From Nitrospirota bacterium (GTDB taxonomy: Bacteria > Nitrospirota > Nitrospiria > Nitrospirales > Nitrospiraceae): a stretch of 64,000 nucleotides of DNA. The notes beneath the pieces are model-generated. The model made no database searches and was not told where the DNA came from. It worked only from the letters and a program-made list of their open reading frames with translations. The stretch spans positions 1-64,000 of the forward strand of contig JACRLR010000015.1 of NCBI GenBank assembly GCA_016219645.1. Direction: 5' to 3'. Positions 1 to 64,000 of this stretch are shown piece by piece. Position 1 is the first letter of the stretch, and each line of letters opens with the position of its first letter. The position numbers and the translations under genes were made by a program.

Positions 1-157
1 AACCGTTCCCGGCGAGTGGGCTTGCGATACTGTTCAAACGTAACCTCGGCAAATGTCGATTGCTGCATGGGCGCGCCTCCCGTTCAGTGCTGCGCTACCC
101 TTAGCACATCATGAACGGAGAATAAATCAGACCTTCCTTAGGTTTTTACGAGAATTT

Positions 158-236
158 TGGTGGAGGGCAGGCGTTTCTACCGTCGTTAACCGACGCGCTT
201 GGCGTGACTATTCAAGGGGTTGCTTTAGTAGCTTAA
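158..236 (+). pseudogene. Displaced C-terminal tail of a serine recombinase at an attL-like relic
   Basis: The 14-bp sequence TGGTGGAGGGCAGG (158-171) equals the 3' end of the tRNA-Ala gene at 13316. Read in the same frame as the recombinase at 11670-13337, it continues as an open 21-codon tail ending LTDALGVTIQGVALVA and a TAA at 234-236. The tail just right of the core at 3889 is also 21 codons and ends LTDALRFDINVLAKVA; 10 of 21 residues are identical, and several codon differences are synonymous. This is seen directly. I infer that it is the left end of an older or related element whose recombinase body is gone. There is no start codon, so it is a gene fragment, not a gene. Confidence 0.72.
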
Positions 237-677
237 GAGTCTGACCTGCGGTTTACGAATTTCAGCTAGTCCAACCTCAGACATCCTAACCCCACAAGAA
301 ACCACAAACCGAGATGCTCCAGAAATGGGTGGAGATGGGGGTGATTTGTCCTGTCCTGGTAGCACCGTGGTAGCAAACTCTGATGTTGACGCCACGAGAT
401 TTGAAACCCCTGATGTCCTGGAGACTAGAGGGCACGATCTCATCTTATCGCTTCGATCTCAATCACTTACCGCAGAGTCAAAAGAACGGGATGCATCCGT
501 CAAAACCGATGGGACGTGATAGTTCTGTTATAGTTTAGCCACACTGAATGCAATGCGCGGTTAGGGTCCACTAGGGGAACCATTCTCCACGGCGTATCCC
601 ACGTCCCAACCACGGTTTCTTTTTCGAAGAGCACTCGACGCCACGATTCACGTGAGGCACGAACCCAGGAAGGGGGA
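237..677. other. Non-coding stretch, no gene seen
   Basis: Only short overlapping frames are present, without ribosome binding sites or recognisable domains. The word TGACCTGCGGTTT (242-254) recurs near 3669-3681, next to the other attachment-like site, which hints that the two junction regions share ancestry. I see nothing else here. Confidence 0.5.
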
Positions 678-706
678 TTGACAACGGAAGATATATTTGG
701 GATATT
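678..706 (+). promoter_or_regulatory. Sigma70-like promoter of the DUF6502 gene
   Basis: TTGACA (678-683) is followed after 17 bases by GATATT (701-706), 12 bases before the ATG at 718. There is no Shine-Dalgarno sequence, so the transcript may be nearly leaderless. The -10 box sits in a near-palindrome (GGGATATTAATCCC, 699-712) that could be an operator. Confidence 0.45.
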
Positions 707-717
707 AATCCCATAAA

Positions 718-1548
718 ATGACTCGCCATCACACACAACCGATCGTCGCGGCGCTCACCGTCTTGCTGCGCCCTCTCGTACGCATTCTTCTGCGGCACGG
801 TATCCCCTTCGATGTGCTGGCAGCGGTCGCGCGCCGGGTTTATGTGCGCGTGGCTGCCGAGGAATTTGTTCTGCCGGGCAGAAAACAGACGACCTCGCGG
901 GTTTCGATATTGACGGGCCTCACGCGTAAGGAGGTGCGGCGCATCATGACGACGGCTGACGTGGAGGATCAGGAGGCCACAGACCGGTACAACCGTGCGG
1001 CTCGTGTCATGGCCGGGTGGATTCGCGACAAGGATTTCCATGACGCAGCTGGTGAGCCGCTTGCCCTGCCGGTCGAGGGCAAGCCCGCGTCGTTCGGAGC
1101 ATTGGTACGATGCTACAGTGGAGATATGCCGGTCAGGGCGATGTTGGATGAGCTCCTCCGGGCTGGAGCGGTCAGGAAGACACGAGATGGGTGCATTCGC
1201 CTGCACGCTCGTTTCTATGTGCCGGAAAAGAGTGAAACGGAGAAGCTCCACATCCTGGGGACGGATACCGCAGATCTCATCGCGACGATCGCCCACAATC
1301 TCAAGGCCCAGACCGTTCCACGATTCCAGCGCAAAGTCATGTATGACAACGTACCGGTGGAAGCGGTTCAGGAATTTCAACGCCTGTCCGCTGATCGAGC
1401 CCAAGCCTTCCTGGAAGGCATCGATCGCTGGCTCGCACGACGGGACCGGGATGTCAATCCAGCCGTGAACGGAACGGGGCGCAAACGTGTCGGTCTCGGC
1501 ATTTATTATTTCGAAGAAGACTTTCAGGCCGGACAACCAAAGGACTAA
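718..1548 (+). CDS. DUF6502 family protein
   Basis: A soluble protein of 276 residues without signal peptide or membrane segment. The N-terminal half has the DUF6502 pattern: a conserved helical opening (VAALTVLLRPLVRILLRHG), an RQ-like basic helix (GRKQTTSRVSILTGLTRKEV, about 55-74) that resembles a helix-turn-helix, then FGALVRCYSGDMPVRAMLDE. No enzyme motif is seen. It sits four bases ahead of a DUF5666 lipoprotein gene, a pairing I know from other bacteria, which suggests that the two act together, with this one possibly a DNA-binding regulator. The function is not established. The gene lies between two attachment-like sites (158 and 3889) and may be island cargo. Confidence 0.8.
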   Translation: MTRHHTQPIVAALTVLLRPLVRILLRHGIPFDVLAAVARRVYVRVAAEEFVLPGRKQTTSRVSILTGLTRKEVRRIMTTADVEDQEATDRYNRAARVMAGWIRDKDFHDAAGEPLALPVEGKPASFGALVRCYSGDMPVRAMLDELLRAGAVRKTRDGCIRLHARFYVPEKSETEKLHILGTDTADLIATIAHNLKAQTVPRFQRKVMYDNVPVEAVQEFQRLSADRAQAFLEGIDRWLARRDRDVNPAVNGTGRKRVGLGIYYFEEDFQAGQPKD

Positions 1549-1551
1549 ACC

Positions 1552-2967
1552 ATGAGACACACAACCTTGTTTGCCACACTCGGTGCCGGTTTCTGTGTGC
1601 TGACCGCCTTGTCATGCTCCGGCGGAGGTGGAGGGGGGACCGGCGTAACGGCCTCGTCTTCGGTGAGTTCGGGTACCATCACGGGATTTGGCAGCGTCAT
1701 ACTGAACGGGAAGGAATATGACACTCAGAACAGCTCGTTCATGGTCGATGGACAGTCGGGATCGCAGACCGATCTCAAGGTGGGCATGGTCGTGACGGTC
1801 AATGGCTCCTTGTCCTCCACTGGCACAAGGTCAGCAGCGACCATCACTCAGGAAGATGTCGTGGAAGGGGCGATTCAATCCATTCCGGCGACGAACGACC
1901 GGATTGTGGTCTTAGGCCAGACGGTGTTGATCGACAACGGCACGACCCCCCCGAATATCAGTGGACTTCTCCTCGGAGACCTCGTGGAGGTGAATGGTTT
2001 CGTGACAGGCAAAGGGCTGATCACTGCCACGCTGATCGAGAAGAAAAGCCTGCCGCCTACCTGTGAGGTGAAAGGCATCGTCGAAAATCACAACAGCGGC
2101 GCGCAGACCTTTACCATCGGAGGTTTGACGGTGAACTACAGCGGCACGACCGACTTTAGCGACATGCCGAATCCGGCCGGTAACGCCTGGAATGATGTGC
2201 TGGTGGAAGTGAAAGGCAGTCCTTGCACACAAGCCTCTCAACCCCTGGTCGCCACCAAGGTTGAGCCGGAGGGGATCAACGTAGCGAATGCCGACGAGGT
2301 CGAGGTCGAAGGCGCAATTACCTTGTTCACTTCGTCTGCCAGCTTTATGGTCAATGGTGTGCCGGTGGTCACGAATGCAAGCACGTCTTTTGAAGGTGGT
2401 GTCGCTGGCGATTTGGCACTGGGCGTTGAGGTTGAAGTGGAGGGATCCTTGACCAACGGTGTACTGACGGCCAAGGAGGTGTCGTTCAGAGACAACGTGG
2501 AGGTCGAAGGCGATGCCGCCACTGTGACGCCGGGAGGCGCGACGCCCAATCTGACCGTGTCCGGTCTTCCCGGCATCACGGTGTTTGTCAATGCACAGAC
2601 CGAGTTCAAAGGGGGAATTTCCAACCTCGGTCAGCTTGGTGCTGGAGAACACGTCAGGGTCCGAGGCCGTCCGACCGGGACCAACACGGTTATTGCGGCG
2701 GAAGTTGAGAGACTCTCCGCGGACACCCGAGTCATCTTAGAGGGAGCGGTGCAATCAGTTGGCAATCCCAACGTCACGGTGCTTGGAGTTCTCATTAATA
2801 CGTCGTCGATTTCGGACAGTAACTTCAAAGGTCCTAACGAAGCCGCGATCGGTCGAACGGCCTTTTTCACTGCGGTAAAGGTGGAAACGTTGGTCAAGGC
2901 GCAGGGCGACTGGGATGGTGTTTCGGTCGTCTGGAGCGAAATCGAAATCGAGGGAGAGGACGATTAA
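1552..2967 (+). CDS. DUF5666 repeat lipoprotein
   Basis: A secreted protein of 471 residues. The signal peptide ends in a lipobox (LTALSCSGGGGGG, Cys about 23) followed by a Gly-rich linker, so it is probably anchored to the outer membrane. The rest is a string of about seven small beta units of the DUF5666 type, each with a pattern like GxVxxG...V.G..V.V.....F....DL..GxxVEVEG. The motif VEVEG recurs at least four times, and the C-terminus is very acidic (EIEIEGEDD). Repeated OB-like barrels suggest a surface binding role, but no ligand is known. It is probably cotranscribed with the upstream DUF6502 gene. Confidence 0.8.
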   Translation: MRHTTLFATLGAGFCVLTALSCSGGGGGGTGVTASSSVSSGTITGFGSVILNGKEYDTQNSSFMVDGQSGSQTDLKVGMVVTVNGSLSSTGTRSAATITQEDVVEGAIQSIPATNDRIVVLGQTVLIDNGTTPPNISGLLLGDLVEVNGFVTGKGLITATLIEKKSLPPTCEVKGIVENHNSGAQTFTIGGLTVNYSGTTDFSDMPNPAGNAWNDVLVEVKGSPCTQASQPLVATKVEPEGINVANADEVEVEGAITLFTSSASFMVNGVPVVTNASTSFEGGVAGDLALGVEVEVEGSLTNGVLTAKEVSFRDNVEVEGDAATVTPGGATPNLTVSGLPGITVFVNAQTEFKGGISNLGQLGAGEHVRVRGRPTGTNTVIAAEVERLSADTRVILEGAVQSVGNPNVTVLGVLINTSSISDSNFKGPNEAAIGRTAFFTAVKVETLVKAQGDWDGVSVVWSEIEIEGEDD

Positions 2968-3254
2968 GCGCGTGTCCCATTCTCGATCGGATCGTTGCCA
3001 AACGGTCATTGCGGAGGACTTGATCCTGGGAAACGGCTCGGAGTTCGCTGGGCAGGCATTGGATGCGTGGGCATTCCACGCGGGGGGGTGACCTTGTACG
3101 TTATTCAATGGAGGTAGTTCTATGAGGTGATCCGCGACCAAGTTCATGCAGTGATCATGAGGGTCGCGATGACGACAGGGAGGGCAACGATTCCGACCAC
3201 AGTGCGTCATAAAAACGTGTAACGCTCAGCAATCGCTGGCGCTCCTGCTCTCTC

Positions 3255-3327
3255 GGTACCCGCGGGGCGTCTCGACCTTGCGGGTACCCGGGCATTCCAA
3301 GACAGTGTGTTGGGCAGTCTTGGAATG
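3255..3327. terminator. Two adjacent strong hairpins
   Basis: GGTACCCGC (3255-3263) pairs perfectly with GCGGGTACC (3280-3288). CATTCCAAGAC (3293-3303) pairs perfectly with GTCTTGGAATG (3317-3327). Neither is followed by a clear T-run. They lie in the gene-free part of 2968-3860, downstream of the lipoprotein gene. They may be transcription terminators or remains of a recombination site; the sequence does not decide. Confidence 0.5.
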
Positions 3328-3860
3328 TGTAATTGCAGAGTTCGAAAAGGGTACAGTGCAGGCAGCCAGTCGTTGAAGCAAGTATCGGAGTGCTCATGTT
3401 GTGCTCAACGCCACCTCACTCCAGCTCATTCCATTCTATTGCAGCCAAAGTTCGGATCTCTCGCAAACCCTCGCTTTTCCCTAACTCTTGGCCAGACTTG
3501 GCCTGAATGAGTCTGAGTAGGCTAGGGTAGGATGACGAAAACCGTTTCCTGAACCGCTGTTCATCTGTAGCCGCTAGATAGCTTTTTTATCAAGAATCTC
3601 AATCCGTGAATTGCATATTCGAATCCTGTTTCTAACGCTGGTGCTGCAAATGCCACGATTCATCGTGTTGACCTGCGGTTTGTTAGTTCGCTGCGGCTCT
3701 AAATCGCTTGAGAGGGGCAGCAGTTCTCTGGTCTCGCTACCAGATTGCTACTGATGTTAGCTTGGAGCTTAGCCATGTTGCCATTCATGCGAATGAACCG
3801 GTGACCGCAACTTGGGTGGAGGTGCTTTGCCGAAACCTAGTCAGAAGCGAAAGAGAAGAT

Positions 3861-3882
3861 GTTTAATGCCTAGGCATTAAAC
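3861..3882. repeat. Perfect 22-bp palindrome next to attL
   Basis: Bases 3861-3882 (GTTTAATGCC, then its reverse complement TAGGCATTAAAC with the centre shared) form a perfect palindrome without a loop. It is followed by AATTTTT and then the attL core at 3889. On the other strand, the naive tRNA-Ala gene would have read into AAAATT and this palindrome, so it may be the original tRNA terminator or a protein-binding site. Confidence 0.65.
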
Positions 3883-3888
3883 AATTTT

Positions 3889-3967
3889 TGGTGGAGGGCA
3901 GGGTCAACTGGTGGGGTTGACCGACGCCCTGCGCTTTGATATCAATGTGTTAGCAAAGGTGGCGTAA
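3889..3967 (+). pseudogene. attL core plus displaced recombinase tail (alternative C-terminus)
   Basis: The 15-bp core (3889-3903) runs in frame into CAA CTG GTG and on to TAA at 3965-3967. If the element is excised, the recombinase frame from 13316 passes through the core into this sequence without a shift, giving a tail that ends LTDALRFDINVLAKVA. The predicted circular-form enzyme has 574 residues instead of 555. A stop codon (3878-3880) lies in frame just left of the core, so the tail is silent while integrated. GTCAAC (3903-3908) and GTTGAC (3916-3921) form an inverted repeat inside the tail. Confidence 0.8.
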
Positions 3968-3979
3968 GGGCGTGGCGTG

Positions 3980-4552
3980 CTAGTGGGGCTCCACCTTTAG
4001 CTTCCCATTCTCCATCGTCATTGTCCCAAACTTATTTATGTCTTCAGGGAAGCTACCTCCGTCCCAGAATAATTGCCATTCCACAGTAAAATTCTCCAGC
4101 GGAACTTTCAACGACATATTGCCGAGGTGCACGCTGCGTTCCTTGAACAGTGGGCTGTTCTGGGTTCCTCCCACCTTATAAACATCTTTCCCGTTAATTC
4201 TCACCCAGTCTGGGGTTCGCTTTTCCCACAGGTTGCGGTCTCCGAGACCAAACCGCTTAGGGGTATCCTCAGGAAATATGAATGTGTAATTGAAACCGTT
4301 CACGGTGTTCTTTCCGGCATTCCTGACCACGAACCGAATGTCATACTGCGGGCCATTGGGCGGGAACTCTCGAATGGTGACTTGAGGATCAAATCTAAGC
4401 TGGACGCTCTTATCAACAAAAAACGTCTCGTAGATCGAGTACCAACCATTAAACACGACAGGCACGACAGTGGCCAGAACTCCAATAATGAAAACCTTGT
4501 CCAGACGACGCTGTCGCCAATACCATAGCCACCATTGCCCCAGAAGGTTCAC
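3980..4552 (-). CDS. Membrane-anchored protein partnered with a PEP-CTERM-type protein
   Basis: The start is taken as the GTG at 4552-4550, which overlaps the stop of the upstream gene (GTGA), giving 190 residues. A short Trp-rich cytoplasmic start (WWLWYWRQRR) is followed by one membrane segment (VFIIGVLATVVPVVFNGWY, about 20-38). The remaining ~150 residues would lie outside the membrane and look like a beta-sandwich (FDPQVTIREF, YDIRFVVRNAG, FTVEWQLFWDGG). I do not recognise the family. The translational coupling suggests that it works with the secreted protein just upstream. A longer ATG start at 4723 overlaps that gene heavily and is unlikely. AT content is higher than in the neighbours, consistent with transferred cargo. 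Confidence 0.6.
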   Translation of the reverse strand: MNLLGQWWLWYWRQRRLDKVFIIGVLATVVPVVFNGWYSIYETFFVDKSVQLRFDPQVTIREFPPNGPQYDIRFVVRNAGKNTVNGFNYTFIFPEDTPKRFGLGDRNLWEKRTPDWVRINGKDVYKVGGTQNSPLFKERSVHLGNMSLKVPLENFTVEWQLFWDGGSFPEDINKFGTMTMENGKLKVEPH

Positions 4553-5277
4553 GCCTGAAGGCTCGACGACCGCATACCAATTCCAATTCCTAGAAGGGTG
4601 ATTATGCCAATCCCAAACAAAAGGGCGGACGCGGGCAAGGGTACCGGAGCAACAGTAGTAAGAGATGTGATAAGGCCCCTCATAACTGGCTGGCCCTGGT
4701 TGTTGAAGAACTGCAGTCGCCATGTGGCGGTTTGATTGAGGCCGTTGATGCTGGGAGGGGTCTCCGGGAGTGTCGTCTGGTTGTCTAACATCGTACCACT
4801 AGGGTCGGTGATGTCCAGGTTAAAGAGCGATGGCACGAACGTGTTGACGGGATAATAATTGGGGTTAAAGACGCGAGGCGTTAACAGAACCTGCGCGTGG
4901 TATTCGTCATTCAGAAAGAAATTCACAAGGTCGATATTTGTTTCCGACGGGGGGGCTGTGAACGGCACCGTATAGTCGCCAATCGTGATGGAGCCCTGCG
5001 TAATGGGGCTGATATTTATCGCGCCGCCTACCCCGAAACGGCCAGAATTGCCAGGAGTCGAAGTGTCAACTGTGTAACGACCAGAAAACGGAAGAGCTTC
5101 GTGAAATCCGTTCACACCCGTACCATTGAGCGCTTTAATCTGGCTAGGAACCTCGGCGATAGTCCCATTGAAATAAAAGGTAACCAAAGCGGCTTCCGAG
5201 GGCATTGTCCATACTGCAAGTGACTGTCCAAGGATAATGGACATGATAAAGAATATGGATTTGAAATGAGAGTTCAT
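4549..5277 (-). CDS. Secreted protein with VPLPAS (PEP-CTERM-type) sorting signal
   Basis: The start is ATG 5277 (MNSHFKSIFFIMSI). An N-terminal signal peptide ends near AVWTMPSEAA. The body is beta-rich (GTIAEVPSQI, GRYTVDTSTPGNSGRFG, QGSITIGDYTVPF). The C-terminus has VPLPASALLFGIGIITLLG followed by a polar end, the layout of the VPLPA variant of PEP-CTERM signals cleaved by exosortases: motif, hydrophobic stretch, then basic residues (here only one Arg, MRSSS). It is expected to be exported and processed at the inner membrane for the envelope or exopolysaccharide layer. Its place at the left end of the element, opposite in strand to the phage-like genes, marks it as cargo. Confidence 0.72.
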   Translation of the reverse strand: MNSHFKSIFFIMSIILGQSLAVWTMPSEAALVTFYFNGTIAEVPSQIKALNGTGVNGFHEALPFSGRYTVDTSTPGNSGRFGVGGAINISPITQGSITIGDYTVPFTAPPSETNIDLVNFFLNDEYHAQVLLTPRVFNPNYYPVNTFVPSLFNLDITDPSGTMLDNQTTLPETPPSINGLNQTATWRLQFFNNQGQPVMRGLITSLTTVAPVPLPASALLFGIGIITLLGIGIGMRSSSLQA

Positions 5278-5504
5278 AATCGCCCCTTCCAGTGCGGTGT
5301 GCCTAAGATTTGGCAAGGGATGCTAGGCGAAAAAAAAGTTCTTGTCAATCTGGCTGGTGAGGCGAGGTCGGCGCAAGCTCGTTTACATTTGGGTTGGTGG
5401 GACTGCATAGTGACGCCGTGGGCCGCTAGGGTAGCTCCCGAACAACCGACTCCTCATCGGTTTGCGGCCCTACAATCCTGAGGGCGTCAATGAGGGGACG
5501 CATC

Positions 5505-6047
5505 ATGAAGAAGATCCCGCCAAAGCCCATCCCACCATGGCTGCGCAAGATTATTGATGAGGCCGAGGACCCTGCCGCCTGTATGCAGGCCATCCGGCGC
5601 GTGGTGATGCCAGTATGGCGGAAAGCACACCCCCGCCGCAAAAAGACAGGCCCACGCCTTGACCCTGTCCTCGTTCGGGATGCGGTGATGAATGTGTTGG
5701 GCAACTTGTCGCCCAAGGCCTTCAATGCCATCACCTACAAATGGTTTATTCAGGAAGTACAAAAGGAGTTGGGTGGGAGTCACTACAAAAAGCGTGATGA
5801 AAAGCGGGAAGGTGTGGGTCACCCGTATAACGCCAACCTGATCCGTCGGGTGACCCGCCATGTGATGGTGACCATTCCTGAGTCCAACGTCCCCCCCAAC
5901 CTGCTCACCCGCCGGCGTCAGTGGAAACTGGACCCAGCTCTGGCTTACACACGGCCGGTGATCTTTGCCGCCGAACTGGACGGAGAACAGTTCTACCTCC
6001 CCGCAACCGCCACCTGGACCGATCAAGTAAAAAAGTCAAAAAAGTGA
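5505..6047 (+). CDS. Hypothetical basic protein of the element
   Basis: 180 residues; ATG 5505 is preferred over 5490 because GAGGGG sits about eight bases before it. It is very basic (KKIPPKPIPPWLRK, RKAHPRRKK, KKRDEKRE, ending VKKSKK), has no signal peptide, and contains a helical middle (LVRDAVMNVLGNLSPKAFN). The composition fits a nucleic-acid-binding protein. I do not recognise the family. It opens the plus-strand gene series of the element, 200 bases after the divergent PEP-CTERM-type gene, so the gap probably holds divergent promoters. Confidence 0.6.
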   Translation: MKKIPPKPIPPWLRKIIDEAEDPAACMQAIRRVVMPVWRKAHPRRKKTGPRLDPVLVRDAVMNVLGNLSPKAFNAITYKWFIQEVQKELGGSHYKKRDEKREGVGHPYNANLIRRVTRHVMVTIPESNVPPNLLTRRRQWKLDPALAYTRPVIFAAELDGEQFYLPATATWTDQVKKSKK

Positions 6048-6103
6048 CACGAAGTTACTGAACTCAGTATCATGTTTGCTGGGTTTTTTGTAGTAAGGGC
6101 GGT

Positions 6104-6484
6104 ATGGTACGCCGCCGCCCACAGCAAGCCCCCGCACCAGCCTACCCAAGCCGTGAGTGGACCCGCCTGGCCGCTAAGTCCCTGTATGACCCCCCTGGGG
6201 TAACCATTTCCATCGGCAACTTCCACTTCATAGTCTTTGAAAACTACTCCGCCAGGTCTGTGTACTTGCATTGTGCAGAAGGGTTGTACACGGCCGCCAA
6301 GCAGGAGAAGGCCAAGGACTGGACCAAGTTTGTTCAAGCGGAACATGCCCGACGCCTAGCCCTGTGGTACGCCCAACAACTGGCCCTGCCCCGCAAGCGG
6401 CGCGCCAAAATCATGGTGCCGTGGCTGGACCCCGATCCCAGGAACCTGGCCCCTGCGGATCGGCAACATGAGGTGGGGCAATGA
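6104..6484 (+). CDS. Hypothetical protein of the element
   Basis: 126 residues, soluble. A Pro-rich start (RRRPQQAPAPAYP) leads to a compact region (GVTISIGNFHFIVFENY) and a basic helix (FVQAEHARRLALWYAQQLALPRKRRAK). It is coupled to the next small gene through ATGA at 6481-6484. The family is not recognised. Confidence 0.55.
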   Translation: MVRRRPQQAPAPAYPSREWTRLAAKSLYDPPGVTISIGNFHFIVFENYSARSVYLHCAEGLYTAAKQEKAKDWTKFVQAEHARRLALWYAQQLALPRKRRAKIMVPWLDPDPRNLAPADRQHEVGQ

Positions 6485-6618
6485 AGGCCGTCCCACTCAC
6501 TGCCGCAGATCGCGAATATTTGACCAACTTGTTGGCAGAAATGTTGGTGAATGAATACCGGCGGGAGGTGAAGAACGATGACGAGCGGCATGAGGACCCG
6601 AAAGGAGAAGTGCAATGA
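6481..6618 (+). CDS. Small acidic hypothetical protein (45 aa)
   Basis: An ATG at 6481 overlaps the preceding stop (ATGA), and the TGA at 6616-6618 overlaps the next start (ATGA at 6615), so three genes are translationally coupled. The 45 residues are mostly one charged helix (LTNLLAEMLVNEYRREVKND). A Shine-Dalgarno-like AAAGGAG near its end serves the next gene. The function is unknown; the coupling is the main evidence that it is real. Confidence 0.55.
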   Translation: MKAVPLTAADREYLTNLLAEMLVNEYRREVKNDDERHEDPKGEVQ

Positions 6619-7334
6619 ACGCAGAGTTGATATGCATTCCTGTAACCCCAAACCTGCCGGTGGTCCTGGCCGATGCGGGCTTGCCCGTAGTGGAGCCCAC
6701 CCTACAGGAGTGGGCGGACATGATCATGGCGGCATCCGGTGAGGCGGTGGAGCGGATCATGGCCATTGGTCTGGTATTGCTGGCGGCAAGAAAATCCGTC
6801 AAGCACGGACAGTGGGAAAAAATGTTCAAGGGCCATCCGCAGGCCATTGACCGGCCCGTTCCCTTCTCAGTCACGGCGGCCAAAATGCTCATGGCGGTGG
6901 CGGCGCATGCCATCCTCGCAAATCGTAACCTGTGTAACGATTTGCCCCCCAGCTACCGCGCCTTGTACGAACTGTCCCTCCTGCCTCATGAAGTACTGAC
7001 CATGCTCATGGCATTTGGTCAAATCACACCGGAGACCACCGTGTCCCAGGTGAAGGCCTGGCGGGAATTCTATACAGGCACAATCCTAAACAAGGATGTG
7101 AAGCGCCGTATCCGCCAGGCCTACAGTTTTGCGAAGGAGGTCAATGTCCTTAATGACAGTCAGGCACAACTCTATCTCTTTTGGGGCAACGTGGCCGGTG
7201 AACTCCGTGGTGAGACTGTGAATTGGACACAGAAGAAAGGGAAGCGGCAACCAGACCCTTGCGTGACCCATCGGTGCCCAGACTGTGGGCACGAACACGT
7301 GGATTGGCGCAGTGATGTGGGGAACCATGAATAG
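6615..7334 (+). CDS. DUF3102-like phage protein with C-terminal zinc motif
   Basis: 239 residues, preceded by AAAGGAG. The middle resembles phage DUF3102 proteins: GLVLLAARKSVKHGQWEKMF, then SVTAAKMLMAVA and LPPSYRALYELSLLP (about 50-130). This family is often near phage replication genes and has a ParB/KilA-like helical look. The C-terminus has CVTHRCPDCGHEHVDW, a possible zinc-binding Cys/His group. It lies directly ahead of the replication initiator, so a role in DNA replication or partition of the element is likely but inferred. Confidence 0.6.
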   Translation: MNAELICIPVTPNLPVVLADAGLPVVEPTLQEWADMIMAASGEAVERIMAIGLVLLAARKSVKHGQWEKMFKGHPQAIDRPVPFSVTAAKMLMAVAAHAILANRNLCNDLPPSYRALYELSLLPHEVLTMLMAFGQITPETTVSQVKAWREFYTGTILNKDVKRRIRQAYSFAKEVNVLNDSQAQLYLFWGNVAGELRGETVNWTQKKGKRQPDPCVTHRCPDCGHEHVDWRSDVGNHE

Positions 7335-7382
7335 TGGATTGGACGGCATGCGATTTTTCACAAGGCAAATGAGGACACAGAA

Positions 7383-8153
7383 ATGCCCTGGATTGAAAGT
7401 CACACGGTCCTAGTACGACACCGAAAAGTGGTCCAGGGTGCGCATGCACTCAACATCACTCCGGTGTATTTCGTGGGGCATCTTACTGTCTTCTGGCATA
7501 CCGTTTTGGAGCAACAAGAGGATGGGGATTTAACCAATTGGCCCGATGAAATGATTGCCCATGCCGCGGCCTATACAGGGGACCCCAGCGCCTTTGTGGC
7601 AGTGTTACAAAGCCAAAAATTACTTGATGGCAAAGTGGTGCACGACTGGCTTAATTATGCCGGTCGGTATCTAAAGAATAAATACAAGACTGCTAACCCT
7701 GGGAAACTTAAAGCAATTTACAAGTTACATTCAGTCCGACTAAAGTCCGACTTCAGTCCGACTAAAGTCTGCCTTCAGTCTGCCCACCTAACCATACCTA
7801 ACCTAACCAGACCTAACCAACCAAACCAAAGAGAAGAAAAGACTGTACCCGCGTCCACAACTGCGACGACGCAGGATGACCACGCCGATAGGGCAGAAAC
7901 ATTCTGGAAAATGTGGCCGGCCAATATGCGAAAAGTGGCCAAGGGTGAGGTGGAAAAGTGGTTCCAAAACCACAAGCCCACGGCGGAACAGTTTTCAATA
8001 ATGCTGGCCGCCCTGGAGGCCCATGTGAAAAGTGAACAGTGGACCACGGAGAACGGGCAGTGGATTCCATTGCCCATGACCTGGTTGAACCAGGAACGCT
8101 GGACGGCCACCGTGGCACCAGTGCCGACGAAAAGGCGAATCATAATCACGTGA
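7383..8153 (+). CDS. Phage-type replication initiator, O/DnaD-like
   Basis: 256 residues. The N-terminal third (VLVRHRKVVQGAHALNI, DEMIAHAAAYTGD, FVAVLQSQKLLDG) has the winged-helix pattern of phage replisome organisers. The C-terminal part (FWKMWPANMRKVAKGEVEKW to IPLPMTWLNQERW, about 185-245) is the typical end of phage replication proteins. Between them, a low-complexity linker is encoded by 11-bp tandem repeats (7733-7787) that look like iterons. Lambda O is the classical case of an origin inside the initiator gene. I infer that the element replicates autonomously after excision. Confidence 0.7.
   Translation: MPWIESHTVLVRHRKVVQGAHALNITPVYFVGHLTVFWHTVLEQQEDGDLTNWPDEMIAHAAAYTGDPSAFVAVLQSQKLLDGKVVHDWLNYAGRYLKNKYKTANPGKLKAIYKLHSVRLKSDFSPTKVCLQSAHLTIPNLTRPNQPNQREEKTVPASTTATTQDDHADRAETFWKMWPANMRKVAKGEVEKWFQNHKPTAEQFSIMLAALEAHVKSEQWTTENGQWIPLPMTWLNQERWTATVAPVPTKRRIIIT
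7733..7787 (+). repeat. Five tandem 11-bp iterons, putative origin
   Basis: Units read AGTCCGACTAA, AGTCCGACTTC, AGTCCGACTAA, AGTCTGCCTTC, AGTCTGCCCAC with no gaps. They are followed by a C/A-rich stretch of CTAACC-type words (7787-7830). They lie inside the coding linker of the replication gene. Tandem spacing of one helical turn is typical of initiator-binding iterons. Confidence 0.65.
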
Positions 8154-8388
8154 CGCGCCGCATTCAAGGGGGGTCTGAGTGAGGATATGGATTTGGGGAG
8201 TTACGCGCAAATTCAGTGGGCTAGCCCCATGGTCGGCACACGCAAGGGGGTGATGCGGTTGGTGGGAGTCCCCACCAAAACGGGCACGGGTGGGTGTGGG
8301 AGGCGTTTTGGGGTGAACAATTGGGGTGGGTGTGCCACTGGAAATCATAGTGCGCCGTCACTCGTAAACGTAGCCAAGGAGGTATGCC

Positions 8389-8604
8389 ATGCCAGTGTTG
8401 CGACCCTTAAAAGCCATTCGGGCAAAATGTTTGGACTGTTGCTGTGGCTCGGCCGTGGAGGTTCGACGCTGTACCGTCACCACCTGTGCCCTGTGGCCGT
8501 ACCGACTGGGGCATCGGCCACACAAGGCAGCGGCGGTGGGCGCACAGCCACCCATGGAAGCCACGGGGGCACATGTGCACGTGGGGCAATGGCTCGGTGA
8601 GTGA
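8389..8604 (+). CDS. Small Cys-rich prophage protein
   Basis: 71 residues with a strong ribosome site (AAGGAGG, about seven bases before ATG 8389). The core (IRAKCLDCCCGSAVEVRRC, then TTCALWPYRLGHRP) matches a small protein often seen in prophages, with Cys spaced as CxxCC...C...C, probably a zinc finger. The overlapping frame at 8187-8600 is longer but has no family pattern, so this frame is chosen. The role is unknown. Confidence 0.68.
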   Translation: MPVLRPLKAIRAKCLDCCCGSAVEVRRCTVTTCALWPYRLGHRPHKAAAVGAQPPMEATGAHVHVGQWLGE

Positions 8605-8720
8605 GGCCAAGATATTAGGAATACAACGGGTCCTCCCTGCCTGTGAAACAAGCGGGTAGGCAGGCACGCACATATTCGCTAGCAGCAGGATGAAATTTCA
8701 TAGAAGGAGGAAACGCACTC

Positions 8721-9173
8721 ATGACAGAAAACGAGTTACTGGCGGCCATAAAGATTTCACCCAGCGGGTTGCAGAAATGGATCACCAAGGGCCTCCCGTA
8801 TACGGTGGTCCACAACAGGCGGCGGTTTAACCTTCGGGAGGTGCAAGCCTGGCGCAAGGCCAATATCACCCCCAAACCTGGTCCAGAGTTGCTGGCTGGC
8901 CGCGTGCGGTTACAGCACATCAGGAATGAAGAACGGGAATTCAAGTTAGCCATCTTGAAGGGGCAGTGTGTGGAACGGGTGAAGGTGGACAAGTACCTGT
9001 TTGCAACTGGCCGGCAAGTGCGGGATGGCATGTTGGCACTGCCTGACCGGTTGAGCGCCATGTTAACAGCGGAATCCGATGCGCACCGATGCCATGCAAT
9101 CCTGACCCAGGAAATTGAACGTGTGCTGGAGGGCCTGTGCACCCAGCCCCCGTGGGGTGACGGCACCGTATGA
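8721..9173 (+). CDS. Nu1-like HTH protein (possible terminase small subunit)
   Basis: 150 residues, ribosome site AGAAGGAGG before ATG 8721. The N-terminus is a MerR/excisionase-type winged helix (ELLAAIKISPSGLQKWITKG, then RRRFNLREVQAWRK). The rest is a helical region with FKLAILKGQCVERVKVDKY and a long helix ending QEIERVLEGL, the arrangement of lambda Nu1-type small terminase subunits that recognise cos/pac. No large terminase follows, so packaging would need a helper phage enzyme. A second protein with the same HTH plan follows. Confidence 0.65.
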   Translation: MTENELLAAIKISPSGLQKWITKGLPYTVVHNRRRFNLREVQAWRKANITPKPGPELLAGRVRLQHIRNEEREFKLAILKGQCVERVKVDKYLFATGRQVRDGMLALPDRLSAMLTAESDAHRCHAILTQEIERVLEGLCTQPPWGDGTV

Positions 9174-9204
9174 CCTTGTCGTTGCTGGTGCGCTCGCTGG
9201 TGGG

Positions 9205-9651
9205 ATGGAACGTATGACCCTGCCCCAAGCGGCTAAACTATTGAACCTCCATCCCGCCACGTTGCGAAAATGGATTCGCAACGGTGCGCCCACCATTTCG
9301 TTAGGGGAAGTCGGCCGAGGCCATGGCACCACGGTGGATCTCGAACAACTCAAAACCTGGCGGGCGACACGAGCGGTCCCCACATTGGCCGATCACGACA
9401 AGCGCGATACGCTCTCCATTGTCAGCACCGCCTTGCTCGATGCGTTGAAGCGGGATGCGCTCGCTGGAAAGGCCGGACTGACCGAGGGGCAAGCGGCGAT
9501 GGTCGTGCTGGTAATTTTTGAGCGATGCTATCGCAACATTCACAAAGCCCCGTTGACCGCAGACACCCTCCCTCCTGAATTGAAGCCGTTTGGCGCAATT
9601 GTTTTACAATCCATCGAGTCAGGATCGTTCATCACTTCAAGGAGGACCTAG
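9205..9651 (+). CDS. Second Nu1-like HTH protein
   Basis: 148 residues from ATG 9205 (9214 is an alternative; no strong ribosome site separates them). The N-terminal HTH (LPQAAKLLNLHPATLRKWIR, then GRGHGTTVDLEQLKTWRA) is of the same class as in the gene before it. The C-terminal half is helical (LSIVSTALLDALKRDALAG, AAMVVLVIFERCYRNIH). Two small HTH proteins ahead of a capsid gene could be a packaging-redirecting pair, or one could be a regulator. Confidence 0.58.
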   Translation: MERMTLPQAAKLLNLHPATLRKWIRNGAPTISLGEVGRGHGTTVDLEQLKTWRATRAVPTLADHDKRDTLSIVSTALLDALKRDALAGKAGLTEGQAAMVVLVIFERCYRNIHKAPLTADTLPPELKPFGAIVLQSIESGSFITSRRT

Positions 9652-9655
9652 CATC

Positions 9656-10687
9656 ATGAATTTAATTGAACAACAGTCCATCGACCGTGCCCGCAACCTG
9701 CTCAACAGTCTCCAGACAGCCCCTCGGCGCACCACGCTCTCCACCGTGCGCGCCCTGCTCGCAGCGGCAGAAGGCCGGTACCGGCACGGTGCACCGGAAG
9801 AGTACGACGCCTGGGGCACCATGGACGGCAATCCACAGCGGATCGTCATTCCGTTTTCCCATTTGCGCGATCTCAATACGAGTGTCGGATCAGCGGGTGG
9901 CTACGTCACCGGCACGACCACGAAGGATTTGACGTTGCCCTTGGTCGGCGCGAATGTCGTGGCAGCAGGGGCGAATCTCATTTCGGGTTTGTCGGAAAAT
10001 CAGGTCCACCCCCACGTCACCACCAAGCCCCCGTTTATCTGGCAGCCGACTGAGACAACGCAGGTGCCCAACGATACCACGACCGTCCTGAATCAAGCCG
10101 CTGCGGCGATTCATCGGGGCGGCATTAACTATCGTGTGTCACGGCAACTCCTGTTGCAATCGAACGCGGAAGTGGCTGTCTCGCAGTTACTCACGCAACT
10201 CGGCAACGACGCGCTCGATCTTGGCGCGTTGAACGGGTCGGGTGTCGCGGGGCAGCCGCAAGGCATGTTCTCCATCGCGGGCGTCCAGTCCGTCAGTGGC
10301 ACCTCCCTGAATCTCACAGGCCTCGCCACAGCGGAAGCCAATTGCGTCACCGCCGATGCCGACGATGCGCACCTCGCGTGGTTCGTGCATCCAGGCGTGC
10401 GGCAATTGCTCAGGGCACGGGAAATCACGGCGGGGGCCGGTTCCCTGTGGCCAGGGCGTGAGTTGCTGGGACACGCGGCCTATGTCTCCTCCAAAGTGCC
10501 GTCCGCCTCGCTGCTTGTCGGGGATTTCCGCAACGTCGATATTCTCTTGTTTGGGCAGGGAGTGGAAGTGCTCGTGAATCCCTATGCCGATTTCCAAAGC
10601 GGACGTGTGGAGTTTCAAGTCAGCGTGGCGATGGATGTGCTCGTCCACTACCCCGCAAGTTTTACAAAGTCCGTCTCCATTACATAA
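9656..10687 (+). CDS. HK97-fold major capsid protein
   Basis: 343 residues, ribosome site AAGGAGG before ATG 9656. The order of segments fits HK97-type capsid proteins: a short helical arm (to about 60), GGYVTGTTTKDLTLPLVGAN with an E-loop-like beta arm, WQPTETTQVPNDTTT, a spine helix region (INYRVSRQLLLQSNAEVAVS), ALDLGALNGSGVAGQPQGM, then AWFVHPGVRQLL, LGHAAYVSSKVP, LLVGDFRNVDILLFGQGVEV and a C-terminal beta strand. The N-terminal delta domain is much shorter than in HK97, and no protease gene is near. This is the only structural gene of the element that I can name. Confidence 0.82.
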   Translation: MNLIEQQSIDRARNLLNSLQTAPRRTTLSTVRALLAAAEGRYRHGAPEEYDAWGTMDGNPQRIVIPFSHLRDLNTSVGSAGGYVTGTTTKDLTLPLVGANVVAAGANLISGLSENQVHPHVTTKPPFIWQPTETTQVPNDTTTVLNQAAAAIHRGGINYRVSRQLLLQSNAEVAVSQLLTQLGNDALDLGALNGSGVAGQPQGMFSIAGVQSVSGTSLNLTGLATAEANCVTADADDAHLAWFVHPGVRQLLRAREITAGAGSLWPGRELLGHAAYVSSKVPSASLLVGDFRNVDILLFGQGVEVLVNPYADFQSGRVEFQVSVAMDVLVHYPASFTKSVSIT

Positions 10688-10699
10688 GGAGTGATCGCA

Positions 10700-10960
10700 A
10701 TGCGTACCGTACAAGAAATTGAACAACAGGCGGAACGTGCGTGGGCACGAGGGCAATTGGAGGAACGCGAGCGCAATCGACGGGCGGAACTGAGTCGTCC
10801 ACCGTCGCCGAACGATGCGCGACTCTTGCGGCCCACGTTGGTCCGTGTGCTCAAAGGCTTCTGCGTCCAGGGCAAGCTCGTTGAACTTGGCGCGACCATC
10901 ACGTTGCAACGACACGATGCGGAGTCCTTGGCGGCCTTGGGCAAGGTGGAACTGCTGTGA
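10700..10960 (+). CDS. Small head-completion-like protein
   Basis: 86 residues; ATG 10700 has AAGGAG at about 10685-10690. The N-terminal half is one charged helix (QEIEQQAERAWARGQLEERE). The C-terminal half (FCVQGKLVELGATITLQRHD, then LAALGKVELL) resembles small phage proteins that follow capsid genes and carry a short beta motif with a final helix. Its position directly after the capsid gene supports a head role; the family is uncertain. Confidence 0.55.
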   Translation: MRTVQEIEQQAERAWARGQLEERERNRRAELSRPPSPNDARLLRPTLVRVLKGFCVQGKLVELGATITLQRHDAESLAALGKVELL

Positions 10961-11166
10961 AACGGATGTGTGAATGTGGACGGCCGGTGCATCTCAAGTT
11001 CCAGGACCGGTTGCCCAGGCACGGGGCGGAACGTCCGAGGGATCACACCTTGTGCCAGCAGTGTTATCGCCGGATGCGGAATCAGGTGCTTGCTGCCAGG
11101 AAAATGCCGAAACCCTGGTGGGCAGGACAGGTGACGGGAGCGGATGGGCAGCTATTACGGATATAG
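10957..11166 (+). CDS. Small zinc-finger-like protein
   Basis: 69 residues from GTG 10957, which overlaps the previous stop (GTGA). CECG (about 5-8) and CQQC (about 33-36) give a CxC...CxxC set that could bind zinc. It is rich in Arg/Lys. No family is recognised; translational coupling supports it as a gene. Confidence 0.5.
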   Translation: MKRMCECGRPVHLKFQDRLPRHGAERPRDHTLCQQCYRRMRNQVLAARKMPKPWWAGQVTGADGQLLRI

Positions 11167-11412
11167 GTGGGTGCGGGCAATCTCCACGGCGCAACGGGGG
11201 CAGTGCCGAAAAAACAATTTGGCGCGGGTGCTCGCACCGGTACTGGCCTGCGCCATTGCCCCACACACGAGGGACGGGGACCTTGGGCGCACCGATTCCC
11301 CAGCACCGATTGATTGGGGTCAGTCAGTCGGTCGCACCATCGTCGGTGCGCCATTAATTATTGGATCAGGGGATTTGTTCAGGGGTGGAGCCAGTGGCAG
11401 GGGAGGGCTGTT

Positions 11413-11502
11413 ATGACACACGACCATTTCTTTCGGTGGATCGTTGGGCTCACAGTCATGCTGGTGGCGGTGGTCTGGTGGCTGCTGTGGCTGTGGCGGT
11501 AA
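11413..11502 (+). CDS. Tiny single-pass membrane protein (29 aa)
   Basis: A 29-residue frame with GGGAGGG about nine bases before the ATG. After MTHDHFFRW it is one Trp-rich hydrophobic helix (IVGLTVMLVAVVWWLLWLWR). It could be a small lysis or holin-like protein, but nothing beside it (no endolysin) supports that directly. Confidence 0.45.
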   Translation: MTHDHFFRWIVGLTVMLVAVVWWLLWLWR

Positions 11503-11542
11503 CGTGGTTGAGGGCCTTCCCCAACCTGTGACGCCCCTGGGT

Positions 11543-11565
11543 GCCCACACCCCAGGGTGTGGGGC
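11543..11565. terminator. GC-rich hairpin upstream of the recombinase
   Basis: GCCCACACC pairs with GGTGTGGGGC (one bulge) around a CCAG loop. No T-run follows. It separates the capsid gene series from the recombinase gene and may limit read-through. Confidence 0.4.
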
Positions 11566-11669
11566 GGCTGGGACAGCTTCTGAATATGAATAGATTTGTC
11601 ATCATATAGGACGGTATAATTTCCTAGCAGGAATTGCGGATCAACGTGTACAGACAAGGAGGCCCCACC

Positions 11670-13337
11670 ATGCGCGCCGCCATTTATGCCAGGAAAAGCA
11701 CGGACCAAACCGGTGTGAACGAGGAAGACAAAAGTGTTACCCGCCAAATTGCACATGCCACAGTGTACGCCGCCAAGAAGGGGTGGACGGTGGCCGATAA
11801 CCACATCTATGTGGACGATGGCGTGAGCGGGGCGGAGTTTGTGAAGCGCCCAGGGTTCCTGCGGTTGATGAATGCGCTCAAGCCCAGGCCGGACTTTCAG
11901 GTCCTCATCATGTCGGAAGAATCCCGCCTTGGACGGGAACAAATTCAAACCGCCTATGCCCTGCAACAGATCACGGATGCTGGGGTGCGGGTGTTCTACT
12001 ATTTGACCGACCAGGAGCGCACCCTGCATACGGCCATGGATAAGATGATGGTCTCGTTGACCAACTTCGGGGCGGAGATGGAACGGGAAAAGGCCAGCCA
12101 GCGCACCCACGATGCCATGATGCGGAAAGCCCTGGCTGGCCATGTGGTGGGCGGGGGCATCTATGGGTATGACAACCAGGAAGTCAAAGGCACAGACGGG
12201 CAACGGCTCCATGTGATTCGTGTGGTGAATCGTGAGGAGGCCCCCGTGGTGGTGCGGATTTTTGAACGCTACTTGGCCAGTGAGTGTGGCCTCACCACCA
12301 TTGCCAAAGACCTCAACATGCAAGGGGTCCCGCCCCCCATGGGCAAAGGCAAGGGGTGGTGTCCCAGCTGTATTCGGGAAATGCTGCGGCGTCCTCTCTA
12401 TCGGGGGCAGATCGTGTGGAATCAAAGCCAGGCCATTCACCGCAACGGCACCCAAACTTCCCGCAAGCGTCCCAAAGCGGAGTGGATCACCCTGGACGCG
12501 CCGGACCTGCGCATTGTTCCGGAACACTTGTGGGAGCGGGTGCAAGCCAAGATTGCCCGTGTGGGGGCCCTGTATACCAGGACCCCCGATGGGCACCGCC
12601 TGCTGCGCAGTCCCAACGGGGCCACCTTCCCGTCCCCCTATCTGTTGAGTGGCATCGCCCAATGTGGCACGTGTGGGGGGTCCATCGTGGCCCAACGGCG
12701 GGGGTCCAAACACGGCAGGGATGTGTACATGTGCATCCACCATCACAAGCGGGGGCCCACGGTGTGTGCGAACGATTTACGCATTGACCAAGGCATTCTC
12801 AATTCGGCCTTGCTGCACGGGTTGGCCTCGGTGCTGGACGATCAAATGATTGCCGAAGCCGTGAAGCGGGCCCTGCTGGACATTCGCAACGGGCAGACCA
12901 AGTTCCCCACACAACGGCTGGCCTTGGAACGACAACTGTCCTTGGTGGAAGCCCGCCTGCGCCACTTTGTGGAATTGGCGGCCACGGGGCGTTTGACGGA
13001 TTCGGCCTATGCGGAAATGGTGAAGGAAGAAGCGGCCAAGAAATCCCTGGCCGTGCAACTGGAGGACCTGGATAATTTGATGCGCATGGCCTCCCTGGAT
13101 GGGAAGCGGATCGAGCAGCGTCTACGGGGGTATGTGGCCAACCTCAAGGGCGTGCTCAACGCCAACACCCCACAGACCCGCCTGGCACTCCAACGCCTCA
13201 TTCAAGGGCGGGTGGTGTGTACCCTGTTTGACGACCACCGAGGGCGGGGGTATGCCGTGACGGCCACGGGTTCCTATGTGGGCCTGTTAGGGGAGGGAAC
13301 CGTGGTTAACGCCAGTGGTGGAGGGCAGGGGAGTTGA
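11670..13337 (+). CDS. Large serine recombinase (integrase) ending inside tRNA-Ala
   Basis: 555 residues from ATG 11670 (AAGGAGG nine bases upstream). Resolvase catalytic domain at about 1-145 with YARKSTDQ (nucleophile Ser about 10), EESRLGRE and the long helix AEMEREKASQRT. The recombinase domain is at about 160-300 (GGIYGYDNQEV, CIREMLRRPLYRGQIVWN). A zinc ribbon is at about 335-375 (CGTCGG, YMCIHHH, VCAND), then a coiled coil (RLALERQLSLVEARLRHFVE). The last codons (GGGQGS, stop 13335-13337) lie within the tRNA-Ala gene on the other strand. In the excised circle the frame would instead continue into 3904-3967. It should catalyse integration and excision; attP within its own 3' end is unusual for bacterial serine integrases. 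Confidence 0.9.
   Translation: MRAAIYARKSTDQTGVNEEDKSVTRQIAHATVYAAKKGWTVADNHIYVDDGVSGAEFVKRPGFLRLMNALKPRPDFQVLIMSEESRLGREQIQTAYALQQITDAGVRVFYYLTDQERTLHTAMDKMMVSLTNFGAEMEREKASQRTHDAMMRKALAGHVVGGGIYGYDNQEVKGTDGQRLHVIRVVNREEAPVVVRIFERYLASECGLTTIAKDLNMQGVPPPMGKGKGWCPSCIREMLRRPLYRGQIVWNQSQAIHRNGTQTSRKRPKAEWITLDAPDLRIVPEHLWERVQAKIARVGALYTRTPDGHRLLRSPNGATFPSPYLLSGIAQCGTCGGSIVAQRRGSKHGRDVYMCIHHHKRGPTVCANDLRIDQGILNSALLHGLASVLDDQMIAEAVKRALLDIRNGQTKFPTQRLALERQLSLVEARLRHFVELAATGRLTDSAYAEMVKEEAAKKSLAVQLEDLDNLMRMASLDGKRIEQRLRGYVANLKGVLNANTPQTRLALQRLIQGRVVCTLFDDHRGRGYAVTATGSYVGLLGEGTVVNASGGGQGS
13316..13330. other. attR core of the element
   Basis: TGGTGGAGGGCAGGG, identical to 3889-3903 and, for 14 bases, to 158-171. 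On the minus strand it is the 3' acceptor arm and CCA of tRNA-Ala, so integration restores an intact tRNA. Confidence 0.78.
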
Positions 13338-13391
13338 ACCCCCGACCCCTACGTTGCGAACGTAGTGCTCTCCCAACTGAGCTAGCCCCCC
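13316..13391 (-). tRNA. tRNA-Ala(CGC)
   Basis: 76 bases with encoded CCA. The acceptor stem GGGGGGC pairs with GCCCTCC (one G-U). The D arm has GCTCAGTTGGGAGAGC. The anticodon arm CTACG-TTCGCAA-CGTAG gives anticodon CGC (codon GCG, alanine). The T arm CAGGGG/TTCAACT-type loop is present (GGGGGTTCAACTCCCC). The gene is the target of the adjacent element and overlaps the 3' end of its recombinase. Confidence 0.93.
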
Positions 13392-13439
13392 ACTCGACCG
13401 ACATGCAACTGATAAGAGGAACGACTCACTGCCCAACGC

Positions 13440-13468
13440 ATTATACACAACCATTTCATGAGTCTCTA
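13440..13468 (-). promoter_or_regulatory. Promoter of tRNA-Ala
   Basis: On the minus strand TGTATAAT gives a perfect -10 (TATAAT at 13445-13440), with TAGAGA (13468-13463, 4 of 6 matches to TTGACA) 17 bases upstream. The start would be about 40 bases before the mature tRNA end. The remainder of 13469-13715 holds nothing I can name. Confidence 0.6.
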
Positions 13469-13715
13469 CGGGAAGTTCGACTGTCACATCGTTATGATGG
13501 AAACTGTGCCAGAAGGTTCTCCTATGAACCTGTCACAGATTCGGGGGAGCTTGCACAGTGATTCCTGCCGAGAATGCTCCATTCCTTGAAAGATCGTCCA
13601 GATTCACTAGACTGGTATCTGATCCAAATCTTGGCAAAGTTCATTTTCCGCATAAAATCAACTATGAAGATGTCAGCATAGGGCGACAATTGTCGATCAC
13701 TCGGAATATGTCTAG

Positions 13716-14546
13716 ATGTTCTATCTGATCTTGTCAGTCCTACTTACAATTGGATACGGTCAAGTCGCCGCGCAAAATCATGCTCTTGGGCAAACCAATT
13801 CAGGCATCACCTATGTGAACGGGCAGGGTATGCCGCAGAGCAATGCGGAAACTCTTAGCTGGTACCGTAAAGCCGCCGAGAAGGGCCATGCTGTGGAACA
13901 AGCCTATTTGGGCTACCTGTATCAGCACGGCAAAGGCGTCCCGCAAAGCGACGCCGAAGCGGTTGCGTGGTACCGTAAAGCCGCCGAACAGGGCCATGCT
14001 GGGGGGCAAGCCTATTTGGGCTACATGTATCAGCGCGGCAAAGGCGTACCACAAAGCGACGCCGAAGCGGTTGCGTGGTACCGTAAAGCCGCCGAACAGG
14101 GCAACGCAATGGGGCAGGTCAATCTGGGTCAGATGTATGCGAACGGACAGGGCGTCCCGCAAAGCGACGCCGAAGCGGTTGCGTGGTACCATAAAGCCGC
14201 TGAGCAGGGACAAGCAGCGGGGCAAGCCTATTTGGGCTACATGTATCAGCGCGGCAAAGGCGTCCCGCAAAGCGACACCGAAGCGGTTGCGTGGTACCGT
14301 AAAGCCGCCGAGCAGGGACATGCTGCGGGGCAACGGAGTTTGGGCTGGATGTATGCGAAAGGACGCGGCATATCACAGGACGCCGTCAAAGCGTATATGT
14401 GGGAGAGCCTCGCATTGTTGAATGGAGAAGCGAAGGCAGGTGCGCTGCTTGACGAGGTAGCAAAACAGTTGACTCCGTCACAGATTTCTCAAGCACAAGC
14501 GTTGGCTCAAACGTGTCGAGGCTCGAGCTATCAAACCTGCGAGTGA
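13716..14546 (+). CDS. Secreted Sel1-repeat protein
   Basis: 276 residues. A signal peptide (MFYLILSVLLTIGYGQVAAQ) is followed by about six Sel1-like repeats of 36 residues with the pattern AxxxLGxMYxxGxGVPQSDAEAVAWYRKAAEQG. At the DNA level the 108-bp units are almost identical, pointing to recent tandem duplication. Sel1 proteins form alpha-helical solenoids that bind other proteins, often in envelope signalling. The start is an ATG without a clear ribosome site. It stands just outside the integrated element on the right side of the tRNA. Confidence 0.82.
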   Translation: MFYLILSVLLTIGYGQVAAQNHALGQTNSGITYVNGQGMPQSNAETLSWYRKAAEKGHAVEQAYLGYLYQHGKGVPQSDAEAVAWYRKAAEQGHAGGQAYLGYMYQRGKGVPQSDAEAVAWYRKAAEQGNAMGQVNLGQMYANGQGVPQSDAEAVAWYHKAAEQGQAAGQAYLGYMYQRGKGVPQSDTEAVAWYRKAAEQGHAAGQRSLGWMYAKGRGISQDAVKAYMWESLALLNGEAKAGALLDEVAKQLTPSQISQAQALAQTCRGSSYQTCE

Positions 14547-14687
14547 CTCCTTTTTGTTCATCCCTCTCGGCGTGCAACAGTACATGCCCCTTCCTCTCTC
14601 GTTCCTGAGGATGTATACAGAGTGGTTCTTGCGAGGAATGGTCTATCCCGCGCACGGCGTGGAGCCTTCACGCGTATCGACAGGTCG

Positions 14688-15362
14688 CTATGATGGGCTG
14701 ATTACCGCCTCGCCGTTCAGCTTTCCACCCTCGATGAACACACGCCGCCCTTCAACCCGCAACCGTCCTTCGGCAAAGAGCTGGACCGCGCGCGGGTAGA
14801 TTGTGTGTTCTTGCTCGAGAATCCGACCGGCCAGTCTGTCGGGAGAATCGTCATCGAGAATTGGGACTGCCGCTTGGAGAATGATCGGCCCTTCATCGAC
14901 CCCCTCCGTCACAAAGTGCACTGTACATCCTGCAAGCTTACAGCCCCACTCGATCGCCTTCTTTTGCACGTCCAATCCAGGAAACGAGGGTAAGAGGGAT
15001 GGATGGATGTTCATCATGCGATTCGTAAAGGCCTCCACGAGGACCACGGTGACGATCTTCATGTACCCGGCCAGCAACACCAACTCGACATCGTGCTGTT
15101 TGAGTACATCGAGTAGCTCACGATCGTAGGCTTCACGACTATCTGGTCTGCCGGCGTAGGGTTTGGGGTCGATGAAGAGAGCGGACAAGCCATGCCGATG
15201 GGCTCTTTCTAATGCCGGTGCGTCTTTCTTGTTGCTAATGACTGCGACAATCTTGGCCTGAACGGTCCCGGCTTCGATTGCGTCGATGACTGCCTGAAGA
15301 TTCGATCCGCGCCCGGATGCCAACACGGCGACACGAAGCGCACCCGTCCGCTTAATCGACAT
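14688..15362 (-). CDS. purN: Phosphoribosylglycinamide formyltransferase
   Basis: 224 residues starting MSIKRTGALRVAVLASGRGS; the longer frame to 15476 runs into purM and is rejected. It transfers a formyl group from 10-formyl-THF to GAR in purine synthesis. Visible family marks are ASGRGSNLQA (phosphate loop, about 14-23), the active-site NIHPSLLPSFPG (Asn and His) and HFVTEGVDEGPIILQAAVP with the catalytic Asp. Its start overlaps the end of purM by 11 bases, so the two are cotranscribed and coupled. Confidence 0.93.
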   Translation of the reverse strand: MSIKRTGALRVAVLASGRGSNLQAVIDAIEAGTVQAKIVAVISNKKDAPALERAHRHGLSALFIDPKPYAGRPDSREAYDRELLDVLKQHDVELVLLAGYMKIVTVVLVEAFTNRMMNIHPSLLPSFPGLDVQKKAIEWGCKLAGCTVHFVTEGVDEGPIILQAAVPILDDDSPDRLAGRILEQEHTIYPRAVQLFAEGRLRVEGRRVFIEGGKLNGEAVISPS

Positions 15363-16401
15363 ACTCCACCAATGGAACGTCGCCGTTTGAAGACACGATG
15401 GTTCCGATCCGGCAAGCCGGATCACCCAAATCCGTGGCGCGGGAAATGACGGCCTGGGCGGCCGACGCAGGGACAACGAGAATCAATCCGAGCCCCATGT
15501 TGAAGACGCGGTACATTTCCTCACGCTCCACCTGCCCGAGCCGCGCGATTGCCTGGAAAATAGGGGGGACGGACCAGGCACTTCGTCGTACCTGCGCCCG
15601 CAGACCAGGGGGAAACACTCGCGGAAGATTCTCGGTAATGCCGCCGCCGGTGATATGGGCCATACCTTTGATAGAGAATTCTTGGATCAATGTGAGGATT
15701 TGTTTGGCATAGATTCTGGTTGGAGTCAGCAGGATGTCCCCCAGGGGCCGGTCGAATTCAGGCAGGAAGCTGGTCACGCTGAGTTTGGCCTGATCGAATA
15801 AGACACGGCGTGCCAGCGAGTACCCGTTGCTATGAAGACCGGTCGAGGCCAAGCCAATCAGGGCATCACCTGGTACGATCTGACGGCCATCGATGATCTT
15901 CGGTCGGTCCACCACTCCGACAGCGAACCCTGCCAGATCATACTCGCCCTCCACATAGAAGGAAGGCATTTCGGCGGTTTCCCCGCCGATTAAAGAGCAG
16001 CCGGCCTGGCGACAACCTTCGGCGATCCCGGAAATGACTTGTTGTGCTTTAGGGACTGCGAGTTTCCCTGTCGCGAAATAATCGAGAAAGAATAGCGGCT
16101 CTGCCCCGCTGACGGCAATGTCGTTGACGCACATCGCCACAAGGTCAATGCCGACCGTGTCGTGCCGATCCATCAGGAAGGCAATTTTGAGCTTTGTGCC
16201 GACTCCATCAGTGCCGGAGACCAGAACGGGGTCCTCATACTTCTTTGCCTGGAGACGGAAGAGCCCACCGAATCCACCAAGATCTGTCAGGACCTCAGGG
16301 CGAAAGGTTGAGCGCACGAGGGGCTTGATGCGATCGACGAATTCGTCGCCTGCATCGATATCGACTCCGGCATCTCGATAGGTTGTCATACGCGGGCGCA
16401 T
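15352..16401 (-). CDS. purM: Phosphoribosylformylglycinamidine cyclo-ligase (AIR synthetase)
   Basis: 349 residues; the start may be the ATG at 16389 (MTTYRDAGVDIDAG). It closes the imidazole ring of AIR using ATP. Family marks: YRDAGVDIDAGDEFVDRIK at the start, VSGTDGVGTKLKIA, CVNDIAVSGAEPLFFLDY, LIGGETAEMPSFY and HITGGGITENLPRVFP. The length is normal. It is first in a two-gene purMN operon. Confidence 0.95.
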   Translation of the reverse strand: MRPRMTTYRDAGVDIDAGDEFVDRIKPLVRSTFRPEVLTDLGGFGGLFRLQAKKYEDPVLVSGTDGVGTKLKIAFLMDRHDTVGIDLVAMCVNDIAVSGAEPLFFLDYFATGKLAVPKAQQVISGIAEGCRQAGCSLIGGETAEMPSFYVEGEYDLAGFAVGVVDRPKIIDGRQIVPGDALIGLASTGLHSNGYSLARRVLFDQAKLSVTSFLPEFDRPLGDILLTPTRIYAKQILTLIQEFSIKGMAHITGGGITENLPRVFPPGLRAQVRRSAWSVPPIFQAIARLGQVEREEMYRVFNMGLGLILVVPASAAQAVISRATDLGDPACRIGTIVSSNGDVPLVEYVD

Positions 16402-16497
16402 CTTAGCGGAGGGCTGTTGCAGAGGTCAACGCGCAAGCACTCAATCCCGAATCAGGGCAGCGAACTCGTTCTTCTTTATCTCTACATCTATACGGGG

Positions 16498-16659
16498 CAG
16501 CCTGGTCGATCCTCAAGCACACGGGCTCAGCGAAGGCTCTTCAGATTCTCAGACTTTCCCAGAGGGAGTAGGCAGATTGTTCTTCCCTGCGCGCATCGAG
16601 CGACCACCGTTTTATCGTGGGGGTTCTGCGAGCAAGAAGAACAGTCTGCCTACTCCCTC
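16498..16659. repeat. Intergenic inverted-repeat element
   Basis: GAGGGAGTAGGCAGA (16562-16576) is the perfect complement of TCTGCCTACTCCCTC (16645-16659), and the flanking GTTCTT/AAGAAC words extend the pairing. The left part, AGCCTGGTCGATCCTC (16500-16515), also occurs in inverted form at about 21185-21203 and in a variant at the end of the window (63986-64000). It fills the gap between convergent ends of purM and ntrX upstream regions. Confidence 0.6.
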
Positions 16660-16665
16660 CACCCT

Positions 16666-18060
16666 CTACGCTTCCGGGCGCATCTCCACGTCAAGCAACT
16701 TGATTTTCCGATGGAGATGACTCCGTTCGATTTTCAAATCTTCAGCCGTGCGAGAAATGTTCCAATGGTGCTCTCGCAACTTTCTACCGATATAGTCCTT
16801 CTCGAATGCATTGCGGGCGTCCCTCAGAGAGTCATAGGATTGAGAGAAGACGGGATCGATCGCGCCTCCTATAGACTGGGAGGCCGACTCAACTGAGCGT
16901 GCTTGCAACGGGATGCCTGCTTGTGCAGGACCGATGACCGATTCCGGGACCATGATCATCAATCGCTCAATCAGATTCCGAAGTTCTCGGATATTCCCAG
17001 GCCAGTCGTACTGTTGATACACCGCCATCGCTTCCGGCGAAACCTCTTTCATCCGCAATCCTTGCTCCTCCGCATGGACCTTCATGAAATGGCGAATCAG
17101 CAGGGGAATGTCTTCCCGGCGCTCTCTGAGCGGGGGTACGATGATCGGCACCACGTTGAGCCGGTAGAAGAGGTCGTCGCGAAACGTGCCTTTTTCGATT
17201 TCCTTCAGCAAATTCTTATTGGAAGCGGCTAACACCCGCACGTCTACCTTGAGGAGCTTGGTTCCACCGACGCGGGTGAATTGCTGCTCCTGTAAAGCCC
17301 GCAATACCTTCGCTTGGGTATTCAGGCTCATGTCGGCGATTTCGTCCAGGAAGAGAGTGCCACTGTCCGCCTGCTCGAATTGTCCGCGTTTCATCGAGGT
17401 CGCTCCGCTGAACGACCCTTTTTCATGTCCGAATAGCTCGCTCTCGATCAAGGTTTCCGGAATGGCGGCACAGTTCACGGCGACAAACGGCCGATTGGCT
17501 CTGGCGCTCTGCATGTGGATCGCGCGCGCGACCAACTCTTTGCCCGTGCCGTTTTCCCCCCCGATCAACACGCGGCTATTGGTCGGCCCGGCCGTCTGGA
17601 TCAACTGCCGCAACTGCTGCATCGCGGGGGACTGTCCCACCAACTCGAACTTCCGTTGGACTGTGGTCCGGAGCGTCCGATTCTCCTGCTCCAATCGATA
17701 TTGATCCAAGGCATGTTTGACACGCAACGTGACATTTTCGAGCGACAGGGGCTTTTCGATGTAGTCATAGGCCCCCAGCTTGATCGCCTTGACCGCCGTT
17801 TCGATTGACCCGTGTCCCGACATCATCATCACTTGCGCCGTCGGCGCCAGTTCACGGACCCGACGCAAGGTTTCCATCCCGTCCATCTCGGGCATCCAGA
17901 TGTCGAGGAGCATCAGATCCGGTGGATCCATGGTGTAGGCGCGCAACGCGTCCACGCCGTTCTTGGCCACCGTGACGTCGTAACCTTCGTCCCGGAGAAT
18001 GCTGCTCAATGATGTAAGGATCGGTTCTTCGTCATCCACGATTAAGATCGATGCAGACAT
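16666..18060 (-). CDS. ntrX: NtrX-type response regulator with altered GAFTGA loop
   Basis: 464 residues. Receiver at 1-120 (DDEEP, phosphoacceptor D53 in LMLLDIWMPEMDG, Lys in YIEKPLS). AAA+ domain at about 140-380 with Walker A GGENGTGKE, Walker B GTLFLDEI and VGGTKLLKVDVRVLAASNK. Fis-type HTH at the end (ISRTAEDLKIERSHLHRKIK). The sigma54-contacting GAFTGA loop reads GSFSGA, with two substitutions that may weaken or change contact with sigma54. The gene lies downstream of the NtrY-type kinase with a 105-base gap that holds a palindromic repeat, a typical NtrYX pair for nitrogen or redox sensing. Confidence 0.85.
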   Translation of the reverse strand: MSASILIVDDEEPILTSLSSILRDEGYDVTVAKNGVDALRAYTMDPPDLMLLDIWMPEMDGMETLRRVRELAPTAQVMMMSGHGSIETAVKAIKLGAYDYIEKPLSLENVTLRVKHALDQYRLEQENRTLRTTVQRKFELVGQSPAMQQLRQLIQTAGPTNSRVLIGGENGTGKELVARAIHMQSARANRPFVAVNCAAIPETLIESELFGHEKGSFSGATSMKRGQFEQADSGTLFLDEIADMSLNTQAKVLRALQEQQFTRVGGTKLLKVDVRVLAASNKNLLKEIEKGTFRDDLFYRLNVVPIIVPPLRERREDIPLLIRHFMKVHAEEQGLRMKEVSPEAMAVYQQYDWPGNIRELRNLIERLMIMVPESVIGPAQAGIPLQARSVESASQSIGGAIDPVFSQSYDSLRDARNAFEKDYIGRKLREHHWNISRTAEDLKIERSHLHRKIKLLDVEMRPEA

Positions 18061-18068
18061 AAGACTCC

Positions 18069-18151
18069 GTTAGGCGTTAGACGTCAGGCGTAAGGTGTCC
18101 AAGTAAAACAGTTGTATTCATCGCCTTACCCCTCACGCCTTACGCCTTACC
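18069..18151. repeat. Word-built palindrome (GGCGTAAGG type)
   Basis: The left arm GTTAGGCGTTAGACGTCAGGCGTAAGGTG pairs imperfectly with a right arm made of CGCCTTACC, CCTCACGCC and TTACGCC words. It lies between ntrY and ntrX and might attenuate ntrX. Similar words appear singly at 36428-36460. Confidence 0.6.
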
Positions 18152-18165
18152 TTTGCTTGACGTGT

Positions 18166-20451
18166 TTAGACCGGCAGTTCAAACGTGAATACAGCCCCTT
18201 TCGGGTGATTTGGGCCGGCCTGAATCTGGCCTTCGTGATCGGTAATGATGCGCCGCACAATCGCCAAGCCTAGCCCGGTTCCCGTCTTCTTCCTCGTAAA
18301 ATATGGCACAAAGAGTTTTTCGCGGTCCTCCGGCGCAATCCCCGTGCCTTCATCCGCCACGCTCACCACGGCGCGCCGGCGCTTTGTATCGTACTTCGTC
18401 GCAAGCCACACCCGCCCCTTCTGGTGCATCGCCTGAATCGCATTGTCCAGCAAATTGACCAGGACCCGCTTGAGCTGCTCTCGATCGAAATTGAGAGTCG
18501 GGAGGTCTTCGTCGAGTTGCACGATGAGTTCCACATCCTTGTGGGCCCCTCGATAGAGTGTTGCGACTTCGTTGATCACATCGTGGAGCGACTGATGCGC
18601 CATTTGAGGAGTCGGCAGCCGTGCAAACTTCGAGAACTCGTCGACCATATGTTTGAGGCTCGTCACTTCGTTGACGATGACGTTCGTGGATTCGTCGAAG
18701 ATCGCCTCGAAATCCGGCGACTTCTCGAAAAACTTTTTCCGCAAACGTTGTGCGGACAACTGGATAGGCGTCAACGGGTTCTTAATTTCGTGGGCCACCC
18801 GCCGCGCCACCTCCTGCCATGCCGCCACTTTCTGCGCCTTGATCAACTCCGTGAGATCTTCAAACACCAGCACGATCCCGAGGTCCTTATTAGCCTCGTC
18901 CTTCATACGCGACCCATGAAGTCCGATGGTCAGGAATCTGCCGTCGATCTCCATTTGGCCCTCGAGAGTCAGTGTATCGCGCTGATCGGCCAACATCCGG
19001 TCGTAGACCGTCTGAAACGGGTGGAGTCGGAACTCTTTGAACACCTCATTGGCCGGTCTGTTGCGAAATTGATCCGCTGCAAGCCCGAGAATCCGTTCGC
19101 CGGACGGATTGAAGTTCGTGATGAGCCCGTTCTTATCGATGGAGAGCAAGCCCGCGGCGATCGTTTCAACCACCGTCTCGATATAGGCACGGCGGCGATC
19201 CAGTTCCAGATTGCTGTGGCGCAACGAAATATTGGCCTCTTCGATCTCAGACTTACTCGCCTGCAGATCCGACGTCATCCGGTTGAATGAATCAATGAGG
19301 GTACCGACTTCATCGGTCGCCTTAGCGTCGATCCGTACGGACAGATCCCCTTGGGCAATCGCCTCGGTCGCTTCAGCCAACTGTTGAATCGGCACCGTAA
19401 TACTTCGCGCGACATAAAATCCAAACCAGGTCGCCCCGAATAGAATCAGCACCGTGATGACGGCGACGAAGAGATAGGCGCCGGCCTTGATCGGATTTTT
19501 CATGGCCTTGGTCTGCTTGTATTCGTCGTATTGGCGGCCGATCCCTTCCATTTTTGCCAGCAGAGATTCAGGGACGAAGGCTTCCACCACCACCACGCCA
19601 CCGATCTCGCCGCTCCGCCCGCTCGCCGCGATTGGAGCGGCAGCCCGCACCAAACGTCCGGTGGGAGCCTCCTGAACCGCATTCACTTCCTGTTTCCCGT
19701 TGATGACCTGGAGTACCAGTTGGCCGATCGGTAGATCGAGCGCCGATGAAGGCACGTTGTCAAGGTCCAGGGCCTTCGTGAGGGCTTCCATTTTTGCCGA
19801 GAAGACTTCAATCCCGGCCACACCGAATTCAGCCCGCTTGCGCGCCATCGCTGCGACCAGCAGATCGCGTTGTTCTGTCAGCAACATGTCTTCCCGATAA
19901 ATTTCACGGCTGATGGCCTTGGCGCTATTCACAGCCAGGGTAATATGGCCGGCATGTTGCATTCGTGCGACGTCATAGGAGTCCCGCATGACCTGTTCAA
20001 TTTGATCGCTGAACCACACATCCACGGCCTTATTCACCAGCCCACTCGCAACTAGTGCTAAAAGGACGGTTGGAATCAGTGAAAATCCGATAAAGGCTGC
20101 CACCAATTTCGTGCGAAATCCCGACCCGAATAGGCGATGCCGCCGCTCGAAGTAGGCCTTGATGAGGTTGCGGGAGAGCAGCAGCATCAGGACCACAAAT
20201 CCGATCAGATCGAGGTTGAGCAGGAGGAGCACGAACGCGTAGCTGGTTGTCGGCAGAAGGGAATCCGCTTCCTCGCCACCGGGGCCGACGACCTGAGAAT
20301 AGTAAAAAGTCAGTGCCAGGCAAGGCAGCAGCAGAATGAGGACGATCCAGACCGGCCGAAGATGCATCTTCTGGCGTTCCGGTTCGGTCACAGGCTCGGA
20401 TGGCCATGAAGACCGGCCGGCCCCAACAAAAGTCGGTGAGACTCCGGTCAT
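18166..20451 (-). CDS. ntrY: NtrY-type sensor histidine kinase
   Basis: 762 residues from ATG 20451 (AGAGG just upstream; the frame is open to an ATG at 20490). Two membrane helices near the start (WIVLILLLPCLALTFYY, YAFVLLLLNLDLIGFVVLML), a third (LVAAFIGFSLIPTVLLALVA) before a periplasmic region, a fourth (LFVAVITVLILFGATWFGFY), then HAMP, PAS (VETIAAGLLSIDKNGLITNFN), HisKA with VAHEIKNPL and HATPase_c boxes NLLDNAIQAM, DEGTGIAPE and GTGLGLAIV. It phosphorylates the NtrX-type regulator encoded next. The input signal is not visible from sequence. Confidence 0.88.
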   Translation of the reverse strand: MTGVSPTFVGAGRSSWPSEPVTEPERQKMHLRPVWIVLILLLPCLALTFYYSQVVGPGGEEADSLLPTTSYAFVLLLLNLDLIGFVVLMLLLSRNLIKAYFERRHRLFGSGFRTKLVAAFIGFSLIPTVLLALVASGLVNKAVDVWFSDQIEQVMRDSYDVARMQHAGHITLAVNSAKAISREIYREDMLLTEQRDLLVAAMARKRAEFGVAGIEVFSAKMEALTKALDLDNVPSSALDLPIGQLVLQVINGKQEVNAVQEAPTGRLVRAAAPIAASGRSGEIGGVVVVEAFVPESLLAKMEGIGRQYDEYKQTKAMKNPIKAGAYLFVAVITVLILFGATWFGFYVARSITVPIQQLAEATEAIAQGDLSVRIDAKATDEVGTLIDSFNRMTSDLQASKSEIEEANISLRHSNLELDRRRAYIETVVETIAAGLLSIDKNGLITNFNPSGERILGLAADQFRNRPANEVFKEFRLHPFQTVYDRMLADQRDTLTLEGQMEIDGRFLTIGLHGSRMKDEANKDLGIVLVFEDLTELIKAQKVAAWQEVARRVAHEIKNPLTPIQLSAQRLRKKFFEKSPDFEAIFDESTNVIVNEVTSLKHMVDEFSKFARLPTPQMAHQSLHDVINEVATLYRGAHKDVELIVQLDEDLPTLNFDREQLKRVLVNLLDNAIQAMHQKGRVWLATKYDTKRRRAVVSVADEGTGIAPEDREKLFVPYFTRKKTGTGLGLAIVRRIITDHEGQIQAGPNHPKGAVFTFELPV

Positions 20452-20624
20452 GGAACCTCTGTTCTTCCTGATGTCATTCACATCCGGCATCCCCGATTAT
20501 CGGCGCCTCGGCACATGGAAGACTGCCTGCTCAAGATCATGGAATCTGGAAAGCGTCTCACCACGGCGCGTGGACCATGGTGGCCGGCAGACACGTCCGG
20601 GGTCGACAGGCGGCAGGGGTACGA

Positions 20625-21017
20625 CTACTTGGCAGCCAAACTCACGTACTTCATCCGAAGGGCGTAGAGCATATCCCGCAGCACCGTTTGTTCGTCCGTC
20701 GTGAGATTGCCTGTGGTCTTCTCTTCCAAGACCGAGAGCAAGTCGATAATTTCTTTCGCCTGCGGTAGATTCACCGGCATCGGAGGCTGTTGGGGGTCCA
20801 GCTGTTCCCCCATCAACATCAGCGAGGAGCTGCCCAGAGAGATGACGAAAGAGGAAAAGGTGACGGGAATTCCCGAGTCCTGGTGTGGATCAGAGGGTGC
20901 AGTCTGCTGGTGGGGCTGGATCCCCGATGCGGCAGGCGAAGTGGTGGAAGAACGGTCTGAGCTACTCCCGCCCCGCCGATCCCGAACGACAAATCCTTCT
21001 TCCTGTTCTGCGGCCAC
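20625..21017 (-). CDS. DUF1844 domain protein
   Basis: 130 residues. The conserved part starts at about 50: VTFSSFVISLGSSSLMLMGE, then NLPQAKEIIDLLSVLEEKTT and LTTDEQTVLRDMLYALRMKY, the full DUF1844 pattern. The N-terminal ~45 residues are Ser/Pro/Gln-rich and disordered-looking. The function of the family is unknown; it is widespread in Deltaproteobacteria-like lineages and Nitrospirota. It is divergent in position from mazG and separated from it by repeats. Confidence 0.8.
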   Translation of the reverse strand: MAAEQEEGFVVRDRRGGSSSDRSSTTSPAASGIQPHQQTAPSDPHQDSGIPVTFSSFVISLGSSSLMLMGEQLDPQQPPMPVNLPQAKEIIDLLSVLEEKTTGNLTTDEQTVLRDMLYALRMKYVSLAAK

Positions 21018-21088
21018 AGGCGTTTCCCCCGCTCCAGATGCAGCGACCGTACAGTATCACAGGCCCTGGAGAGGCGCAAGCTACACAA

Positions 21089-21312
21089 CAGGATGCTGAA
21101 AAATGGGTGGGGTAGCCTGGCCGTCCTCCTGCTCGCGGAACGCGCACGATAAGAATGTGCTCGTTCGACGCGCGCACTCGAGGATCGACCAGGCCACCCT
21201 TGAAAATGAATTGGGGATTGGGGTAGCGCGCGCAGGTGGGATCATCCCAGCCACCCCTTAATAGAGTGATAGTGCGCTGCGGCCTTGCTGGACGAACTTT
21301 TTGAGCATCCTG
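21089..21312. repeat. MITE-like palindrome with a nested inverted repeat
   Basis: The ends CAGGATGCTGAAAAA (21089) and CTTTTTGAGCATCCTG-like (to 21312) match the ~125-bp family seen at 22939 and elsewhere, including the inner word GCTGCGGCCTTGCTGGAC. The middle instead holds a second inverted repeat: GGTAGCCTGGCCGTCCTC pairs with the complement of GATCGACCAGGCCACC. It looks like one repeat inserted in another. Confidence 0.6.
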
Positions 21313-21454
21313 CGCATGGTCCTTCTGTTGTGCTGTACGCGTGGGTAATTGAGTTTCACTGTGCCACAATAGGGTTTCCTCAGCCTACTAGCCGGTTGAA
21401 GCCTGCCGAGAACCGGGTATAATGGGCGCCAACTGCGGGATCGAAAGGGTAACA

Positions 21455-22327
21455 ATGTCGGAGCGATTTCAGACCGTTGTCGAATTGATGGCTGCGTTGC
21501 GAGCGCCGGATGGATGTCCTTGGGATCGCAAGCAAACGCATGAATCGCTGAAGCCCTATCTTCTGGAAGAAACCTATGAGGTGCTGGAAATCCTGGATCG
21601 ACAGGACCGTGGCAAACTCGCGGAGGAACTGGGCGATGTGCTGTTGCAAGTGCTCTTTCATAGTCAGATCGCTTCAGAGGCCGGTAGTTTTACGATCGAT
21701 GATGTACTGGAGCAGCTGGCCGACAAACTGATTCGACGGCACCCCCACGTGTTCAAGAATGGGGCGGCTGACCAGGTTCCGATGAATGCCGATCAGGTCG
21801 TCATGCGGTGGGAAGATATCAAACGGACGGAGCGCGAGGCTTCCGGCCGACCAGCCTCGGTGCTCGACGGTGTGCCGCAGACATTGCCGGCCCTTCTGAG
21901 GGCCTATCAACTTCAGGCCCGCGCTGCACGGGTCGGTTTCGATTGGACTCACGATGCGAAGGGCTTTGATCAGGTTCTCGGTAAAATAGAGGAGGAAATC
22001 CGGGAACTCCGCGTCGCGATCAGAGCCCCCGAGCCGAACCAGGCGGAGCCCGATGCCGCAACCGCTCGACAAGCGCAAATTGTCGCGGAATTCGGGGACG
22101 TGCTGTTTTCACTCGTGAACCTCTCCCGCTTCATCAAAGTGAATCCTGAAGACGCCTTGCGTCAAGCCGCCAACCGATTCGTCGAACGATTTCAATTCAT
22201 CGAAGCCCGGGCGACCGAGTCGGGCCGTTCGGTTGGAGACCTTTCGTTTGCAGAAATGGATCGACTGTGGGACCAGGCGAAGGCGCAGAATCCCGCCATG
22301 GGGGCGGAAGAAGGTCGTCATGAGTGA
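21455..22327 (+). CDS. mazG: Nucleoside triphosphate pyrophosphohydrolase MazG
   Basis: 290 residues from ATG 21455. Two MazG modules: the first at about 10-120 with CPWDRKQTHESLKPYLLEE and LAEELGDVLLQVLFHS (ExxxD metal motif), the second at about 165-260 with KIEEEIRELR and VAEFGDVLFSLVNLSRF. It hydrolyses NTPs to NMP and PPi, removing damaged nucleotides. The length is normal. It overlaps the next gene by 8 bases, so the two are coupled. Confidence 0.93.
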   Translation: MSERFQTVVELMAALRAPDGCPWDRKQTHESLKPYLLEETYEVLEILDRQDRGKLAEELGDVLLQVLFHSQIASEAGSFTIDDVLEQLADKLIRRHPHVFKNGAADQVPMNADQVVMRWEDIKRTEREASGRPASVLDGVPQTLPALLRAYQLQARAARVGFDWTHDAKGFDQVLGKIEEEIRELRVAIRAPEPNQAEPDAATARQAQIVAEFGDVLFSLVNLSRFIKVNPEDALRQAANRFVERFQFIEARATESGRSVGDLSFAEMDRLWDQAKAQNPAMGAEEGRHE

Positions 22328-22937
22328 TAAGCCGAATCCCTACGAGGAAGGCAAGCGTGCCGGAATCCACCCCCTCATCGTGGTCTTCGGCGTGCTGTTC
22401 GGCCTTTGGCTTTTTGTGTTCCTCATCGTGCCGAGTTCGAAGAACAAGCAAGTTGCCGGAACGGAGGGACCAGCTGGACCGGTTATCGAAGATCCCGAAG
22501 CAGCGCCAGTACTGTTCAAAGTCCATGCGACTATTTTGGACATGAACGCGATCAGTCTTACTGTTCCCCCGGAAGCGACCGACAGCCAAGTTGTGGGACT
22601 CTTGAAACGGTTTAAACAGGACCGGCTCTCCGGCACGTTATCCGAGCTCCTGCCGGCCACAACGCCCGGCCACAAATTGGGGGACCATGCTGTCGCTGAC
22701 ATCTACGTTGTGTCTGATCTCAAGTTCGCGCAGGCCGACGTGATTCGCATCCTCACGCGCGGCGCGCATGCGCCGGGCAACCTCTATCCTCAGGCCGTTC
22801 CATTCGAAACAGCCATGGAAGCCATCCGTGGGCATTACCGCATCGATCTCAACGATACAGGCAACCCTGACAGTGCCTCGCTCGGTTTTGCCGACGAGTC
22901 GGGGGTGCACTCGAAGAATTATCGAAAAATCTTTTAA
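22320..22937 (+). CDS. Single-pass membrane protein coupled to mazG
   Basis: 205 residues. A short cytoplasmic start (MSDKPNPYEEGKRAG) is followed by one membrane helix (LIVVFGVLFGLWLFVFLIV), then a soluble part outside the membrane. A weak resemblance to twin-Tyr or TPR-less periplasmic proteins is seen, but no family. The C-terminus is SGVHSKNYRKIF. It overlaps mazG by 8 bases. The repeat that follows begins only one base after the stop codon. Confidence 0.65.
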   Translation: MSDKPNPYEEGKRAGIHPLIVVFGVLFGLWLFVFLIVPSSKNKQVAGTEGPAGPVIEDPEAAPVLFKVHATILDMNAISLTVPPEATDSQVVGLLKRFKQDRLSGTLSELLPATTPGHKLGDHAVADIYVVSDLKFAQADVIRILTRGAHAPGNLYPQAVPFETAMEAIRGHYRIDLNDTGNPDSASLGFADESGVHSKNYRKIF

Positions 22938-22938
22938 A

Positions 22939-23063
22939 CAGGCTGCTGAAAAAGTCTGCCAGCGGCGTTCTCACCTCGAAAGCATCCTCAACGTAGCCCA
23001 GAGGCTACGCCTCCGGTGCTTTCATCGGCTGCGGCCTTGCTGACGGCCTTTTTGAGCATTCTG
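22939..23063. repeat. MITE-like palindromic repeat, copy A
   Basis: 125 bp running from CAGGCTGCTGAAAAAGTCTG to GGCCTTTTTGAGCATTCTG. The ends are inverted repeats of about 20 bases. Inner words are CCAGCGGCGTTCTC, CTCAACGTA, GAGGCTACGCCTC and GCTGCGGCCTTGCTG. The same design recurs at 25188, 48981, 54532 and, rearranged inside, at 21089, 57295 and 62078. No coding capacity. It can fold as one long hairpin and may end transcription on both sides. Confidence 0.75.
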
Positions 23064-23085
23064 CCGTCGGAGAACCGCGCGAATG

Positions 23086-23170
23086 GGTTTATCTGGTTCA
23101 TCCGGTTTGTTTGGTTTGTCTGGTTAGACTCGTTCAACTAAACAAACGAAATAAACCAAATGAACCAGAC
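23086..23170. repeat. Word-built palindrome (TTTGGTTTGTCTGG type)
   Basis: The left arm is G/T-rich (GGTTTATCTGGTTCATCCGG, TTTGTTTGGTTTGTCTGG). The right arm is A/C-rich (AACAAACGAAATAAACC, AAATGAACCAGACAGCC) and complementary. The same word style occurs at 32861 and 51460. Confidence 0.6.
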
Positions 23171-23177
23171 AGCCTGA

Positions 23178-23585
23178 CTACAGCCCCACCAACGTTTTGA
23201 TTTCTGCCCGCAATATCTCCCTCTGTTCGACCGCCCAGGCATCAAGACGCGGGAACAAATGAGCCAGAGGCTCCGTGAAAGGGGCTATGACGATATCGCG
23301 CCGCTCCGCCAACATGCCGTCAGCTTCGGCGATGCGGAATTTTTCGTCCGCGATATGCTTCGACAGGAATTTCGAAATCATGAGCTGCTGGCCCGGTGTC
23401 CCTGAGACGGATCCTAGAATTTTGTCACGCATCACATCTAACTCCCCCGGAATGTCCACCTTCACGCGTACGCCCTGAGGGGTCGGCCAGGATGCCCGTT
23501 GGATCGAATAGTCGTAGGAAAACACCTGCTCGCGCGGTTCTCGATAGGGCCCAGCCACATCGAGAATTGTTATCCGATTATCCAT
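23178..23585 (-). CDS. Hypothetical protein (135 aa)
   Basis: A soluble protein without signal peptide: MDNRITILDVAGPYREPREQ, a beta-rich middle (GVRVKVDIPGELDVMRD), and a helical end (PLAHLFPRLDAWAVEQREILRAEI). No motif is recognised. It has repeats on both sides, so it forms its own transcription unit. Confidence 0.6.
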   Translation of the reverse strand: MDNRITILDVAGPYREPREQVFSYDYSIQRASWPTPQGVRVKVDIPGELDVMRDKILGSVSGTPGQQLMISKFLSKHIADEKFRIAEADGMLAERRDIVIAPFTEPLAHLFPRLDAWAVEQREILRAEIKTLVGL

Positions 23586-23603
23586 GGCAATTCCTTGTTT
23601 CGA

Positions 23604-23712
23604 GTTAACTGCTCAGGTATTTAGGCTGAAGGGGTTCAGGCTGAAGTGCTCGGAAATCCAACCTTCAGTCTTCGGCCTAAAAGCCTTCAGCCTATCTAGC
23701 TGAGTCGTTGCG
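23604..23712. repeat. Word-built palindrome (GGCTGAAGG type), copy A
   Basis: GTTAACTGCTCAGGTATTTAGG and repeated GGCTGAAGG words on the left face CCTTCAG and GCCTATCTAGCTGAGTCGTT on the right. Relatives are at 43229, 45241 and 48168, all bounded by a TAACTRCTCAGGTAG-like end. This copy follows the hemG gene. Confidence 0.6.
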
Positions 23713-23719
23713 TTTCAAA

Positions 23720-25168
23720 TTACGACCGTTCCCCTAACAGGTAGCGCACGACACGTTCAGCTGCGACTGCCCCGTCACGGATGCAGTCCGGAATCCCGAC
23801 CCCCCGATAGCCGGCGCCGGTGAGGATCAGTCCCCCATAGCGGCTGAGTGCCGCCTCAATCTGAGCCAGCCGATCCAGATGACCCATTGTATATTGCGGC
23901 ATCGCCCTCATCCAGCGATTGACTTCCACATACCCCGGCTCCGCAGTCACACCGCACATCGAAGCCAATTCTGCCCTGACCCGCGCCACTAAGGCCTGAT
24001 CATCCAACGTTAAAATAGCTTCCCGCCCGACTCCGCCGACGTAACAACGTACCAGCAGTAGATCGGGTGGAGCGCGGTGTGGCCACTTGAGCGAGGTCCA
24101 GGTCGCGGCAATGAGGTCGCGCCCCTCAGCCCGAGGCACGACAAACCCGAATCCCTCCGCTGTCCCGGATACCGCCGTCCTTGGATAGGCCATCGCGATC
24201 GTTGCTGTGGAGGAATAGGGAATCATCTCCAGCAAACCGCCGGCAATCGGCGTGAGCGGACGAACCAATTCAGCCGACACATAGGCAGGGGTGGCCAGCA
24301 CGAGACTATCGACGGACAGGACAGAACCGTCGCGGAGGATGACGTCGTACATCCAGCGACCGGGTTGGTGGGATCGCACACGCAGAGCGTCGACGGCACA
24401 GCTTGCCCTGAGTGTAACTCCTTGATCCGTCAATCGGCGTACCAGGCTGACGACAAGGTCCGATAAGCCGTTCTTGAGGCTGACGAACATGGTGCGTTTC
24501 CGGCCGGACTCTCCGGCGGAGGGGCCTGCTCCCCGGGCCTTCATCATTCCGCGAATCACACTTCCGTACTGCTGCTCCAACTCCATGAACCTCGGGAACG
24601 TTGCCTGCAGGCTCATTTGCTCTGCGTCTCCCGCATAGATGCCGGCCATCAAAGGCTCCAACATTCTTTCGAATGCCTGCCGGCCGACACGCCGCCGGAA
24701 GAAAGCCGCCAGTGATTCATCCTCCGGTGACCGCTTCGCAGGCACGGCCAAGTCCAGCCCCATCCGTGCGAGCCCTGCCCAACTCAAGAGGCCGCTTCGG
24801 AGAAAGGGACCTAGCTGATTGGGTGTAATGACAACGAGTCCCTCTGGAAGTTCATGGAGGCGGCCACGCGAGAAAACGGAAGCTCGCTTCCCGGTTTCGT
24901 TCGTGTTGATGAGCTGATCGGTCAGCCCCAGTTTGTCGCAGAGTTCAAGGCCGGCTGGTTTTTGCGACAGAAAGGAGTCTGGTCCTGCCTCTGTGACGAG
25001 ATCGCCAACGCGGTGGGTGACGATCTTGCCGCCCCAGTCAGAAGCGGCGTCGACTACTGTGCAACGGATCGGGATACCGGCGGCGGCTGCTTGTTCGCAC
25101 AGGGCAAAGGCAGTCGAGAGACCTGAGATTCCTCCGCCGATGACGCCGACTGTACGAAGATTGGTCAC
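23720..25168 (-). CDS. hemG: Protoporphyrinogen/coproporphyrinogen oxidase (HemY-type)
   Basis: 482 residues. The N-terminal FAD site is GVIGGGISGLSTAFAL, followed by DWGGKIVTHRVGDLVTEAGP, GFGFVVPRAEGRDLIAATW and the C-terminal FAD-binding YGGLILTGAGYRGVGIPDCI. It is the oxygen-using, FAD-dependent oxidase of haem synthesis; HemY enzymes act on protoporphyrinogen or, with HemQ, on coproporphyrinogen. It lies near hemE with a MITE-like repeat between them. A broken HemQ-family gene lies elsewhere in the window (48277), so which route is used cannot be decided here. Confidence 0.9.
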   Translation of the reverse strand: MTNLRTVGVIGGGISGLSTAFALCEQAAAAGIPIRCTVVDAASDWGGKIVTHRVGDLVTEAGPDSFLSQKPAGLELCDKLGLTDQLINTNETGKRASVFSRGRLHELPEGLVVITPNQLGPFLRSGLLSWAGLARMGLDLAVPAKRSPEDESLAAFFRRRVGRQAFERMLEPLMAGIYAGDAEQMSLQATFPRFMELEQQYGSVIRGMMKARGAGPSAGESGRKRTMFVSLKNGLSDLVVSLVRRLTDQGVTLRASCAVDALRVRSHQPGRWMYDVILRDGSVLSVDSLVLATPAYVSAELVRPLTPIAGGLLEMIPYSSTATIAMAYPRTAVSGTAEGFGFVVPRAEGRDLIAATWTSLKWPHRAPPDLLLVRCYVGGVGREAILTLDDQALVARVRAELASMCGVTAEPGYVEVNRWMRAMPQYTMGHLDRLAQIEAALSRYGGLILTGAGYRGVGIPDCIRDGAVAAERVVRYLLGERS

Positions 25169-25187
25169 GAGATGCGGAAGTTCCTAG

Positions 25188-25309
25188 CAGGATGCTGAAA
25201 AAGTCTGCCGGCGGCGTTCTCGCCGCGCTTAGAGGCTCAACGTACCGAAGCGTACGCCTCGCCTCTTCGCTTGCTGCGGCCTTGCCGGACAGCCTTTTTG
25301 AGCATCCTG
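25188..25309. repeat. MITE-like palindromic repeat, copy B
   Basis: CAGGATGCTGAAAAAGTCTG to CAGCCTTTTTGAGCATCCTG. It contains GGCGTTCTCGCCGCGCTTAGAGGCTCAACGTAC and TTGCTGCGGCCTTGCCGGAC. It lies between hemE and hemG. Confidence 0.75.
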
Positions 25310-25400
25310 CATCGTGTGCTCCTGTAGGCCAGATGTACACATCAGTGAACTTTCGGCGTACCCGCCGAGTTTTTCCGTAGCCTACTAGGCGAGAGACGCT

Positions 25401-26438
25401 TCACCGTTCCTGTCGTTGACTCAGTTTATGGACCATATCGATGGCTGCTGCCACATGGGCAATGGGAGTGGTGGGCAAGATCCCGTGGCCCAAATTAAAG
25501 ATGTGGCCCGGACGGCCGCCGGCCCGGCGCAGAATATCTTCGACGCGCCGTTCGATTTCATGTAACGGTGCATACAATGCTAATGGATCGAGATTCCCCT
25601 GGACTGCCACGTCATGGCCCACGTTTGCCCAAGCTTCATCGAGATGGATCCGCCAGTCGACCCCGATGACATCCCCTCCTGCTTCTCGCATCTGACGAAG
25701 CATGGCCGAGGTGCCAGTGCCGAAGTGAATCATCGGCACGCCTTCCCGCTTCAACCCCTCGAAAATCAATTGGACATGCGGCAGCACATATTCGACGTAG
25801 TCGCCGACCGAAAGGCAGCCCACCCAACTGTCGAACAATTGAATCGCCTGCGCTCCGGCCTTGATCTGGCTTCGCAGATAACCGGTGATGACGCGCGCAA
25901 ACTTGTCCATGAGCCGGTGCCACGTCTTCGGCTCGCAGTACATCATCTGTTTGGTGCGCAGGTAGTTCCGCGAGCTTCCGCCCTCGATCGCATAGCTGGC
26001 GAGGGTGAACGGTGCTCCGGCGAATCCGATCAACGGCACTCGTCCGCTCAACGCCCGTTGAGCCTGACGGATGGCTTCGGCCACATACTCAAGTTCGCCC
26101 CCATCTGTTATCTTCAGCCGCTCGACGTCTGCCTGGTCTCGCACCGGATTGTGGATGACTGGCCCTTCCCCTTCCGCAAACTCCAGGCTGAGGCCCATCG
26201 GTTCAAGCGGTAACAGGATGTCGGCAAAAATAATAGCGGCATCGAGCGGAAAGCGGTCGATCGGCTGGAGCGTGACTTGGGCCGCCAGCTCCGGCGTTTT
26301 GCACAACTCCAGCATCGAATATTTGGCACGGAGAGACCGATACTCGGCCATGTAGCGGCCTGCCTGGCGCATGAACCAGACGGGCGTACAATCGACCGGC
26401 TCACGCCGGCAGGCTTTGAGGAATCGGTCATTGAACAT
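25401..26438 (-). CDS. hemE: Uroporphyrinogen decarboxylase
   Basis: 345 residues. It decarboxylates uroporphyrinogen III to coproporphyrinogen III. The signature PVWFMRQAGRYMAEYR is near residue 20. GFAGAPFTLASYAIEGG, the region IQLFDSWVGCLS and the C-terminal FNLGHGILPTTP match the family throughout. The length is normal. It is expected to be in one haem unit with the HemY-type gene downstream, though a repeat separates them. Confidence 0.95.
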   Translation of the reverse strand: MFNDRFLKACRREPVDCTPVWFMRQAGRYMAEYRSLRAKYSMLELCKTPELAAQVTLQPIDRFPLDAAIIFADILLPLEPMGLSLEFAEGEGPVIHNPVRDQADVERLKITDGGELEYVAEAIRQAQRALSGRVPLIGFAGAPFTLASYAIEGGSSRNYLRTKQMMYCEPKTWHRLMDKFARVITGYLRSQIKAGAQAIQLFDSWVGCLSVGDYVEYVLPHVQLIFEGLKREGVPMIHFGTGTSAMLRQMREAGGDVIGVDWRIHLDEAWANVGHDVAVQGNLDPLALYAPLHEIERRVEDILRRAGGRPGHIFNLGHGILPTTPIAHVAAAIDMVHKLSQRQER

Positions 26439-26572
26439 GTGGGCATTCTAGAGACGAGGGGCCGAGGGTGTCAATTCGCACTCAGCGGAGCCTGTCCCCA
26501 GGCTTCTGAGTGACGTGAAAAGCGCTGCTGGCGGTCCAAGCTTGTGAAGCTAGAGGGGGGGCATAAAAGTGC

Positions 26573-26600
26573 TTGAACTTTTTGACTTGACCAATATAAA
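26573..26600 (+). promoter_or_regulatory. Sigma70-like promoter of the PilZ gene
   Basis: TTGAAC (26573-26578), a 16-base spacer and TATAAA (26595-26600), about 50 bases before ATG 26650. A second overlapping TTGACT (26582) is visible. Confidence 0.5.
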
Positions 26601-26649
26601 CTATGCAGGCTGTGGTTGCACTTCGTACCTAACATCACTGCAAGTCGAT

Positions 26650-26982
26650 ATGACAATCAAACAGGAACGGAGAGATGGCGATCGTGCGCCCAGCATGTGG
26701 GCCTGTCCCTACGAGCTGACGAAGCTCGAGGGCAGCGCTGCGGTGAAGTCGTCGAAAGGGTATGGATACTCGATCAATGTGAGCCCGGGTGGTATGCTGT
26801 TGTTACTCCCTCAGAAAGTGGGCAAGCGGCAGATCTTTGAAATTCAGGTGCCTTCAAAGGCGAAGAAAAAAGAACGCACCAAACTCGTCGAAGTGCGTTG
26901 GACCCAATCTATTCCAGTAAGCCCGCGTGTCAACATGTACCTGGTGGGCACTCGTTTCCTGTTTGAACCCCCCGCTCAGTAA
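26650..26982 (+). CDS. PilZ-domain-like protein
   Basis: 110 residues from ATG 26650 (the frame is open to 26569; the predicted promoter falls inside that extension, so the shorter start is chosen). It contains KQERRDGDRA near the start, YSINVSPGGMLLLLPQ (the D/NxSxxG part of PilZ) and VEVRWTQSIPVSPRVNMYLVGTRF. The RxxxR and NxSxxG elements are those that bind cyclic di-GMP. It probably links c-di-GMP to motility or biofilm control; the target is unknown. Confidence 0.7.
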   Translation: MTIKQERRDGDRAPSMWACPYELTKLEGSAAVKSSKGYGYSINVSPGGMLLLLPQKVGKRQIFEIQVPSKAKKKERTKLVEVRWTQSIPVSPRVNMYLVGTRFLFEPPAQ

Positions 26983-26993
26983 CCTCAGGCTCC

Positions 26994-27185
26994 TAGCCCA
27001 CATTACTCATGACAGTTCGTCGCGAAATCGTTGAGCCGCGTCGCGAGACCGGCGTGCGGAGATGTGAGGACCCGAGTCGTACTCGTGCAGTACGTGGAGG
27101 GTCCGAGGGGCGAGCCCGCTGGCCGAAGGCTCGTCGTAGCAGCGGATCGGCGATTGCAGCAGAAGTGTTCATGAATAATGCGGGC
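26994..27185. repeat. Second MITE-like family, copy A
   Basis: AGCCCACATTACTCATGA (26995-) is the imperfect complement of TCATGAATAATGCGGGCT (to 27185). The adjacent TCGTCGCGAAATCG and CGGCGATTGCAGCAGAAG extend the terminal repeats. A second copy is at 34381, and a partial right end (GCGGTGATTGCAGCAGAAGCGG) is at 46289. Confidence 0.6.
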
Positions 27186-27197
27186 TAGGCTAAAGCC

Positions 27198-27863
27198 TCA
27201 CTCAAATTCTTCCCATCCGTTCAAGCGGTTGCCGAACACAAGTATACGTTTGTTGGTGGTGACGAGGATAAGGCCTTGCTCAATATCCAACCGCGTGATG
27301 TGTTCGTGGATGCCGAGTGCCTTTGAGGAGAAGTCACCGAGTAGAGAGGTAAATCCCACGAGCCGTTCGTTTGTGACGAACACTACTCCATAATCAGTCG
27401 ACCGTGTCGTCTTGATCGTTTCTCGTACGCCGAGGGCTTCATCGATCCAGATTCCGTTCGCTCCGCGGAATCCATACAGATGCTTATCCGTTCTCACCAC
27501 ACTGAAAGTGGGCAACACAAGCCGGTCGAGGACCTTTTCATTGAGATCACGATCCGTCTCCGTCCAAATAAAGGTACGGCTAGAAAAACCCAGCAGGCGA
27601 CGTGAGGTCACGACAACGGCATTGATGCCGCTGGCAACAGAACTCGCCACGGTTTCTTGAAGGTCGAGGGGAATCTCCCGACGGCCGCTTACCACACTCG
27701 TGGCGATAGCCCGGCCCGGTTCGATCCGGATTGTGACCTCATTGCCGTAGTCGACCGCGTGCGTGATGCCCGGCCAGAAGAGCCAGGCAATCGTCGCCAG
27801 CAACAGTCGGGAAGGGAGGAGGGGCCAATTTTCTGAACAGGGCGTAGACATGATCTGGATCAT
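27198..27863 (-). CDS. Secreted hypothetical protein, propeller-like repeats
   Basis: 221 residues with a signal peptide (LLLATIAWLFWPGITHA). The mature part has repeated strands of the type VVVTSRRLLGFSSRTFIW, VRTDKHLYGFRGANGIW, VFVTNERLVGFTSLLG and LVTTNKRILVFGNRL. About four such blades resemble part of a beta-propeller. No enzyme motif. It lies before a SHOCT-ended protein on the same strand. Confidence 0.6.
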   Translation of the reverse strand: MIQIMSTPCSENWPLLPSRLLLATIAWLFWPGITHAVDYGNEVTIRIEPGRAIATSVVSGRREIPLDLQETVASSVASGINAVVVTSRRLLGFSSRTFIWTETDRDLNEKVLDRLVLPTFSVVRTDKHLYGFRGANGIWIDEALGVRETIKTTRSTDYGVVFVTNERLVGFTSLLGDFSSKALGIHEHITRLDIEQGLILVTTNKRILVFGNRLNGWEEFE

Positions 27864-27914
27864 TCTACCGCACGTTCGTGCGGCAGTGTGAGAAACGGAT
27901 GTGGAGGTCAGCGG

Positions 27915-28760
27915 TCAAAACCCGTCGAGGAGCATTTTCTTCTTCGCTGCAAATTCGTCGTCGGTGATCAAACCCTCGTCGTGAATCTGTTTGAGCCGCT
28001 TCAGCTTCCCTTCGAGAGAAGAATCCGGGTGAGCCGAAGAAGACGATCCCTTCTCCTGGCCGCCGTCTATCCGGGAAGCGTCCGATAAGAGCTGCTGATA
28101 GGTGAGGGCTAATTGTGGAGCCTCAGGGATCAGAAAAGTCCCAATCCCGCCTTCTCCAGTCAAGCTCTGATGTGGGCCCGGCACAAATTCATAGAGTGCC
28201 CCGGCGATCATGTGCAGTGGATCCTGCCACAGCAGTTCACGGACACTCGACATAGTCACGGCTTCGCGATAGTTCCCTAGGATAAGATGCAGTTGTGCAT
28301 CTTTCACGTACCAGGCCCCCGTCGTAATTTCGGTCATCTCTCGTGTCTTCTGGCTCGTCAATCCGAAAACCACCATCTCCGAAGGCTGCGCCTGAGCAAA
28401 CGCTCGTGTCAGGGTTTCGCTGAGATAGTCCACCTCAGTCGGTGTAAAGGCCTGCAACTTCGGCCCGTTCCGACCGGAAAAAAAGAATAGCCCCTGGTCA
28501 ATTTTTTGAACATATATACTGCGCAGGATCGGTTTCCATTGTTCAGCGCTCCAACGGAAGGGGTGGGAAAAAGGTTGAGTGCTTTCCTCGGGGCGATCAT
28601 TCGCGGAAATCTGTAGCCGGACAAATCGATCCGCTTCTTCACACATCCCGCAGGCTACGCGACTGGCTGGTGTTGCCCCGAAACTTATGGCAACGGCCAG
28701 GATGGTGATCATTAAGAAGGGAGTTGAAAGAGCACGTTTGTCTTTCCCACCAGCTGTCAT
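27915..28760 (-). CDS. Secreted protein with C-terminal SHOCT domain
   Basis: 281 residues. The signal peptide (FLMITILAVAISFGATPAS) is followed by CGMCEEA (a CxxC pair). The middle has no known fold. A Ser-rich linker (GSSSSAHPDSS) leads to a SHOCT motif at the end (LEGKLKRLKQIHDEGLITDDEFAAKKKMLLD). SHOCT modules are short helical hairpins for oligomerisation or peptide contact. The function is unknown. Confidence 0.68.
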   Translation of the reverse strand: MTAGGKDKRALSTPFLMITILAVAISFGATPASRVACGMCEEADRFVRLQISANDRPEESTQPFSHPFRWSAEQWKPILRSIYVQKIDQGLFFFSGRNGPKLQAFTPTEVDYLSETLTRAFAQAQPSEMVVFGLTSQKTREMTEITTGAWYVKDAQLHLILGNYREAVTMSSVRELLWQDPLHMIAGALYEFVPGPHQSLTGEGGIGTFLIPEAPQLALTYQQLLSDASRIDGGQEKGSSSSAHPDSSLEGKLKRLKQIHDEGLITDDEFAAKKKMLLDGF

Positions 28761-28810
28761 ACTTTTTCACCGCAGAAGCTGCAAGAGACGGGGCGCATAC
28801 CCTTTTGCCC

Positions 28811-30316
28811 TCAATAGGCGAAGTCGAATCCGACCAACATCGTTTGCCCTAGGAGATTTCCGCATGCGGGCGCGCAAGCACCACCTGACGGGTTCCCCGA
28901 ATTGTTCGTTCCTACGCCTTCCGTCCGGTAGGTGTTGTATTCTGCATGCAGCGCAATATCGGTCCTGTTTGACTGGTGGATAAAGTAACGGACCAAGAAG
29001 GTGTGCGAGTCGACGTCATTGTAGTTCTTGGCAAATGTCGGATCGCCTTGCCGGTCGTTTCTGATGATGTCATAGCGATACGAGAAGAACCAGCCTGGCA
29101 TTCCGACCAGCGGCAATTGAGTCGGGAACCAATCCAACTCGACAAAGGCGCCGTTCCATGAGGCATTCTGGGCGTTTGTGATTCCTTGTGACACAAAGAG
29201 ATTTTTGCTGTCGTTCGCGTGGACGAAGGCGCCAAAGAGATTCCATTGTCCATCATAGGTGAAACTCACATCGGCCCCAATCCGATAGAACGGTTGACCA
29301 CTCCCCGCAACGCCCTGGCATTCGGGGCAGGTCGCATTCGCCACAGTAGGAGCGTTTCCGTACGCGCCGAACACACCAATGCGATGGCCGGTGACAATGC
29401 CATAGCCCCCGAACGACTGTGTCATATGGCCATAGAAATTCACGTTTCGCCCTCCAGGGCCACAGTTCGCCCCTGCGGGGCAGTTGGTAGAGCCTCCTGG
29501 CCAGGCATCCGTGTTCGTGCTGAGACCAGCAAGACTGTAACGGAAGAATCCGTCTGTGACCGCCGTTTTAGTAATGCCGGACAATTCAACGCCAGGTGAA
29601 TTGTCTCCGATCGCGAAGGCGTTGGGGTTGGCATAACTACTGGTCCTTGTCCCGCCGATCGTAGCTGTGTAGGGAGTTCCAGCGGCATAGTGATACATTA
29701 CGAACTTGGTGTTGAGGGTAGGACTCCGTTTCTCGCTAAAGGGCACATCGATTTCAAACTTCCCGACCTTGAGATTCATGAGGTAAGTCCCCGGTTCGCT
29801 TGTGACACCGAGAAACCGTTCGAGTCGGTTGAGCCGGACATAGGCAGCCTCCAAATCGCTGTCAGAGGCCCCCGTGCCAAACCCGGCGCTTCCAAGGCCT
29901 GGTGTAAAGACGAGGCCGAACGAGATGTCGCGATGCAGGAGGCCGAAGCTTAAAATATCCAGCCCCGTAAAACCAAACCCGCCAGTGCTGACGCCGCTTC
30001 CATCCGTTCGGACGCTGGCTGCCTGGTAACCGGCCGTCGTCCGCATTGAAAGGGGCCAGTAGCCCATAGTGATATTGGGATGAGTAGGTAGGTCTATATC
30101 TGCATCAAATTGATAGCCTTGGTCACGAAATTGGTTTCCGAAGTCATTGAGCTTCGGAAATCCCGGCACGTGGCACACGTTGCACGATACTCCGTATTTT
30201 CGTGCAAACGCGGGAATGGCATCAGCCTCAGGCAGGAGAACGCTGATTTCATACGTGAACAGGCCGATCAGTCCAAGCAGACAGACGATAAGTCCCCGTA
30301 CCGCGCGAGTGCTCAT
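28811..30316 (-). CDS. Outer membrane porin-like protein with one c-type haem motif
   Basis: 501 residues from ATG 30316 (ribosome site AAGGAAGGG; an upstream ATG at 30337 is less likely). Signal peptide, then PAFARKYGVSCNVCHVPGFP: one CxxCH haem site (C45, C48, H49). The remaining ~440 residues are beta-strand-rich with alternating hydrophobic and polar residues, ending in LLGQTMLVGFDFAY with the aromatic end typical of outer membrane barrels. Such haem-bearing porins are common in Nitrospira and could move electrons or metal ions through the outer membrane. The cytochrome gene downstream on the same strand (30413) is likely linked. Confidence 0.75.
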   Translation of the reverse strand: MSTRAVRGLIVCLLGLIGLFTYEISVLLPEADAIPAFARKYGVSCNVCHVPGFPKLNDFGNQFRDQGYQFDADIDLPTHPNITMGYWPLSMRTTAGYQAASVRTDGSGVSTGGFGFTGLDILSFGLLHRDISFGLVFTPGLGSAGFGTGASDSDLEAAYVRLNRLERFLGVTSEPGTYLMNLKVGKFEIDVPFSEKRSPTLNTKFVMYHYAAGTPYTATIGGTRTSSYANPNAFAIGDNSPGVELSGITKTAVTDGFFRYSLAGLSTNTDAWPGGSTNCPAGANCGPGGRNVNFYGHMTQSFGGYGIVTGHRIGVFGAYGNAPTVANATCPECQGVAGSGQPFYRIGADVSFTYDGQWNLFGAFVHANDSKNLFVSQGITNAQNASWNGAFVELDWFPTQLPLVGMPGWFFSYRYDIIRNDRQGDPTFAKNYNDVDSHTFLVRYFIHQSNRTDIALHAEYNTYRTEGVGTNNSGNPSGGACAPACGNLLGQTMLVGFDFAY

Positions 30317-30412
30317 GATGGTATCCCTTCCTTTCACGCTCGCCTGCGCCGGCTCATTGATGATGCAATGGGTCCTATCCCCCTCGAAGCACCAAAATCA
30401 TGCTAGTCGATG

Positions 30413-30874
30413 CTACGAATGTTCAATGCAAAATGTTCGGACATAGGCCACGACCTTCCATCCTTCCTCCTCCGACAACAATGCGGGAATGAGTGCTTGC
30501 ATCCCTGAGCCTGGACTGCCGGATTTGATAATCCAAAACAGTTCCCCGTCTTCCCGCTCTTCCTGAAAGGCGCAGTTCGTGAAATTACTTGGCGGGTCTT
30601 TATCCATGTGCGCTGCAGGCCCGTCGCCTTTGCCGCTGATCCCGTGGCAGAGATGACCCCCCCCCTTGCCTTCGAAGAGCGCTTTACCCGCTGCGACGAT
30701 TTCGGGCGGGGCTGTGCGAGCCTCTCCAAAGGGGGCCTTATAGCTGAGGGCTTCCTTCATGGCGGAGGAAGGGACTCGGTCTTCGGCAGGTTCGCGCGGG
30801 GCACTAGCCGCTACGGTGACCACGGCCATCATGGCGGGGAGCATGAAGAAGCCTAGAAGCTTTCGGTAGTGCAT
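30413..30874 (-). CDS. Cytochrome c with atypical GxxCH haem motif
   Basis: 153 residues, ribosome site GGAAGGAGG. Signal peptide (FMLPAMMAVVTVAASA). A cytochrome c fold is clear: AAGKALFEGKGGGHLCHGIS, then KDPPSNFTNC and the Met-ligand region GSPGSGMQALIPALLSEEEGWKVVAYVRTF. The haem site lacks its first Cys: GHLCH in place of CxxCH. The change lies next to a run of nine G (minus strand, around 30657-30665), so a real single-Cys attachment and an assembly error are both possible. It is upstream of the porin-like cytochrome on the same strand in transcription order. Confidence 0.75.
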   Translation of the reverse strand: MHYRKLLGFFMLPAMMAVVTVAASAPREPAEDRVPSSAMKEALSYKAPFGEARTAPPEIVAAGKALFEGKGGGHLCHGISGKGDGPAAHMDKDPPSNFTNCAFQEEREDGELFWIIKSGSPGSGMQALIPALLSEEEGWKVVAYVRTFCIEHS

Positions 30875-31315
30875 CGAAACACCTCCTTCCGCATACGAGC
30901 CTTGCCACGTTGTCTTGAACGGTACTCCTTTTAAAGAAGATCTTAATGCGCACTACGCAATTCGCATTCCTGGCGACTGATGGGCCCTATGGGCGAGAAA
31001 CTGTCAAGGACATCGCGTGATTCTTCGGTAGGAGACGAAATTCCGTAGGCAGTCACCCCTCAGAATTGGGGCTTTTTGCAGCAACAGGGGTATTCTCGCT
31101 TGTCCCAGAAGGCCACAGCGATACTCTTTATGTGCAGGCTGAGTTTGTGAAAATGCTCATGCGCCGTTCGCGATTCCTCGGTCGGAACCTTGTGGCTCGT
31201 AGCGAGCAATACGGCCGTGGTTGCCAAGGAACAGCAAAACGTAATGCGAGGGTCAGCGAAGGTGTAGCAGAGTGTTTTTGTAGCCTGTATTAGGAGTGGG
31301 GATTTTGTAGGCAAG
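30875..31315. other. Gene-free stretch
   Basis: No supported gene. A small hairpin CCCC-TCAGAATT-GGGG followed by CTTTTTG (31056-31077, plus strand) looks like a weak intrinsic terminator. The words GTAGGCAGTCAC (31045) and GTAGGCAAGTCAC (31306) bracket the stretch as direct repeats, which may mark a vanished insertion. Confidence 0.4.
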
Positions 31316-32521
31316 TCACTTCGCAATGGTGATGCTGGGGACTCCGACGCGAGGCACATCGGTGACGGTCATCTGGAACAGCAGATACAACATTTGGAAG
31401 GCCTCGCGATTCCAGCGTGCCAGCGGCCCGGTGGTGTTTACGGCATAATGTTTTCCGTGATACTGAATTGAGAGATCGACTCCCGAGGGAGATCCATTCG
31501 ACACCAGGAGTTCCATTGTGTAGGCGGGATTTTCGAGGACCGGCGGGGTTCGCGGATCTTTGTCGACATGGTATTCGGGGTCTTCTTCGAGCGATCGACC
31601 CAGAAAGTTGAGAATGGTGTTGAAGCTCCGCAATCGGAAAACTCCCTTGAGTGGGAATTCACCTCCGACGTGCCCTGGGCGGATGTCGAAGGACACATCG
31701 CTGAGCTGCCCTTCCTCCGTTTCGTCGATCAACCGGGCACGCTCCTCAGGTGAGAGTGTGTTGGGGTCATAGTTGGTGATGTGGATTTGTCCGGCGATTA
31801 GTTTTCGAAGGGTGTAGGTGTTGTCTTTCTGATTGTAGGTCATCTGATACTCGTGCTGTAACGCGTGAAAGCCTTCGGCTGTGACCGAGCCTGCGGGAAT
31901 GGTCCAAGTTCGAGGATAGATAAGCGGTTCGGCAAAGAGGTGGTTTTCGTCCTGAATGGCCGAGAGGTGCGTGACCACCCGGCGGAACATCTCGTAGCCT
32001 GGCCGGTCTGCAGGCGCATTGCGGTAGGCAACCTCCTGGCCATGCTCTGTGACCCGCAGTTCCTGCGCCATCAGCCGGAGCAACAGATCAATGTCGTACC
32101 GTTGCCGAAGGAGGTGGAGAAATTTCGTTTCCTGAAAAGGAGTTAAGAGCCGCTTGGTGAACTCTTCTCCTTCGATCGGCGCAATACTGATGGTGGGGTT
32201 TTCCGCCACGCTGCCGCCGAAGATCGGCATGAGGGTTTTGCTTGCATCTCCCGTAAGTGCCGGAGTGGCGCCGGCATGGACACGGAAATCAAACGTCGCG
32301 GCGATATTCGACACGCCGGTGAAGTGGATCGGTTGATGCTGGTGGGCGCGGGCGATGTTGATGAGGAGTTGTTTGGAGATGGCATCGGTAATTGCCTCAT
32401 CATACGTGATCACGGCGCGATTCAGCGTGATAGGAGAGAGGCAACCGGTTATGGCCAGGCTCATTAACAACCCCGCCAGGGTCACTTGCGTGGAGGCTGT
32501 TACACGTTGTCCCATCGTCAT
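31316..32521 (-). CDS. Large hypothetical lipoprotein
   Basis: 401 residues. Signal peptide with lipobox LAITGC (Cys about 27), so lipid-anchored. The N-terminal part begins ITLNRAVITYDEAITDAISKQLLINIARAHQHQP, a pattern I have seen in bacterial lipoproteins of unknown function. The rest mixes helices with beta strands (FRLRSFNTILNFLGRSLEED) and ends VTDVPRVGVPSITIAK. No catalytic motif. Acts in the envelope; role unknown. Confidence 0.65.
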   Translation of the reverse strand: MTMGQRVTASTQVTLAGLLMSLAITGCLSPITLNRAVITYDEAITDAISKQLLINIARAHQHQPIHFTGVSNIAATFDFRVHAGATPALTGDASKTLMPIFGGSVAENPTISIAPIEGEEFTKRLLTPFQETKFLHLLRQRYDIDLLLRLMAQELRVTEHGQEVAYRNAPADRPGYEMFRRVVTHLSAIQDENHLFAEPLIYPRTWTIPAGSVTAEGFHALQHEYQMTYNQKDNTYTLRKLIAGQIHITNYDPNTLSPEERARLIDETEEGQLSDVSFDIRPGHVGGEFPLKGVFRLRSFNTILNFLGRSLEEDPEYHVDKDPRTPPVLENPAYTMELLVSNGSPSGVDLSIQYHGKHYAVNTTGPLARWNREAFQMLYLLFQMTVTDVPRVGVPSITIAK

Positions 32522-32591
32522 AAGACTACCGGCCCAGCGGCCCGACCATCATTCGGCAGGTTTGTAGCATAATCGATATGGGATGCCTAGC

Positions 32592-32694
32592 AGGGTAAGG
32601 TTGAGGTTGAGGCTAAGGTAGAGCGAAGAGGACCAAAGACACCAATGGACTCTTGATCCGAAGTTTAGCCTCAGTCTTAACCTCAACCTGCCCC
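32592..32694. repeat. Word-built palindrome (GGTTGAGGCTAAGG type)
   Basis: AGGGTAAGGTTGAGG and TTGAGGCTAAGG on the left pair with TTAGCCTCAGTC and TTAACCTCAACCTG on the right. The same words form an arm inside the repeat at 62078 and appear as one arm at 36520-36556. Confidence 0.6.
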
Positions 32695-32860
32695 ACTTGT
32701 AGTGGTCCCGCCTTTGCAGATTCCTCCTTGCGAGGCGGCAAAAACCTTGATGATAGAGCGAATATTGGGGCTTTCTTCCCCAAAAGAAAGGTGCATCTGT
32801 AGCTTTTCGCGCCAGAGTGATCTTGACCGCTTCTAGAGTAAAGGGCTAGCCTCTCGTCTG

Positions 32861-32974
32861 TGGTTTGCCTGGTTGGTCTGGTTTGTTTGGTCTGTTTGGT
32901 TGATTTCGTTCATCCGGTGACCCTTTTAGTCTGCTTCAACCAAATAAACAAGAAAACCAAACAAACAAAAGAAA
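32861..32974. repeat. Word-built palindrome (GGTTTGTTTGG type) ahead of a regulator
   Basis: TGGTTTGCCTGGTTGGTCTGG and following G/T words pair with AACCAAATAAACAAG and AAAACCAAACAAACAAAAG. It ends about 24 bases before the start of the sigma54 regulator, so it would be transcribed in its leader. Confidence 0.6.
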
Positions 32975-32997
32975 CGGGGTCGGAGAAGGAGTGCAGC

Positions 32998-34377
32998 ATG
33001 ACCGAAGAGTGGGGTGCAATTCTTGTTGTGGATGACGATGCGGAAATGCGGGAGCTCGTCCACGATGTGCTCAAGGACCGAGGTCATCAAGTCACAACGG
33101 CTGGGAGTGGACAGGAGGCCTTGACGCTGTTGAGCGAGCAGGATTATGCCGTCGTGTTGACGGATTTGCGGATGAAAGGGCTGTCGGGGACGGAGCTGTT
33201 GGTCGAGATCAGACGTCTCTACCCGGATATCGGGGTCGTTCTCATGACGGCCTTTGGATCGGTTGAGACAGCGGTCGAGGCCATGAAGCTGGGCGCCGGC
33301 GACTACTTGACCAAGCCGGTAAAAAACGATGAGTTGGTTCGCATCGTGGAGCGGTGCATCCGCGAATCGTCGTTACGGCGCGAGGTGAACAGGCTGCGGC
33401 GCGAGGTTCGCAGGGAGTACAGTTTTCATCAGATCATCGGCAAGAGCAAACCGATGCAGGAGATATTCGATCTGATCCGGCGCGTGGCCGATAGTCCGAC
33501 GAATATCCTGATCACCGGCGAGAGCGGAACCGGCAAGGAGTTAGTGGCCAAGGCGATCCATTACAATAGCGATCGCCGGGATGCGCCGTTTATCCCCGTC
33601 AACTGCGCCGCCATTCCGGAACAGCTGCTCGAAAGCGAGTTGTTCGGCCACATGCGAGGCGCCTTTACGGATGCGAAGGTGGACAAACGCGGCCTCTTTG
33701 AGGAGGCGCAGAAGGGCACGCTGTTCCTCGACGAGATCAGCGAACTGCCGTTGATGCTGCAGGCCAAGATCTTGCGCGCGATCCAGGAGAAAGAGATTCG
33801 CCGCGTGGGGGCCAACAAACCGATTTCCGTCGATGTGCGCATCATTGCGGCCACGAATCTCAAGCTGACGGAAGAAGTTAAGGCCAAGCGCTTCCGGGAA
33901 GACTTGTATTACCGGCTCAATGTCATCGAGCTGCGGCTGCCTCCCTTGCGTGAGCGTCGAGAGGATATCCCGCTGCTCGTCAATGCCTTTATGAAGAAGT
34001 ATGACGAGTCTCGCGGAAAACAGGTACAGAGCGTGAGCGAATCAGCGCTGGCGATGCTTGTGGATTATGCCTGGCCGGGCAACGTACGGGAACTGGAAAA
34101 TGTGATCGAGCGGGCCGTCACGCTCAGCCGAAACGAGAACATCGTTCCTGATGATTTGCCGTCAATGATTCAAGGAGCCCGCGGCGATCGGCGCGTACTC
34201 GACGATGCAGCTGAACGGACGCTGCCATTGGATCAAGTGGAGAAGGAGTATATCCTCAAGATCCTCGAAAAGACCGGAGGCAACAAGTATCAAGCCGCTC
34301 ACGCCCTTGGTATCGACCGTAAAACGTTGTATCGTAAGCTCGCCGAGATCGAAGGTACACCTCATCCAGAGGAATGA
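32998..34377 (+). CDS. Sigma54-type response regulator with GAFTDA loop
   Basis: 459 residues; ATG 32998 with AGAAGGAG is preferred over the longer frame from 32860, which crosses a repeat. Receiver at 1-120 (VVDDDAEMRE, phosphoacceptor in VVLTDLRMKGLSG, Lys in YLTKPVK), AAA+ at about 145-375 (Walker [25 protein letters not shown]), Fis HTH at the end (NKYQAAHALGIDRKTLYRKL). The sigma54 loop reads GAFTDA instead of GAFTGA. A PAS histidine kinase follows after a palindromic repeat and is its probable partner. Confidence 0.86.
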   Translation: MTEEWGAILVVDDDAEMRELVHDVLKDRGHQVTTAGSGQEALTLLSEQDYAVVLTDLRMKGLSGTELLVEIRRLYPDIGVVLMTAFGSVETAVEAMKLGAGDYLTKPVKNDELVRIVERCIRESSLRREVNRLRREVRREYSFHQIIGKSKPMQEIFDLIRRVADSPTNILITGESGTGKELVAKAIHYNSDRRDAPFIPVNCAAIPEQLLESELFGHMRGAFTDAKVDKRGLFEEAQKGTLFLDEISELPLMLQAKILRAIQEKEIRRVGANKPISVDVRIIAATNLKLTEEVKAKRFREDLYYRLNVIELRLPPLRERREDIPLLVNAFMKKYDESRGKQVQSVSESALAMLVDYAWPGNVRELENVIERAVTLSRNENIVPDDLPSMIQGARGDRRVLDDAAERTLPLDQVEKEYILKILEKTGGNKYQAAHALGIDRKTLYRKLAEIEGTPHPEE

Positions 34378-34380
34378 CCA

Positions 34381-34590
34381 CCCAGTCCGCATTTCTTATG
34401 GCACTCCGTCGCGAAATTGCGTCCCCCGTGAAGCGTATCTCGTGAAGCTCGAAACGAGATGCGGAAGATGCCTGTAACGTCTCTTGTGAGTGAAAGCTCT
34501 GAATCCGAAACGAAAAACGCTTCACGAACGACGCTTCACACGGTAGATCGGCGCTTGCAGCAGAAGCGCTCATCAATAATGTGGTTAGGG
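34381..34590. repeat. Second MITE-like family, copy B
   Basis: Left end CCAGTCCGCATTTCTTATGGCACTCCGTCGCGAAATTGCG, right end GGCGCTTGCAGCAGAAGCGC then TCATCAATAATGTGGTTAGGG, the complement of the left with mismatches. The middle holds GTGAAGCGT/ACGCTTCAC words. Compare 26994. Confidence 0.6.
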
Positions 34591-34627
34591 TTGATCCACG
34601 ACAAGCCTGTGCGGGAAGGACTCGTCC

Positions 34628-36430
34628 GTGCTGAAACAATTTGAAGCTATTGTCGAAGCATCGAAGGATGCGATCGGCTATGCAACAGTGGATGGGGCCA
34701 TTCTCCTTGTCAATCGGGCCTTTTCCGAATTGACCGGCTTCTCAAGGGAGGAGTTGCTCAGGATGAATGCGCGCGACTTGATCCCCGAACAGCAGCAAGC
34801 ACGACGGGACCATGCTGTAGCCCAGGTCCTCCAGGCCGGGGAGCCGGTTGAGTATGAAATTGACTACTTGCGGAAGAATGGCTCCCAAGTTCCCGTGTCC
34901 ATCACCGTCTTTGCGTTGAAGGGGGATGATGGGAAGCCGACCGGTCTTGCGGCGATCGTACGCGATCTCACCGAGCGTAAGCGAGCGGAGGAACAATTTC
35001 GCCTCGTGGTCGAGTTGTCTCCGAATGGGATGTTGATGGTAGATAAAAGCGGTACCATTCTCCTGGTGAACCAGCAGATTGAGCAGCTGTTCGGCTATGA
35101 GCGGGTGGAATTGATCGGACAACCTGTTGAAATGCTTGTGCCGCAACGTATGCGGTCGAATCATGCCGGCGACCGGGACGAATTCTTCGCCCACGCAGAA
35201 CATCGCGGAATGGGAAAAGGACGAGATCTTAGCGGTGTGCGAAAAGATGGAACAGAGTTTCCAATCGAGATCGGCCTCAGTCCGATCTGGGTGCGGGAGG
35301 GGATGCGAGTCTTAGCGTCGGTCGTGGATATCGGTGAGCGAAAACGGGCGGAACGGTTGCTTCAGAAAGAGCGGGACTTCAGCGACGCTGTGCTGGAGAC
35401 AGCCGGGGCACTCGTGGTCGTGCTGGATCGGGAGGGGCGGATTCTGCGATTCAATCGCGCCTGTGAACAGACGACAGGCTACATGTCTGAAGAAGTGATA
35501 GGCCGATATGTATGGGAACTGTTCTTGTCTCCCGATGAAGTTGATGGAGTGAGGGCGGTGTTCGAGCGGCTCAGGGGCGGCGAGCCACGCAATGATTATG
35601 AAAATTACTGGAAAGGGAAGGATGGGGGTCTGAGGCGCATTTCCTGGTCGAATACGATACTGACGGATCCCAGCGGCAGGGTCGAGTACGTTGTGGCAGC
35701 CGGGCTCGACATTACCGACTTCAAACGCATGCAGGAACAGCTCCGTTGGACGGAGCGGATTGCAGAGCTTGGGACACTCGCCTCCGGCATGGCGCACGAA
35801 ATCGGGACGCCGATGAACGTGATCCTCGGGCGTGCAGAATATCTGCTCAACCGCACCGCCGATGAAGGGATGAAGAGGGGCCTTGCCACGATCGTCACGC
35901 AGGTCGAACGAATCACCAAGGTGATGAACCAACTCCTGGCCTTTGCCAGGCGGAAGGCACCGGAGCGGCGGGCCATCGATCTGACTGAGATCGTGGAAGA
36001 GAGTCTGGAGATGTTCGAGGAAAGGATCGCTCAAAGCCGCATTACGATTGCCAAGACGATTGAGCCGTCATTGCCTCCTGTCTGTGCCGACCGGGACCAG
36101 CTCATCCAAGTGCTCGTCAATCTCGTGACGAATAGCCTCCATGCCATGCCGGAAGGAGGTCGGCTGGAGCTGCGCCTCGCTCGGGAGGACAGCCACCTCT
36201 GTCTCTGCCTATCCGATACAGGCCATGGGATGCCGGAGGAGGTCCGTTCGAAGGTATTCGAGCCATTTTTCACGACGAAAGATTTCGGCAAGGGGACCGG
36301 TCTAGGTCTCACGGTTGTGAAGGGTATCATCGACGAACATAACGGAACCATTGCGATAGAAAGCATTGTCGGCAAGGGTACGACGTTTTGCATCAGACTT
36401 CCCCTTGACAAAGCCCCGTTGAAAACGTGA
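34628..36430 (+). CDS. PAS-PAS-PAS sensor histidine kinase
   Basis: 600 residues from GTG 34628 with GGAAGGA upstream. It has no membrane segment, so it is cytoplasmic. Three PAS domains: 1-120 (AIVEASKDAIGYATVDGAIL), about 125-240 (LVVELSPNGMLMVDKSGTIL) and about 255-370 (AVLETAGALVVVLDREGRIL). HisKA at about 385 with GMAHEIGTPMNVI; HATPase boxes NLVTNSLHAMPEGG, DTGHGMPEE and GTGLGLTVVKG. Between two sigma54 regulators and before a lone receiver, it probably feeds one or both. Confidence 0.86.
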   Translation: MLKQFEAIVEASKDAIGYATVDGAILLVNRAFSELTGFSREELLRMNARDLIPEQQQARRDHAVAQVLQAGEPVEYEIDYLRKNGSQVPVSITVFALKGDDGKPTGLAAIVRDLTERKRAEEQFRLVVELSPNGMLMVDKSGTILLVNQQIEQLFGYERVELIGQPVEMLVPQRMRSNHAGDRDEFFAHAEHRGMGKGRDLSGVRKDGTEFPIEIGLSPIWVREGMRVLASVVDIGERKRAERLLQKERDFSDAVLETAGALVVVLDREGRILRFNRACEQTTGYMSEEVIGRYVWELFLSPDEVDGVRAVFERLRGGEPRNDYENYWKGKDGGLRRISWSNTILTDPSGRVEYVVAAGLDITDFKRMQEQLRWTERIAELGTLASGMAHEIGTPMNVILGRAEYLLNRTADEGMKRGLATIVTQVERITKVMNQLLAFARRKAPERRAIDLTEIVEESLEMFEERIAQSRITIAKTIEPSLPPVCADRDQLIQVLVNLVTNSLHAMPEGGRLELRLAREDSHLCLCLSDTGHGMPEEVRSKVFEPFFTTKDFGKGTGLGLTVVKGIIDEHNGTIAIESIVGKGTTFCIRLPLDKAPLKT

Positions 36431-36556
36431 GGCGTAAGGGGTGAGGGGGGAGGCGTAAGACGTGAAAAGTGAAACGTTCCGGAAACTTCGGATGTTGCTC
36501 CATCTTGTCAGTTTTCTGACACCTCAGCCTTAACCTCAGCCTCAACCTTCCGGTAA
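36428..36556. repeat. Single-arm word repeats
   Basis: GTGAGGCGTAAGGGGTGAGG at 36428 and CCTCAGCCTTAACCTCAGCC at about 36523 are arms of two palindrome types seen elsewhere (18069 and 32592), each without its partner. They suggest recombination between repeats of different types. Confidence 0.45.
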
Positions 36557-36788
36557 TGCGGGCCGGCGCTCTTTCTGTTGCAATCTGCGACAGGGGCAAG
36601 ATGGCAGCTGGCGCAATTGTCAGCAAGCCTTGGCGCTTGTCTCCCCTCGGTGCGACTCATCACGAGAAAAACCCCAACAAGTTAGCTCGCTTCTGAAATC
36701 TGTCGTGCCCCATAAGTGACAGGGTCCGGCTCGCACAGGTTGTGCATTTGCTCATGAAACAGGGAAGGGGCCGGATGGAGGGGGGCGA

Positions 36789-37187
36789 ATGATGGCAGAG
36801 GAGAAGAATCAGGCTGTGGTGCTCATCGTTGAAGATGATCGGGAGATGCGGAGTCTGCTCTGCGATGAATTGTACGATCTGGGGGTATCGATTCGACAAG
36901 CGGTTGATGGGGACGAGGCGCTGCGGTTGGTGCTGGATGCTCGCCCCTCACTCATCCTGACGGACCTTCGGATGCCGGCGGGGGGATTGGATTATATCTC
37001 TAGGCTCCGGACATTTGCTCCCGGGGTGCCGATGGTGCTAATTACCTCATTTGGAGATCCTCAGACGAAAGCTGATGCATTGGCCATCGGCGTCGAGGCC
37101 TACTTCGATAAGCCGGTCCGCCTCAGCGAACTACGAGGAGCCATACAGCGTCTCCTAGGCCCTTCATTGAGTGGGAAAATACACTGA
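36789..37187 (+). CDS. Single-domain response regulator
   Basis: 132 residues. Receiver only: VLIVEDDREMRSLLCDELYD, phosphoacceptor in LILTDLRMPAGGLDY, Thr/Ser in VLITSFGDPQTKA and Lys in AYFDKPVRL. No output domain, so it would act by protein contact or as a phosphate sink. It lies between the PAS kinase and a PAS-containing sigma54 activator. Confidence 0.85.
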   Translation: MMAEEKNQAVVLIVEDDREMRSLLCDELYDLGVSIRQAVDGDEALRLVLDARPSLILTDLRMPAGGLDYISRLRTFAPGVPMVLITSFGDPQTKADALAIGVEAYFDKPVRLSELRGAIQRLLGPSLSGKIH

Positions 37188-37230
37188 ATTATACTGAGTG
37201 CTTGATTTTATTACATGCGAGTGGCGTGTG

Positions 37231-38607
37231 ATGGCCGGATCTCAAAAAGAAATTTCTGCAGTCCACCCCTTTACAGATCCCATCCTTGTAGCCCGCCTGG
37301 AGGCCATCAAACAGATAGGAGGCGGCTTCTCTGAGCGAGTGGCGGTGTTGGATCGCGAGTTCAATGTGGTCTACGCGAATGAATCCGCCTGGTCCCAGGA
37401 AGTACCTCGGTCGTCCGGCCATCAGGCAAAGTGCTATCAGGCCTTCGCCCATCGGAACGACCCCTGCGGCACCTGCCCTGCGACCAAATTATATGAATCG
37501 TCCGAGGTCCTGTCCGTAGCCTGTTCTTCCGGAGGGGACGGCACTGCCTGTGGGATGCATCAGGCCTTTCCGCTCGTCTCGGGCAGCGGAAAGGTCGAGT
37601 CTGTGCTGGTGTTGTTGAAGAAACTGCCGAAACCTGTAACGGAGACGAGCAGCGAGCGAGCGGGGGAGAAAAAAGAATCGAAGCTGGACGAGCTGATCGG
37701 CACGAGTGAGCCGATGCGAGAGATCCTCGACATGATACAGCTCGTGGCGGACAGTTCCGCAACTGTGTTGATTCAAGGAGAGAGCGGCACAGGCAAGGAA
37801 CTGGTAGCCAGGACGATTCATCGCACCAGCTATCGACGGGAGAAGCCCTTCGTCGTGGTCGATTGCGGTTCGCTGCCGGAAACCCTGTTGGAGAGTGAGT
37901 TATTCGGCCACGTGAAGGGGGCCTTTACTGGGGCGCATGCCTCCAAACAGGGGCTGTTCGAAGAGGCGGATGGAGGGACGATCTTCCTGGATGAAATTGC
38001 CGACACGACTGCGACGTTTCAGGCCAAGCTGCTGCGGGTGCTTCAAGAGGGGGAGATCAAACGGGTTGGGGGGAACCAGCCGATCAAGATCGACGTGCGG
38101 GTCATTACAGCGACGAACAAAGATCTTGTCGACCTCGTGAAGGCCAAGACCTTTCGACAAGACCTGTATTACCGGCTTGCGGTGCTGCCCCTGTGTCTTC
38201 CGCCGCTCCGTGAGCGGCGCGAAGACATTCCGCTTCTGGCACAGCATTTCGTCGCGACGTCCTGCGCGCGCCACCGGCAGCTGATTCGAAAGGTCTCGCC
38301 CGATGCAATGCGAACGCTCACCCAGGCTCAATGGCCCGGCAATGTGCGGGAACTGCAACATTATCTCGAACGGGCAGTCGTTACCACTATCGGCCCCGAA
38401 CTGAGTTGTAAGGACCTCGTAGCGATGGGTTTGGAGCCCGCAGGGCAGGATCTCCGCACCGTGACAAGCGGGGCCACCCGCCAGGCGGAACGTGCTCAGA
38501 TTATTCAAGCTCTCCAGCAAACAGGCGGCAATCGCGCAAAGGCCGCAAAGCTGCTGAAGATTAGCAGGGCCAGTCTTTATAACAAGCTCCGTACACATGG
38601 ACTGTGA
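37231..38607 (+). CDS. Sigma54 activator with a Cys-rich PAS-like sensor
   Basis: 458 residues from ATG 37231 (open to a GTG at 37198). It has no receiver. Residues 20-130 look like a PAS domain ([20 protein letters not shown]) carrying five Cys: C68, C79, C82, C98 and C107, in the contexts [21 protein letters not shown] and TACGMH. A metal, haem or Fe-S sensor is likely. AAA+ at about 155-390 with GESGTGKE, canonical GAFTGA and [12 protein letters not shown]; Fis HTH at the end ([20 protein letters not shown]). It should turn on sigma54 promoters in response to redox or metal state. Confidence 0.85.
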
Positions 38608-39144
38608 TGAGGAATGGACCTGCGCCTCGTCCCTGTATGGTCTCCTGCGCCAAACCTCCCGTAGCTCGGTACAATGATCCCTATTCTCGTTCACGGTCCT
38701 CGAGTCTGCCCGTTTCTGCCCCAGATAGGCCAGAAGTACTGTCCAGCAGTTTAGACAGTCCATCCAATTGAAATTACAGTACTTGTCGTTTCAGCCTGCT
38801 CAGGCTGTCTAGATTTGTGGAAATCTGACCGACCAGCGCATTCCAGTTTCATTCGTCATCAACCGCGAATCGTAAGGATTGGAGCGGACAATATGGCCTC
38901 TTCCTGCCTGTGTCTCCATCGAGGCATGCGAGTTGCGCATATCATATACTGGTGGTGGAGGTCTGGGTGATTTTGGACCGGCCTCCGAATGACCCTCCCC
39001 CCCCCACAAGGAGGAAGCCCCCACCAGCTCTTAACAAAGGCCAAGGAATGCAGCACAAAGCAAAGAAGCTTTCAGCTGTTAGCCATCAGCGAGAACTGCA
39101 CGATGCAATTTCTGGCTGAGAGCTGAAGACTGATGACTGATAGC
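38608..39144. other. Gene-free stretch with palindromic words
   Basis: No supported gene. It contains AGTACTGTCCAGCAG/AATTACAGTACTTGTC partial symmetry (38733-38787), a run of nine C at about 38996, and at 39068-39140 an AGCTTTCAGCTGTTAGCCATCAGC arm facing GGCTGAGAGCTGAAGACTGATG, another word-built palindrome. Confidence 0.45.
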
Positions 39145-39458
39145 GAGATTCAGATCAACTACCCACCTGGTGAGGCGGGCATAAGAGGGGAAGCCGTATG
39201 ATACGGGGGTCGGGCCGGGTCAAGGCCGGCGAGTTGAAGCCGAGCCCGTTGACTCTGCACGTGAATGTCGGAGATTGCCTGAAGATCAACTTGAAGAATG
39301 AGATGGCGAAGGCCCAAGCCGGTTTCCATGTCGATACGATGGTGTTCGATCCGAAAGATTCCTTCGGCGTCAATGTCGGAACGAATCCGGACGATCAGAC
39401 GATTGGTCCGGGGCAGAGCAAGACGTACACCTACTATGCCCATCAAGAGTATCGCTGA
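39145..39458 (+). pseudogene. Fragment of a Nitrospira-type multicopper oxidase
   Basis: Three reading frames in turn encode parts of a cupredoxin domain: EIQINYPPGEAG (39145), KPYDTGVG (about 39190) and RVKAGELKPSPLTLHVNVGD to QTIGPGQSKTYTYYAHQEYR (39213-39455). The text LTLHVNVGDCLKINLKN and GPGQSKTYTYYA is characteristic of multicopper oxidases. Both ends of the parent gene are missing, and at least two frameshifts are present, so this is a decayed remnant. Copper-ligand clusters of the parent are not included. Confidence 0.7.
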
Positions 39459-39632
39459 CGTCTATGCCGGCACGAGAAGCATGCGGATACTGGCGTCTCG
39501 TTGAGGAGGAAGAGGCCCGCCTCAACGGACGTAAGGTTGCTTCACAGTATCCGAACTATGGGGGGAGCATGAGTGCTCCCCTCATATATTTTTTAGCGAT
39601 GGACGGCGAATAAGACCAGACGAGGCGGCGAC

Positions 39633-39721
39633 ATGAAATTGGTCATCCGGGCTTGCTGCTCCTGAGTCTGGTCGCCGGCGGTTCGATCACCGCCTGGGCC
39701 TATGAGTCGAGGAGGCCGTAA
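39633..39721 (+). pseudogene. Signal-peptide remnant of a secreted protein
   Basis: ATG AAA TTG GTC begins a frame that shifts to GLLLLSLVAGGSITAWAYE, a good signal peptide, and stops soon after at TAA. It lies 170 bases after the multicopper oxidase fragment and may be the start of another copper or cytochrome gene that was lost. Confidence 0.5.
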
Positions 39722-39832
39722 AAGTCGCTCTTTTCACCCACCCGGGCGCGACGAAACGTGTCCATTCCTGTACGGTGTTCTCAAAACCAGTGGCTTGTGA
39801 ACCGATGGGGCATCCTGCAAGCGGGAGAAGAG

Positions 39833-40585
39833 ATGCGGCATCTGGAACTCAGTATCGAGCAAGAGATTGCCCGTGCCATTGAGGGACTGGATCTCACAGA
39901 AACCCGCTGTTGCTACCGGGAGCAGAATGAGTTTGTCGTGCTGGATTGTTTTCTCACTCAGCCCGTGGTCGATCAGTTCCTCCGAGAGGTAGATCTGCTG
40001 ACGCCCGATGTGAATCGGAACTACGTTCCCGGACACAAGAAGGGAGGCAGCGTCAGCTTCTATACGGTTCTTCACAAGGCGCCGGCCATCCTCTCCCTCT
40101 ATCGCTCGCCGGCGTTGATCACGTTCCTGAGCCAGCTTGTGGATGCGCCCCTCATGCTCTGTCCCGAAGACGATCCCCATTCGTGCGCCCTCTACTACTA
40201 CCAGCAACCAGGCGATCACATCGGTTTTCATTACGATACGTCCTACTACAAAGGGAAACGGTACACGGTATTGATCGGTCTGGTTGAGCAATCGGAACAT
40301 TGCCGACTGGTCGCTCGCGTGCGGAAGCGCGGGAAGACCGAAGAAATCAGGGAAACGCGGATTCCCATGGGCTCTGGGACAGTCGTCCTCTTTAACGGCG
40401 ACAAGCTCTGGCACGCTGTCACGCCCCTCGGAAAGGGCGAAGAACGGATCATTCTCACGTTGCAATACGTGACCAATCAAGAGATGGGGTCGTTCAAGCG
40501 AGCGTTCTCCAATTTCAAGGATGCGTTTGCCTACTTCGGGCCCGCCGCGCTGTTGCGGTGGAATCCGTCGAAGGGGAAAGGGTGA
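39833..40585 (+). CDS. 2-oxoglutarate/Fe(II) dioxygenase-like protein
   Basis: 250 residues from ATG 39833 (GGAGAAG just before; the frame is open to a GTG at 39758). A double-stranded beta-helix oxygenase pattern is visible: HxD in HIGFHYDTSYY (about 130-140), the distal His in KLWHAVTPLG and the 2OG-binding Arg in GEERIILTLQYV. It should hydroxylate or oxidise a substrate that cannot be named. It is coupled to the next gene through GTGA at 40582. Confidence 0.72.
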   Translation: MRHLELSIEQEIARAIEGLDLTETRCCYREQNEFVVLDCFLTQPVVDQFLREVDLLTPDVNRNYVPGHKKGGSVSFYTVLHKAPAILSLYRSPALITFLSQLVDAPLMLCPEDDPHSCALYYYQQPGDHIGFHYDTSYYKGKRYTVLIGLVEQSEHCRLVARVRKRGKTEEIRETRIPMGSGTVVLFNGDKLWHAVTPLGKGEERIILTLQYVTNQEMGSFKRAFSNFKDAFAYFGPAALLRWNPSKGKG

Positions 40586-41088
40586 GCCGAGCGATGCGTC
40601 TGGTCCTGCGGATTCCCCAGTCCGATTCCGAGGCATTCCCCCTCGTGCTCAGCTTGGCCCGTTCGGCTCCGATGTTTCGAACTGAGACGGAAGGCCGGAC
40701 ACCGGCGTACACGGCTATCTTTCCGGATCTGTCCCTGTCTTTCGATCTCGTGGAGCGACTGATTGGGGCGGCGGGCGAGCTTCCGAACGTCCAGGTGTCG
40801 ATCGATGAACGACCTGTCGAAGGTCTGACGAAGTTCTTGAGCGCGCTGAGGTGTTATCGCGAGAGCTTGACTGAACTCGACCCCTGGGCCCATTGCGCGC
40901 GGCAGGCTGCGAGAATCGGTGAGGCGGGTGACTGCCCGGATCGCGCCTGCGTCGCCCAGTGCCAGTTCATCTGTGTGCGCTGCCTTCAAGTCGTCCGGGA
41001 GATCGGCGCCCCACCCGTTCGTGCTCAACTGAAGGCGATTGCGATACAAGCCGAAGTGGAATGGTGCCCGAATCTCAGAATGCCGTGA
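40582..41088 (+). CDS. Hypothetical protein with a Cys cluster
   Basis: 168 residues from GTG 40582, overlapping the previous stop; an ATG at 40594 is possible. Residues ~120-150 hold CPDRACVAQCQFICVRCLQV (spacing Cx5Cx3Cx3Cx2C), followed by a final EWCPN. This could bind a metal or Fe-S cluster. The N-terminal half is an alpha/beta region (MRLVLRIPQSDSEAFPLVLS, YTAIFPDLSLSFDLVERLIG). The family is not recognised. It stands between the oxygenase and an FNR-like regulator. Confidence 0.6.
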   Translation: MSRAMRLVLRIPQSDSEAFPLVLSLARSAPMFRTETEGRTPAYTAIFPDLSLSFDLVERLIGAAGELPNVQVSIDERPVEGLTKFLSALRCYRESLTELDPWAHCARQAARIGEAGDCPDRACVAQCQFICVRCLQVVREIGAPPVRAQLKAIAIQAEVEWCPNLRMP

Positions 41089-41120
41089 GGGGGTGAGGGG
41101 CAAATAATGATCGACAAGTC

Positions 41121-41831
41121 ATGAAACGGAAGTCCTGTCTCATCGGGAATTGCGATACGTGCACACTCCGCGCGCAGGCGGTGTTGTGCGACCTCGAAGG
41201 CGAGGATCTCGAAGAATTTCAGCACATCAAACGCTCCCTCGATTACGAGTCTCGCCAGACTGTCTTTTACGAAGGCAACTTGTGCCTGGGCCTCTACTTG
41301 TTGTGTGCGGGCAAGGTCAAGCTGACTCGTTCTTCGGCGCGAGGCCAGCGGCAGATTGTCCGGATCTTGGGTCCTGGTGAGCTGATCGAGAAACAAGGAT
41401 TCGGCGAGCGGGTGCTTCACGAGGTGACGTGCGAGACGTTGGAGCCATCTCGAGTCTGTGTCATCGACAAGGAGCGCTACCTCGCGGTGATCCACCGGAA
41501 TCCCAAACTGGCGATCAAATTGATCCAACTCCTCAGTCATGAGCTTGGGGTAAATATGGATCAGCTCGACCAGTTCACGTTCAAGACCGCTCGCGAGCGG
41601 TTGGCCGGCCTGCTCGTGGAACTCGGTGACCGATTCGGGGGGGAAAGCGCCGATCAGGTCCGGGTTGGGCTCACTCTCAAGCGGGAAGAAGTAGCTGAGA
41701 TGGCCGGGATCACGGTTGAAACCGCCATCCGCCTGCTCAGTGTGTTTCGGGATGAGGGATTGCTCACCATCGATGGAAGGGCTATCACGCTGCTGAAACC
41801 TGACCGTCTCGCCAGAATTGCCCGGCGCTGA
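41121..41831 (+). CDS. FNR-like Crp-family regulator 1
   Basis: 236 residues. N-terminal Cys set C6, C11, C14, C23 (SCLIGNCDTCTLRAQ) plus C55, C62 and C104. Cyclic-nucleotide-like beta barrel to about 130 (ARGQRQIVRILGPGELIE), dimer helix, and a C-terminal winged HTH (LKREEVAEMAGITVETAIRLLSVFRDEGLL). FNR proteins bind a [4Fe-4S] cluster with a CxxC-based N-terminal set and one distal Cys, so oxygen or NO sensing is likely. It lies 430 bases before amoC and has a paralogue at 50175 with C11, C14, C23, C55, C62 and C104 in the same positions. Confidence 0.85.
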   Translation: MKRKSCLIGNCDTCTLRAQAVLCDLEGEDLEEFQHIKRSLDYESRQTVFYEGNLCLGLYLLCAGKVKLTRSSARGQRQIVRILGPGELIEKQGFGERVLHEVTCETLEPSRVCVIDKERYLAVIHRNPKLAIKLIQLLSHELGVNMDQLDQFTFKTARERLAGLLVELGDRFGGESADQVRVGLTLKREEVAEMAGITVETAIRLLSVFRDEGLLTIDGRAITLLKPDRLARIARR

Positions 41832-41848
41832 ACCCTGCCTCGTCAAGC

Positions 41849-42000
41849 GTTAATCGTGAAACGTCGTTCGTGAAGCGTGAAGTGCGACAGGCAAGATGTG
41901 CGAGTTCTGCGCGACTCGCGAAGATGACACGTCGGACCAGTCTCGCTTTTCTCGCAAGTCTCGCGCGAATAACGAGATACGCTTCACGAGGAACGCGCCT
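41849..42000. repeat. Word-built palindrome (GTGAAGCGT type)
   Basis: GTTAATCGTGAAACGTCGTTCGTGAAGCGTGAAG on the left, ATACGCTTCACGAGGAACGC on the right, with a nested TGCGAGTTCTGCGCGACTCGC region. It fills the gap between the FNR-like gene and amoC. Related words are in 34381 and 57295 and, without a partner arm, at 53310. Confidence 0.55.
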
Positions 42001-42260
42001 CCGGGCGCCTCGCCGCGCGCTCGCGCCCCTCGCCTTTTGCCCGGTCATCACAGGCATAGGTCCAATGGCCTATCCCAACATGTTGACATAAATCATAGAC
42101 CGGACTGACCGATCACAGTGTGGGCTTCCTTCTCTTTCGGCAAAATAAGCTTAAGGAAGGAGGCGGGTGCGCTCGCACATTGGTCGGAAGCAGGAGCGGC
42201 AAGAACACTTCCCGAGCTTCTCATTCTGTTCTATTTTTCTTTCAAAAGGAGGTAAGGAAC

Positions 42261-43058
42261 ATGGCTAGTACAACAGTCGGAGGTCGCGACCCAGGGTATG
42301 ACATGTCGCGCTGGTACGACTCGAGGATCTTTAAGGTCAGTTGGTTTGCGATGTTAGCGGCAGTGAGCGCCGAGGTCGTGTTTCAGCGCGTCTTCGGCTA
42401 CTCCCACGGCTTGGACTCGATGACGCCGGAATTCGAGTCGGTCTGGATGGGGCTGTGGAAATTTAATACAGCTGCCAACATCATCAACGCGGCCGCAATC
42501 TTCGGGTGGATTTGGAGCACGCGGGATCGCAACCTGGCCAATCTGGATCCGAAGATGGAACTCAAGCGGTATTTCTACTGGATGATGTGGCTGGCAATGT
42601 ACGTGTTCGGCGTGTATTGGGCGGGCAGCTATACCCTGGAGCAGGATGCGTCGTGGCACCAGGTGATCATCCGCGATACGAGCTTCACAGCCAGCCATAT
42701 CGTCGCCTTCTACTTCACTTTTCCGCTCTACATCACGATGGGTGTGGCAAGTTATCTCTATGCCATGACCCGGTTGCCGCAGTTTGCCAATAACGTGTCG
42801 TTCCCGCTGGTGGGAGCGATCGTGGGGCCGATGATGATTCTCCCCAATGTGGGGCTCAATGAGTGGGGCCATGCGTTCTGGTTCGTGGACGAGCTGTTTG
42901 CGGCGCCGTTGCACTGGGGGTTTGTGACCTTGGGCTGGTGCGGGCTGTTCGGCGGGACCGGCGGCGTGGCGGCGCAGATTGTCTGCCGCATGTCGAACCT
43001 GGCCGATGTGGTCTTTAACAACGAGGACAAGAAGTGTTTGCATGTGCTCCCATACTAA
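42261..43058 (+). CDS. amoC: Ammonia monooxygenase subunit C
   Basis: 265 residues; ATG 42261 has AAAGGAGG eight bases upstream. An inner membrane protein with about six helices, part of the copper enzyme that oxidises ammonia to hydroxylamine. The copper-site residues of the PmoC/AmoC family (D-x3-H-x12-H) are present as D129, H133 and H146 ([19 protein letters not shown]). C-terminal half: [26 protein letters not shown]. No amoA or amoB follows, so this is a stand-alone copy; comammox and betaproteobacterial ammonia oxidisers often carry such extra amoC genes, which are linked to stress or recovery. Its presence together with Nitrospira-type genes points to comammox. Flanked by an FNR-like gene upstream and a hairpin downstream. 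Confidence 0.95.
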
Positions 43059-43084
43059 CTAAGCCGTGCAATCGACTACGGTAA

Positions 43085-43125
43085 GTCGGCCCCCGTGCTC
43101 CGGATGCCAAAAGAGCGGGGCCGAC
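43085..43125 (+). terminator. Hairpin downstream of amoC
   Basis: GTCGGCCCC and GCTC (43085-43100) pair with GAGC and GGGGCCGAC (43113-43125) around a 12-base loop. No T-run follows. It is placed 27 bases after the amoC stop and could end or stabilise its mRNA. Confidence 0.55.
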
Positions 43126-43228
43126 CAACCGGCTGGCTGGAAATAGAGAGAGGCCTTCGGCGTCCTGAGCGCCGTCCACGGGCGACCTCCTAATCTAGGT
43201 CCAGGGTCGTCTGTATTGTTTCGTTCGT

Positions 43229-43299
43229 GTAACTACCAGGTGGATAGGCTGAAGGCTTTTAGTCTTCGGCCTTCAGCCTGAACACCTGAGTAGATACGG
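43229..43299. repeat. Word-built palindrome (GGCTGAAGG type), copy B
   Basis: TAACTACCAGGTGGATAGGCTGAAGGC faces GCCTTCAGCCTGAACACCTGAGTAGAT. The same end words bound the copies at 23604, 45241 and 48168. Confidence 0.65.
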
Positions 43300-43584
43300 A
43301 TGTTCAATGATGAATGGTGAATGCTCGGCTGAGAGCGGATAGCTGATGGTAGGAAGACGTGAGGGGTAAGGTGAGCGGGAAAGGTGTGACGAGCGCGACG
43401 TGCGAGCCCTGTCCCTGCCTGTCGTGCTTTTCCCGCCGGTCTCGCCCGTCTCGCTTGAGTGAGGCATTCACGAGTGCAGCCCGTATGTTCGACGATCGCA
43501 GTCGCGACAACAGGCTCTCCTGGCACAAACCAAGGGTGGGGATATGATACAGGGTTGAACGAGAAGCAGGAGTCGAGCCAGACC

Positions 43585-43662
43585 AACTACTTGGCCTCAA
43601 ACCAAACCAACACCGTGAACAATTACGACACGGTTGGCGCCTATGTAGGAATCGGATTCTGA
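43585..43662 (+). pseudogene. C-terminal tail of an outer membrane protein
   Basis: The frame encodes NYLASNQTNTVNNYDTVGAYV-type text ending in IGF and a stop. It closely matches the last 26 residues of the intact protein at 49384-50100 (YHVASNQTNTVNNFWTIGPY... IGF). The rest of the gene is absent upstream. It is a relic of a second copy, perhaps lost by recombination in this repeat-rich zone. Confidence 0.7.
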
Positions 43663-43734
43663 AACAGAATGATGTAGTGGGGAATGCCCCATCGATATCT
43701 CTATGCGGGTTAAAAGCAAAGGGAGTAGGGCATC

Positions 43735-43869
43735 ATGATGACGGAACTGCGCGCGACGTTTTTTCTCGTAGGGGCTTTCGTCTTTTTCTTGATCATCATA
43801 GGTGTGATCGGGTTAAGCACAATCATGAGTTCTGGCCGATGGAGTGAGCGAACGAGGGCAGCGGGCTAG
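43735..43869 (+). CDS. Small single-pass membrane protein (44 aa)
   Basis: ATG 43735 (or 43738) with GGGAGTAGGG upstream. It encodes MMTELRATFFLVGAFVFFLI and then IIGVIGLSTIMSSGRWSERT: one membrane helix and a short basic tail. There is no known family. The good ribosome site and helix support expression. Possible small subunit or stress peptide beside amoC; this is only a guess. Confidence 0.6.
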   Translation: MMTELRATFFLVGAFVFFLIIIGVIGLSTIMSSGRWSERTRAAG

Positions 43870-43988
43870 GGGGTGATGGGCAATCGGCGGGGTAGAGGGG
43901 TAACGGGATAGTGGGGTATCCGCTACCCCCATATCCCTTTATCCCAAGTGGAGCCTGTTGCCGCGACGGGTCACACGAAAGACGGCGC

Positions 43989-45230
43989 ATGAGGGATTCC
44001 AGCGATGTCCTGATCGTCGGAGCTGGTGTGGCTGGGCTCAGCCTCGCGCTTCGCCTGGGGGCGAAGGGCTATCGGGTCAGCATGCTTCAGGGGGGCGAGC
44101 CGCCGCCGGTTCATCGGCCCGAAATGATTCAGCCGGCCGGCCTCCAGGCCATGGCGGAACTCGGTCTGTTCAAGAGCTTGGAGGAAGTGAGCGCCGCGCA
44201 GGTTCAACGGTTTCACTTCGATCGCATGAGGGGCGGCCCGCTGTGTCAGGTCGATTACCGCGCGCTCTCACATGCGACGCCGTACGCCCTCATCACGCTG
44301 CCCGATCTGGTGCGGCATCTATTTGAGCGAGCGCTCGATGCCTGTCCCACGGTGAGGGTCCACAGGAACGTTCGCATCACCGGACTTGTGCGGCAGGGCG
44401 CGCAGGTGGCCGGTGTCAAGGCGATGGAAGGGGGGCAGGAGCGCGAGTTCTCCGCCTGTGTGACGATCGGCGCGGATGGGTGTGGCTCGTGGGTGCGCGG
44501 GGCGGTGGGGATCCGGTCCCAGGTGAAGCGGTACCGCAACGGCTTTCTCGGCATGCTCGTGCAGTGCCCGCCGAAATTCGGGAACCTGCAGAACCAGGTT
44601 CGCTATTACTTGGGGCTTGGACGGATACTCGGCCTGTTCCCCTGTTCATCGGACCAACTGTGCTTGCTGTACATGGTGCCCGCCGACAAGATTCCAACGA
44701 TGGGGCAAGAGGGACTCGAGCGGGTGAAACGGCACATCGCTCGCGTCGAGCCAAGAATCGGCGATGCGCTTCGGACCATCACCTCCTGGGAGCACGTCTC
44801 CCGACTGGTTCCAATACGCGTGCGCACAGCCAAGTGGGTCGTGGATGGAGCGGCCCTGATCGGAGATGCGGCGCATGCCTGCCACCCTCACGTGGCCCAG
44901 GGGACCTTTCATGCGATGGCAGACGGCAAAGCGCTGGCGGAGGTTCTGGAGATGTCCTGCTTCGTGCGCGGAGATTTTTCGGCGCGAGCGCTGGCTCCTT
45001 ACGAGGAGGCGCGGAGGCCGGTCATCGAACGTGTACAACGGGTGGCGGATGAGTACGTCTGGTTGTGGGAGACCGGGAACCCGCTGGTGGCTTGGTTCCG
45101 CGATCGGATCTTTCGGAACATCGGAGATCGTCCGCATCTACTCCAGAGGGTCGCGGCCACCGAAGCCGGAATCGACTCGAGCCCGCTGACCTTCGTGGAG
45201 CGGCTTCAAGCGTTGGGGCTGTGCGCATGA
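43989..45230 (+). CDS. FAD-dependent monooxygenase (UbiH/PHBH-like)
   Basis: 413 residues from ATG 43989 (the frame is open to 43911). FAD dinucleotide site VLIVGAGVAGLSLALRLGAKG, the DG motif in CVTIGADGCGSWVRG and the second FAD motif AALIGDAAHACHPHVAQGTF identify the aromatic hydroxylase/UbiH-like flavin monooxygenase family. Substrate unknown; quinone, polyketide or lipid ring hydroxylation are options. A fatty acid desaturase follows on the same strand across a palindromic repeat. Confidence 0.82.
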   Translation: MRDSSDVLIVGAGVAGLSLALRLGAKGYRVSMLQGGEPPPVHRPEMIQPAGLQAMAELGLFKSLEEVSAAQVQRFHFDRMRGGPLCQVDYRALSHATPYALITLPDLVRHLFERALDACPTVRVHRNVRITGLVRQGAQVAGVKAMEGGQEREFSACVTIGADGCGSWVRGAVGIRSQVKRYRNGFLGMLVQCPPKFGNLQNQVRYYLGLGRILGLFPCSSDQLCLLYMVPADKIPTMGQEGLERVKRHIARVEPRIGDALRTITSWEHVSRLVPIRVRTAKWVVDGAALIGDAAHACHPHVAQGTFHAMADGKALAEVLEMSCFVRGDFSARALAPYEEARRPVIERVQRVADEYVWLWETGNPLVAWFRDRIFRNIGDRPHLLQRVAATEAGIDSSPLTFVERLQALGLCA

Positions 45231-45240
45231 GGCTGCGGGC

Positions 45241-45330
45241 ACAGGCTGAAGGGGTTCAGGCTGAAGGCCGGAGTTCGAAATTTCAAATACTTCAGCCTGA
45301 ACCCCTTCAGCCTATCTACCTGAGTCGTGA
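45241..45330. repeat. Word-built palindrome (GGCTGAAGG type), copy C
   Basis: CAGGCTGAAGGGGTTCAGGCTGAAGG faces CTTCAGCCTGAACCCCTTCAGCC, followed by TATCTACCTGAGTCGT. A near-perfect hairpin between the monooxygenase and the desaturase. Confidence 0.65.
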
Positions 45331-45345
45331 CAAAAAGAGAACGTT

Positions 45346-46203
45346 ATGAGCCATCACCTGAATGCTTCCGCAGAGAACAGCCGAAGCGCGTTGGATATTC
45401 CGACGGCAGCGCTGTTCTCGCTGGTCACGTTAACGGCCCTCATCGGAGTGCCGCTCTTCGGCTATGTCCATGGCTATACGCGGCTGGACTGGGCCATGGG
45501 CGGCGTCCTCTATCTCATCAGCGGACTGGGGATCACCGTGGGGTACCACCGGATGATTTCCCATCGCAGCTTCCGATGTCCCGACTGGGTCAAGGCTGCG
45601 TTCTTGGTCGCGGGCGGCTGGGCGTTGGAGAACTCGGCGCTGAAATGGGGCGCCGATCATGCGCGGCACCATGCGCGCGTGGACCAGGGGGAGGATCCCT
45701 ACAACGCGACGAGAGGATTCTGGTACAGCCACTGTGGCTGGCTCTTCACGAAAAGCCCGCACTGGACCGAACGATACGCGCCCTGGCTTCGCAAGGATCG
45801 CGTGGTGATGTGGCAGCACCGCTGGTACGTCCCCATCGTCCTGTCCGGCCTGGCGCTGCCGTTTCTCGCGGGATACGCCTACGACGGCTGGATAGGCGGC
45901 GCGGGCTGCTTCTTGCTGGCCGGTGTCGGGCGGGTCTTTCTGGTGCTGAACTCCACGTTCTGCATCAATTCCATCTGCCATCTATGGGGAAGTCAGCCCT
46001 ACAGTCAGTCCAATACCAGCCGGGACAGTTGGTGGGTGTCGCTGATCACGCTGGGAGAAGGGTACCACAATTACCATCACGCCTTTCAGCGGGACTACCG
46101 GAACGGACCCCTGTGGTACAACTTTGATCCGTCGAAGTGGCTCATCTACGGGTTATCCAGGTTTGGACTCGCCGAAGGGCTGGTCAGATTCGATCAGGGC
46201 TAG
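45346..46203 (+). CDS. Acyl-CoA/lipid delta-9-type fatty acid desaturase
   Basis: 285 residues, four to five membrane helices. Three His boxes that bind the di-iron centre: HRMISH (about 68-73), HARHH (about 106-110) and HNYHH (about 245-249). The text GVPLFGYVHGYTRLDWAMGG and SALKWGADHARHHARVDQGEDPYN fits stearoyl-CoA desaturase-like bacterial enzymes. It introduces a double bond in acyl chains using oxygen and reduced ferredoxin or cytochrome b5-like donors. It may adjust membrane lipids, which matters for membrane-bound AMO. Confidence 0.88.
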   Translation: MSHHLNASAENSRSALDIPTAALFSLVTLTALIGVPLFGYVHGYTRLDWAMGGVLYLISGLGITVGYHRMISHRSFRCPDWVKAAFLVAGGWALENSALKWGADHARHHARVDQGEDPYNATRGFWYSHCGWLFTKSPHWTERYAPWLRKDRVVMWQHRWYVPIVLSGLALPFLAGYAYDGWIGGAGCFLLAGVGRVFLVLNSTFCINSICHLWGSQPYSQSNTSRDSWWVSLITLGEGYHNYHHAFQRDYRNGPLWYNFDPSKWLIYGLSRFGLAEGLVRFDQG

Positions 46204-46536
46204 GTCAAGAAGCTGAACGGGAGGATACAGAGTATGAATGGAAGCATGTTGTCCTGGCTCACAAACTACGGGGTAGACTTCTCAAAAGCGGTGATTGCAG
46301 CAGAAGCGGTGATGATCCGGGGTAAGGCCACGTAACCCAATGCTTGAAGGCTTCTAGTACATTGCCGGGGAAAGCGTCGCAGCCCTGGCCGGCCGTCCGC
46401 CGAGCCGGACAAGAAGGAGTGTGGTAGTGACGCGGCCCCGGTGTCGGTGGTGAGGAGTGAGACGGCCAACTCCAGTCACGGCTCAGGTGACCAGACAAGA
46501 CAGACCGGCGGAAGCGCCGGGGAAAGGACGACGATC
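46204..46536. other. Gene-free stretch with a repeat end
   Basis: No supported gene. At 46287-46316 AAGCGGTGATTGCAGCAGAAGCGG resembles the right end of the second MITE-like family (26994, 34381) without a left partner. Confidence 0.4.
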
Positions 46537-47535
46537 ATGGCAGATCAAAGAGATGCGGGCAGGGTGGCCTGGTCCATCGTGTTGGCTGGCGGGGAAGGGG
46601 AACGGGTCAAACCCCTTGTGCAGCGATGGTTGGGTCGGTCTCGACCGAAGCAATATTGCACCTTCGTCGGGACCCGATCGATGTTTCAACACACGGTGGA
46701 CCGTGCGAGACGGCTCACTTCGGCGGACCGCGTCGTCGTCGTCGCGGCTCGCCACCATCGGCTCGACGTGGAATCCCAGTTGCGCGGCCGGCCGATCGGC
46801 AAACTCGTGTTGCAACCGGCCAACCGTGACACGGCGGCGGGTGTGTTCCTGCCGCTGTCCTACGTGTGGGGCCGCAATCCTAAGGCAACGATCGTGGTTC
46901 ATCCGTCGGATCACTTTATTTTTCCGGAGCACCGATTTCTCGACACCGTGCGGCGCGCGATTATGTCTATCGAAGCCATACCGGACCGGATTCTCTTGCT
47001 GGGCGTCCAGCCGGATCGGTTGGAGACCGAGTACGGATGGATTGAGCGTGGCCCGGCGTTGACCGGGTCGCCGAGTCACCCGGTCCGCGCGGTGTCTTCA
47101 TTTCTCGAAAAGCCTTCGACCGAGCTGGCGGATGCGGCACTCCGGGCCGGCGCCTTATGGAACACGCTGGTCCTCGCCGCCAAGGCGGAGGCGTTGTGGC
47201 ACGCCGGTTACGCCTGTTTTCCCGACATGATGCCTCTCTTTGAACGGCTGGCGTCTGCCTGGGACACGCCGGACGAACGCTCTGCCTTGGAGGCCGTCTA
47301 TCAGGAGATGCCGGCGTATAACTTTTCTTCGCACCTGCTCCAACGGCTGCCGAACCGTGTGGCGGTCATGGAACTGGCCGGTGTGCTGTGGAGCGACTGG
47401 GGCAAGCCGGAACGGATCGCGGAAACGATCTGCCGCATCGGCAAGACCCCGGCGTTTTCTTTGAACTGCCTCGACCGGCCGTTCATCCCATACCCGATTC
47501 CGGAGACTGCACCGCAGATGCTGGCGTCCGCCTAA
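46537..47535 (+). CDS. Mannose-1-phosphate guanylyltransferase-like enzyme
   Basis: 332 residues; ATG 46537 with GGGGAAAGGA. Nucleotidyltransferase signature SIVLAGGEGERVKPLVQRWLG, then RPKQYCTFVGTRSMFQHTVDRA, VVHPSDHFIFPE and FLEKPS (the FxEKP motif), matching GDP-mannose pyrophosphorylases. The C-terminal isomerase half of bifunctional ManC is absent. It should make GDP-mannose or a similar sugar nucleotide for polysaccharide. Genes around it do not form a clear polysaccharide cluster. Confidence 0.82.
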   Translation: MADQRDAGRVAWSIVLAGGEGERVKPLVQRWLGRSRPKQYCTFVGTRSMFQHTVDRARRLTSADRVVVVAARHHRLDVESQLRGRPIGKLVLQPANRDTAAGVFLPLSYVWGRNPKATIVVHPSDHFIFPEHRFLDTVRRAIMSIEAIPDRILLLGVQPDRLETEYGWIERGPALTGSPSHPVRAVSSFLEKPSTELADAALRAGALWNTLVLAAKAEALWHAGYACFPDMMPLFERLASAWDTPDERSALEAVYQEMPAYNFSSHLLQRLPNRVAVMELAGVLWSDWGKPERIAETICRIGKTPAFSLNCLDRPFIPYPIPETAPQMLASA

Positions 47536-47547
47536 CGGAGGTTCACG

Positions 47548-47804
47548 ATGGCGACTCGCAGATCCCCCTCAGGCACCGTTGCCAAGCAGGCGTTGGCCAA
47601 GAGGAAGACCAAGAGCACGAGTGCTCAGAGCACCGCATCGGCGGTTGAGGAGGGAGTTCCGCCGCTGGCCGATGCCTACGCACGCCATGCCAGAATCGCC
47701 ATCCGCGCCTATGCCCTCTTCGAAAAGCGAGGGTGCCGGCCGGCTACGACCTCCAAGATTGGCTGGAGGTGGAACGGCACGTGTTGGAGGAAAGGAGACC
47801 ATGA
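47548..47804 (+). pseudogene. Frameshifted DUF2934 protein
   Basis: The first frame gives a basic linker and then ADAYARHARIAIRAYALFEKRG. The match continues in another frame as AGYDLQDWLEVERHVLEERRP and a stop at 47802-47804. The shift falls at a C/G run near 47731-47740 (a missing C would restore it). An intact relative is at 55713. True frameshift or assembly error cannot be separated here. Confidence 0.7.
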
Positions 47805-47849
47805 CCATGCCGAACTCTCGGTCTGGCGTCCACAGGCCGTCGCGGACGT

Positions 47850-48062
47850 CCGACATCCGCCTGCGTCGGGATCCACCGCCGCCGTCCGCTCGTGGCGACA
47901 CGCTGCAATCCGGCTATCAAGACGTTCTATCAGCGATTGTGTGGGGTGGGCAAAGCCAAGAAGGTGGCCCTGACCGCCTGCATGCGGAAACTGCTGATCA
48001 TCCTGAACGCGATGTTCAAACATCGGCCTCCCCGGCGCCCGGACCTGGTTCAGTGTGCTTGA
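47850..48062 (+). pseudogene. C-terminal remnant of an IS110-family transposase
   Basis: The frame around 47883-48062 reads RPLVATRCNPAIKTFYQRLC then VALTACMRKLLIILNAMFKH and stops. This is the well-known end of IS110-family transposases. No N-terminal DEDD domain is present. It lies just behind the frameshifted DUF2934 gene. Confidence 0.72.
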
Positions 48063-48167
48063 CAGTCAAGACGGTTGCTGACCACGGAAGTCTTCAACGT
48101 GTTGCACGTGCTGGTTGAATGCGGGGAAAAATTTATGGGAGAACTTACACGAGAATAAAAATTTTCT

Positions 48168-48245
48168 GTAACTACTCAGGTAGATAGGCTGAAGGCTTTT
48201 AGTCTTCAGTCTTCAGTCTTCAGCCTGAACACCTAAGCAGTTACG
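48168..48245. repeat. Word-built palindrome (GGCTGAAGG type), copy D
   Basis: GTAACTACTCAGGTAGATAGG with GCTGAAGGC words faces CTTCAGCCTGAACACC and AAGCAGTTAC. The outer ends are complementary over about 20 bases with few mismatches. Confidence 0.65.
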
Positions 48246-48276
48246 ATTTTTCAAGACGTTATACGGAGGAGTTTCG

Positions 48277-48818
48277 ATGTCGACACCAGAACAAACCCCC
48301 GCGCTCCAAGCACCTAGGCGTCAATATGTGAACTTCGCCTTCTATGAAGTCGACCCGGCCTGGCGGCGCCTCCCGGAGAGTGAACGGACCAAAGGCAAGC
48401 AGGAGTTTATCCGCGCGATCGAAGACTACAACGGCAAGGTGCTCGTCGTGGCCTACTCCTGCATCGGGATCCGGGGCGACTGCGATATCATGCTGTGGCG
48501 GATCGGCTACGAGCTGGAACTCTTCCAGGACATGACCACCAAGATCCTGGCCTCGGGCCTGGGACAATACCTGAGCACGCCCTACTCGTATCTCTCGATC
48601 ACCAAGCGCTCAGTCTACGTGGATCATCACACCCACGAAAATCAAGAGGGCAAACGTCTGACCGTCGTGCCGGGAAAAGCCATAAGCCGGAAGACTTTCT
48701 GGATCTCGTCATGGCGCTCCGCGAAACCGAGGGTTCACGCTATACGTTGCGCGATACGCCGATTTTCACCTGCATCCGCAAGAGCCTCAAGGACATGCTC
48801 GACACGCTCGGCGGCTGA
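48277..48818 (+). pseudogene. HemQ/chlorite-dismutase family gene with internal deletion
   Basis: The first frame (48277-48680) encodes the N-terminal Cld-fold half: RRQYVNFAFYEVDPAWRRLP, MLWRIGYELELFQDMTTKIL and YVDHHTHENQEGKRLTVVPG. From about 48690 another frame continues KPEDFLDLVMALRETEGSRY to IFTCIRKSLKDMLDTLGG and stops at 48818. In intact family members roughly 60 residues lie between these, including the haem-binding helix; they are missing here. The product cannot bind haem normally. The ribosome site CGGAGGAG before the ATG is still present. In the coproporphyrin haem route HemQ makes the last step, so an intact copy would have to be elsewhere. Confidence 0.78.
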
Positions 48819-48980
48819 CGCGACGTCGGAGCGACAGGGGGCTGCCACCCTTCCGATCGGTCAGGTGGATAGACTGAAGACTGAAGGCTAATGGAATAGG
48901 ATCAAAGGGTCAGAGACACAAGAGTGGGAACAAGCTGTTTACTCTGTGCCTTGCGCTTCGGCCTGCAGTCTTCAGCCTAA

Positions 48981-49104
48981 CAGGCTGTTGACAAAGTCCG
49001 CCAGCGGCGTTCTCGCGGCGCTCAGAGGCTCAACGTACTGCAGCGAGTACGCTTCGCCTCATCGCTTGCTGCGGCCTTGCTGGACGGCCTTTCTGAACAG
49101 CCTG
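48981..49104. repeat. MITE-like palindromic repeat, copy C
   Basis: CAGGCTGTTGACAAAGTCCG to GGCCTTTCTGAACAGCCTG, with CCAGCGGCGTTCTCGCGGCGCTCAGAGG and TTGCTGCGGCCTTGCTGGAC inside. It lies between the broken HemQ-family gene and an outer membrane protein gene. Confidence 0.75.
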
Positions 49105-49279
49105 CGACGGCTTCTGAACGGGTCCGTGAGTATTCGGGCCTTGCGTTTCTGTCATGTTCAAGTAGTTTGTCAACACCCTGCTAAATACCTGAGTAGTTAC
49201 ACCGCAACGACGCTTCGAACTCACGCCGGCTCTCCTAATGTAATGAGCCGGATATCCCTGTTGAGGCGCGCGCAGTGAT

Positions 49280-49301
49280 GAACATGACGAAGATCATGTT
49301 C
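49280..49301. promoter_or_regulatory. Perfect operator-like inverted repeat
   Basis: GAACATGA-CGAAGA-TCATGTTC: 8-bp perfect half sites with a 6-base spacer, the spacing used by Crp/FNR-family proteins. It is 80-100 bases upstream of the outer membrane protein gene at 49384, which is followed directly by the FNR-like gene at 50175. Autoregulation by that protein is a testable inference. Confidence 0.55.
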
Positions 49302-49383
49302 TCGACTGACGAACATCAGAGTCAAAACTGTCTGTCAAGCCTAGCATGACCCCCCTGTGCAACACTCACCAAAGGGGGATGTC

Positions 49384-50100
49384 ATGATAGAGAGGGGCAG
49401 TCTACGGTTCAGATTGGCAGGATGGTTGAGCGTCGTGCTGCTGTTGATCGCAGCAGTACCCGCTGTGTGTGCTGTGTCGCCGGCTTCGGCTGAAGACGCG
49501 ACGTCGACCGGGAATCGTGTGTTCTTTCGCGGAGGTTATGCCCAACTCAGTAGCGATCGAAGCAACGAGCTGTTTACTGATGGGCACAGCACATTGGGCA
49601 CAGGTCCCTCGAATGGCAGCAGCACCGGCTATTACGTCGGCGCCGGCACGGATCTCATGCTCACGAAAGACGTGTGGGGCATGATGAAAAATATCGCGGT
49701 CGTGGGCGAAATCGGAGTGGAATACAAACGGTGGAATTCCAACACCGTCGCGAACTCGGATACCGGTTCGGTGCCGGTCACTGGTGTGAGCACCGGTGGT
49801 ACGACGCAGGTGCAACTGACCATGTTGACGGTCAGCGTGTCGCCAAAAGTGAAGTTTATGCAGGGCAGCGATTTCCAACCTTGGGTGATTCCCGTTGGAC
49901 TCGACTTTCATGTGATCAGCCCGCCGTCGAATCAGACGCAATACTTGGACATCGGGGTGCAGTTCGGCGCCGGGGCGGAATATCGGATTTGGAAGGAGTT
50001 GTGGGTTGGCGCGGATAGCCGATACCACGTGGCTTCCAATCAAACCAACACGGTCAATAACTTCTGGACCATCGGTCCCTACATCGCGATCGGGTTCTAG
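49384..50100 (+). CDS. Outer membrane beta-barrel protein
   Basis: 238 residues; ATG 49384 with AAAGGGGGATG-type ribosome site (the frame is open to 49357). Signal peptide (LSVVLLLIAAVPAVCAVSPASA). The mature part has alternating strands typical of an 8-10-strand barrel (VFFRGGYAQLSSDRS, YYVGAGTDLMLTKDVWG, VVGEIGVEYKRWNSN, YLDIGVQFGAGAEYRIWKEL) and ends with an aromatic-Phe C-terminus (PYIAIGF). A C-terminal relic of a paralogue lies downstream of amoC (43585). The FNR-like gene follows 74 bases later and could control it. The role may be adhesion or transport; not established. Confidence 0.72.
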   Translation: MIERGSLRFRLAGWLSVVLLLIAAVPAVCAVSPASAEDATSTGNRVFFRGGYAQLSSDRSNELFTDGHSTLGTGPSNGSSTGYYVGAGTDLMLTKDVWGMMKNIAVVGEIGVEYKRWNSNTVANSDTGSVPVTGVSTGGTTQVQLTMLTVSVSPKVKFMQGSDFQPWVIPVGLDFHVISPPSNQTQYLDIGVQFGAGAEYRIWKELWVGADSRYHVASNQTNTVNNFWTIGPYIAIGF

Positions 50101-50174
50101 CGGACGACAGAAGTTAGATCGTGCGCCTGTTCTCCGGTCGAGCGTCGCAGCGAGGGCGTAAAACGGATGACCCT

Positions 50175-50885
50175 ATGAGACGGTCCTCGGCTTTATTCAA
50201 GAACTGTGCGACCTGCAGCCTGCGTGCCAAGGCGATCCTGTGCGACCTGGCCGACGCGGAGTCGGCCACGTTTCAGAAGCTTCGGCACTCCCTGCAGTAC
50301 GACGCCCGGCAGACTGTGTTTTACGAGGGCCATGCCTGCCTCGGGCTGTACCTGCTCTGCTCGGGCAAGGTCAAGCTCACCCGCTCCTCGGCGCGGGGGC
50401 AGCGGCAGATCGTGCGCATCGCGGAGGGCGGAGACCTGATCGAGAAACACGTGTTCCGCAACGAGGCGCTTCATGAGGTGACCTGCGAGACGCTGGAGCC
50501 CTGCCATATCTGTTTCATAGACAAACGGGCGTACCTGGAACTCATCCGCCGGAACAGCGAATTGGCCATCAGGCTGATCCAATTGCTCAGCAGTGAACTG
50601 GGCCTCCGGATGGATCAGCGCGATCTCTTTGCATTCCGGAGCGGGCGGGAGCGGCTCGCAGCGCTGCTGTTGGAATTGGGGGCTCGTTTCGGCCAGAAGG
50701 CGGGCAGAGGGACGCTCATCGGGATCAATCTAAAGCGCGAAGAACTGGCGGATATGGCGGGAGTTGCCGTGGAAACCGCCATCCGCCTGCTCAGCGCTTT
50801 CTGCAAGGAGGGCCTCATCAGTCTCGACCGGCGGTCCATCACGCTGCTCAGCCGGGATCGCCTGGTCCGTATCGCCAAGCTCTGA
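50175..50885 (+). CDS. FNR-like Crp-family regulator 2
   Basis: 236 residues from ATG 50175 (the frame is open to 50121). Same architecture as the gene at 41121: C11, C14 and C23 (KNCATCSLRAKAILC), C55, C62 and C104, barrel with ARGQRQIVRIAEGGDLIE, HTH LKREELADMAGVAVETAIRLLSAFCKEGLI. It lacks the C6 of the paralogue but keeps the others in register. Both are predicted Fe-S, oxygen- or NO-responsive regulators. The palindrome at 49280 is a candidate site. Confidence 0.84.
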   Translation: MRRSSALFKNCATCSLRAKAILCDLADAESATFQKLRHSLQYDARQTVFYEGHACLGLYLLCSGKVKLTRSSARGQRQIVRIAEGGDLIEKHVFRNEALHEVTCETLEPCHICFIDKRAYLELIRRNSELAIRLIQLLSSELGLRMDQRDLFAFRSGRERLAALLLELGARFGQKAGRGTLIGINLKREELADMAGVAVETAIRLLSAFCKEGLISLDRRSITLLSRDRLVRIAKL

Positions 50886-50967
50886 TACAGTCTGGCGATA
50901 CTGGGGCTCGGCTGGAACCTCATCCGTTCCGATCAGAGGCGACCAGACCGGTCTTCTTTGTGAATCT

Positions 50968-51444
50968 ATGACTCTACTCGTGATGTGGCTCCATCTCCTC
51001 GCGGCCGTTGCCTGGATCGGCGGTATGCTGTTCCTGTCGGTTGTGCTGGTGCCGGTGCTCAGGCGTGAGCCATTTGCATCCCAGAGGGCGGTACTGATTC
51101 GAACGACGGCCTTGCGATTCCGCGCGGTAGTCTGGAGCGCGATCATGGTCCTCTTAATCACGGGTCCTCTGTTGCTGCATGAAAGGGGGATTCCAATCAC
51201 AGACCCGTCGGGATGGCCCAGGATCCTGGCGGCCAAGCTGGGACTCGTGACCATCCTATTATTCTTGACCCTGGCCCATGATTTTATCCTCGGGCCGCTC
51301 GTCGGGCAGATCATGCAACTTCCCATGGAAAGCCGTACCAGGTTCGATCGGGCTCTAGTCCTGTGGTCCCCCTGGGTCGCTCGCTTTTTGCTCATACTTG
51401 CGCTCGCCGTCCTGTTGGCCGCAGTCATTCTTGTGCGGAGCTGA
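50968..51444 (+). CDS. CopD-like four-helix membrane protein
   Basis: 158 residues from ATG 50968. Four hydrophobic helices (LLVMWLHLLAAVAWIGGMLFL, FRAVVWSAIMVLLITGPLLL, LGLVTILLFLTLAHDFILGP, WVARFLLILALAVLLAAVIL). The opening WLHLLAAVAWIGGM with conserved His and Trp is typical of CopD/DUF2269-like proteins that may bind copper or haem. Relevant in an AMO-bearing, copper-dependent organism, but the substrate is not shown by the sequence. Confidence 0.65.
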   Translation: MTLLVMWLHLLAAVAWIGGMLFLSVVLVPVLRREPFASQRAVLIRTTALRFRAVVWSAIMVLLITGPLLLHERGIPITDPSGWPRILAAKLGLVTILLFLTLAHDFILGPLVGQIMQLPMESRTRFDRALVLWSPWVARFLLILALAVLLAAVILVRS

Positions 51445-51459
51445 AAAAGCCGTCATGAG

Positions 51460-51583
51460 GTCTGTTTGGTCTATCTAGTCTGTCTGGTCTATCTGGTTAG
51501 CTGGCACATTTAGTTCCTCTCATACTCCGAACCAAACCAAATAAACCAGAGAGACCAGACAGACTAGATAGACCAGACAGACC
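51460..51583. repeat. Word-built palindrome (GTCTGTCTGG type)
   Basis: GTCTGTTTGGTCTATCTAG and GTCTGTCTGGTCTATCTGG face ACCAGAGAGACCAGACAGAC and TAGATAGACCAGACAGACC. It lies between two convergent genes and could terminate both. Confidence 0.65.
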
Positions 51584-51588
51584 GTCTC

Positions 51589-52385
51589 TCAGTGAAACAC
51601 GAGTACCGGGCAGGGCGTGTTGTGTAAGACGGCATGGGATACGCTGCCGAGCATGAAGCGGGTGATTCCTTGCCGGCCTCTTGTGCCCATCAGAATCAGG
51701 TCCGATCTTAGCGTAGTCGCTTGTTGCAGGATGATGGTAGCAGGTATGCCGACCGTAGCAACTCCGTGCGCCTGATAACCGATGGCGCGAAGCCGTTCCG
51801 CAACACCATTGAGGAAGTCAGTCTGCTTCTCCAATATCTCGGTAGAGGCAGCGGCCGCAGCGGCATCGTTTGGCCAGGGTGGTGCTGTTTCAGGCAATAC
51901 GGTGAGCAGTGTGACCCCTGGAGCGGCAGCAGGATCTCTTTCATGGCCTTGACCGGGCCGTTGACGATCAAGGTGGCGCAGGGGGCCAGAGTGAGGACGC
52001 GATGTGACACACTGCCGAACAGCCGCTCTTTGACGGGGCCAAGGCCCCGTGCCCCCATCACGATGAGATCGGCCTTCTGCTCCTCAGCCATCGCTACAAT
52101 GGCCTCTGCCGGAGACCCGATTCGAAGCTGTTTCGTCGAAGGGCCTGCGTGCGGCGGGAGGAGGGACTGGATTCGATCGAGCAGCCGCTCGCCGTCTTCT
52201 CTCATGCTCTGCTCGAGAGTCTTATAAATCTCTTCCGCCGCTTCCGGCATCATCATCGGATAGGCCGGTTTCGGAACGTCCAGCACGTGAAACAGGGTGA
52301 GCTGTTCTGCCCTGGCAAAGTATTTCAGAGCGTGAACTGCCTCATAAGAATTATCCGATCCGTCAACCGCGAGTATGGTTTTCAT
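51589..52385 (-). pseudogene. Tandem UspA gene broken between its two domains
   Basis: The first frame (from 52385) gives a full UspA domain: MKTILAVDGSDNSYEAVHAL, then IVMGARGLGPVKERLFGSVS and ATLIVNGPVKAMKEILLPLQ. A second frame (ending 51589) picks up the second domain late: VTLLTVLPETAPPW, ILMGTRGRQGITRFMLGSVS and HNTPCPVLVFH. The start of domain two is missing, and the frame shifts near 51905-51925, so a deletion occurred. Domain one may still be made. The gene start overlaps the end of the hydrolase gene by 23 bases. Confidence 0.68.
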
Positions 52386-53061
52386 CGAGGACGCTCCTTT
52401 GTTCGTGGGCCTGTGCCCTCGGCGAGGCAGGGCGAAAGTATTGCTGAAACCAGATAAGCGCGTGCTCAGCCACCTCTTCGAGCGTGCCTGGTTCTTCGAA
52501 CAGGTGCGAGGCGCCGGGCACGATGACCATACGTTTAGGGCAGGTCAGCAACCGGTAAGCCGCTCGATTCATCTCGATGACCGGTTCGTCGTCTCCGCCG
52601 ACAATCAGCATTGTCGGCGCTGTGACCGACGAGAGGTAGGGTTCGGCCAGATCTGGTCTGCCACCCCGCGACACGACAGCTCGAATGGACGAGGGATCCC
52701 TGGCTGCCGCTTGCAGGGCCGCGCCGGCTCCGGTACTGGCCCCGAAATAGCCGAGGTCCAGGCCCTTCGTTCGACCGTCCTGTTCGAGCCAGTCTTTGGA
52801 CCAGAGAACCCGATCAGCCAGGAGGTCGATGTCGAAGACCTTACTCCGGTCCTCTGCTTCATCGGGAGTCAGGAGATCGATCAGGAGCGTGCCCACCCTT
52901 CCTTGCTGGAGCTTACGGGCAACGAAATTATTGCGGGGGCTGAATCGCCCGCTGCCGCTTCCGTGCGCGAAGACCACTATTCCAAGCGCCTGCGCCGGAA
53001 GGCCGAGGATTCCTTCGAGGGACAGAGACCCCCGCGTGAGTTTTACCGTTGTTTCACTCAT
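52363..53061 (-). CDS. Alpha/beta hydrolase (dienelactone hydrolase-like)
   Basis: 232 residues. Fold marks: VVFAHGSGSGRFSPRN (oxyanion loop), the nucleophile in LGYFGASTGAGAAL (GxSxG), the Asp region IVGGDDEPV and the catalytic His in GASHLFEEPG. This layout is shared by a family often paired with UspA or phosphoribosyltransferase genes. Here it overlaps the UspA gene, so both are in one operon. The substrate is unknown. Confidence 0.8.
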   Translation of the reverse strand: MSETTVKLTRGSLSLEGILGLPAQALGIVVFAHGSGSGRFSPRNNFVARKLQQGRVGTLLIDLLTPDEAEDRSKVFDIDLLADRVLWSKDWLEQDGRTKGLDLGYFGASTGAGAALQAAARDPSSIRAVVSRGGRPDLAEPYLSSVTAPTMLIVGGDDEPVIEMNRAAYRLLTCPKRMVIVPGASHLFEEPGTLEEVAEHALIWFQQYFRPASPRAQAHEQRSVLDENHTRG

Positions 53062-53153
53062 TGCCCCTCACCTTGAGGGCTGCGACCCTGATCAATGTTA
53101 CGGGGCGATTATGGGAAAACCGTCCGTATCGTCGCCCGGTCACCATTCGATGC

Positions 53154-53249
53154 TCACTGACAATCAGTGGGGCAGAAAAACAAGATGTAGACCCCCACCG
53201 CGAGTCCGACTAGGACAGCTCCCAGCAACAGCCATTGTGTCCTTGTCAT
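53154..53249 (-). CDS. Tiny membrane protein (31 aa)
   Basis: Starts MTRTQWLLLGAVLVG and continues LAVGVYILFFCPTDC: one membrane helix with a CPTDC end outside or inside. GGAG lies nine bases before the ATG (53249). No known family; it may be a small stress peptide. Confidence 0.5.
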   Translation of the reverse strand: MTRTQWLLLGAVLVGLAVGVYILFFCPTDCQ

Positions 53250-53585
53250 AGATGCGTGCTCCGTTGCGTTACACAGAGACCAGCAAGTCCGGTGCCGTTT
53301 CCGTAATAGCCTCGTGAAGCGTGAAACGTGAAGCGTGAAACGTGAGTCATAAGGAACGAAGAGGAATCTGTTGCCTTTTGCCACAGAGAGAAAGGCCAAA
53401 CTGTAGCAGGACACCCCCGCCTGACATGCGAGAAACCGACCGCTGATGGCTTAAGGTCCGGCAGGAGAGAGAAATTCTCTGATTCCATCAAGCTATCAGC
53501 CTTCAGCCTTCAGCCTAGATCGGATGGCACCGGCCTTGCTGATACAGGGGATACAGGGAATGAGTCAAACTCTTGGAGGGGTGGC

Positions 53586-54095
53586 ATGGCGGAGTCGCTT
53601 TTTAGAAAGATTCTTGTGCCGATAGATTTTTCTCCTTGCTCGGAAGAAGCCTTTCGCGTCGCGCTCACTCTTGCCAAGACATTTCAATCGGAGTTGCTGC
53701 TGTTACATGTAGTCGACACGAGTGCACTGGCGACCTTCAATCAGCTGGGGTTATTGGCGGTGCCCTCAGATGCGCAAGGCCAGAAGCGTCGGCTGCGGCA
53801 TCATGCGCGACTGAATGTGCGGCGATTGCTTGAATTGGAGGCAGCCAAAGGTGTGGCTGTGAAACGAATCATCTTAGAGGGCGGCCCGTTTGTGGAGATT
53901 GCGAAGACAGCCCGGATCGAAAAAGTGGATCTAGTGGTGATGGGGAGTTACGGCGGGCGTTCAGGGAACGTGGATAAGATTTTTTTCGGCAGTACCGCAG
54001 AAAAAGTGGTACGAACCGCTGGGTGTCCGGTGCTGACTGTTCCATTGCTGTCCAAGCCGAGGCGATCAGTCGAGCATACGTTGAAAGGGAGGTAA
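53586..54095 (+). CDS. Universal stress protein, single domain
   Basis: 169 residues, ribosome site GGAGGGGTGG before ATG 53586. Single UspA domain: KILVPIDFSPCSEEAFRVAL at the start and VVMGSYGGRSGNVDKIFFGS (the G2xG9GS ATP-binding motif) followed by VRTAGCPVLTVPLL. It probably binds ATP. First of a group of five UspA-type genes in 51.6-63.2 kb, and coupled in position to a cupredoxin gene two bases later. Confidence 0.88.
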   Translation: MAESLFRKILVPIDFSPCSEEAFRVALTLAKTFQSELLLLHVVDTSALATFNQLGLLAVPSDAQGQKRRLRHHARLNVRRLLELEAAKGVAVKRIILEGGPFVEIAKTARIEKVDLVVMGSYGGRSGNVDKIFFGSTAEKVVRTAGCPVLTVPLLSKPRRSVEHTLKGR

Positions 54096-54097
54096 GC

Positions 54098-54523
54098 ATG
54101 ACAAGTCGGAAAGCGCAGCAGGGATGGCTTCTGGTGCTTGCCATCACTGGCTGGTTTTGGTGGGAGACCGCAGGGCCGGTGTTTTCGCAGTCGGAGCAGG
54201 TCGTCCAGGTCACGATCAAAGATTTCAAGTTCGTGACCAAACAGGACGTGCTCCGTCTCGGATTTCCCACAGTCATTAAGGTCAGGAATGAGGATGCCGA
54301 ACGGCACGATTTTGGGTCGGCTATGTTTGAGGGCCTGCCCACCCAGATCGAGAAGGACGGAGTGATTGTCTATGGGCGAGGCCTCGGGGGAGTCTATCTC
54401 GACCCCAAACGGGATACGGTGATTCGGTTTAACCTGTCACGGCCTGGCCGATATGAGTTCCGTTGCTCCATCCATCCGAATATGGCGGGTGAGCTGCTCT
54501 TGCTCAGCGCGGAGGCAGTGTAA
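54098..54523 (+). CDS. Periplasmic cupredoxin
   Basis: 141 residues; ATG 54098 with AAGGGAGG. Signal peptide (WLLVLAITGWFWWETAGPVFS). One cupredoxin domain with type 1 copper ligands: His in ERHDFGS, then Cys, His and Met in FRCSIHPNMAG. Probably a small electron carrier in the periplasm. A repeat of the MITE-like family follows nine bases after the stop. A copper protein next to UspA genes in an ammonia oxidiser is plausible for AMO or nitrite-oxidising electron flow; that is inference. Confidence 0.8.
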   Translation: MTSRKAQQGWLLVLAITGWFWWETAGPVFSQSEQVVQVTIKDFKFVTKQDVLRLGFPTVIKVRNEDAERHDFGSAMFEGLPTQIEKDGVIVYGRGLGGVYLDPKRDTVIRFNLSRPGRYEFRCSIHPNMAGELLLLSAEAV

Positions 54524-54531
54524 ACAATATG

Positions 54532-54656
54532 CAGGCTGCTGAAAAAGTCCACCAGCGTCGTTCTCGGCTCATCGAAATCCTCAACGTACCCCAGAGGGTA
54601 CGCCTCCGGTTTCGACTCGCCTGCGGCCTTGCTGGATGGCCTTTTTGAGCAGCCTG
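54532..54656. repeat. MITE-like palindromic repeat, copy D
   Basis: CAGGCTGCTGAAAAAGTCC to GGCCTTTTTGAGCAGCCTG with CCAGCGTCGTTCTCGG, CTCAACGTACC and CTGCGGCCTTGCTGGAT inside. It stands nine bases behind the cupredoxin stop codon. Confidence 0.75.
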
Positions 54657-54741
54657 TGCGCCGTCGAAGTTTTGCCATGCTGGAATAGTTCTTCAGCTGT
54701 CTGCCAGACGTTATGGGTCGGAAGGTAAGGAGACGAGTGCC

Positions 54742-55698
54742 TTGATTAAGCGAATCCTGTTTGCCACGGATTTTTCACTCTGGGCCAAGCGGGCGGAAGA
54801 CTATGCCTGTTTTATGGCCTGTTCGTGGAGGGCTTCTTTGACAGTGCTCAGCGTCGCGGAATTTCTACCGGGGCTCAATCCCGATTACTCGGTCAATCAG
54901 CAATACTTGGCTGAGCTGCTCAAGCAGGCATCGTCGCAGTTAGTCGACCTCAAGGCTCGTGCGGAGCGGCGTGGCATTGCGGTTACGACGAGAGTGGCTA
55001 CGGGGATTCCGAGTGAAGAGGTGATCACTGCCGCGAAGGCAGAGGACTCGGATCTCCTCGTCGTAGGGACCAGGGGGAAGACCGGCCTCGCACATATCTT
55101 GTTGGGCAGTACCGCTGAGCGGGTCATTCGAGGAGCTCCCTGCCCGGTATTGACGGTGCGAACGGAGCCGGCCGACTCAGAGGAGAGAGGTACTCTGTCG
55201 AGACCGGTCACGCTCGAAAGGATCCTCATGCCGGTCGATTTTTCAGACTGCTCCCTCGATGCATTGGAGTACGCGGTTGTAGTGGCGCAGCAGGCGAAGG
55301 CCTCCCTCGTGTTGTTGCATGTTCTGGAGCCAGTCTCGTACGGTTTGGACTTTAGCTTCGGCGATAGCAAGAGACGCGGCCAGGAACGAGCGAGTTGGAC
55401 GAAACGACTGGAAGAGTTGACATGCTCGCACAGGGATTCCCAGGTACCGATGGAATCCCTGTTACGGGGCGGCTCTCCGGCCGATTCAATCCTGGATTCT
55501 GCCAAGACCCTGCCCTGTGATCTCATTGTCATGGGGACGCACGGACGGCGTGGAATTTCGCACAGCATCTCCGGCAGCGTAGCGGAGGCAGTCCTGCGAA
55601 AAGCGCTCTGTCCTGTCATTGCAGTACGCAGCCAAAAATTGGGACCTGGCCGTAGTAGGGTGATTTCGACAGAAGTCACCCCCGTAACGCACACTTAA
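54742..55698 (+). CDS. Universal stress protein, two domains
   Basis: 318 residues from TTG 54742; AAGGAG lies nine bases upstream, which supports this rare start. Two UspA domains: 1-150 (KRILFATDFSLWAKRAEDYA, VVGTRGKTGLAHILLGSTAE) and about 160-305 (RILMPVDFSDCSLDALEYAV, IVMGTHGRRGISHSISGSVA), both with the ATP-binding glycine motif. Followed by a DUF2934 gene after 14 bases. Confidence 0.88.
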   Translation: MIKRILFATDFSLWAKRAEDYACFMACSWRASLTVLSVAEFLPGLNPDYSVNQQYLAELLKQASSQLVDLKARAERRGIAVTTRVATGIPSEEVITAAKAEDSDLLVVGTRGKTGLAHILLGSTAERVIRGAPCPVLTVRTEPADSEERGTLSRPVTLERILMPVDFSDCSLDALEYAVVVAQQAKASLVLLHVLEPVSYGLDFSFGDSKRRGQERASWTKRLEELTCSHRDSQVPMESLLRGGSPADSILDSAKTLPCDLIVMGTHGRRGISHSISGSVAEAVLRKALCPVIAVRSQKLGPGRSRVISTEVTPVTHT

Positions 55699-55712
55699 CC
55701 AAGGAGCCGGTC

Positions 55713-55937
55713 ATGACAAGTGCGGTAAAATCCCCGATAAAAAAGAAACCCTCGATGCGTTCCCCCTTGGCGGCATCGCCACAAGCTATTGAGCTGCCGG
55801 ACGGCATGCTGGATCGTATTTCGCGAAAGGCCTATGAATTATGGCAAGAACGAGGGTACCGAGACGGGCAGGATCTCGAGGACTGGCTTGATGCCGAGGC
55901 TATCGTGATGGAAGAAATCCATGAAGCTCGCGAATGA
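55713..55937 (+). CDS. DUF2934 domain protein
   Basis: 74 residues; ribosome site AAGGAG. Basic N-terminus (SPIKKKPSMRS) and the DUF2934 helix pair RISRKAYELWQERGYRDG and DLEDWLDAEAIVMEE. The function is unknown; such genes often stand near stress genes. It overlaps the next gene by 17 bases. A frameshifted relative is at 47548. Confidence 0.78.
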   Translation: MTSAVKSPIKKKPSMRSPLAASPQAIELPDGMLDRISRKAYELWQERGYRDGQDLEDWLDAEAIVMEEIHEARE

Positions 55938-57294
55938 AGCAACAGCCGGCCTTTGGGTACCTCTTGTCCCGTCGCTCGATGCGCTGCTCACCCGATTGGA
56001 ATCCCTTTCGTTGGAACCGAGGATGGTTGCCCAGCGGCAGATCGCAGTGGGATTCGCCCTCCAGCCCTATCTTGAGAGGGGCGGGGGCGCGCTTTTGTCC
56101 CCCCTGCCGGAGGAAACGGAGTTAGCCAATCTCATACTCTACGCCGACTTCTACCCGCAGGATGGACAACTGACGTTGATCGAGCAGTTGCGCGACATCA
56201 TCACAGAGCATATTCCGCAAGAAGAGCGTGAGTGGCTGGACCCGCTGAAACATTCCTATCTCGATCTGGCCGAATTCCTGTCGGTCGACGAACAGGAAAA
56301 GCGCCTGGTCTTTCACTCGATAGGTGATGCCCGGGTCTATCGTGTGCCGGACGGAGAATTCAGCAAAGGGTTGCAACAGGGGCAAGTGTTATTGACGCGG
56401 CTGATTCGCGAGCCTGGCGATGTGGAATGGGAGCGGGCGGTCATCGCAGGCACCGCAATCATATTGGCCAAGGAGGACGGCAAGGGCCTGCTGAACGCGA
56501 CGCTCGACTATCGGCGGCAGGTGGAGATTTCATCCGGGTCGTTCGAACTCGGCGATTGGCCGGAATTCGCCAAGCGCTATGGGCATGTCTTACTCTGGAC
56601 CTTCGCCCGCATGAGGCTTGCCGCGCTCCTCGACGCGGTGGTGAGTATTCGTTATGTGGTGAAAGGGGGGCAACCCTACCTGTATGCCTTGGCTCTGTAC
56701 GATCATAGCGAGTACGCATACATGGGTGACACGCTCGCAAGCCTTGAAGGATTCGAGCGGGAGGTGACGGTTCCTTCCGGTGATGGAGCCTCCCCCTCGA
56801 AAAAGGCTCTGTACTTCGTGCAGAGGGGAGCATTCGAGGCTCTTGAACCCTCGGTGGTCGCAAGGCTGATCCTTACTGCGACCCAGTTATGGGTCGAGTG
56901 TGATTCGAGGGAGCGGCTCGATGCCGTCAAGCACAAGCTGGCTGCGACGTTCGGATTCTCTCTCCATTTTCGCGGCGAGATCAGTACCCCGCCACCCCGG
57001 AAGCTCAAGGAGTCAGAATTGGCCGTCGAGGAGCCCCTGACCTTGGTCATTTCGGCGGCGGAGGATCGGGTCCTTCTGAGCAGATTTTTAGAAACCCTGT
57101 ACTTAGAGTGGGCGGAACGGGTCTGTCCGTCGCTTGGGGATCATATGCCTCGTCACGTCGCAGCCTCAGCTGCAGGTCGTGCGCAGGTCGCTGCTTTGAT
57201 TGACGACATGGAATGCCATGACCCTGGAGTCAGGCGCACGGGCCGTGCGGTGTATGACTACAACAAGCTGAGAGCCCACGTGGGACTTGACTAG
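55921..57294 (+). CDS. Hypothetical protein (457 aa)
   Basis: A long soluble protein without known catalytic motifs. It begins AGLWVPLVPSLDALLTRLES, has a middle with IVKDDSRxF-like strands, and ends in DHMPRHVAASAAGRAQVAAL and YDYNKLRAHVGLD. That last part resembles a small C-terminal module of SEC-C and related proteins (xPRxxxxxxxGRxxVxxLLxxxE...YDxxxLRxxLGL). The stop codon is directly followed by a MITE-like repeat. It overlaps the DUF2934 gene and is translationally coupled to it. Confidence 0.68.
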   Translation: MKLANEATAGLWVPLVPSLDALLTRLESLSLEPRMVAQRQIAVGFALQPYLERGGGALLSPLPEETELANLILYADFYPQDGQLTLIEQLRDIITEHIPQEEREWLDPLKHSYLDLAEFLSVDEQEKRLVFHSIGDARVYRVPDGEFSKGLQQGQVLLTRLIREPGDVEWERAVIAGTAIILAKEDGKGLLNATLDYRRQVEISSGSFELGDWPEFAKRYGHVLLWTFARMRLAALLDAVVSIRYVVKGGQPYLYALALYDHSEYAYMGDTLASLEGFEREVTVPSGDGASPSKKALYFVQRGAFEALEPSVVARLILTATQLWVECDSRERLDAVKHKLAATFGFSLHFRGEISTPPPRKLKESELAVEEPLTLVISAAEDRVLLSRFLETLYLEWAERVCPSLGDHMPRHVAASAAGRAQVAALIDDMECHDPGVRRTGRAVYDYNKLRAHVGLD

Positions 57295-57424
57295 CAGGCT
57301 GCTGAAAAAGTCCGCCAGCAGCTCGATTGAACCCGTGAAGCGTATCTCGTGAAGCGTCGTTCGTTTCTGGATTCGGACGTTTCACGTTTCACGAACGACG
57401 AGGACAGCCTTTTTGAGCAGCCTG
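57295..57424. repeat. MITE-like repeat with a replaced centre
   Basis: The ends CAGGCTGCTGAAAAAGTCCG and CAGCCTTTTTGAGCAGCCTG match the main family. The centre is instead a GTGAAGCGT-type palindrome (CGTGAAGCGTATCTCGTGAAG facing CGTTTCACGAACGACG). Starts one base after the stop codon of the preceding gene. Evidence of exchange between repeat families. Confidence 0.7.
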
Positions 57425-57453
57425 AATAGTTCTGCAGTCTGTGAGGTGACGTG

Positions 57454-57976
57454 ATGACGATTCGGTACAAGGACAGGTTCGCCGAGGTGCTCGAAAATTT
57501 CCGCCCTGTGCCGCCGGACAAACCGAATATTCTCAAAGGGCTGCTGGCTGTCCAGTCTGCTCTAGGGCATGTGCCAGTGAGTGCCATACCCCAAATTGCG
57601 CGAGTGCTCGGTGTATCGGATGCTCAGGTTGCCGGGGTCTTGTCCTATTATTCGGATCTCCGGATTCAATCGGCCGGTCGGCACCTCATTCGGATCTGTA
57701 TGGGCGAATCCTGCGTGGCCAACCGCAGTGATCTAGTCCTTCGTGCGATCCAAGATCAGTTGCGCGTTTCTGTCGGAGACAACGGGCCTGAAAGGAGACT
57801 TACCCTGGAACAGATGTTCTGCGCAGGGAACTGAGGAGGATCTCCTGCTCCTATCCGATCTCGGAGAGACCATGAAAGCCGCCAGTCTCTGTGCCTTGGG
57901 AGGGCGAGCGCCCTATCCGGTCGAGACGGCGATTGAACATTTCGGAGAGGAATTCCGGCAAGGGCTAAGGATCTAA
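57454..57976 (+). pseudogene. NuoE/FdsG-like start fused to a NuoF-like end
   Basis: The first frame (57454-57834) encodes most of a NuoE/FdsG-like 2Fe-2S protein: LLAVQSALGHVPVSAIPQIA, VLSYYSDLRIQSAGRHLIRI, CMGESC and LTLEQMFCAGN, then a stop. From about 57826 another frame gives TEEDLLLLSDLGETMKAASL, CALGGRAPYP and IEHFGEEFRQG, the C-terminal end of NuoF/FdsB. A deletion has joined the two genes and removed the NuoE end and most of NuoF. The parents were likely a NAD-linked formate dehydrogenase or hydrogenase pair, not complex I. The product cannot work. Confidence 0.72.
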
Positions 57977-58047
57977 ATTTGCAAGATTTGCTAGGTAAGT
58001 GAGAAGGGCGAGATATGTGGAAACACCGGCCAACCAAGGAGGATGCG

Positions 58048-58617
58048 ATGAAGACGAAGGTGTTCATAAGTGGTGTGGGCCTCATTGCCGTGCTGGGATT
58101 GGGTGCGCAGCCGAGTCTGGCGGATTATGAACAAGGGGGCTCACACGCGCATTCCGGCAAACATGGCTGTTGTGAAATGATGATGGGGCATATGGGACAC
58201 ACGGGACAAAATGCCCCATCAGCAGACCATCTCCAGCATCTCTTGAAACACCAGAAAGAAATCGGGCTGACAGAGGAACAGGTGAAGAAGCTGAAGGCTA
58301 TTGAATTGGACTTCGATCGTGGACAGATCAAGATCGACGCGGAGATCCAGATTGCCGAACGGGAATTGCGGGCGTTGGTAGAAGATGAAAAGGCCGACCT
58401 ATCCGCGATCGAAGCCAAAGTCAAGCAAAGCGGGGCGCTGGATGTGGGACGGCGGATGTTGGCGTTCAAATCCCGGCACGATGCGCTCGCGATCCTGACT
58501 CCGGAACAACGGGCGAAGGGGAAGGATGGCCATGGAACTAAGATGCAAGGGGCGCACGGAGGGATGCAGGGAATGATGGGCAGCCCGCATGGTGGTTCAC
58601 CCACTGCAGGCCACTAG
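58048..58617 (+). CDS. Periplasmic Spy/ZraP-like metal-responsive protein
   Basis: 189 residues; ATG 58048 with AAGGAGG. Signal peptide (ISGVGLIAVLGLGAQPSLA). His/Met/Cys-rich start (HSGKHGCCEMMMGHMGHTG), a helical LTxxQ-type core (EIGLTEEQVKKLKAIELDFD, ILTPEQRAKG) and a His/Met-rich end (MQGAHGGMQGMMGSPHGG). It is a CpxP/Spy/ZraP-like fold with metal-binding ends. Probably binds copper, nickel or zinc and protects periplasmic proteins. Confidence 0.78.
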   Translation: MKTKVFISGVGLIAVLGLGAQPSLADYEQGGSHAHSGKHGCCEMMMGHMGHTGQNAPSADHLQHLLKHQKEIGLTEEQVKKLKAIELDFDRGQIKIDAEIQIAERELRALVEDEKADLSAIEAKVKQSGALDVGRRMLAFKSRHDALAILTPEQRAKGKDGHGTKMQGAHGGMQGMMGSPHGGSPTAGH

Positions 58618-58825
58618 CCAGCGAAACAGGCTGATAGCCTTCAGCCTTCCGCTCCTTCAGCCTCCTCCGTAGAGAGTTCAGAAATGGTGGACATCGCAAT
58701 GACCATACATCTGACTATCAATGGCCGGCTGCAGGAGTTGGTTCATTCATTGATTGCCTAACGTCGGATAAAGTGAAAAAGGCAGATTGTCGGGTCAAGC
58801 CCGCACCCTCAGAGAGAGGTGCCAC

Positions 58826-59950
58826 ATGGCGGTTGAGACGAACAAGCGGGAGCCGAAGAACATCACGGTGAGCGTCATCAAAGCAGACATCGGCGGGTGG
58901 GTTGGTCACTCGGCGATCCATCCGGCTTTGATCGACAGTGCGCACAGGCAACTCGAGACGGCCAAAACAAGCGGGATGCTCGTGGACTATCATGTGACAG
59001 CCTGCGGGGATGACTTGCAGCTCATCATGACGCACCGATATGGCGTCGATAGCGAAGTAATCCATCGCCTCGCCTGGGAGACCTTCGAAGGCGGCACCCA
59101 GGTGGCCAAGGATCTCCATCTCTATGGAGCAGGGCAGGACCTCCTCTCCGATGCCTTCAGCGGTAATGTCAGGGGCCAAGGGCCTGGCGTGGCCGAAATG
59201 GATATCATCGAACGGAAATCAGAGCCGGTCTTGATTTTTATGGCGGATAAAACTTCAGCCGGCGCTTGGAATCTTCCTCTCTATAAGATGTTTGCCGACC
59301 CCTTCACGACCGCCGGTCTCGTGATTGCCCCGGCGTTGCATCAGGGGTTCCGATTCGAGGTGCACGATATCCGTGAGCATAAGAAAATCACTTTTGATTG
59401 CCCCGAAGACCTCTACGACATGCTGATGTTTATCGGGTCGCCAGGAAAGTATACAGTCAAACATGTCTTCTCCCGTGCAGACGGGACCATTGCTGCCGCC
59501 TCGTCGACGGAACGGCTCTCGCTCATTGCGGGAAAGTATGTCGGCAAGGACGACCCGGTCATGATCGTGCGGGCGCAGCAGAATTTCCCCGCGGTCGGAG
59601 AAGTGCTGGATCCGTTTCGCTATCCCTGGATTATCGAGGGTTGGATGCGAGGCTCGCACTACGGGCCGTTGATGCCGGTGTCGGTGAAGCAAGCGACGCC
59701 GACCCGGTTCGATGGCCCTCCGCGCGTGGCCTGTGTCGGATTTCAGTTAGCCGACGGACGACTCATTGGGCCGCGCGACATGTTCGACGATCCGTCCTAC
59801 GATGAAGCGCGGCGGGATGCCAATCGGATAGCAGATGTGATGCGCATGCATGGTCCCTTTGAGCCGCACCGGTTGCCTCTTGAGGAGATGGAGTATACAA
59901 CTATGCCGCAGATTATGAAAAAGTTGGAAGGCCGCTGGGCAAAATTTTAG
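58826..59950 (+). CDS. fbp: Fructose-1,6-bisphosphate aldolase/phosphatase
   Basis: 374 residues from ATG 58826 (AGAGAGG upstream). A bifunctional enzyme of the archaeal/deep-bacterial type V FBPase: ITVSVIKADIGGWVGHSAIH at the start, CGDDLQLIMTHRYG with metal ligands, GAGQDLLSDAFSGNVRGQGP, SGAWNLPLYKMFADPF-like loop with AGAWNLPL and EGWMRGSHYGPLMPVS. It joins triose phosphates and then dephosphorylates the product, driving gluconeogenesis. Followed after eight bases by PPi-type PFK. Confidence 0.9.
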   Translation: MAVETNKREPKNITVSVIKADIGGWVGHSAIHPALIDSAHRQLETAKTSGMLVDYHVTACGDDLQLIMTHRYGVDSEVIHRLAWETFEGGTQVAKDLHLYGAGQDLLSDAFSGNVRGQGPGVAEMDIIERKSEPVLIFMADKTSAGAWNLPLYKMFADPFTTAGLVIAPALHQGFRFEVHDIREHKKITFDCPEDLYDMLMFIGSPGKYTVKHVFSRADGTIAAASSTERLSLIAGKYVGKDDPVMIVRAQQNFPAVGEVLDPFRYPWIIEGWMRGSHYGPLMPVSVKQATPTRFDGPPRVACVGFQLADGRLIGPRDMFDDPSYDEARRDANRIADVMRMHGPFEPHRLPLEEMEYTTMPQIMKKLEGRWAKF

Positions 59951-59958
59951 AAGCAGGG

Positions 59959-61206
59959 ATGACGTTGCAAAAAACGACCGTCGGCATCCTGGTCGGGGGC
60001 GGACCGGCCCCTGGAATCAACAGTGTCATAAGCGCGGTGACGATCCGCAGTATCCTCGGCGGCTGCGAGGTCGTCGGTATCATCGACGGATTTAAGTGGC
60101 TCATGGAAGACAATGTCAGCCACGTCAAGCCACTCTCGATCGAAGAAGTCAGTCGTATTCACTTTCGAGGAGGGTCTTGTCTTGGTACCTCGCGGGCGAA
60201 TCCGACGAAGAGGGCCGAATCTCTTGCCAACGTCTTATCCTCAATGAAGAGGCTGGGTATCACAGGTCTGGTGACCATAGGCGGAGACGATACAGCCTTC
60301 TCATCGCTCAAATTGGAAGAGCAGGTGACCGGGCTCGTGCAAATCGTGCATGTGCCGAAGACCATCGACAATGACCTCGATCTTCCTCATGGCATTCCGA
60401 CGTTCGGTTTTCAAACGGCCCGGCATGTGGCAGTCGAGATCGTCAAGAATCTTATGGTGGACGCCCATACCACGTCGCGCTGGTACTTCGCCGTCACCAT
60501 GGGGCGCAAAGCCGGCCATTTGGCCCTCGGAATCGGCAAGGCAGCAGGCGCGACTCTCACCATCATCCCTGAGGAATTTGAGGAGCGGCCTGTGAGGCTC
60601 CAACGTCTGGTGGATCTGGTGATCGGGACGATGATCAAGCGGCTCAGTGAGGGGCGTTCTGACGGGGTGATCGTCTTGGCGGAAGGATTGATCGAGATGC
60701 TTGACCCGCGAGATCTGGGTGGATTGGACCATGTCGAGCGGGATGAACATGGCAATCTGCGATTAGCAGACGTAGATATCGGCGATGTGCTCCGGCGAGA
60801 AGTGATGAGGGGCATGAAGGCCTTGGGGCTTGTCACGACGATCGTCGCCAAGAATGTCGGGTATGAATTGCGCTGTGCTGACCCGATTCCGTTCGACATG
60901 GAATATACCCGCGACCTCGGCTATTGTGCGGCGCAGTTCCTTCTCGATGGGGGCACGGCGGCCATGGTCTCGATCCAAAATGGACAGTTCATGCCGATTC
61001 CTTTCAAAGAGATGGTTGATCCTGTCAGCGGTCGGGCAAGAGTGAGGATGGTGGATGTCACGGCCCAGTCGTACCAGATCGCGCGTCGATATATGATTCG
61101 GCTCTCTGACGAAGACTTCAAGGATCCTGTGGCATTGGGCCGCTACGCCGCCCTCGTGGGGCTGTCGCCGGGGGCCTTTCAGGATCGTTTCAGCAAGTGG
61201 TGTTGA
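59959..61206 (+). CDS. pfp: PPi-dependent phosphofructokinase
   Basis: 415 residues. Phosphofructokinase fold with VGILVGGGPAPGINSVISAV, GGSCLGTSRANP, TIGGDDTAFSSLKL and VPKTIDNDLDLP, then TMGRKAGHLALGIGKAAGA. The Asp in GGDD and the Lys in PKTIDND are the residues that mark PPi use instead of ATP. It is reversible and so fits both glycolysis and gluconeogenesis beside the FBP aldolase/phosphatase. It sits with the previous gene in a clear unit, followed by UspA genes. Confidence 0.9.
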   Translation: MTLQKTTVGILVGGGPAPGINSVISAVTIRSILGGCEVVGIIDGFKWLMEDNVSHVKPLSIEEVSRIHFRGGSCLGTSRANPTKRAESLANVLSSMKRLGITGLVTIGGDDTAFSSLKLEEQVTGLVQIVHVPKTIDNDLDLPHGIPTFGFQTARHVAVEIVKNLMVDAHTTSRWYFAVTMGRKAGHLALGIGKAAGATLTIIPEEFEERPVRLQRLVDLVIGTMIKRLSEGRSDGVIVLAEGLIEMLDPRDLGGLDHVERDEHGNLRLADVDIGDVLRREVMRGMKALGLVTTIVAKNVGYELRCADPIPFDMEYTRDLGYCAAQFLLDGGTAAMVSIQNGQFMPIPFKEMVDPVSGRARVRMVDVTAQSYQIARRYMIRLSDEDFKDPVALGRYAALVGLSPGAFQDRFSKWC

Positions 61207-61240
61207 ATGCGATAGGAACTCAATCGAAAGGATGCGCACG

Positions 61241-62071
61241 ATGAATGTGCTTGTTGCGACAGATGGATCGAGGTATGGACGATGGGGGCTGAACTGGGTG
61301 GCCAAGCTGCCGTTCGTCGAGCCGCCGCGAGTGACGGCGCTGTATGTGCTCGATCGAGCCGTACACAGTCTACCGTTCCGGACAAAGTCAGAGATGCAGC
61401 GTATTGAAGCGCGCTCGGCCAGAACCATTGCCTACACCAAGAAACAGTTGGCGTCGCTGAAGCTCAAGGGCACGGTCCTCAGAGAGCAGGGGGTGGTCGC
61501 GTCGACGATCTTGAAGCATGCACCGAAACAGGGCGGGCTCCTGGTGGTGGGCAATAAGGGCCTCGGCGCCCTTGACCGTTTCGTGCTCGGCAGCGTGTCG
61601 ACGAAGCTCATCCAACATGCAACCTGTCCGGTGCTGGTGATCAAAGGTGAGGCGGTTCCGTTGAAGCGGATCGCCTTGGCGATCGATGGGTCACCCGCAT
61701 CGGCCAAGGCGTTGGAGTTTGTGCGGGCCACGTTTCAGCCGGATGGTTCGAACGGCAAGGGAAGGCATGTGCCGATTCACGTGAGCGTGGTCCATGTGAT
61801 GCCGTTCATGAGGTACCCGGAGGTGAAGGAGGCGGGGCGCAAGCTGGTCGATCAGAGCGTACAGAAGCTGGTCAAGGCGGGATTTACGGCTGAGCCAGTG
61901 TGTCAGCTTGGGAAGCCTGCGGAAGAGATCATGGAGGTGGCTACTAAACACCATGCCGATCTGATCGTGATGGGGGCCAAGGGGTTGGATGCCGTCTCCC
62001 GGTTTCTCATCGGGAGCGTGTCGACGAGGGTGGTCCAGTATGCGAACTGTTCCGTGCTCGTCGTTCGGTGA
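61241..62071 (+). CDS. Universal stress protein, two domains
   Basis: 276 residues from ATG 61241 (GAAAGGATG just upstream; ATG 61232 is possible). Two UspA domains: MNVLVATDGSRYGRWGLNWV to GALDRFVLGSVSTKLIQHAT, and IALAIDGSPASAKALEFVRA to VSRFLIGSVSTRVVQYANCS. Both have the ATP-motif glycine pattern. It is clearly a sister of the gene at 62382, with long identical text. Confidence 0.88.
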   Translation: MNVLVATDGSRYGRWGLNWVAKLPFVEPPRVTALYVLDRAVHSLPFRTKSEMQRIEARSARTIAYTKKQLASLKLKGTVLREQGVVASTILKHAPKQGGLLVVGNKGLGALDRFVLGSVSTKLIQHATCPVLVIKGEAVPLKRIALAIDGSPASAKALEFVRATFQPDGSNGKGRHVPIHVSVVHVMPFMRYPEVKEAGRKLVDQSVQKLVKAGFTAEPVCQLGKPAEEIMEVATKHHADLIVMGAKGLDAVSRFLIGSVSTRVVQYANCSVLVVR

Positions 62072-62077
62072 CAGTGT

Positions 62078-62228
62078 GAGAATGTCGCAAAAGCCCTCCA
62101 GCTTAAGGGAAGGTCAAGGCTTAGGCTAAGGTTGAGAGAGGAAAGTCAGATCTTTGCTCAACCTTAACCTCGACCTCAGCCTGCTTCACTCGCTGCGGCC
62201 TTGCTGGACAGGCTTTTTCACCATTCTC
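62078..62228. repeat. MITE-like repeat with GGTTGAGG-type centre
   Basis: Ends GAGAATGTCGCAAAAGCCCTCCAG and CTGGACAGGCTTTTTCACCATTCTC. The centre is a GGCTTAGGCTAAGGTTGAG/CTCAACCTTAACCTCGACC palindrome as at 32592, then the family word CTGCGGCCTTGCTGG. Another hybrid between repeat types, here between two UspA genes. Confidence 0.65.
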
Positions 62229-62381
62229 TCGCGCACGGTTGTTGTGCCCACGAACTTCGCATGACAGACTCACCTGTCTTATGTGTAGGGCCTCTTGCAA
62301 CAGTCTCAGCGCGAATGTGCGGCGGCATTTCCCAATGCGGGACGGGGCGGCTATGATGTTGATTCAACAAGGAGGCGTGGC

Positions 62382-63245
62382 ATGAACGTGCTCGTGGCGA
62401 CTGATGGATCGAGGTATGGGGGATGGGGCCTCAACTGGGTGGCCACGCTGCCGTTCGTGAAACCGCCGAAAGTGAAAGTGCTGCATGTGCTGGATGTCGC
62501 CGCGCTTCGTGCGCCATTTCTCTCGCAACCGGTAATGGCGGGAACCGAACGGTACTTCCAGGAAGAAATTCAGCGCATGGAAACTCGCTCGGCGAAAACT
62601 CTCAAGGAGGCGACAGAGGAGTTGGCGGCGCTGAGGCTCAAGGGCAGGGTCCTCAAAGTACAGGGGCCGGTTGCGCCGACGATCTTGAAGCGTGCGCCAA
62701 AGCGAGATGGGCTTCTGGTGGTGGGCAGTCAGGGCCTCGACGCACTCGACCGCTTCATGCTCGGCAGCGTGTCAACGAATCTTATCCATCATGCGACCTG
62801 CCCGGTGCTGGTCGTTAAGGGCGAAGCAGCGCCATTGCGGAGGATCATCTTGGCGACCGATGGATCGAACGCTTCGGCCAAGGCGCTGGCCTTTGTGTTG
62901 GCTAAATTTTCGCCGAATCGTTCGGCCGGTAAGGGCGGGCGCGTGCCGATTCATGTGAGCGTGGTCCATGTGATGCCGCCCGTCAAGTATCCGGGGCTGG
63001 AGGAGGCAAACCGTAAATTACTCGACCTGAGCGTCCAGAAGTTGGTCAAGGCGCGATTTACAGCCGAACCGCTGTGCAAGTTTGGGAAACCTGCTGAAGA
63101 GATCATGCAGGTGGCTTCAACGCAACATGCCGATCTGATTGTAATGGGAGCCAAAGGGCTGGGCGCCGTTGCGCGGTTCCTCCTCGGGAGCGTATCGACA
63201 AGGGTGGTGCAGCAGGCGAACTGTTCCGTGCTCGTCGTTCGATGA
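62382..63245 (+). CDS. Universal stress protein, two domains
   Basis: 287 residues; ATG 62382 with AAGGAGG. Domains as in the gene before it: MNVLVATDGSRYGGWGLNWV to ALDRFMLGSVSTNLIHHATC, and IILATDGSNASAKALAFVLA to VARFLLGSVSTRVVQQANCS. The pair results from duplication; they differ by a small insertion after residue 45 (PVMAGTERYFQEEIQ). Confidence 0.88.
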   Translation: MNVLVATDGSRYGGWGLNWVATLPFVKPPKVKVLHVLDVAALRAPFLSQPVMAGTERYFQEEIQRMETRSAKTLKEATEELAALRLKGRVLKVQGPVAPTILKRAPKRDGLLVVGSQGLDALDRFMLGSVSTNLIHHATCPVLVVKGEAAPLRRIILATDGSNASAKALAFVLAKFSPNRSAGKGGRVPIHVSVVHVMPPVKYPGLEEANRKLLDLSVQKLVKARFTAEPLCKFGKPAEEIMQVASTQHADLIVMGAKGLGAVARFLLGSVSTRVVQQANCSVLVVR

Positions 63246-63317
63246 CAGAGCGAGAGAGACTCATCTTATTCTCGTAGGGAATGCACGTTCAGAATCACGA
63301 AATGGAGGAGTCGTCAT

Positions 63318-63800
63318 ATGTTGAGGGAAGTGGCAGGAGATATCTTGTTGACGAAGGCAGAGGCTCTGGCGCACGGTGTCGCCCCGAACGACAACTTTGC
63401 AAACGGGTTAGCTCTGGCGCTCAGAGAACGGTGGCCGGCAATGTATAAGGATTTCCGGCATTACTCTCAGACCTTTACTCCCAAGACCGGAGAATTGTGG
63501 ACCTGGGCCGGTGTCGGGGGCGTTCGAATTGTCAATCTGTTTACGCAGGAGCCTGCCGCCAGTCACGGAGGCAAGCCAGGCAGAGCCACGATCGAGAACG
63601 TGAACCACTGTCTCAAAGCCTTGTGTAAGTTGATCGAGGCTGAGAAGTTTAAGACAGTCGCGCTTCCACGCTTGGCTACCGGGGTGGGGGGACTCGACTG
63701 GAAAGACGTGAAGCCGCTGATGGAAAAACATCTCGGCCACCTGTCGATCCCCGTCTATGTGTATGGCACCTATCGCCCTGGGGTTCAGGCAGAAGAATAG
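63318..63800 (+). CDS. Macrodomain protein (ADP-ribose-binding)
   Basis: 160 residues from ATG 63318 (ATGGAGGAG upstream). Macrodomain marks: MLREVAGDILLTKAEALAHG at the start, a PNDNF loop in place of the usual NAAN, VNLFTQEPA, CLKALCKLIEAEKFKTVALPRLATGVGGLDW (PxxGxGxGG-like loop) and VYVYGTYRPG. It probably binds or hydrolyses ADP-ribose derivatives. It follows the UspA pair and may belong to the stress group. Confidence 0.82.
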   Translation: MLREVAGDILLTKAEALAHGVAPNDNFANGLALALRERWPAMYKDFRHYSQTFTPKTGELWTWAGVGGVRIVNLFTQEPAASHGGKPGRATIENVNHCLKALCKLIEAEKFKTVALPRLATGVGGLDWKDVKPLMEKHLGHLSIPVYVYGTYRPGVQAEE

Positions 63801-64000
63801 GGGTAAGCAGGGGCGAGTCAGGAGGTGGGGCAGTCGGCATCGATTCAGCTTCCTAATTGGCAGCGCCCGCTATGGCGCGAGCCTCACCGCATATCCGTTC
63901 CATCCGCCCCGCGCCAGGGGGAAAAGCAAAGAGCAAGTTCGGAGGGACCATTTACAGTGGTCGTTCGGCGCGCGCAGTTCGGGATTCACCCAGGCTGCCC
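63801..64000. repeat. Partial repeat at the window end
   Basis: GTCGTTCGGCGCGCGCAG (63961-) with GGGATTCACCCAGGCTGCCC resembles TCGTTCGACGCGCGCACTCG and CGACCAGGCCACCC of the repeat at 21089, and, reversed, the word at 16500. The element continues past the window. No gene is seen from 63801. Confidence 0.5.

Follow-up and report, generated by a model that had tools for sequence, protein, structure and literature searches.

In phage large serine integrases of the TP901-1, Bxb1 and phiC31 type, attP normally lies outside int. In some Streptomyces elements, the 3′ end of a tyrosine int overlaps attP at a tRNA gene; to our knowledge, a conserved removable tail is not known for bacterial tyrosine integrases that overlap attP at tRNA genes. 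In integration-dependent immunity, attP lies within the repressor gene, and integration removes 20–35 residues, often including an ssrA-like tag (PMC8092301, PMC9262239, PMC4557955). Among recombinases, self-disruption has been reviewed as exclusive to archaea (PMC8371274).

The window, which is the whole stretch of 64,000 nt that was analysed, contains a recombinase gene (int) that runs into a tRNA gene. The features of this junction and of its distal counterparts were as follows.

11670–13337, + strand: large serine recombinase gene int in its integrated form, 555 aa, with catalytic Ser10 and the end NASGGGQGS before the stop
13316–13391, − strand: tRNA-Ala(CGC), the target gene (ARAGORN), its 3′ end overlapping the 3′ end of int
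13316–13330, no strand: attachment core at the int/tRNA junction, 15 bp, TGGTGGAGGGCAGGG, identical to 3889–3903
3889–3903, no strand: distal attachment core, nearest copy, 15 bp, identical to 13316–13330
3904–3967, + strand: displaced coding sequence of the int C-terminal tail, QLVGLTDALRFDINVLAKVA plus stop, in frame with int across the core and homologous to 25 other reconstructed tails
158–171, no strand: second distal core, an older or alternative partner, 14 bp, with 14-bp identity
172–236, + strand: second displaced tail, AFLPSLTDALGVTIQGVALVA plus stop, homologous and in frame

By its domain set and catalytic serine, the product of int is a large serine recombinase, for which attP × attB activity is predicted. 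Together with Ser10, an ESRLGR motif and the Resolvase, Recombinase and Zn_ribbon_recom domains (Pfam E-values of 1e-25, 1e-21 and 4e-9) identify it as a serine integrase, and the best-matching PHROG was phrog_95, integrase. The tRNA-Ala(CGC) gene adjoins purN/purM across the genus, frequently without an int, and the core starts exactly at its 3′ end. When 13316–13330 was joined to 3889–3903, the int product was extended from 555 to 574 aa, ending SGGGQG-QLVGLTDALRFDINVLAKVA with the stop at 3965–3967. The sequence-only reading of this DNA had placed the end of int inside tRNA-Ala, the 15-bp repeat at 3889–3903 and an in-frame extension from 555 to 574 residues with a stop at 3967; the gene and tRNA calls, the identity of the cores and the reconstruction agree with it on each of these points. 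It did not include the copy at 158–171, which brings the core copies in the window to three in all. Joining to this copy likewise kept the frame, giving 574 aa with the end GGGQ-AFLPSLTDALGVTIQGVALVA and a stop at 234–236. The contig starts 157 bases ahead of it.

The DNA enclosed by the nearest cores contains phage-type genes.

3904–13315, no strand: integrated element body, ~9.4 kb, satellite-like, bounded by the cores
7383–8153, + strand: replication initiation protein of the element (phrog_9474, E-value 1e-38)
8721–9173, + strand: terminase small subunit-like protein (phrog_57, E-value 5e-20)
9590–10687, + strand: phage major head protein-like (Phage_capsid, E-value 1e-13; phrog_617, E-value 6e-14)

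With genes for replication initiation, a small terminase and a head protein alongside int, the region 3889–13330 has the look of a phage satellite; from the ORFs scanned, which place these genes within 9.4 kb, it may be PICI-like. Of the two tails, the nearer (3889) departs further from the typical sequence, and the farther (158) more closely resembles that of L099, a close relative. In another genome (G094), the tail that most resembles those of its closest relatives likewise sits behind a different, nearer one. Either the copy at 3889 or that at 158 may be the partner site of the window element. The older attachment copies and int remnants show that integration has occurred repeatedly at these sites. 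A DUF6502/DUF5666 gene pair between 158 and 3889 was not shared by the other elements compared, and a comparison of empty sites at tRNA-Ala did not place the host boundary, the left flanks being too variable.

Within the phylum, 33 of the 296 genomes searched had relatives at the cut-off, and a family-level search contributed others; Nitrospira and Acidobacteria are among the named records in which relatives occur. A single-protein scan with the window enzyme gave no matches in the viral and genome collections, whereas alignment-based scans did. Among 54 related ints, mostly from Nitrospirota, 42 terminate within a tRNA or tmRNA gene on the opposite strand, at the 3′ end of that gene. The target genes were Ala-CGC, Glu-UUC, Met-CAU, Asn-GUU, Ser-GCU and tmRNA. 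Throughout the family the shared block begins at the mature tRNA 3′ end, and 21 elements have attachment cores at both ends. The serine integrases of mycobacteriophages are reported not to use tRNA genes as insertion sites (PMC9262239), which makes this class of target notable in itself.

To reconstruct the free form of these enzymes, further copies of the tRNA 3′ end were sought upstream of each int. A set of 24 distal sites was defined by a match of at least 12 nt, an intact int and unmasked sequence; the tail played no part in the choice. All 24 continue int in frame into a related tail, examples being PSLAKAVSFKITGVAVAI, PSLTFTIQGKVLAA, TERPLSFTIDLLVVAA and NFCFSIDVLALAA. Two sites with shorter cores, for which the tail did influence the choice, bring the total to 26, and at every one of the 26 the int frame outscored both alternative frames. 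The ints at tRNA-Glu differ in the frame in which they cross their shared core, of which three are used (WCPQR, VSPTG and GVPNG), and the frame of the tail matches each time. The tail is 25 codons long in 14 of the 26 and within 20–32 in all. Pairwise dN/dS values for the tails were mostly 0.2–0.5, and after the stop, similarity fell to 17–30% in the more diverged pairs. The tail is therefore a selected coding sequence, and one that is not expressible within int once the element is integrated. The integrated ints end instead on antisense tRNA stubs, namely GGGQGS, GVPNGI, SPTGFEP.. and GGGIEPPTCGL, each followed by a stop. For several elements the distal site was not found, mostly because the contig ended, and the decayed ints of G249 and G253 had no readable tail.

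In viral collections, the tRNA-Met integrase clade contains both the long and the short state. Unbroken long forms were present in ten phage lineages (L346, L360, L370, L371, L373, L374, L376, L377, L354 and L355). One of these, L346, is a phage contig of 58 kb that carries genes for capsid, portal, terminase and tail and was found in three metagenomes; it has no terminal repeats indicating circularity. Where viral contigs lack end repeats, we infer from the phage genes on both sides that they represent free genomes and not tandem prophages. The Rhizobium phage RR1-A (L354) has a long form ending in VAGERFEQSPQIILGRFVA and the Microcystis phage Mae-JY30 (L355) one ending in RFGVIAA; both are deposited phage genomes. 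A provisional tRNA core for RR1-A had no match in Alphaproteobacteria, and only the first 9 nt of its core (TGGTAGCGG) match tRNA-Met. For the related Mae-JY30, a looser pattern search showed that the core is the 12-nt 3′ end of an alphaproteobacterial tRNA-Met. The prophage forms (L359, L361–L366, L368, L369 and L380) all end in V[AV]GGGIEPPTCGL, which is antisense tRNA-Met. A further member, L379, shares a contig with L364 and carries what is apparently the tail of the next element, as tandem prophages would give. Two ints considered as natural long forms, those of L298 and L110 (G360 and G312), were ruled out by a decayed or out-of-frame foreign tail behind them; L298 also showed no terminal repeats indicating circularity.

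On the int tree there were 7 changes of state, compared to 8.1 expected for shuffled labels. The two states are thus mixed on the tree and look like states of a life cycle and not like lineages. The sequence-only reading had proposed a search of homologues for both forms. Unbroken long forms were found in the tRNA-Met group, and none of the close Nitrospira family were found in viral contigs. Its central claim, that the C-terminus is swapped on integration, gained strong support from conserved tails in 21 element loci together with the phage genomes that carry the long form unbroken. At this stage we regard it as close to certain, judging from sequence, that attP lies inside the 3′ end of int and that integration would swap a conserved C-terminal tail for a tRNA-derived stub.

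The ends of the tails were then compared. Among the 21 tails of the main family, -AA is the ending of 15 and -A that of 20, against 3.0% and 10.2% for background proteins encoded on the same DNA. The -AA ending is absent from all 42 integrated forms. Serine recombinases without tRNA overlap also lie above background (-AA in 23 of 127 and -A in 54 of 127), these counts ignoring relatedness. The host tmRNA tag ends in LALAA, and both tails in the window end in -VA. In distant reconstructed groups, the tails are mostly without -AA and retain a hydrophobic stretch, F.PTI.V.L. Since these tails mostly lack -AA and those of the window end in -VA, recognition of the ssrA type is not the whole story; conservation also reaches well upstream of the last residues. 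In structural models of two natural tailed proteins, the folded domains stop short of the core, and pLDDT is below 50 over most of the linker and tail. The alignments behind these models held few tail sequences, which makes them weak evidence on the fold of the tail; with almost no tails in them, a tail fold or contacts between subunits would be possible.

The explanation that we favour is a removable tag. The sequences of the family place attP within the 3′ end of int, past the last folded domain, and the target at the 3′ end of a tRNA or tmRNA gene. While the element is circular or in phage form, int reads across the core into a conserved tail of about 15–25 residues. On integration, the coding sequence of the tail is left at the far end of the element, and int ends on antisense tRNA sequence. 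The tail would act as a C-terminal tag that integration removes; in the main family it would be a proteolysis signal of the ssrA-like (-AA/-VA) kind, such that the enzyme of the free state is short-lived. After integration a stable enzyme would remain, poised for excision once a directionality factor appears. Integration would in this way edit the integrase as it edits the repressor in integration-dependent immunity. This reading is favoured because of the -AA bias, the low-confidence models of the tail and the parallel with integration-dependent immunity. The full statement, in which layout and swap are combined with a removable tag that is ssrA-like in the main family and limits the free enzyme, appears somewhat better than an even proposition. 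More tentatively, at slightly under even, a free enzyme with a degradation-type tail that is trimmed on integration into a tRNA gene would make the stability or activity state of a serine integrase a record of integration. One observation that counts against a tag is that the integrase of BPs-type phages retains its own tag after integration.

A switch of direction, as the sequence-only reading had suggested, is an unlikely alternative. Here the tail would act in attP × attB recombination, so that the long form integrates and the short form only excises or is inactive, leaving the element locked in. Purifying selection on the tail, its absence from every integrated form and the hydrophobic, strand-like stretch common to all groups would suit such a role. 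However, the recognised domains, including the zinc ribbon and coiled-coil region, precede the core and are intact in the short form, and the tail is modelled with low confidence. The -AA/-VA ends, the low-confidence flexible tail in the models and the parallel with immunity are more readily explained by loss of a proteolysis-type tag than by an altered reaction direction.

Silencing by convergent transcription is improbable. By integration, int would be set against the tRNA promoter, with the former downstream region of the tRNA gone; antisense transcription would then silence int, with loss of the tail as a by-product. The int and tRNA genes are convergent in all cases in the family, and in the window one further feature points the same way.

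13440–13468, − strand: promoter-like site upstream of tRNA-Ala, directed at int (consensus scan only)

Matches to a consensus are weak evidence, though, and many integrases at tRNA genes are arranged differently. Conservation of the tail at the protein level would also be left unexplained.

Less probable again is that the arrangement serves modularity only, attP within int keeping enzyme and site together on exchange while the tail is an ordinary C-terminus, required in the free state, whose loss has no regulatory role. The int-att unit is carried by elements with otherwise unrelated genes, int decays in tandem arrays, and the same argument has been made for the archaeal suicidal integrases (PMC8371274). 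Against it, the strong -AA/-A bias, and the fact that attP regularly sits past the fold and ahead of the tail, suggest that the removed part is under selection. Finally, a spurious short repeat with an accidental open frame is very remote: 18% of random reads have 20–35 open codons, so a single 20-codon read-through is not rare and at one locus could be chance, but frame, length, sequence and stop are conserved over 26 sites and phages carry unbroken long forms, which rules chance out for the family.

In the literature covered, which included few subscription journals, no serine integrase with attP in int and a swapped tail was found. The sequence-only reading had likewise known of no named system for bacterial large serine recombinases at a tRNA gene, and two reviews expect the opposite (PMC8371274, PMC9262239). 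Control over reaction direction is what makes serine integrases valuable as tools. Natural pairs of long and short enzymes, which the reaction itself produces in many lineages, the isolated phage RR1-A among them, would make the role of the C-terminus directly testable. The analysis also indicates that tRNA genes are widely used as targets by these serine recombinases, and that an int cloned from an integrated element would differ at its C-terminus from the product of the free element.

Compared with known systems, the family shares with mycobacteriophage integration-dependent immunity (BPs, clusters G, I, N and P, and M. abscessus prophages) an attP in a coding gene and the shortening of the product by integration at a tRNA 3′ end; there, an ssrA-like -AA tail is often removed, and in some cases the tRNA is transcribed toward the shortened gene. 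The difference is that those phages edit the repressor, their integrase being a tyrosine enzyme that keeps its own tag, whereas here attP lies in int and the edited protein is the integrase, a serine recombinase. The archaeal suicidal (SSV-type) integrases resemble the family in having attP inside int, often a tRNA gene as target, and an altered int (PMC8371274). They are tyrosine enzymes whose gene is split into two inactive halves (PMC8371274), while in the family the recognised domains of a serine enzyme stay in one reading frame and only the tail is replaced. With phage large serine integrases of the TP901-1, Bxb1 and phiC31 type, int shares the Resolvase, Recombinase and zinc ribbon architecture. 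We rate the principle that integration edits a phage protein as known; what is new is which protein is edited, the class of enzyme and how general the arrangement is. Bacterial serine recombinases would thereby join the tyrosine integrases of archaea and the repressors of mycobacteriophages as cases of self-editing by integration.

Throughout the genus, tRNA-Ala(CGC) adjoins purN/purM, and the purN-facing side of the tRNA is conserved. The 3' side varies between nearly all genomes of the genus, with the recombinase gene (int) present in some and absent in others. The tRNA-Ala(CGC) beside purN/purM is an integration hotspot in this genus. The following features were located at attachment sites in the window and in a second genome (G141).

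Window, 158-3889: a second distal core for attachment, which carries an in-frame tail of its own; a DUF6502/DUF5666 pair of genes comes next
G141:C1, piece 3820800-3880700 (recombinase loci L040/L124/L125), oriented position 34152: att site

No int is present in window segment 158-3889. This segment may be an older insertion that has lost its int, or it may be the real partner of the present int. Remnants of an older int directly adjoined the distal core in the G141:C1 piece, in G247:C1 and in G149:C1. For G141, the remnant is in frame with the tail of the following element; tandem integration would give a tail back to the older int.

In L299 (G365:C217, near 6895), an inverted tRNA-Glu core lies within the 3' part of an int, with no tRNA nearby, and was perhaps produced by rearrangement at attachment sites. 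For the related recombinases L138, L140, L225 and L228, the end lies in an incomplete tRNA copy comprising the 3' part, which reaches the anticodon in both tRNA-Met cases; no complete tRNA was found at these ends. These four show another attachment geometry, in which the C-terminus is perhaps unchanged.

The attachment core of Microcystis phage Mae-JY30 (PP438422) matches the 3' end of an alphaproteobacterial tRNA-Met, and its stated cyanobacterial host may therefore merit checking.

C-termini of prophage-borne recombinases, among them SPTGFEPV, GVPNGI, GGGIEPPTCGL and WLPGQDSNLRPAG, correspond to antisense tRNA peptides. Such peptides are a signature of the int/tRNA layout, usable as a search handle for further examples. 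Among 127 serine recombinases without tRNA overlap (from L138-L297), 23 ended in -AA (background 3%) and 54 in -A (background 10%). Given this excess, serine integrases as a class may commonly carry C-terminal tags.
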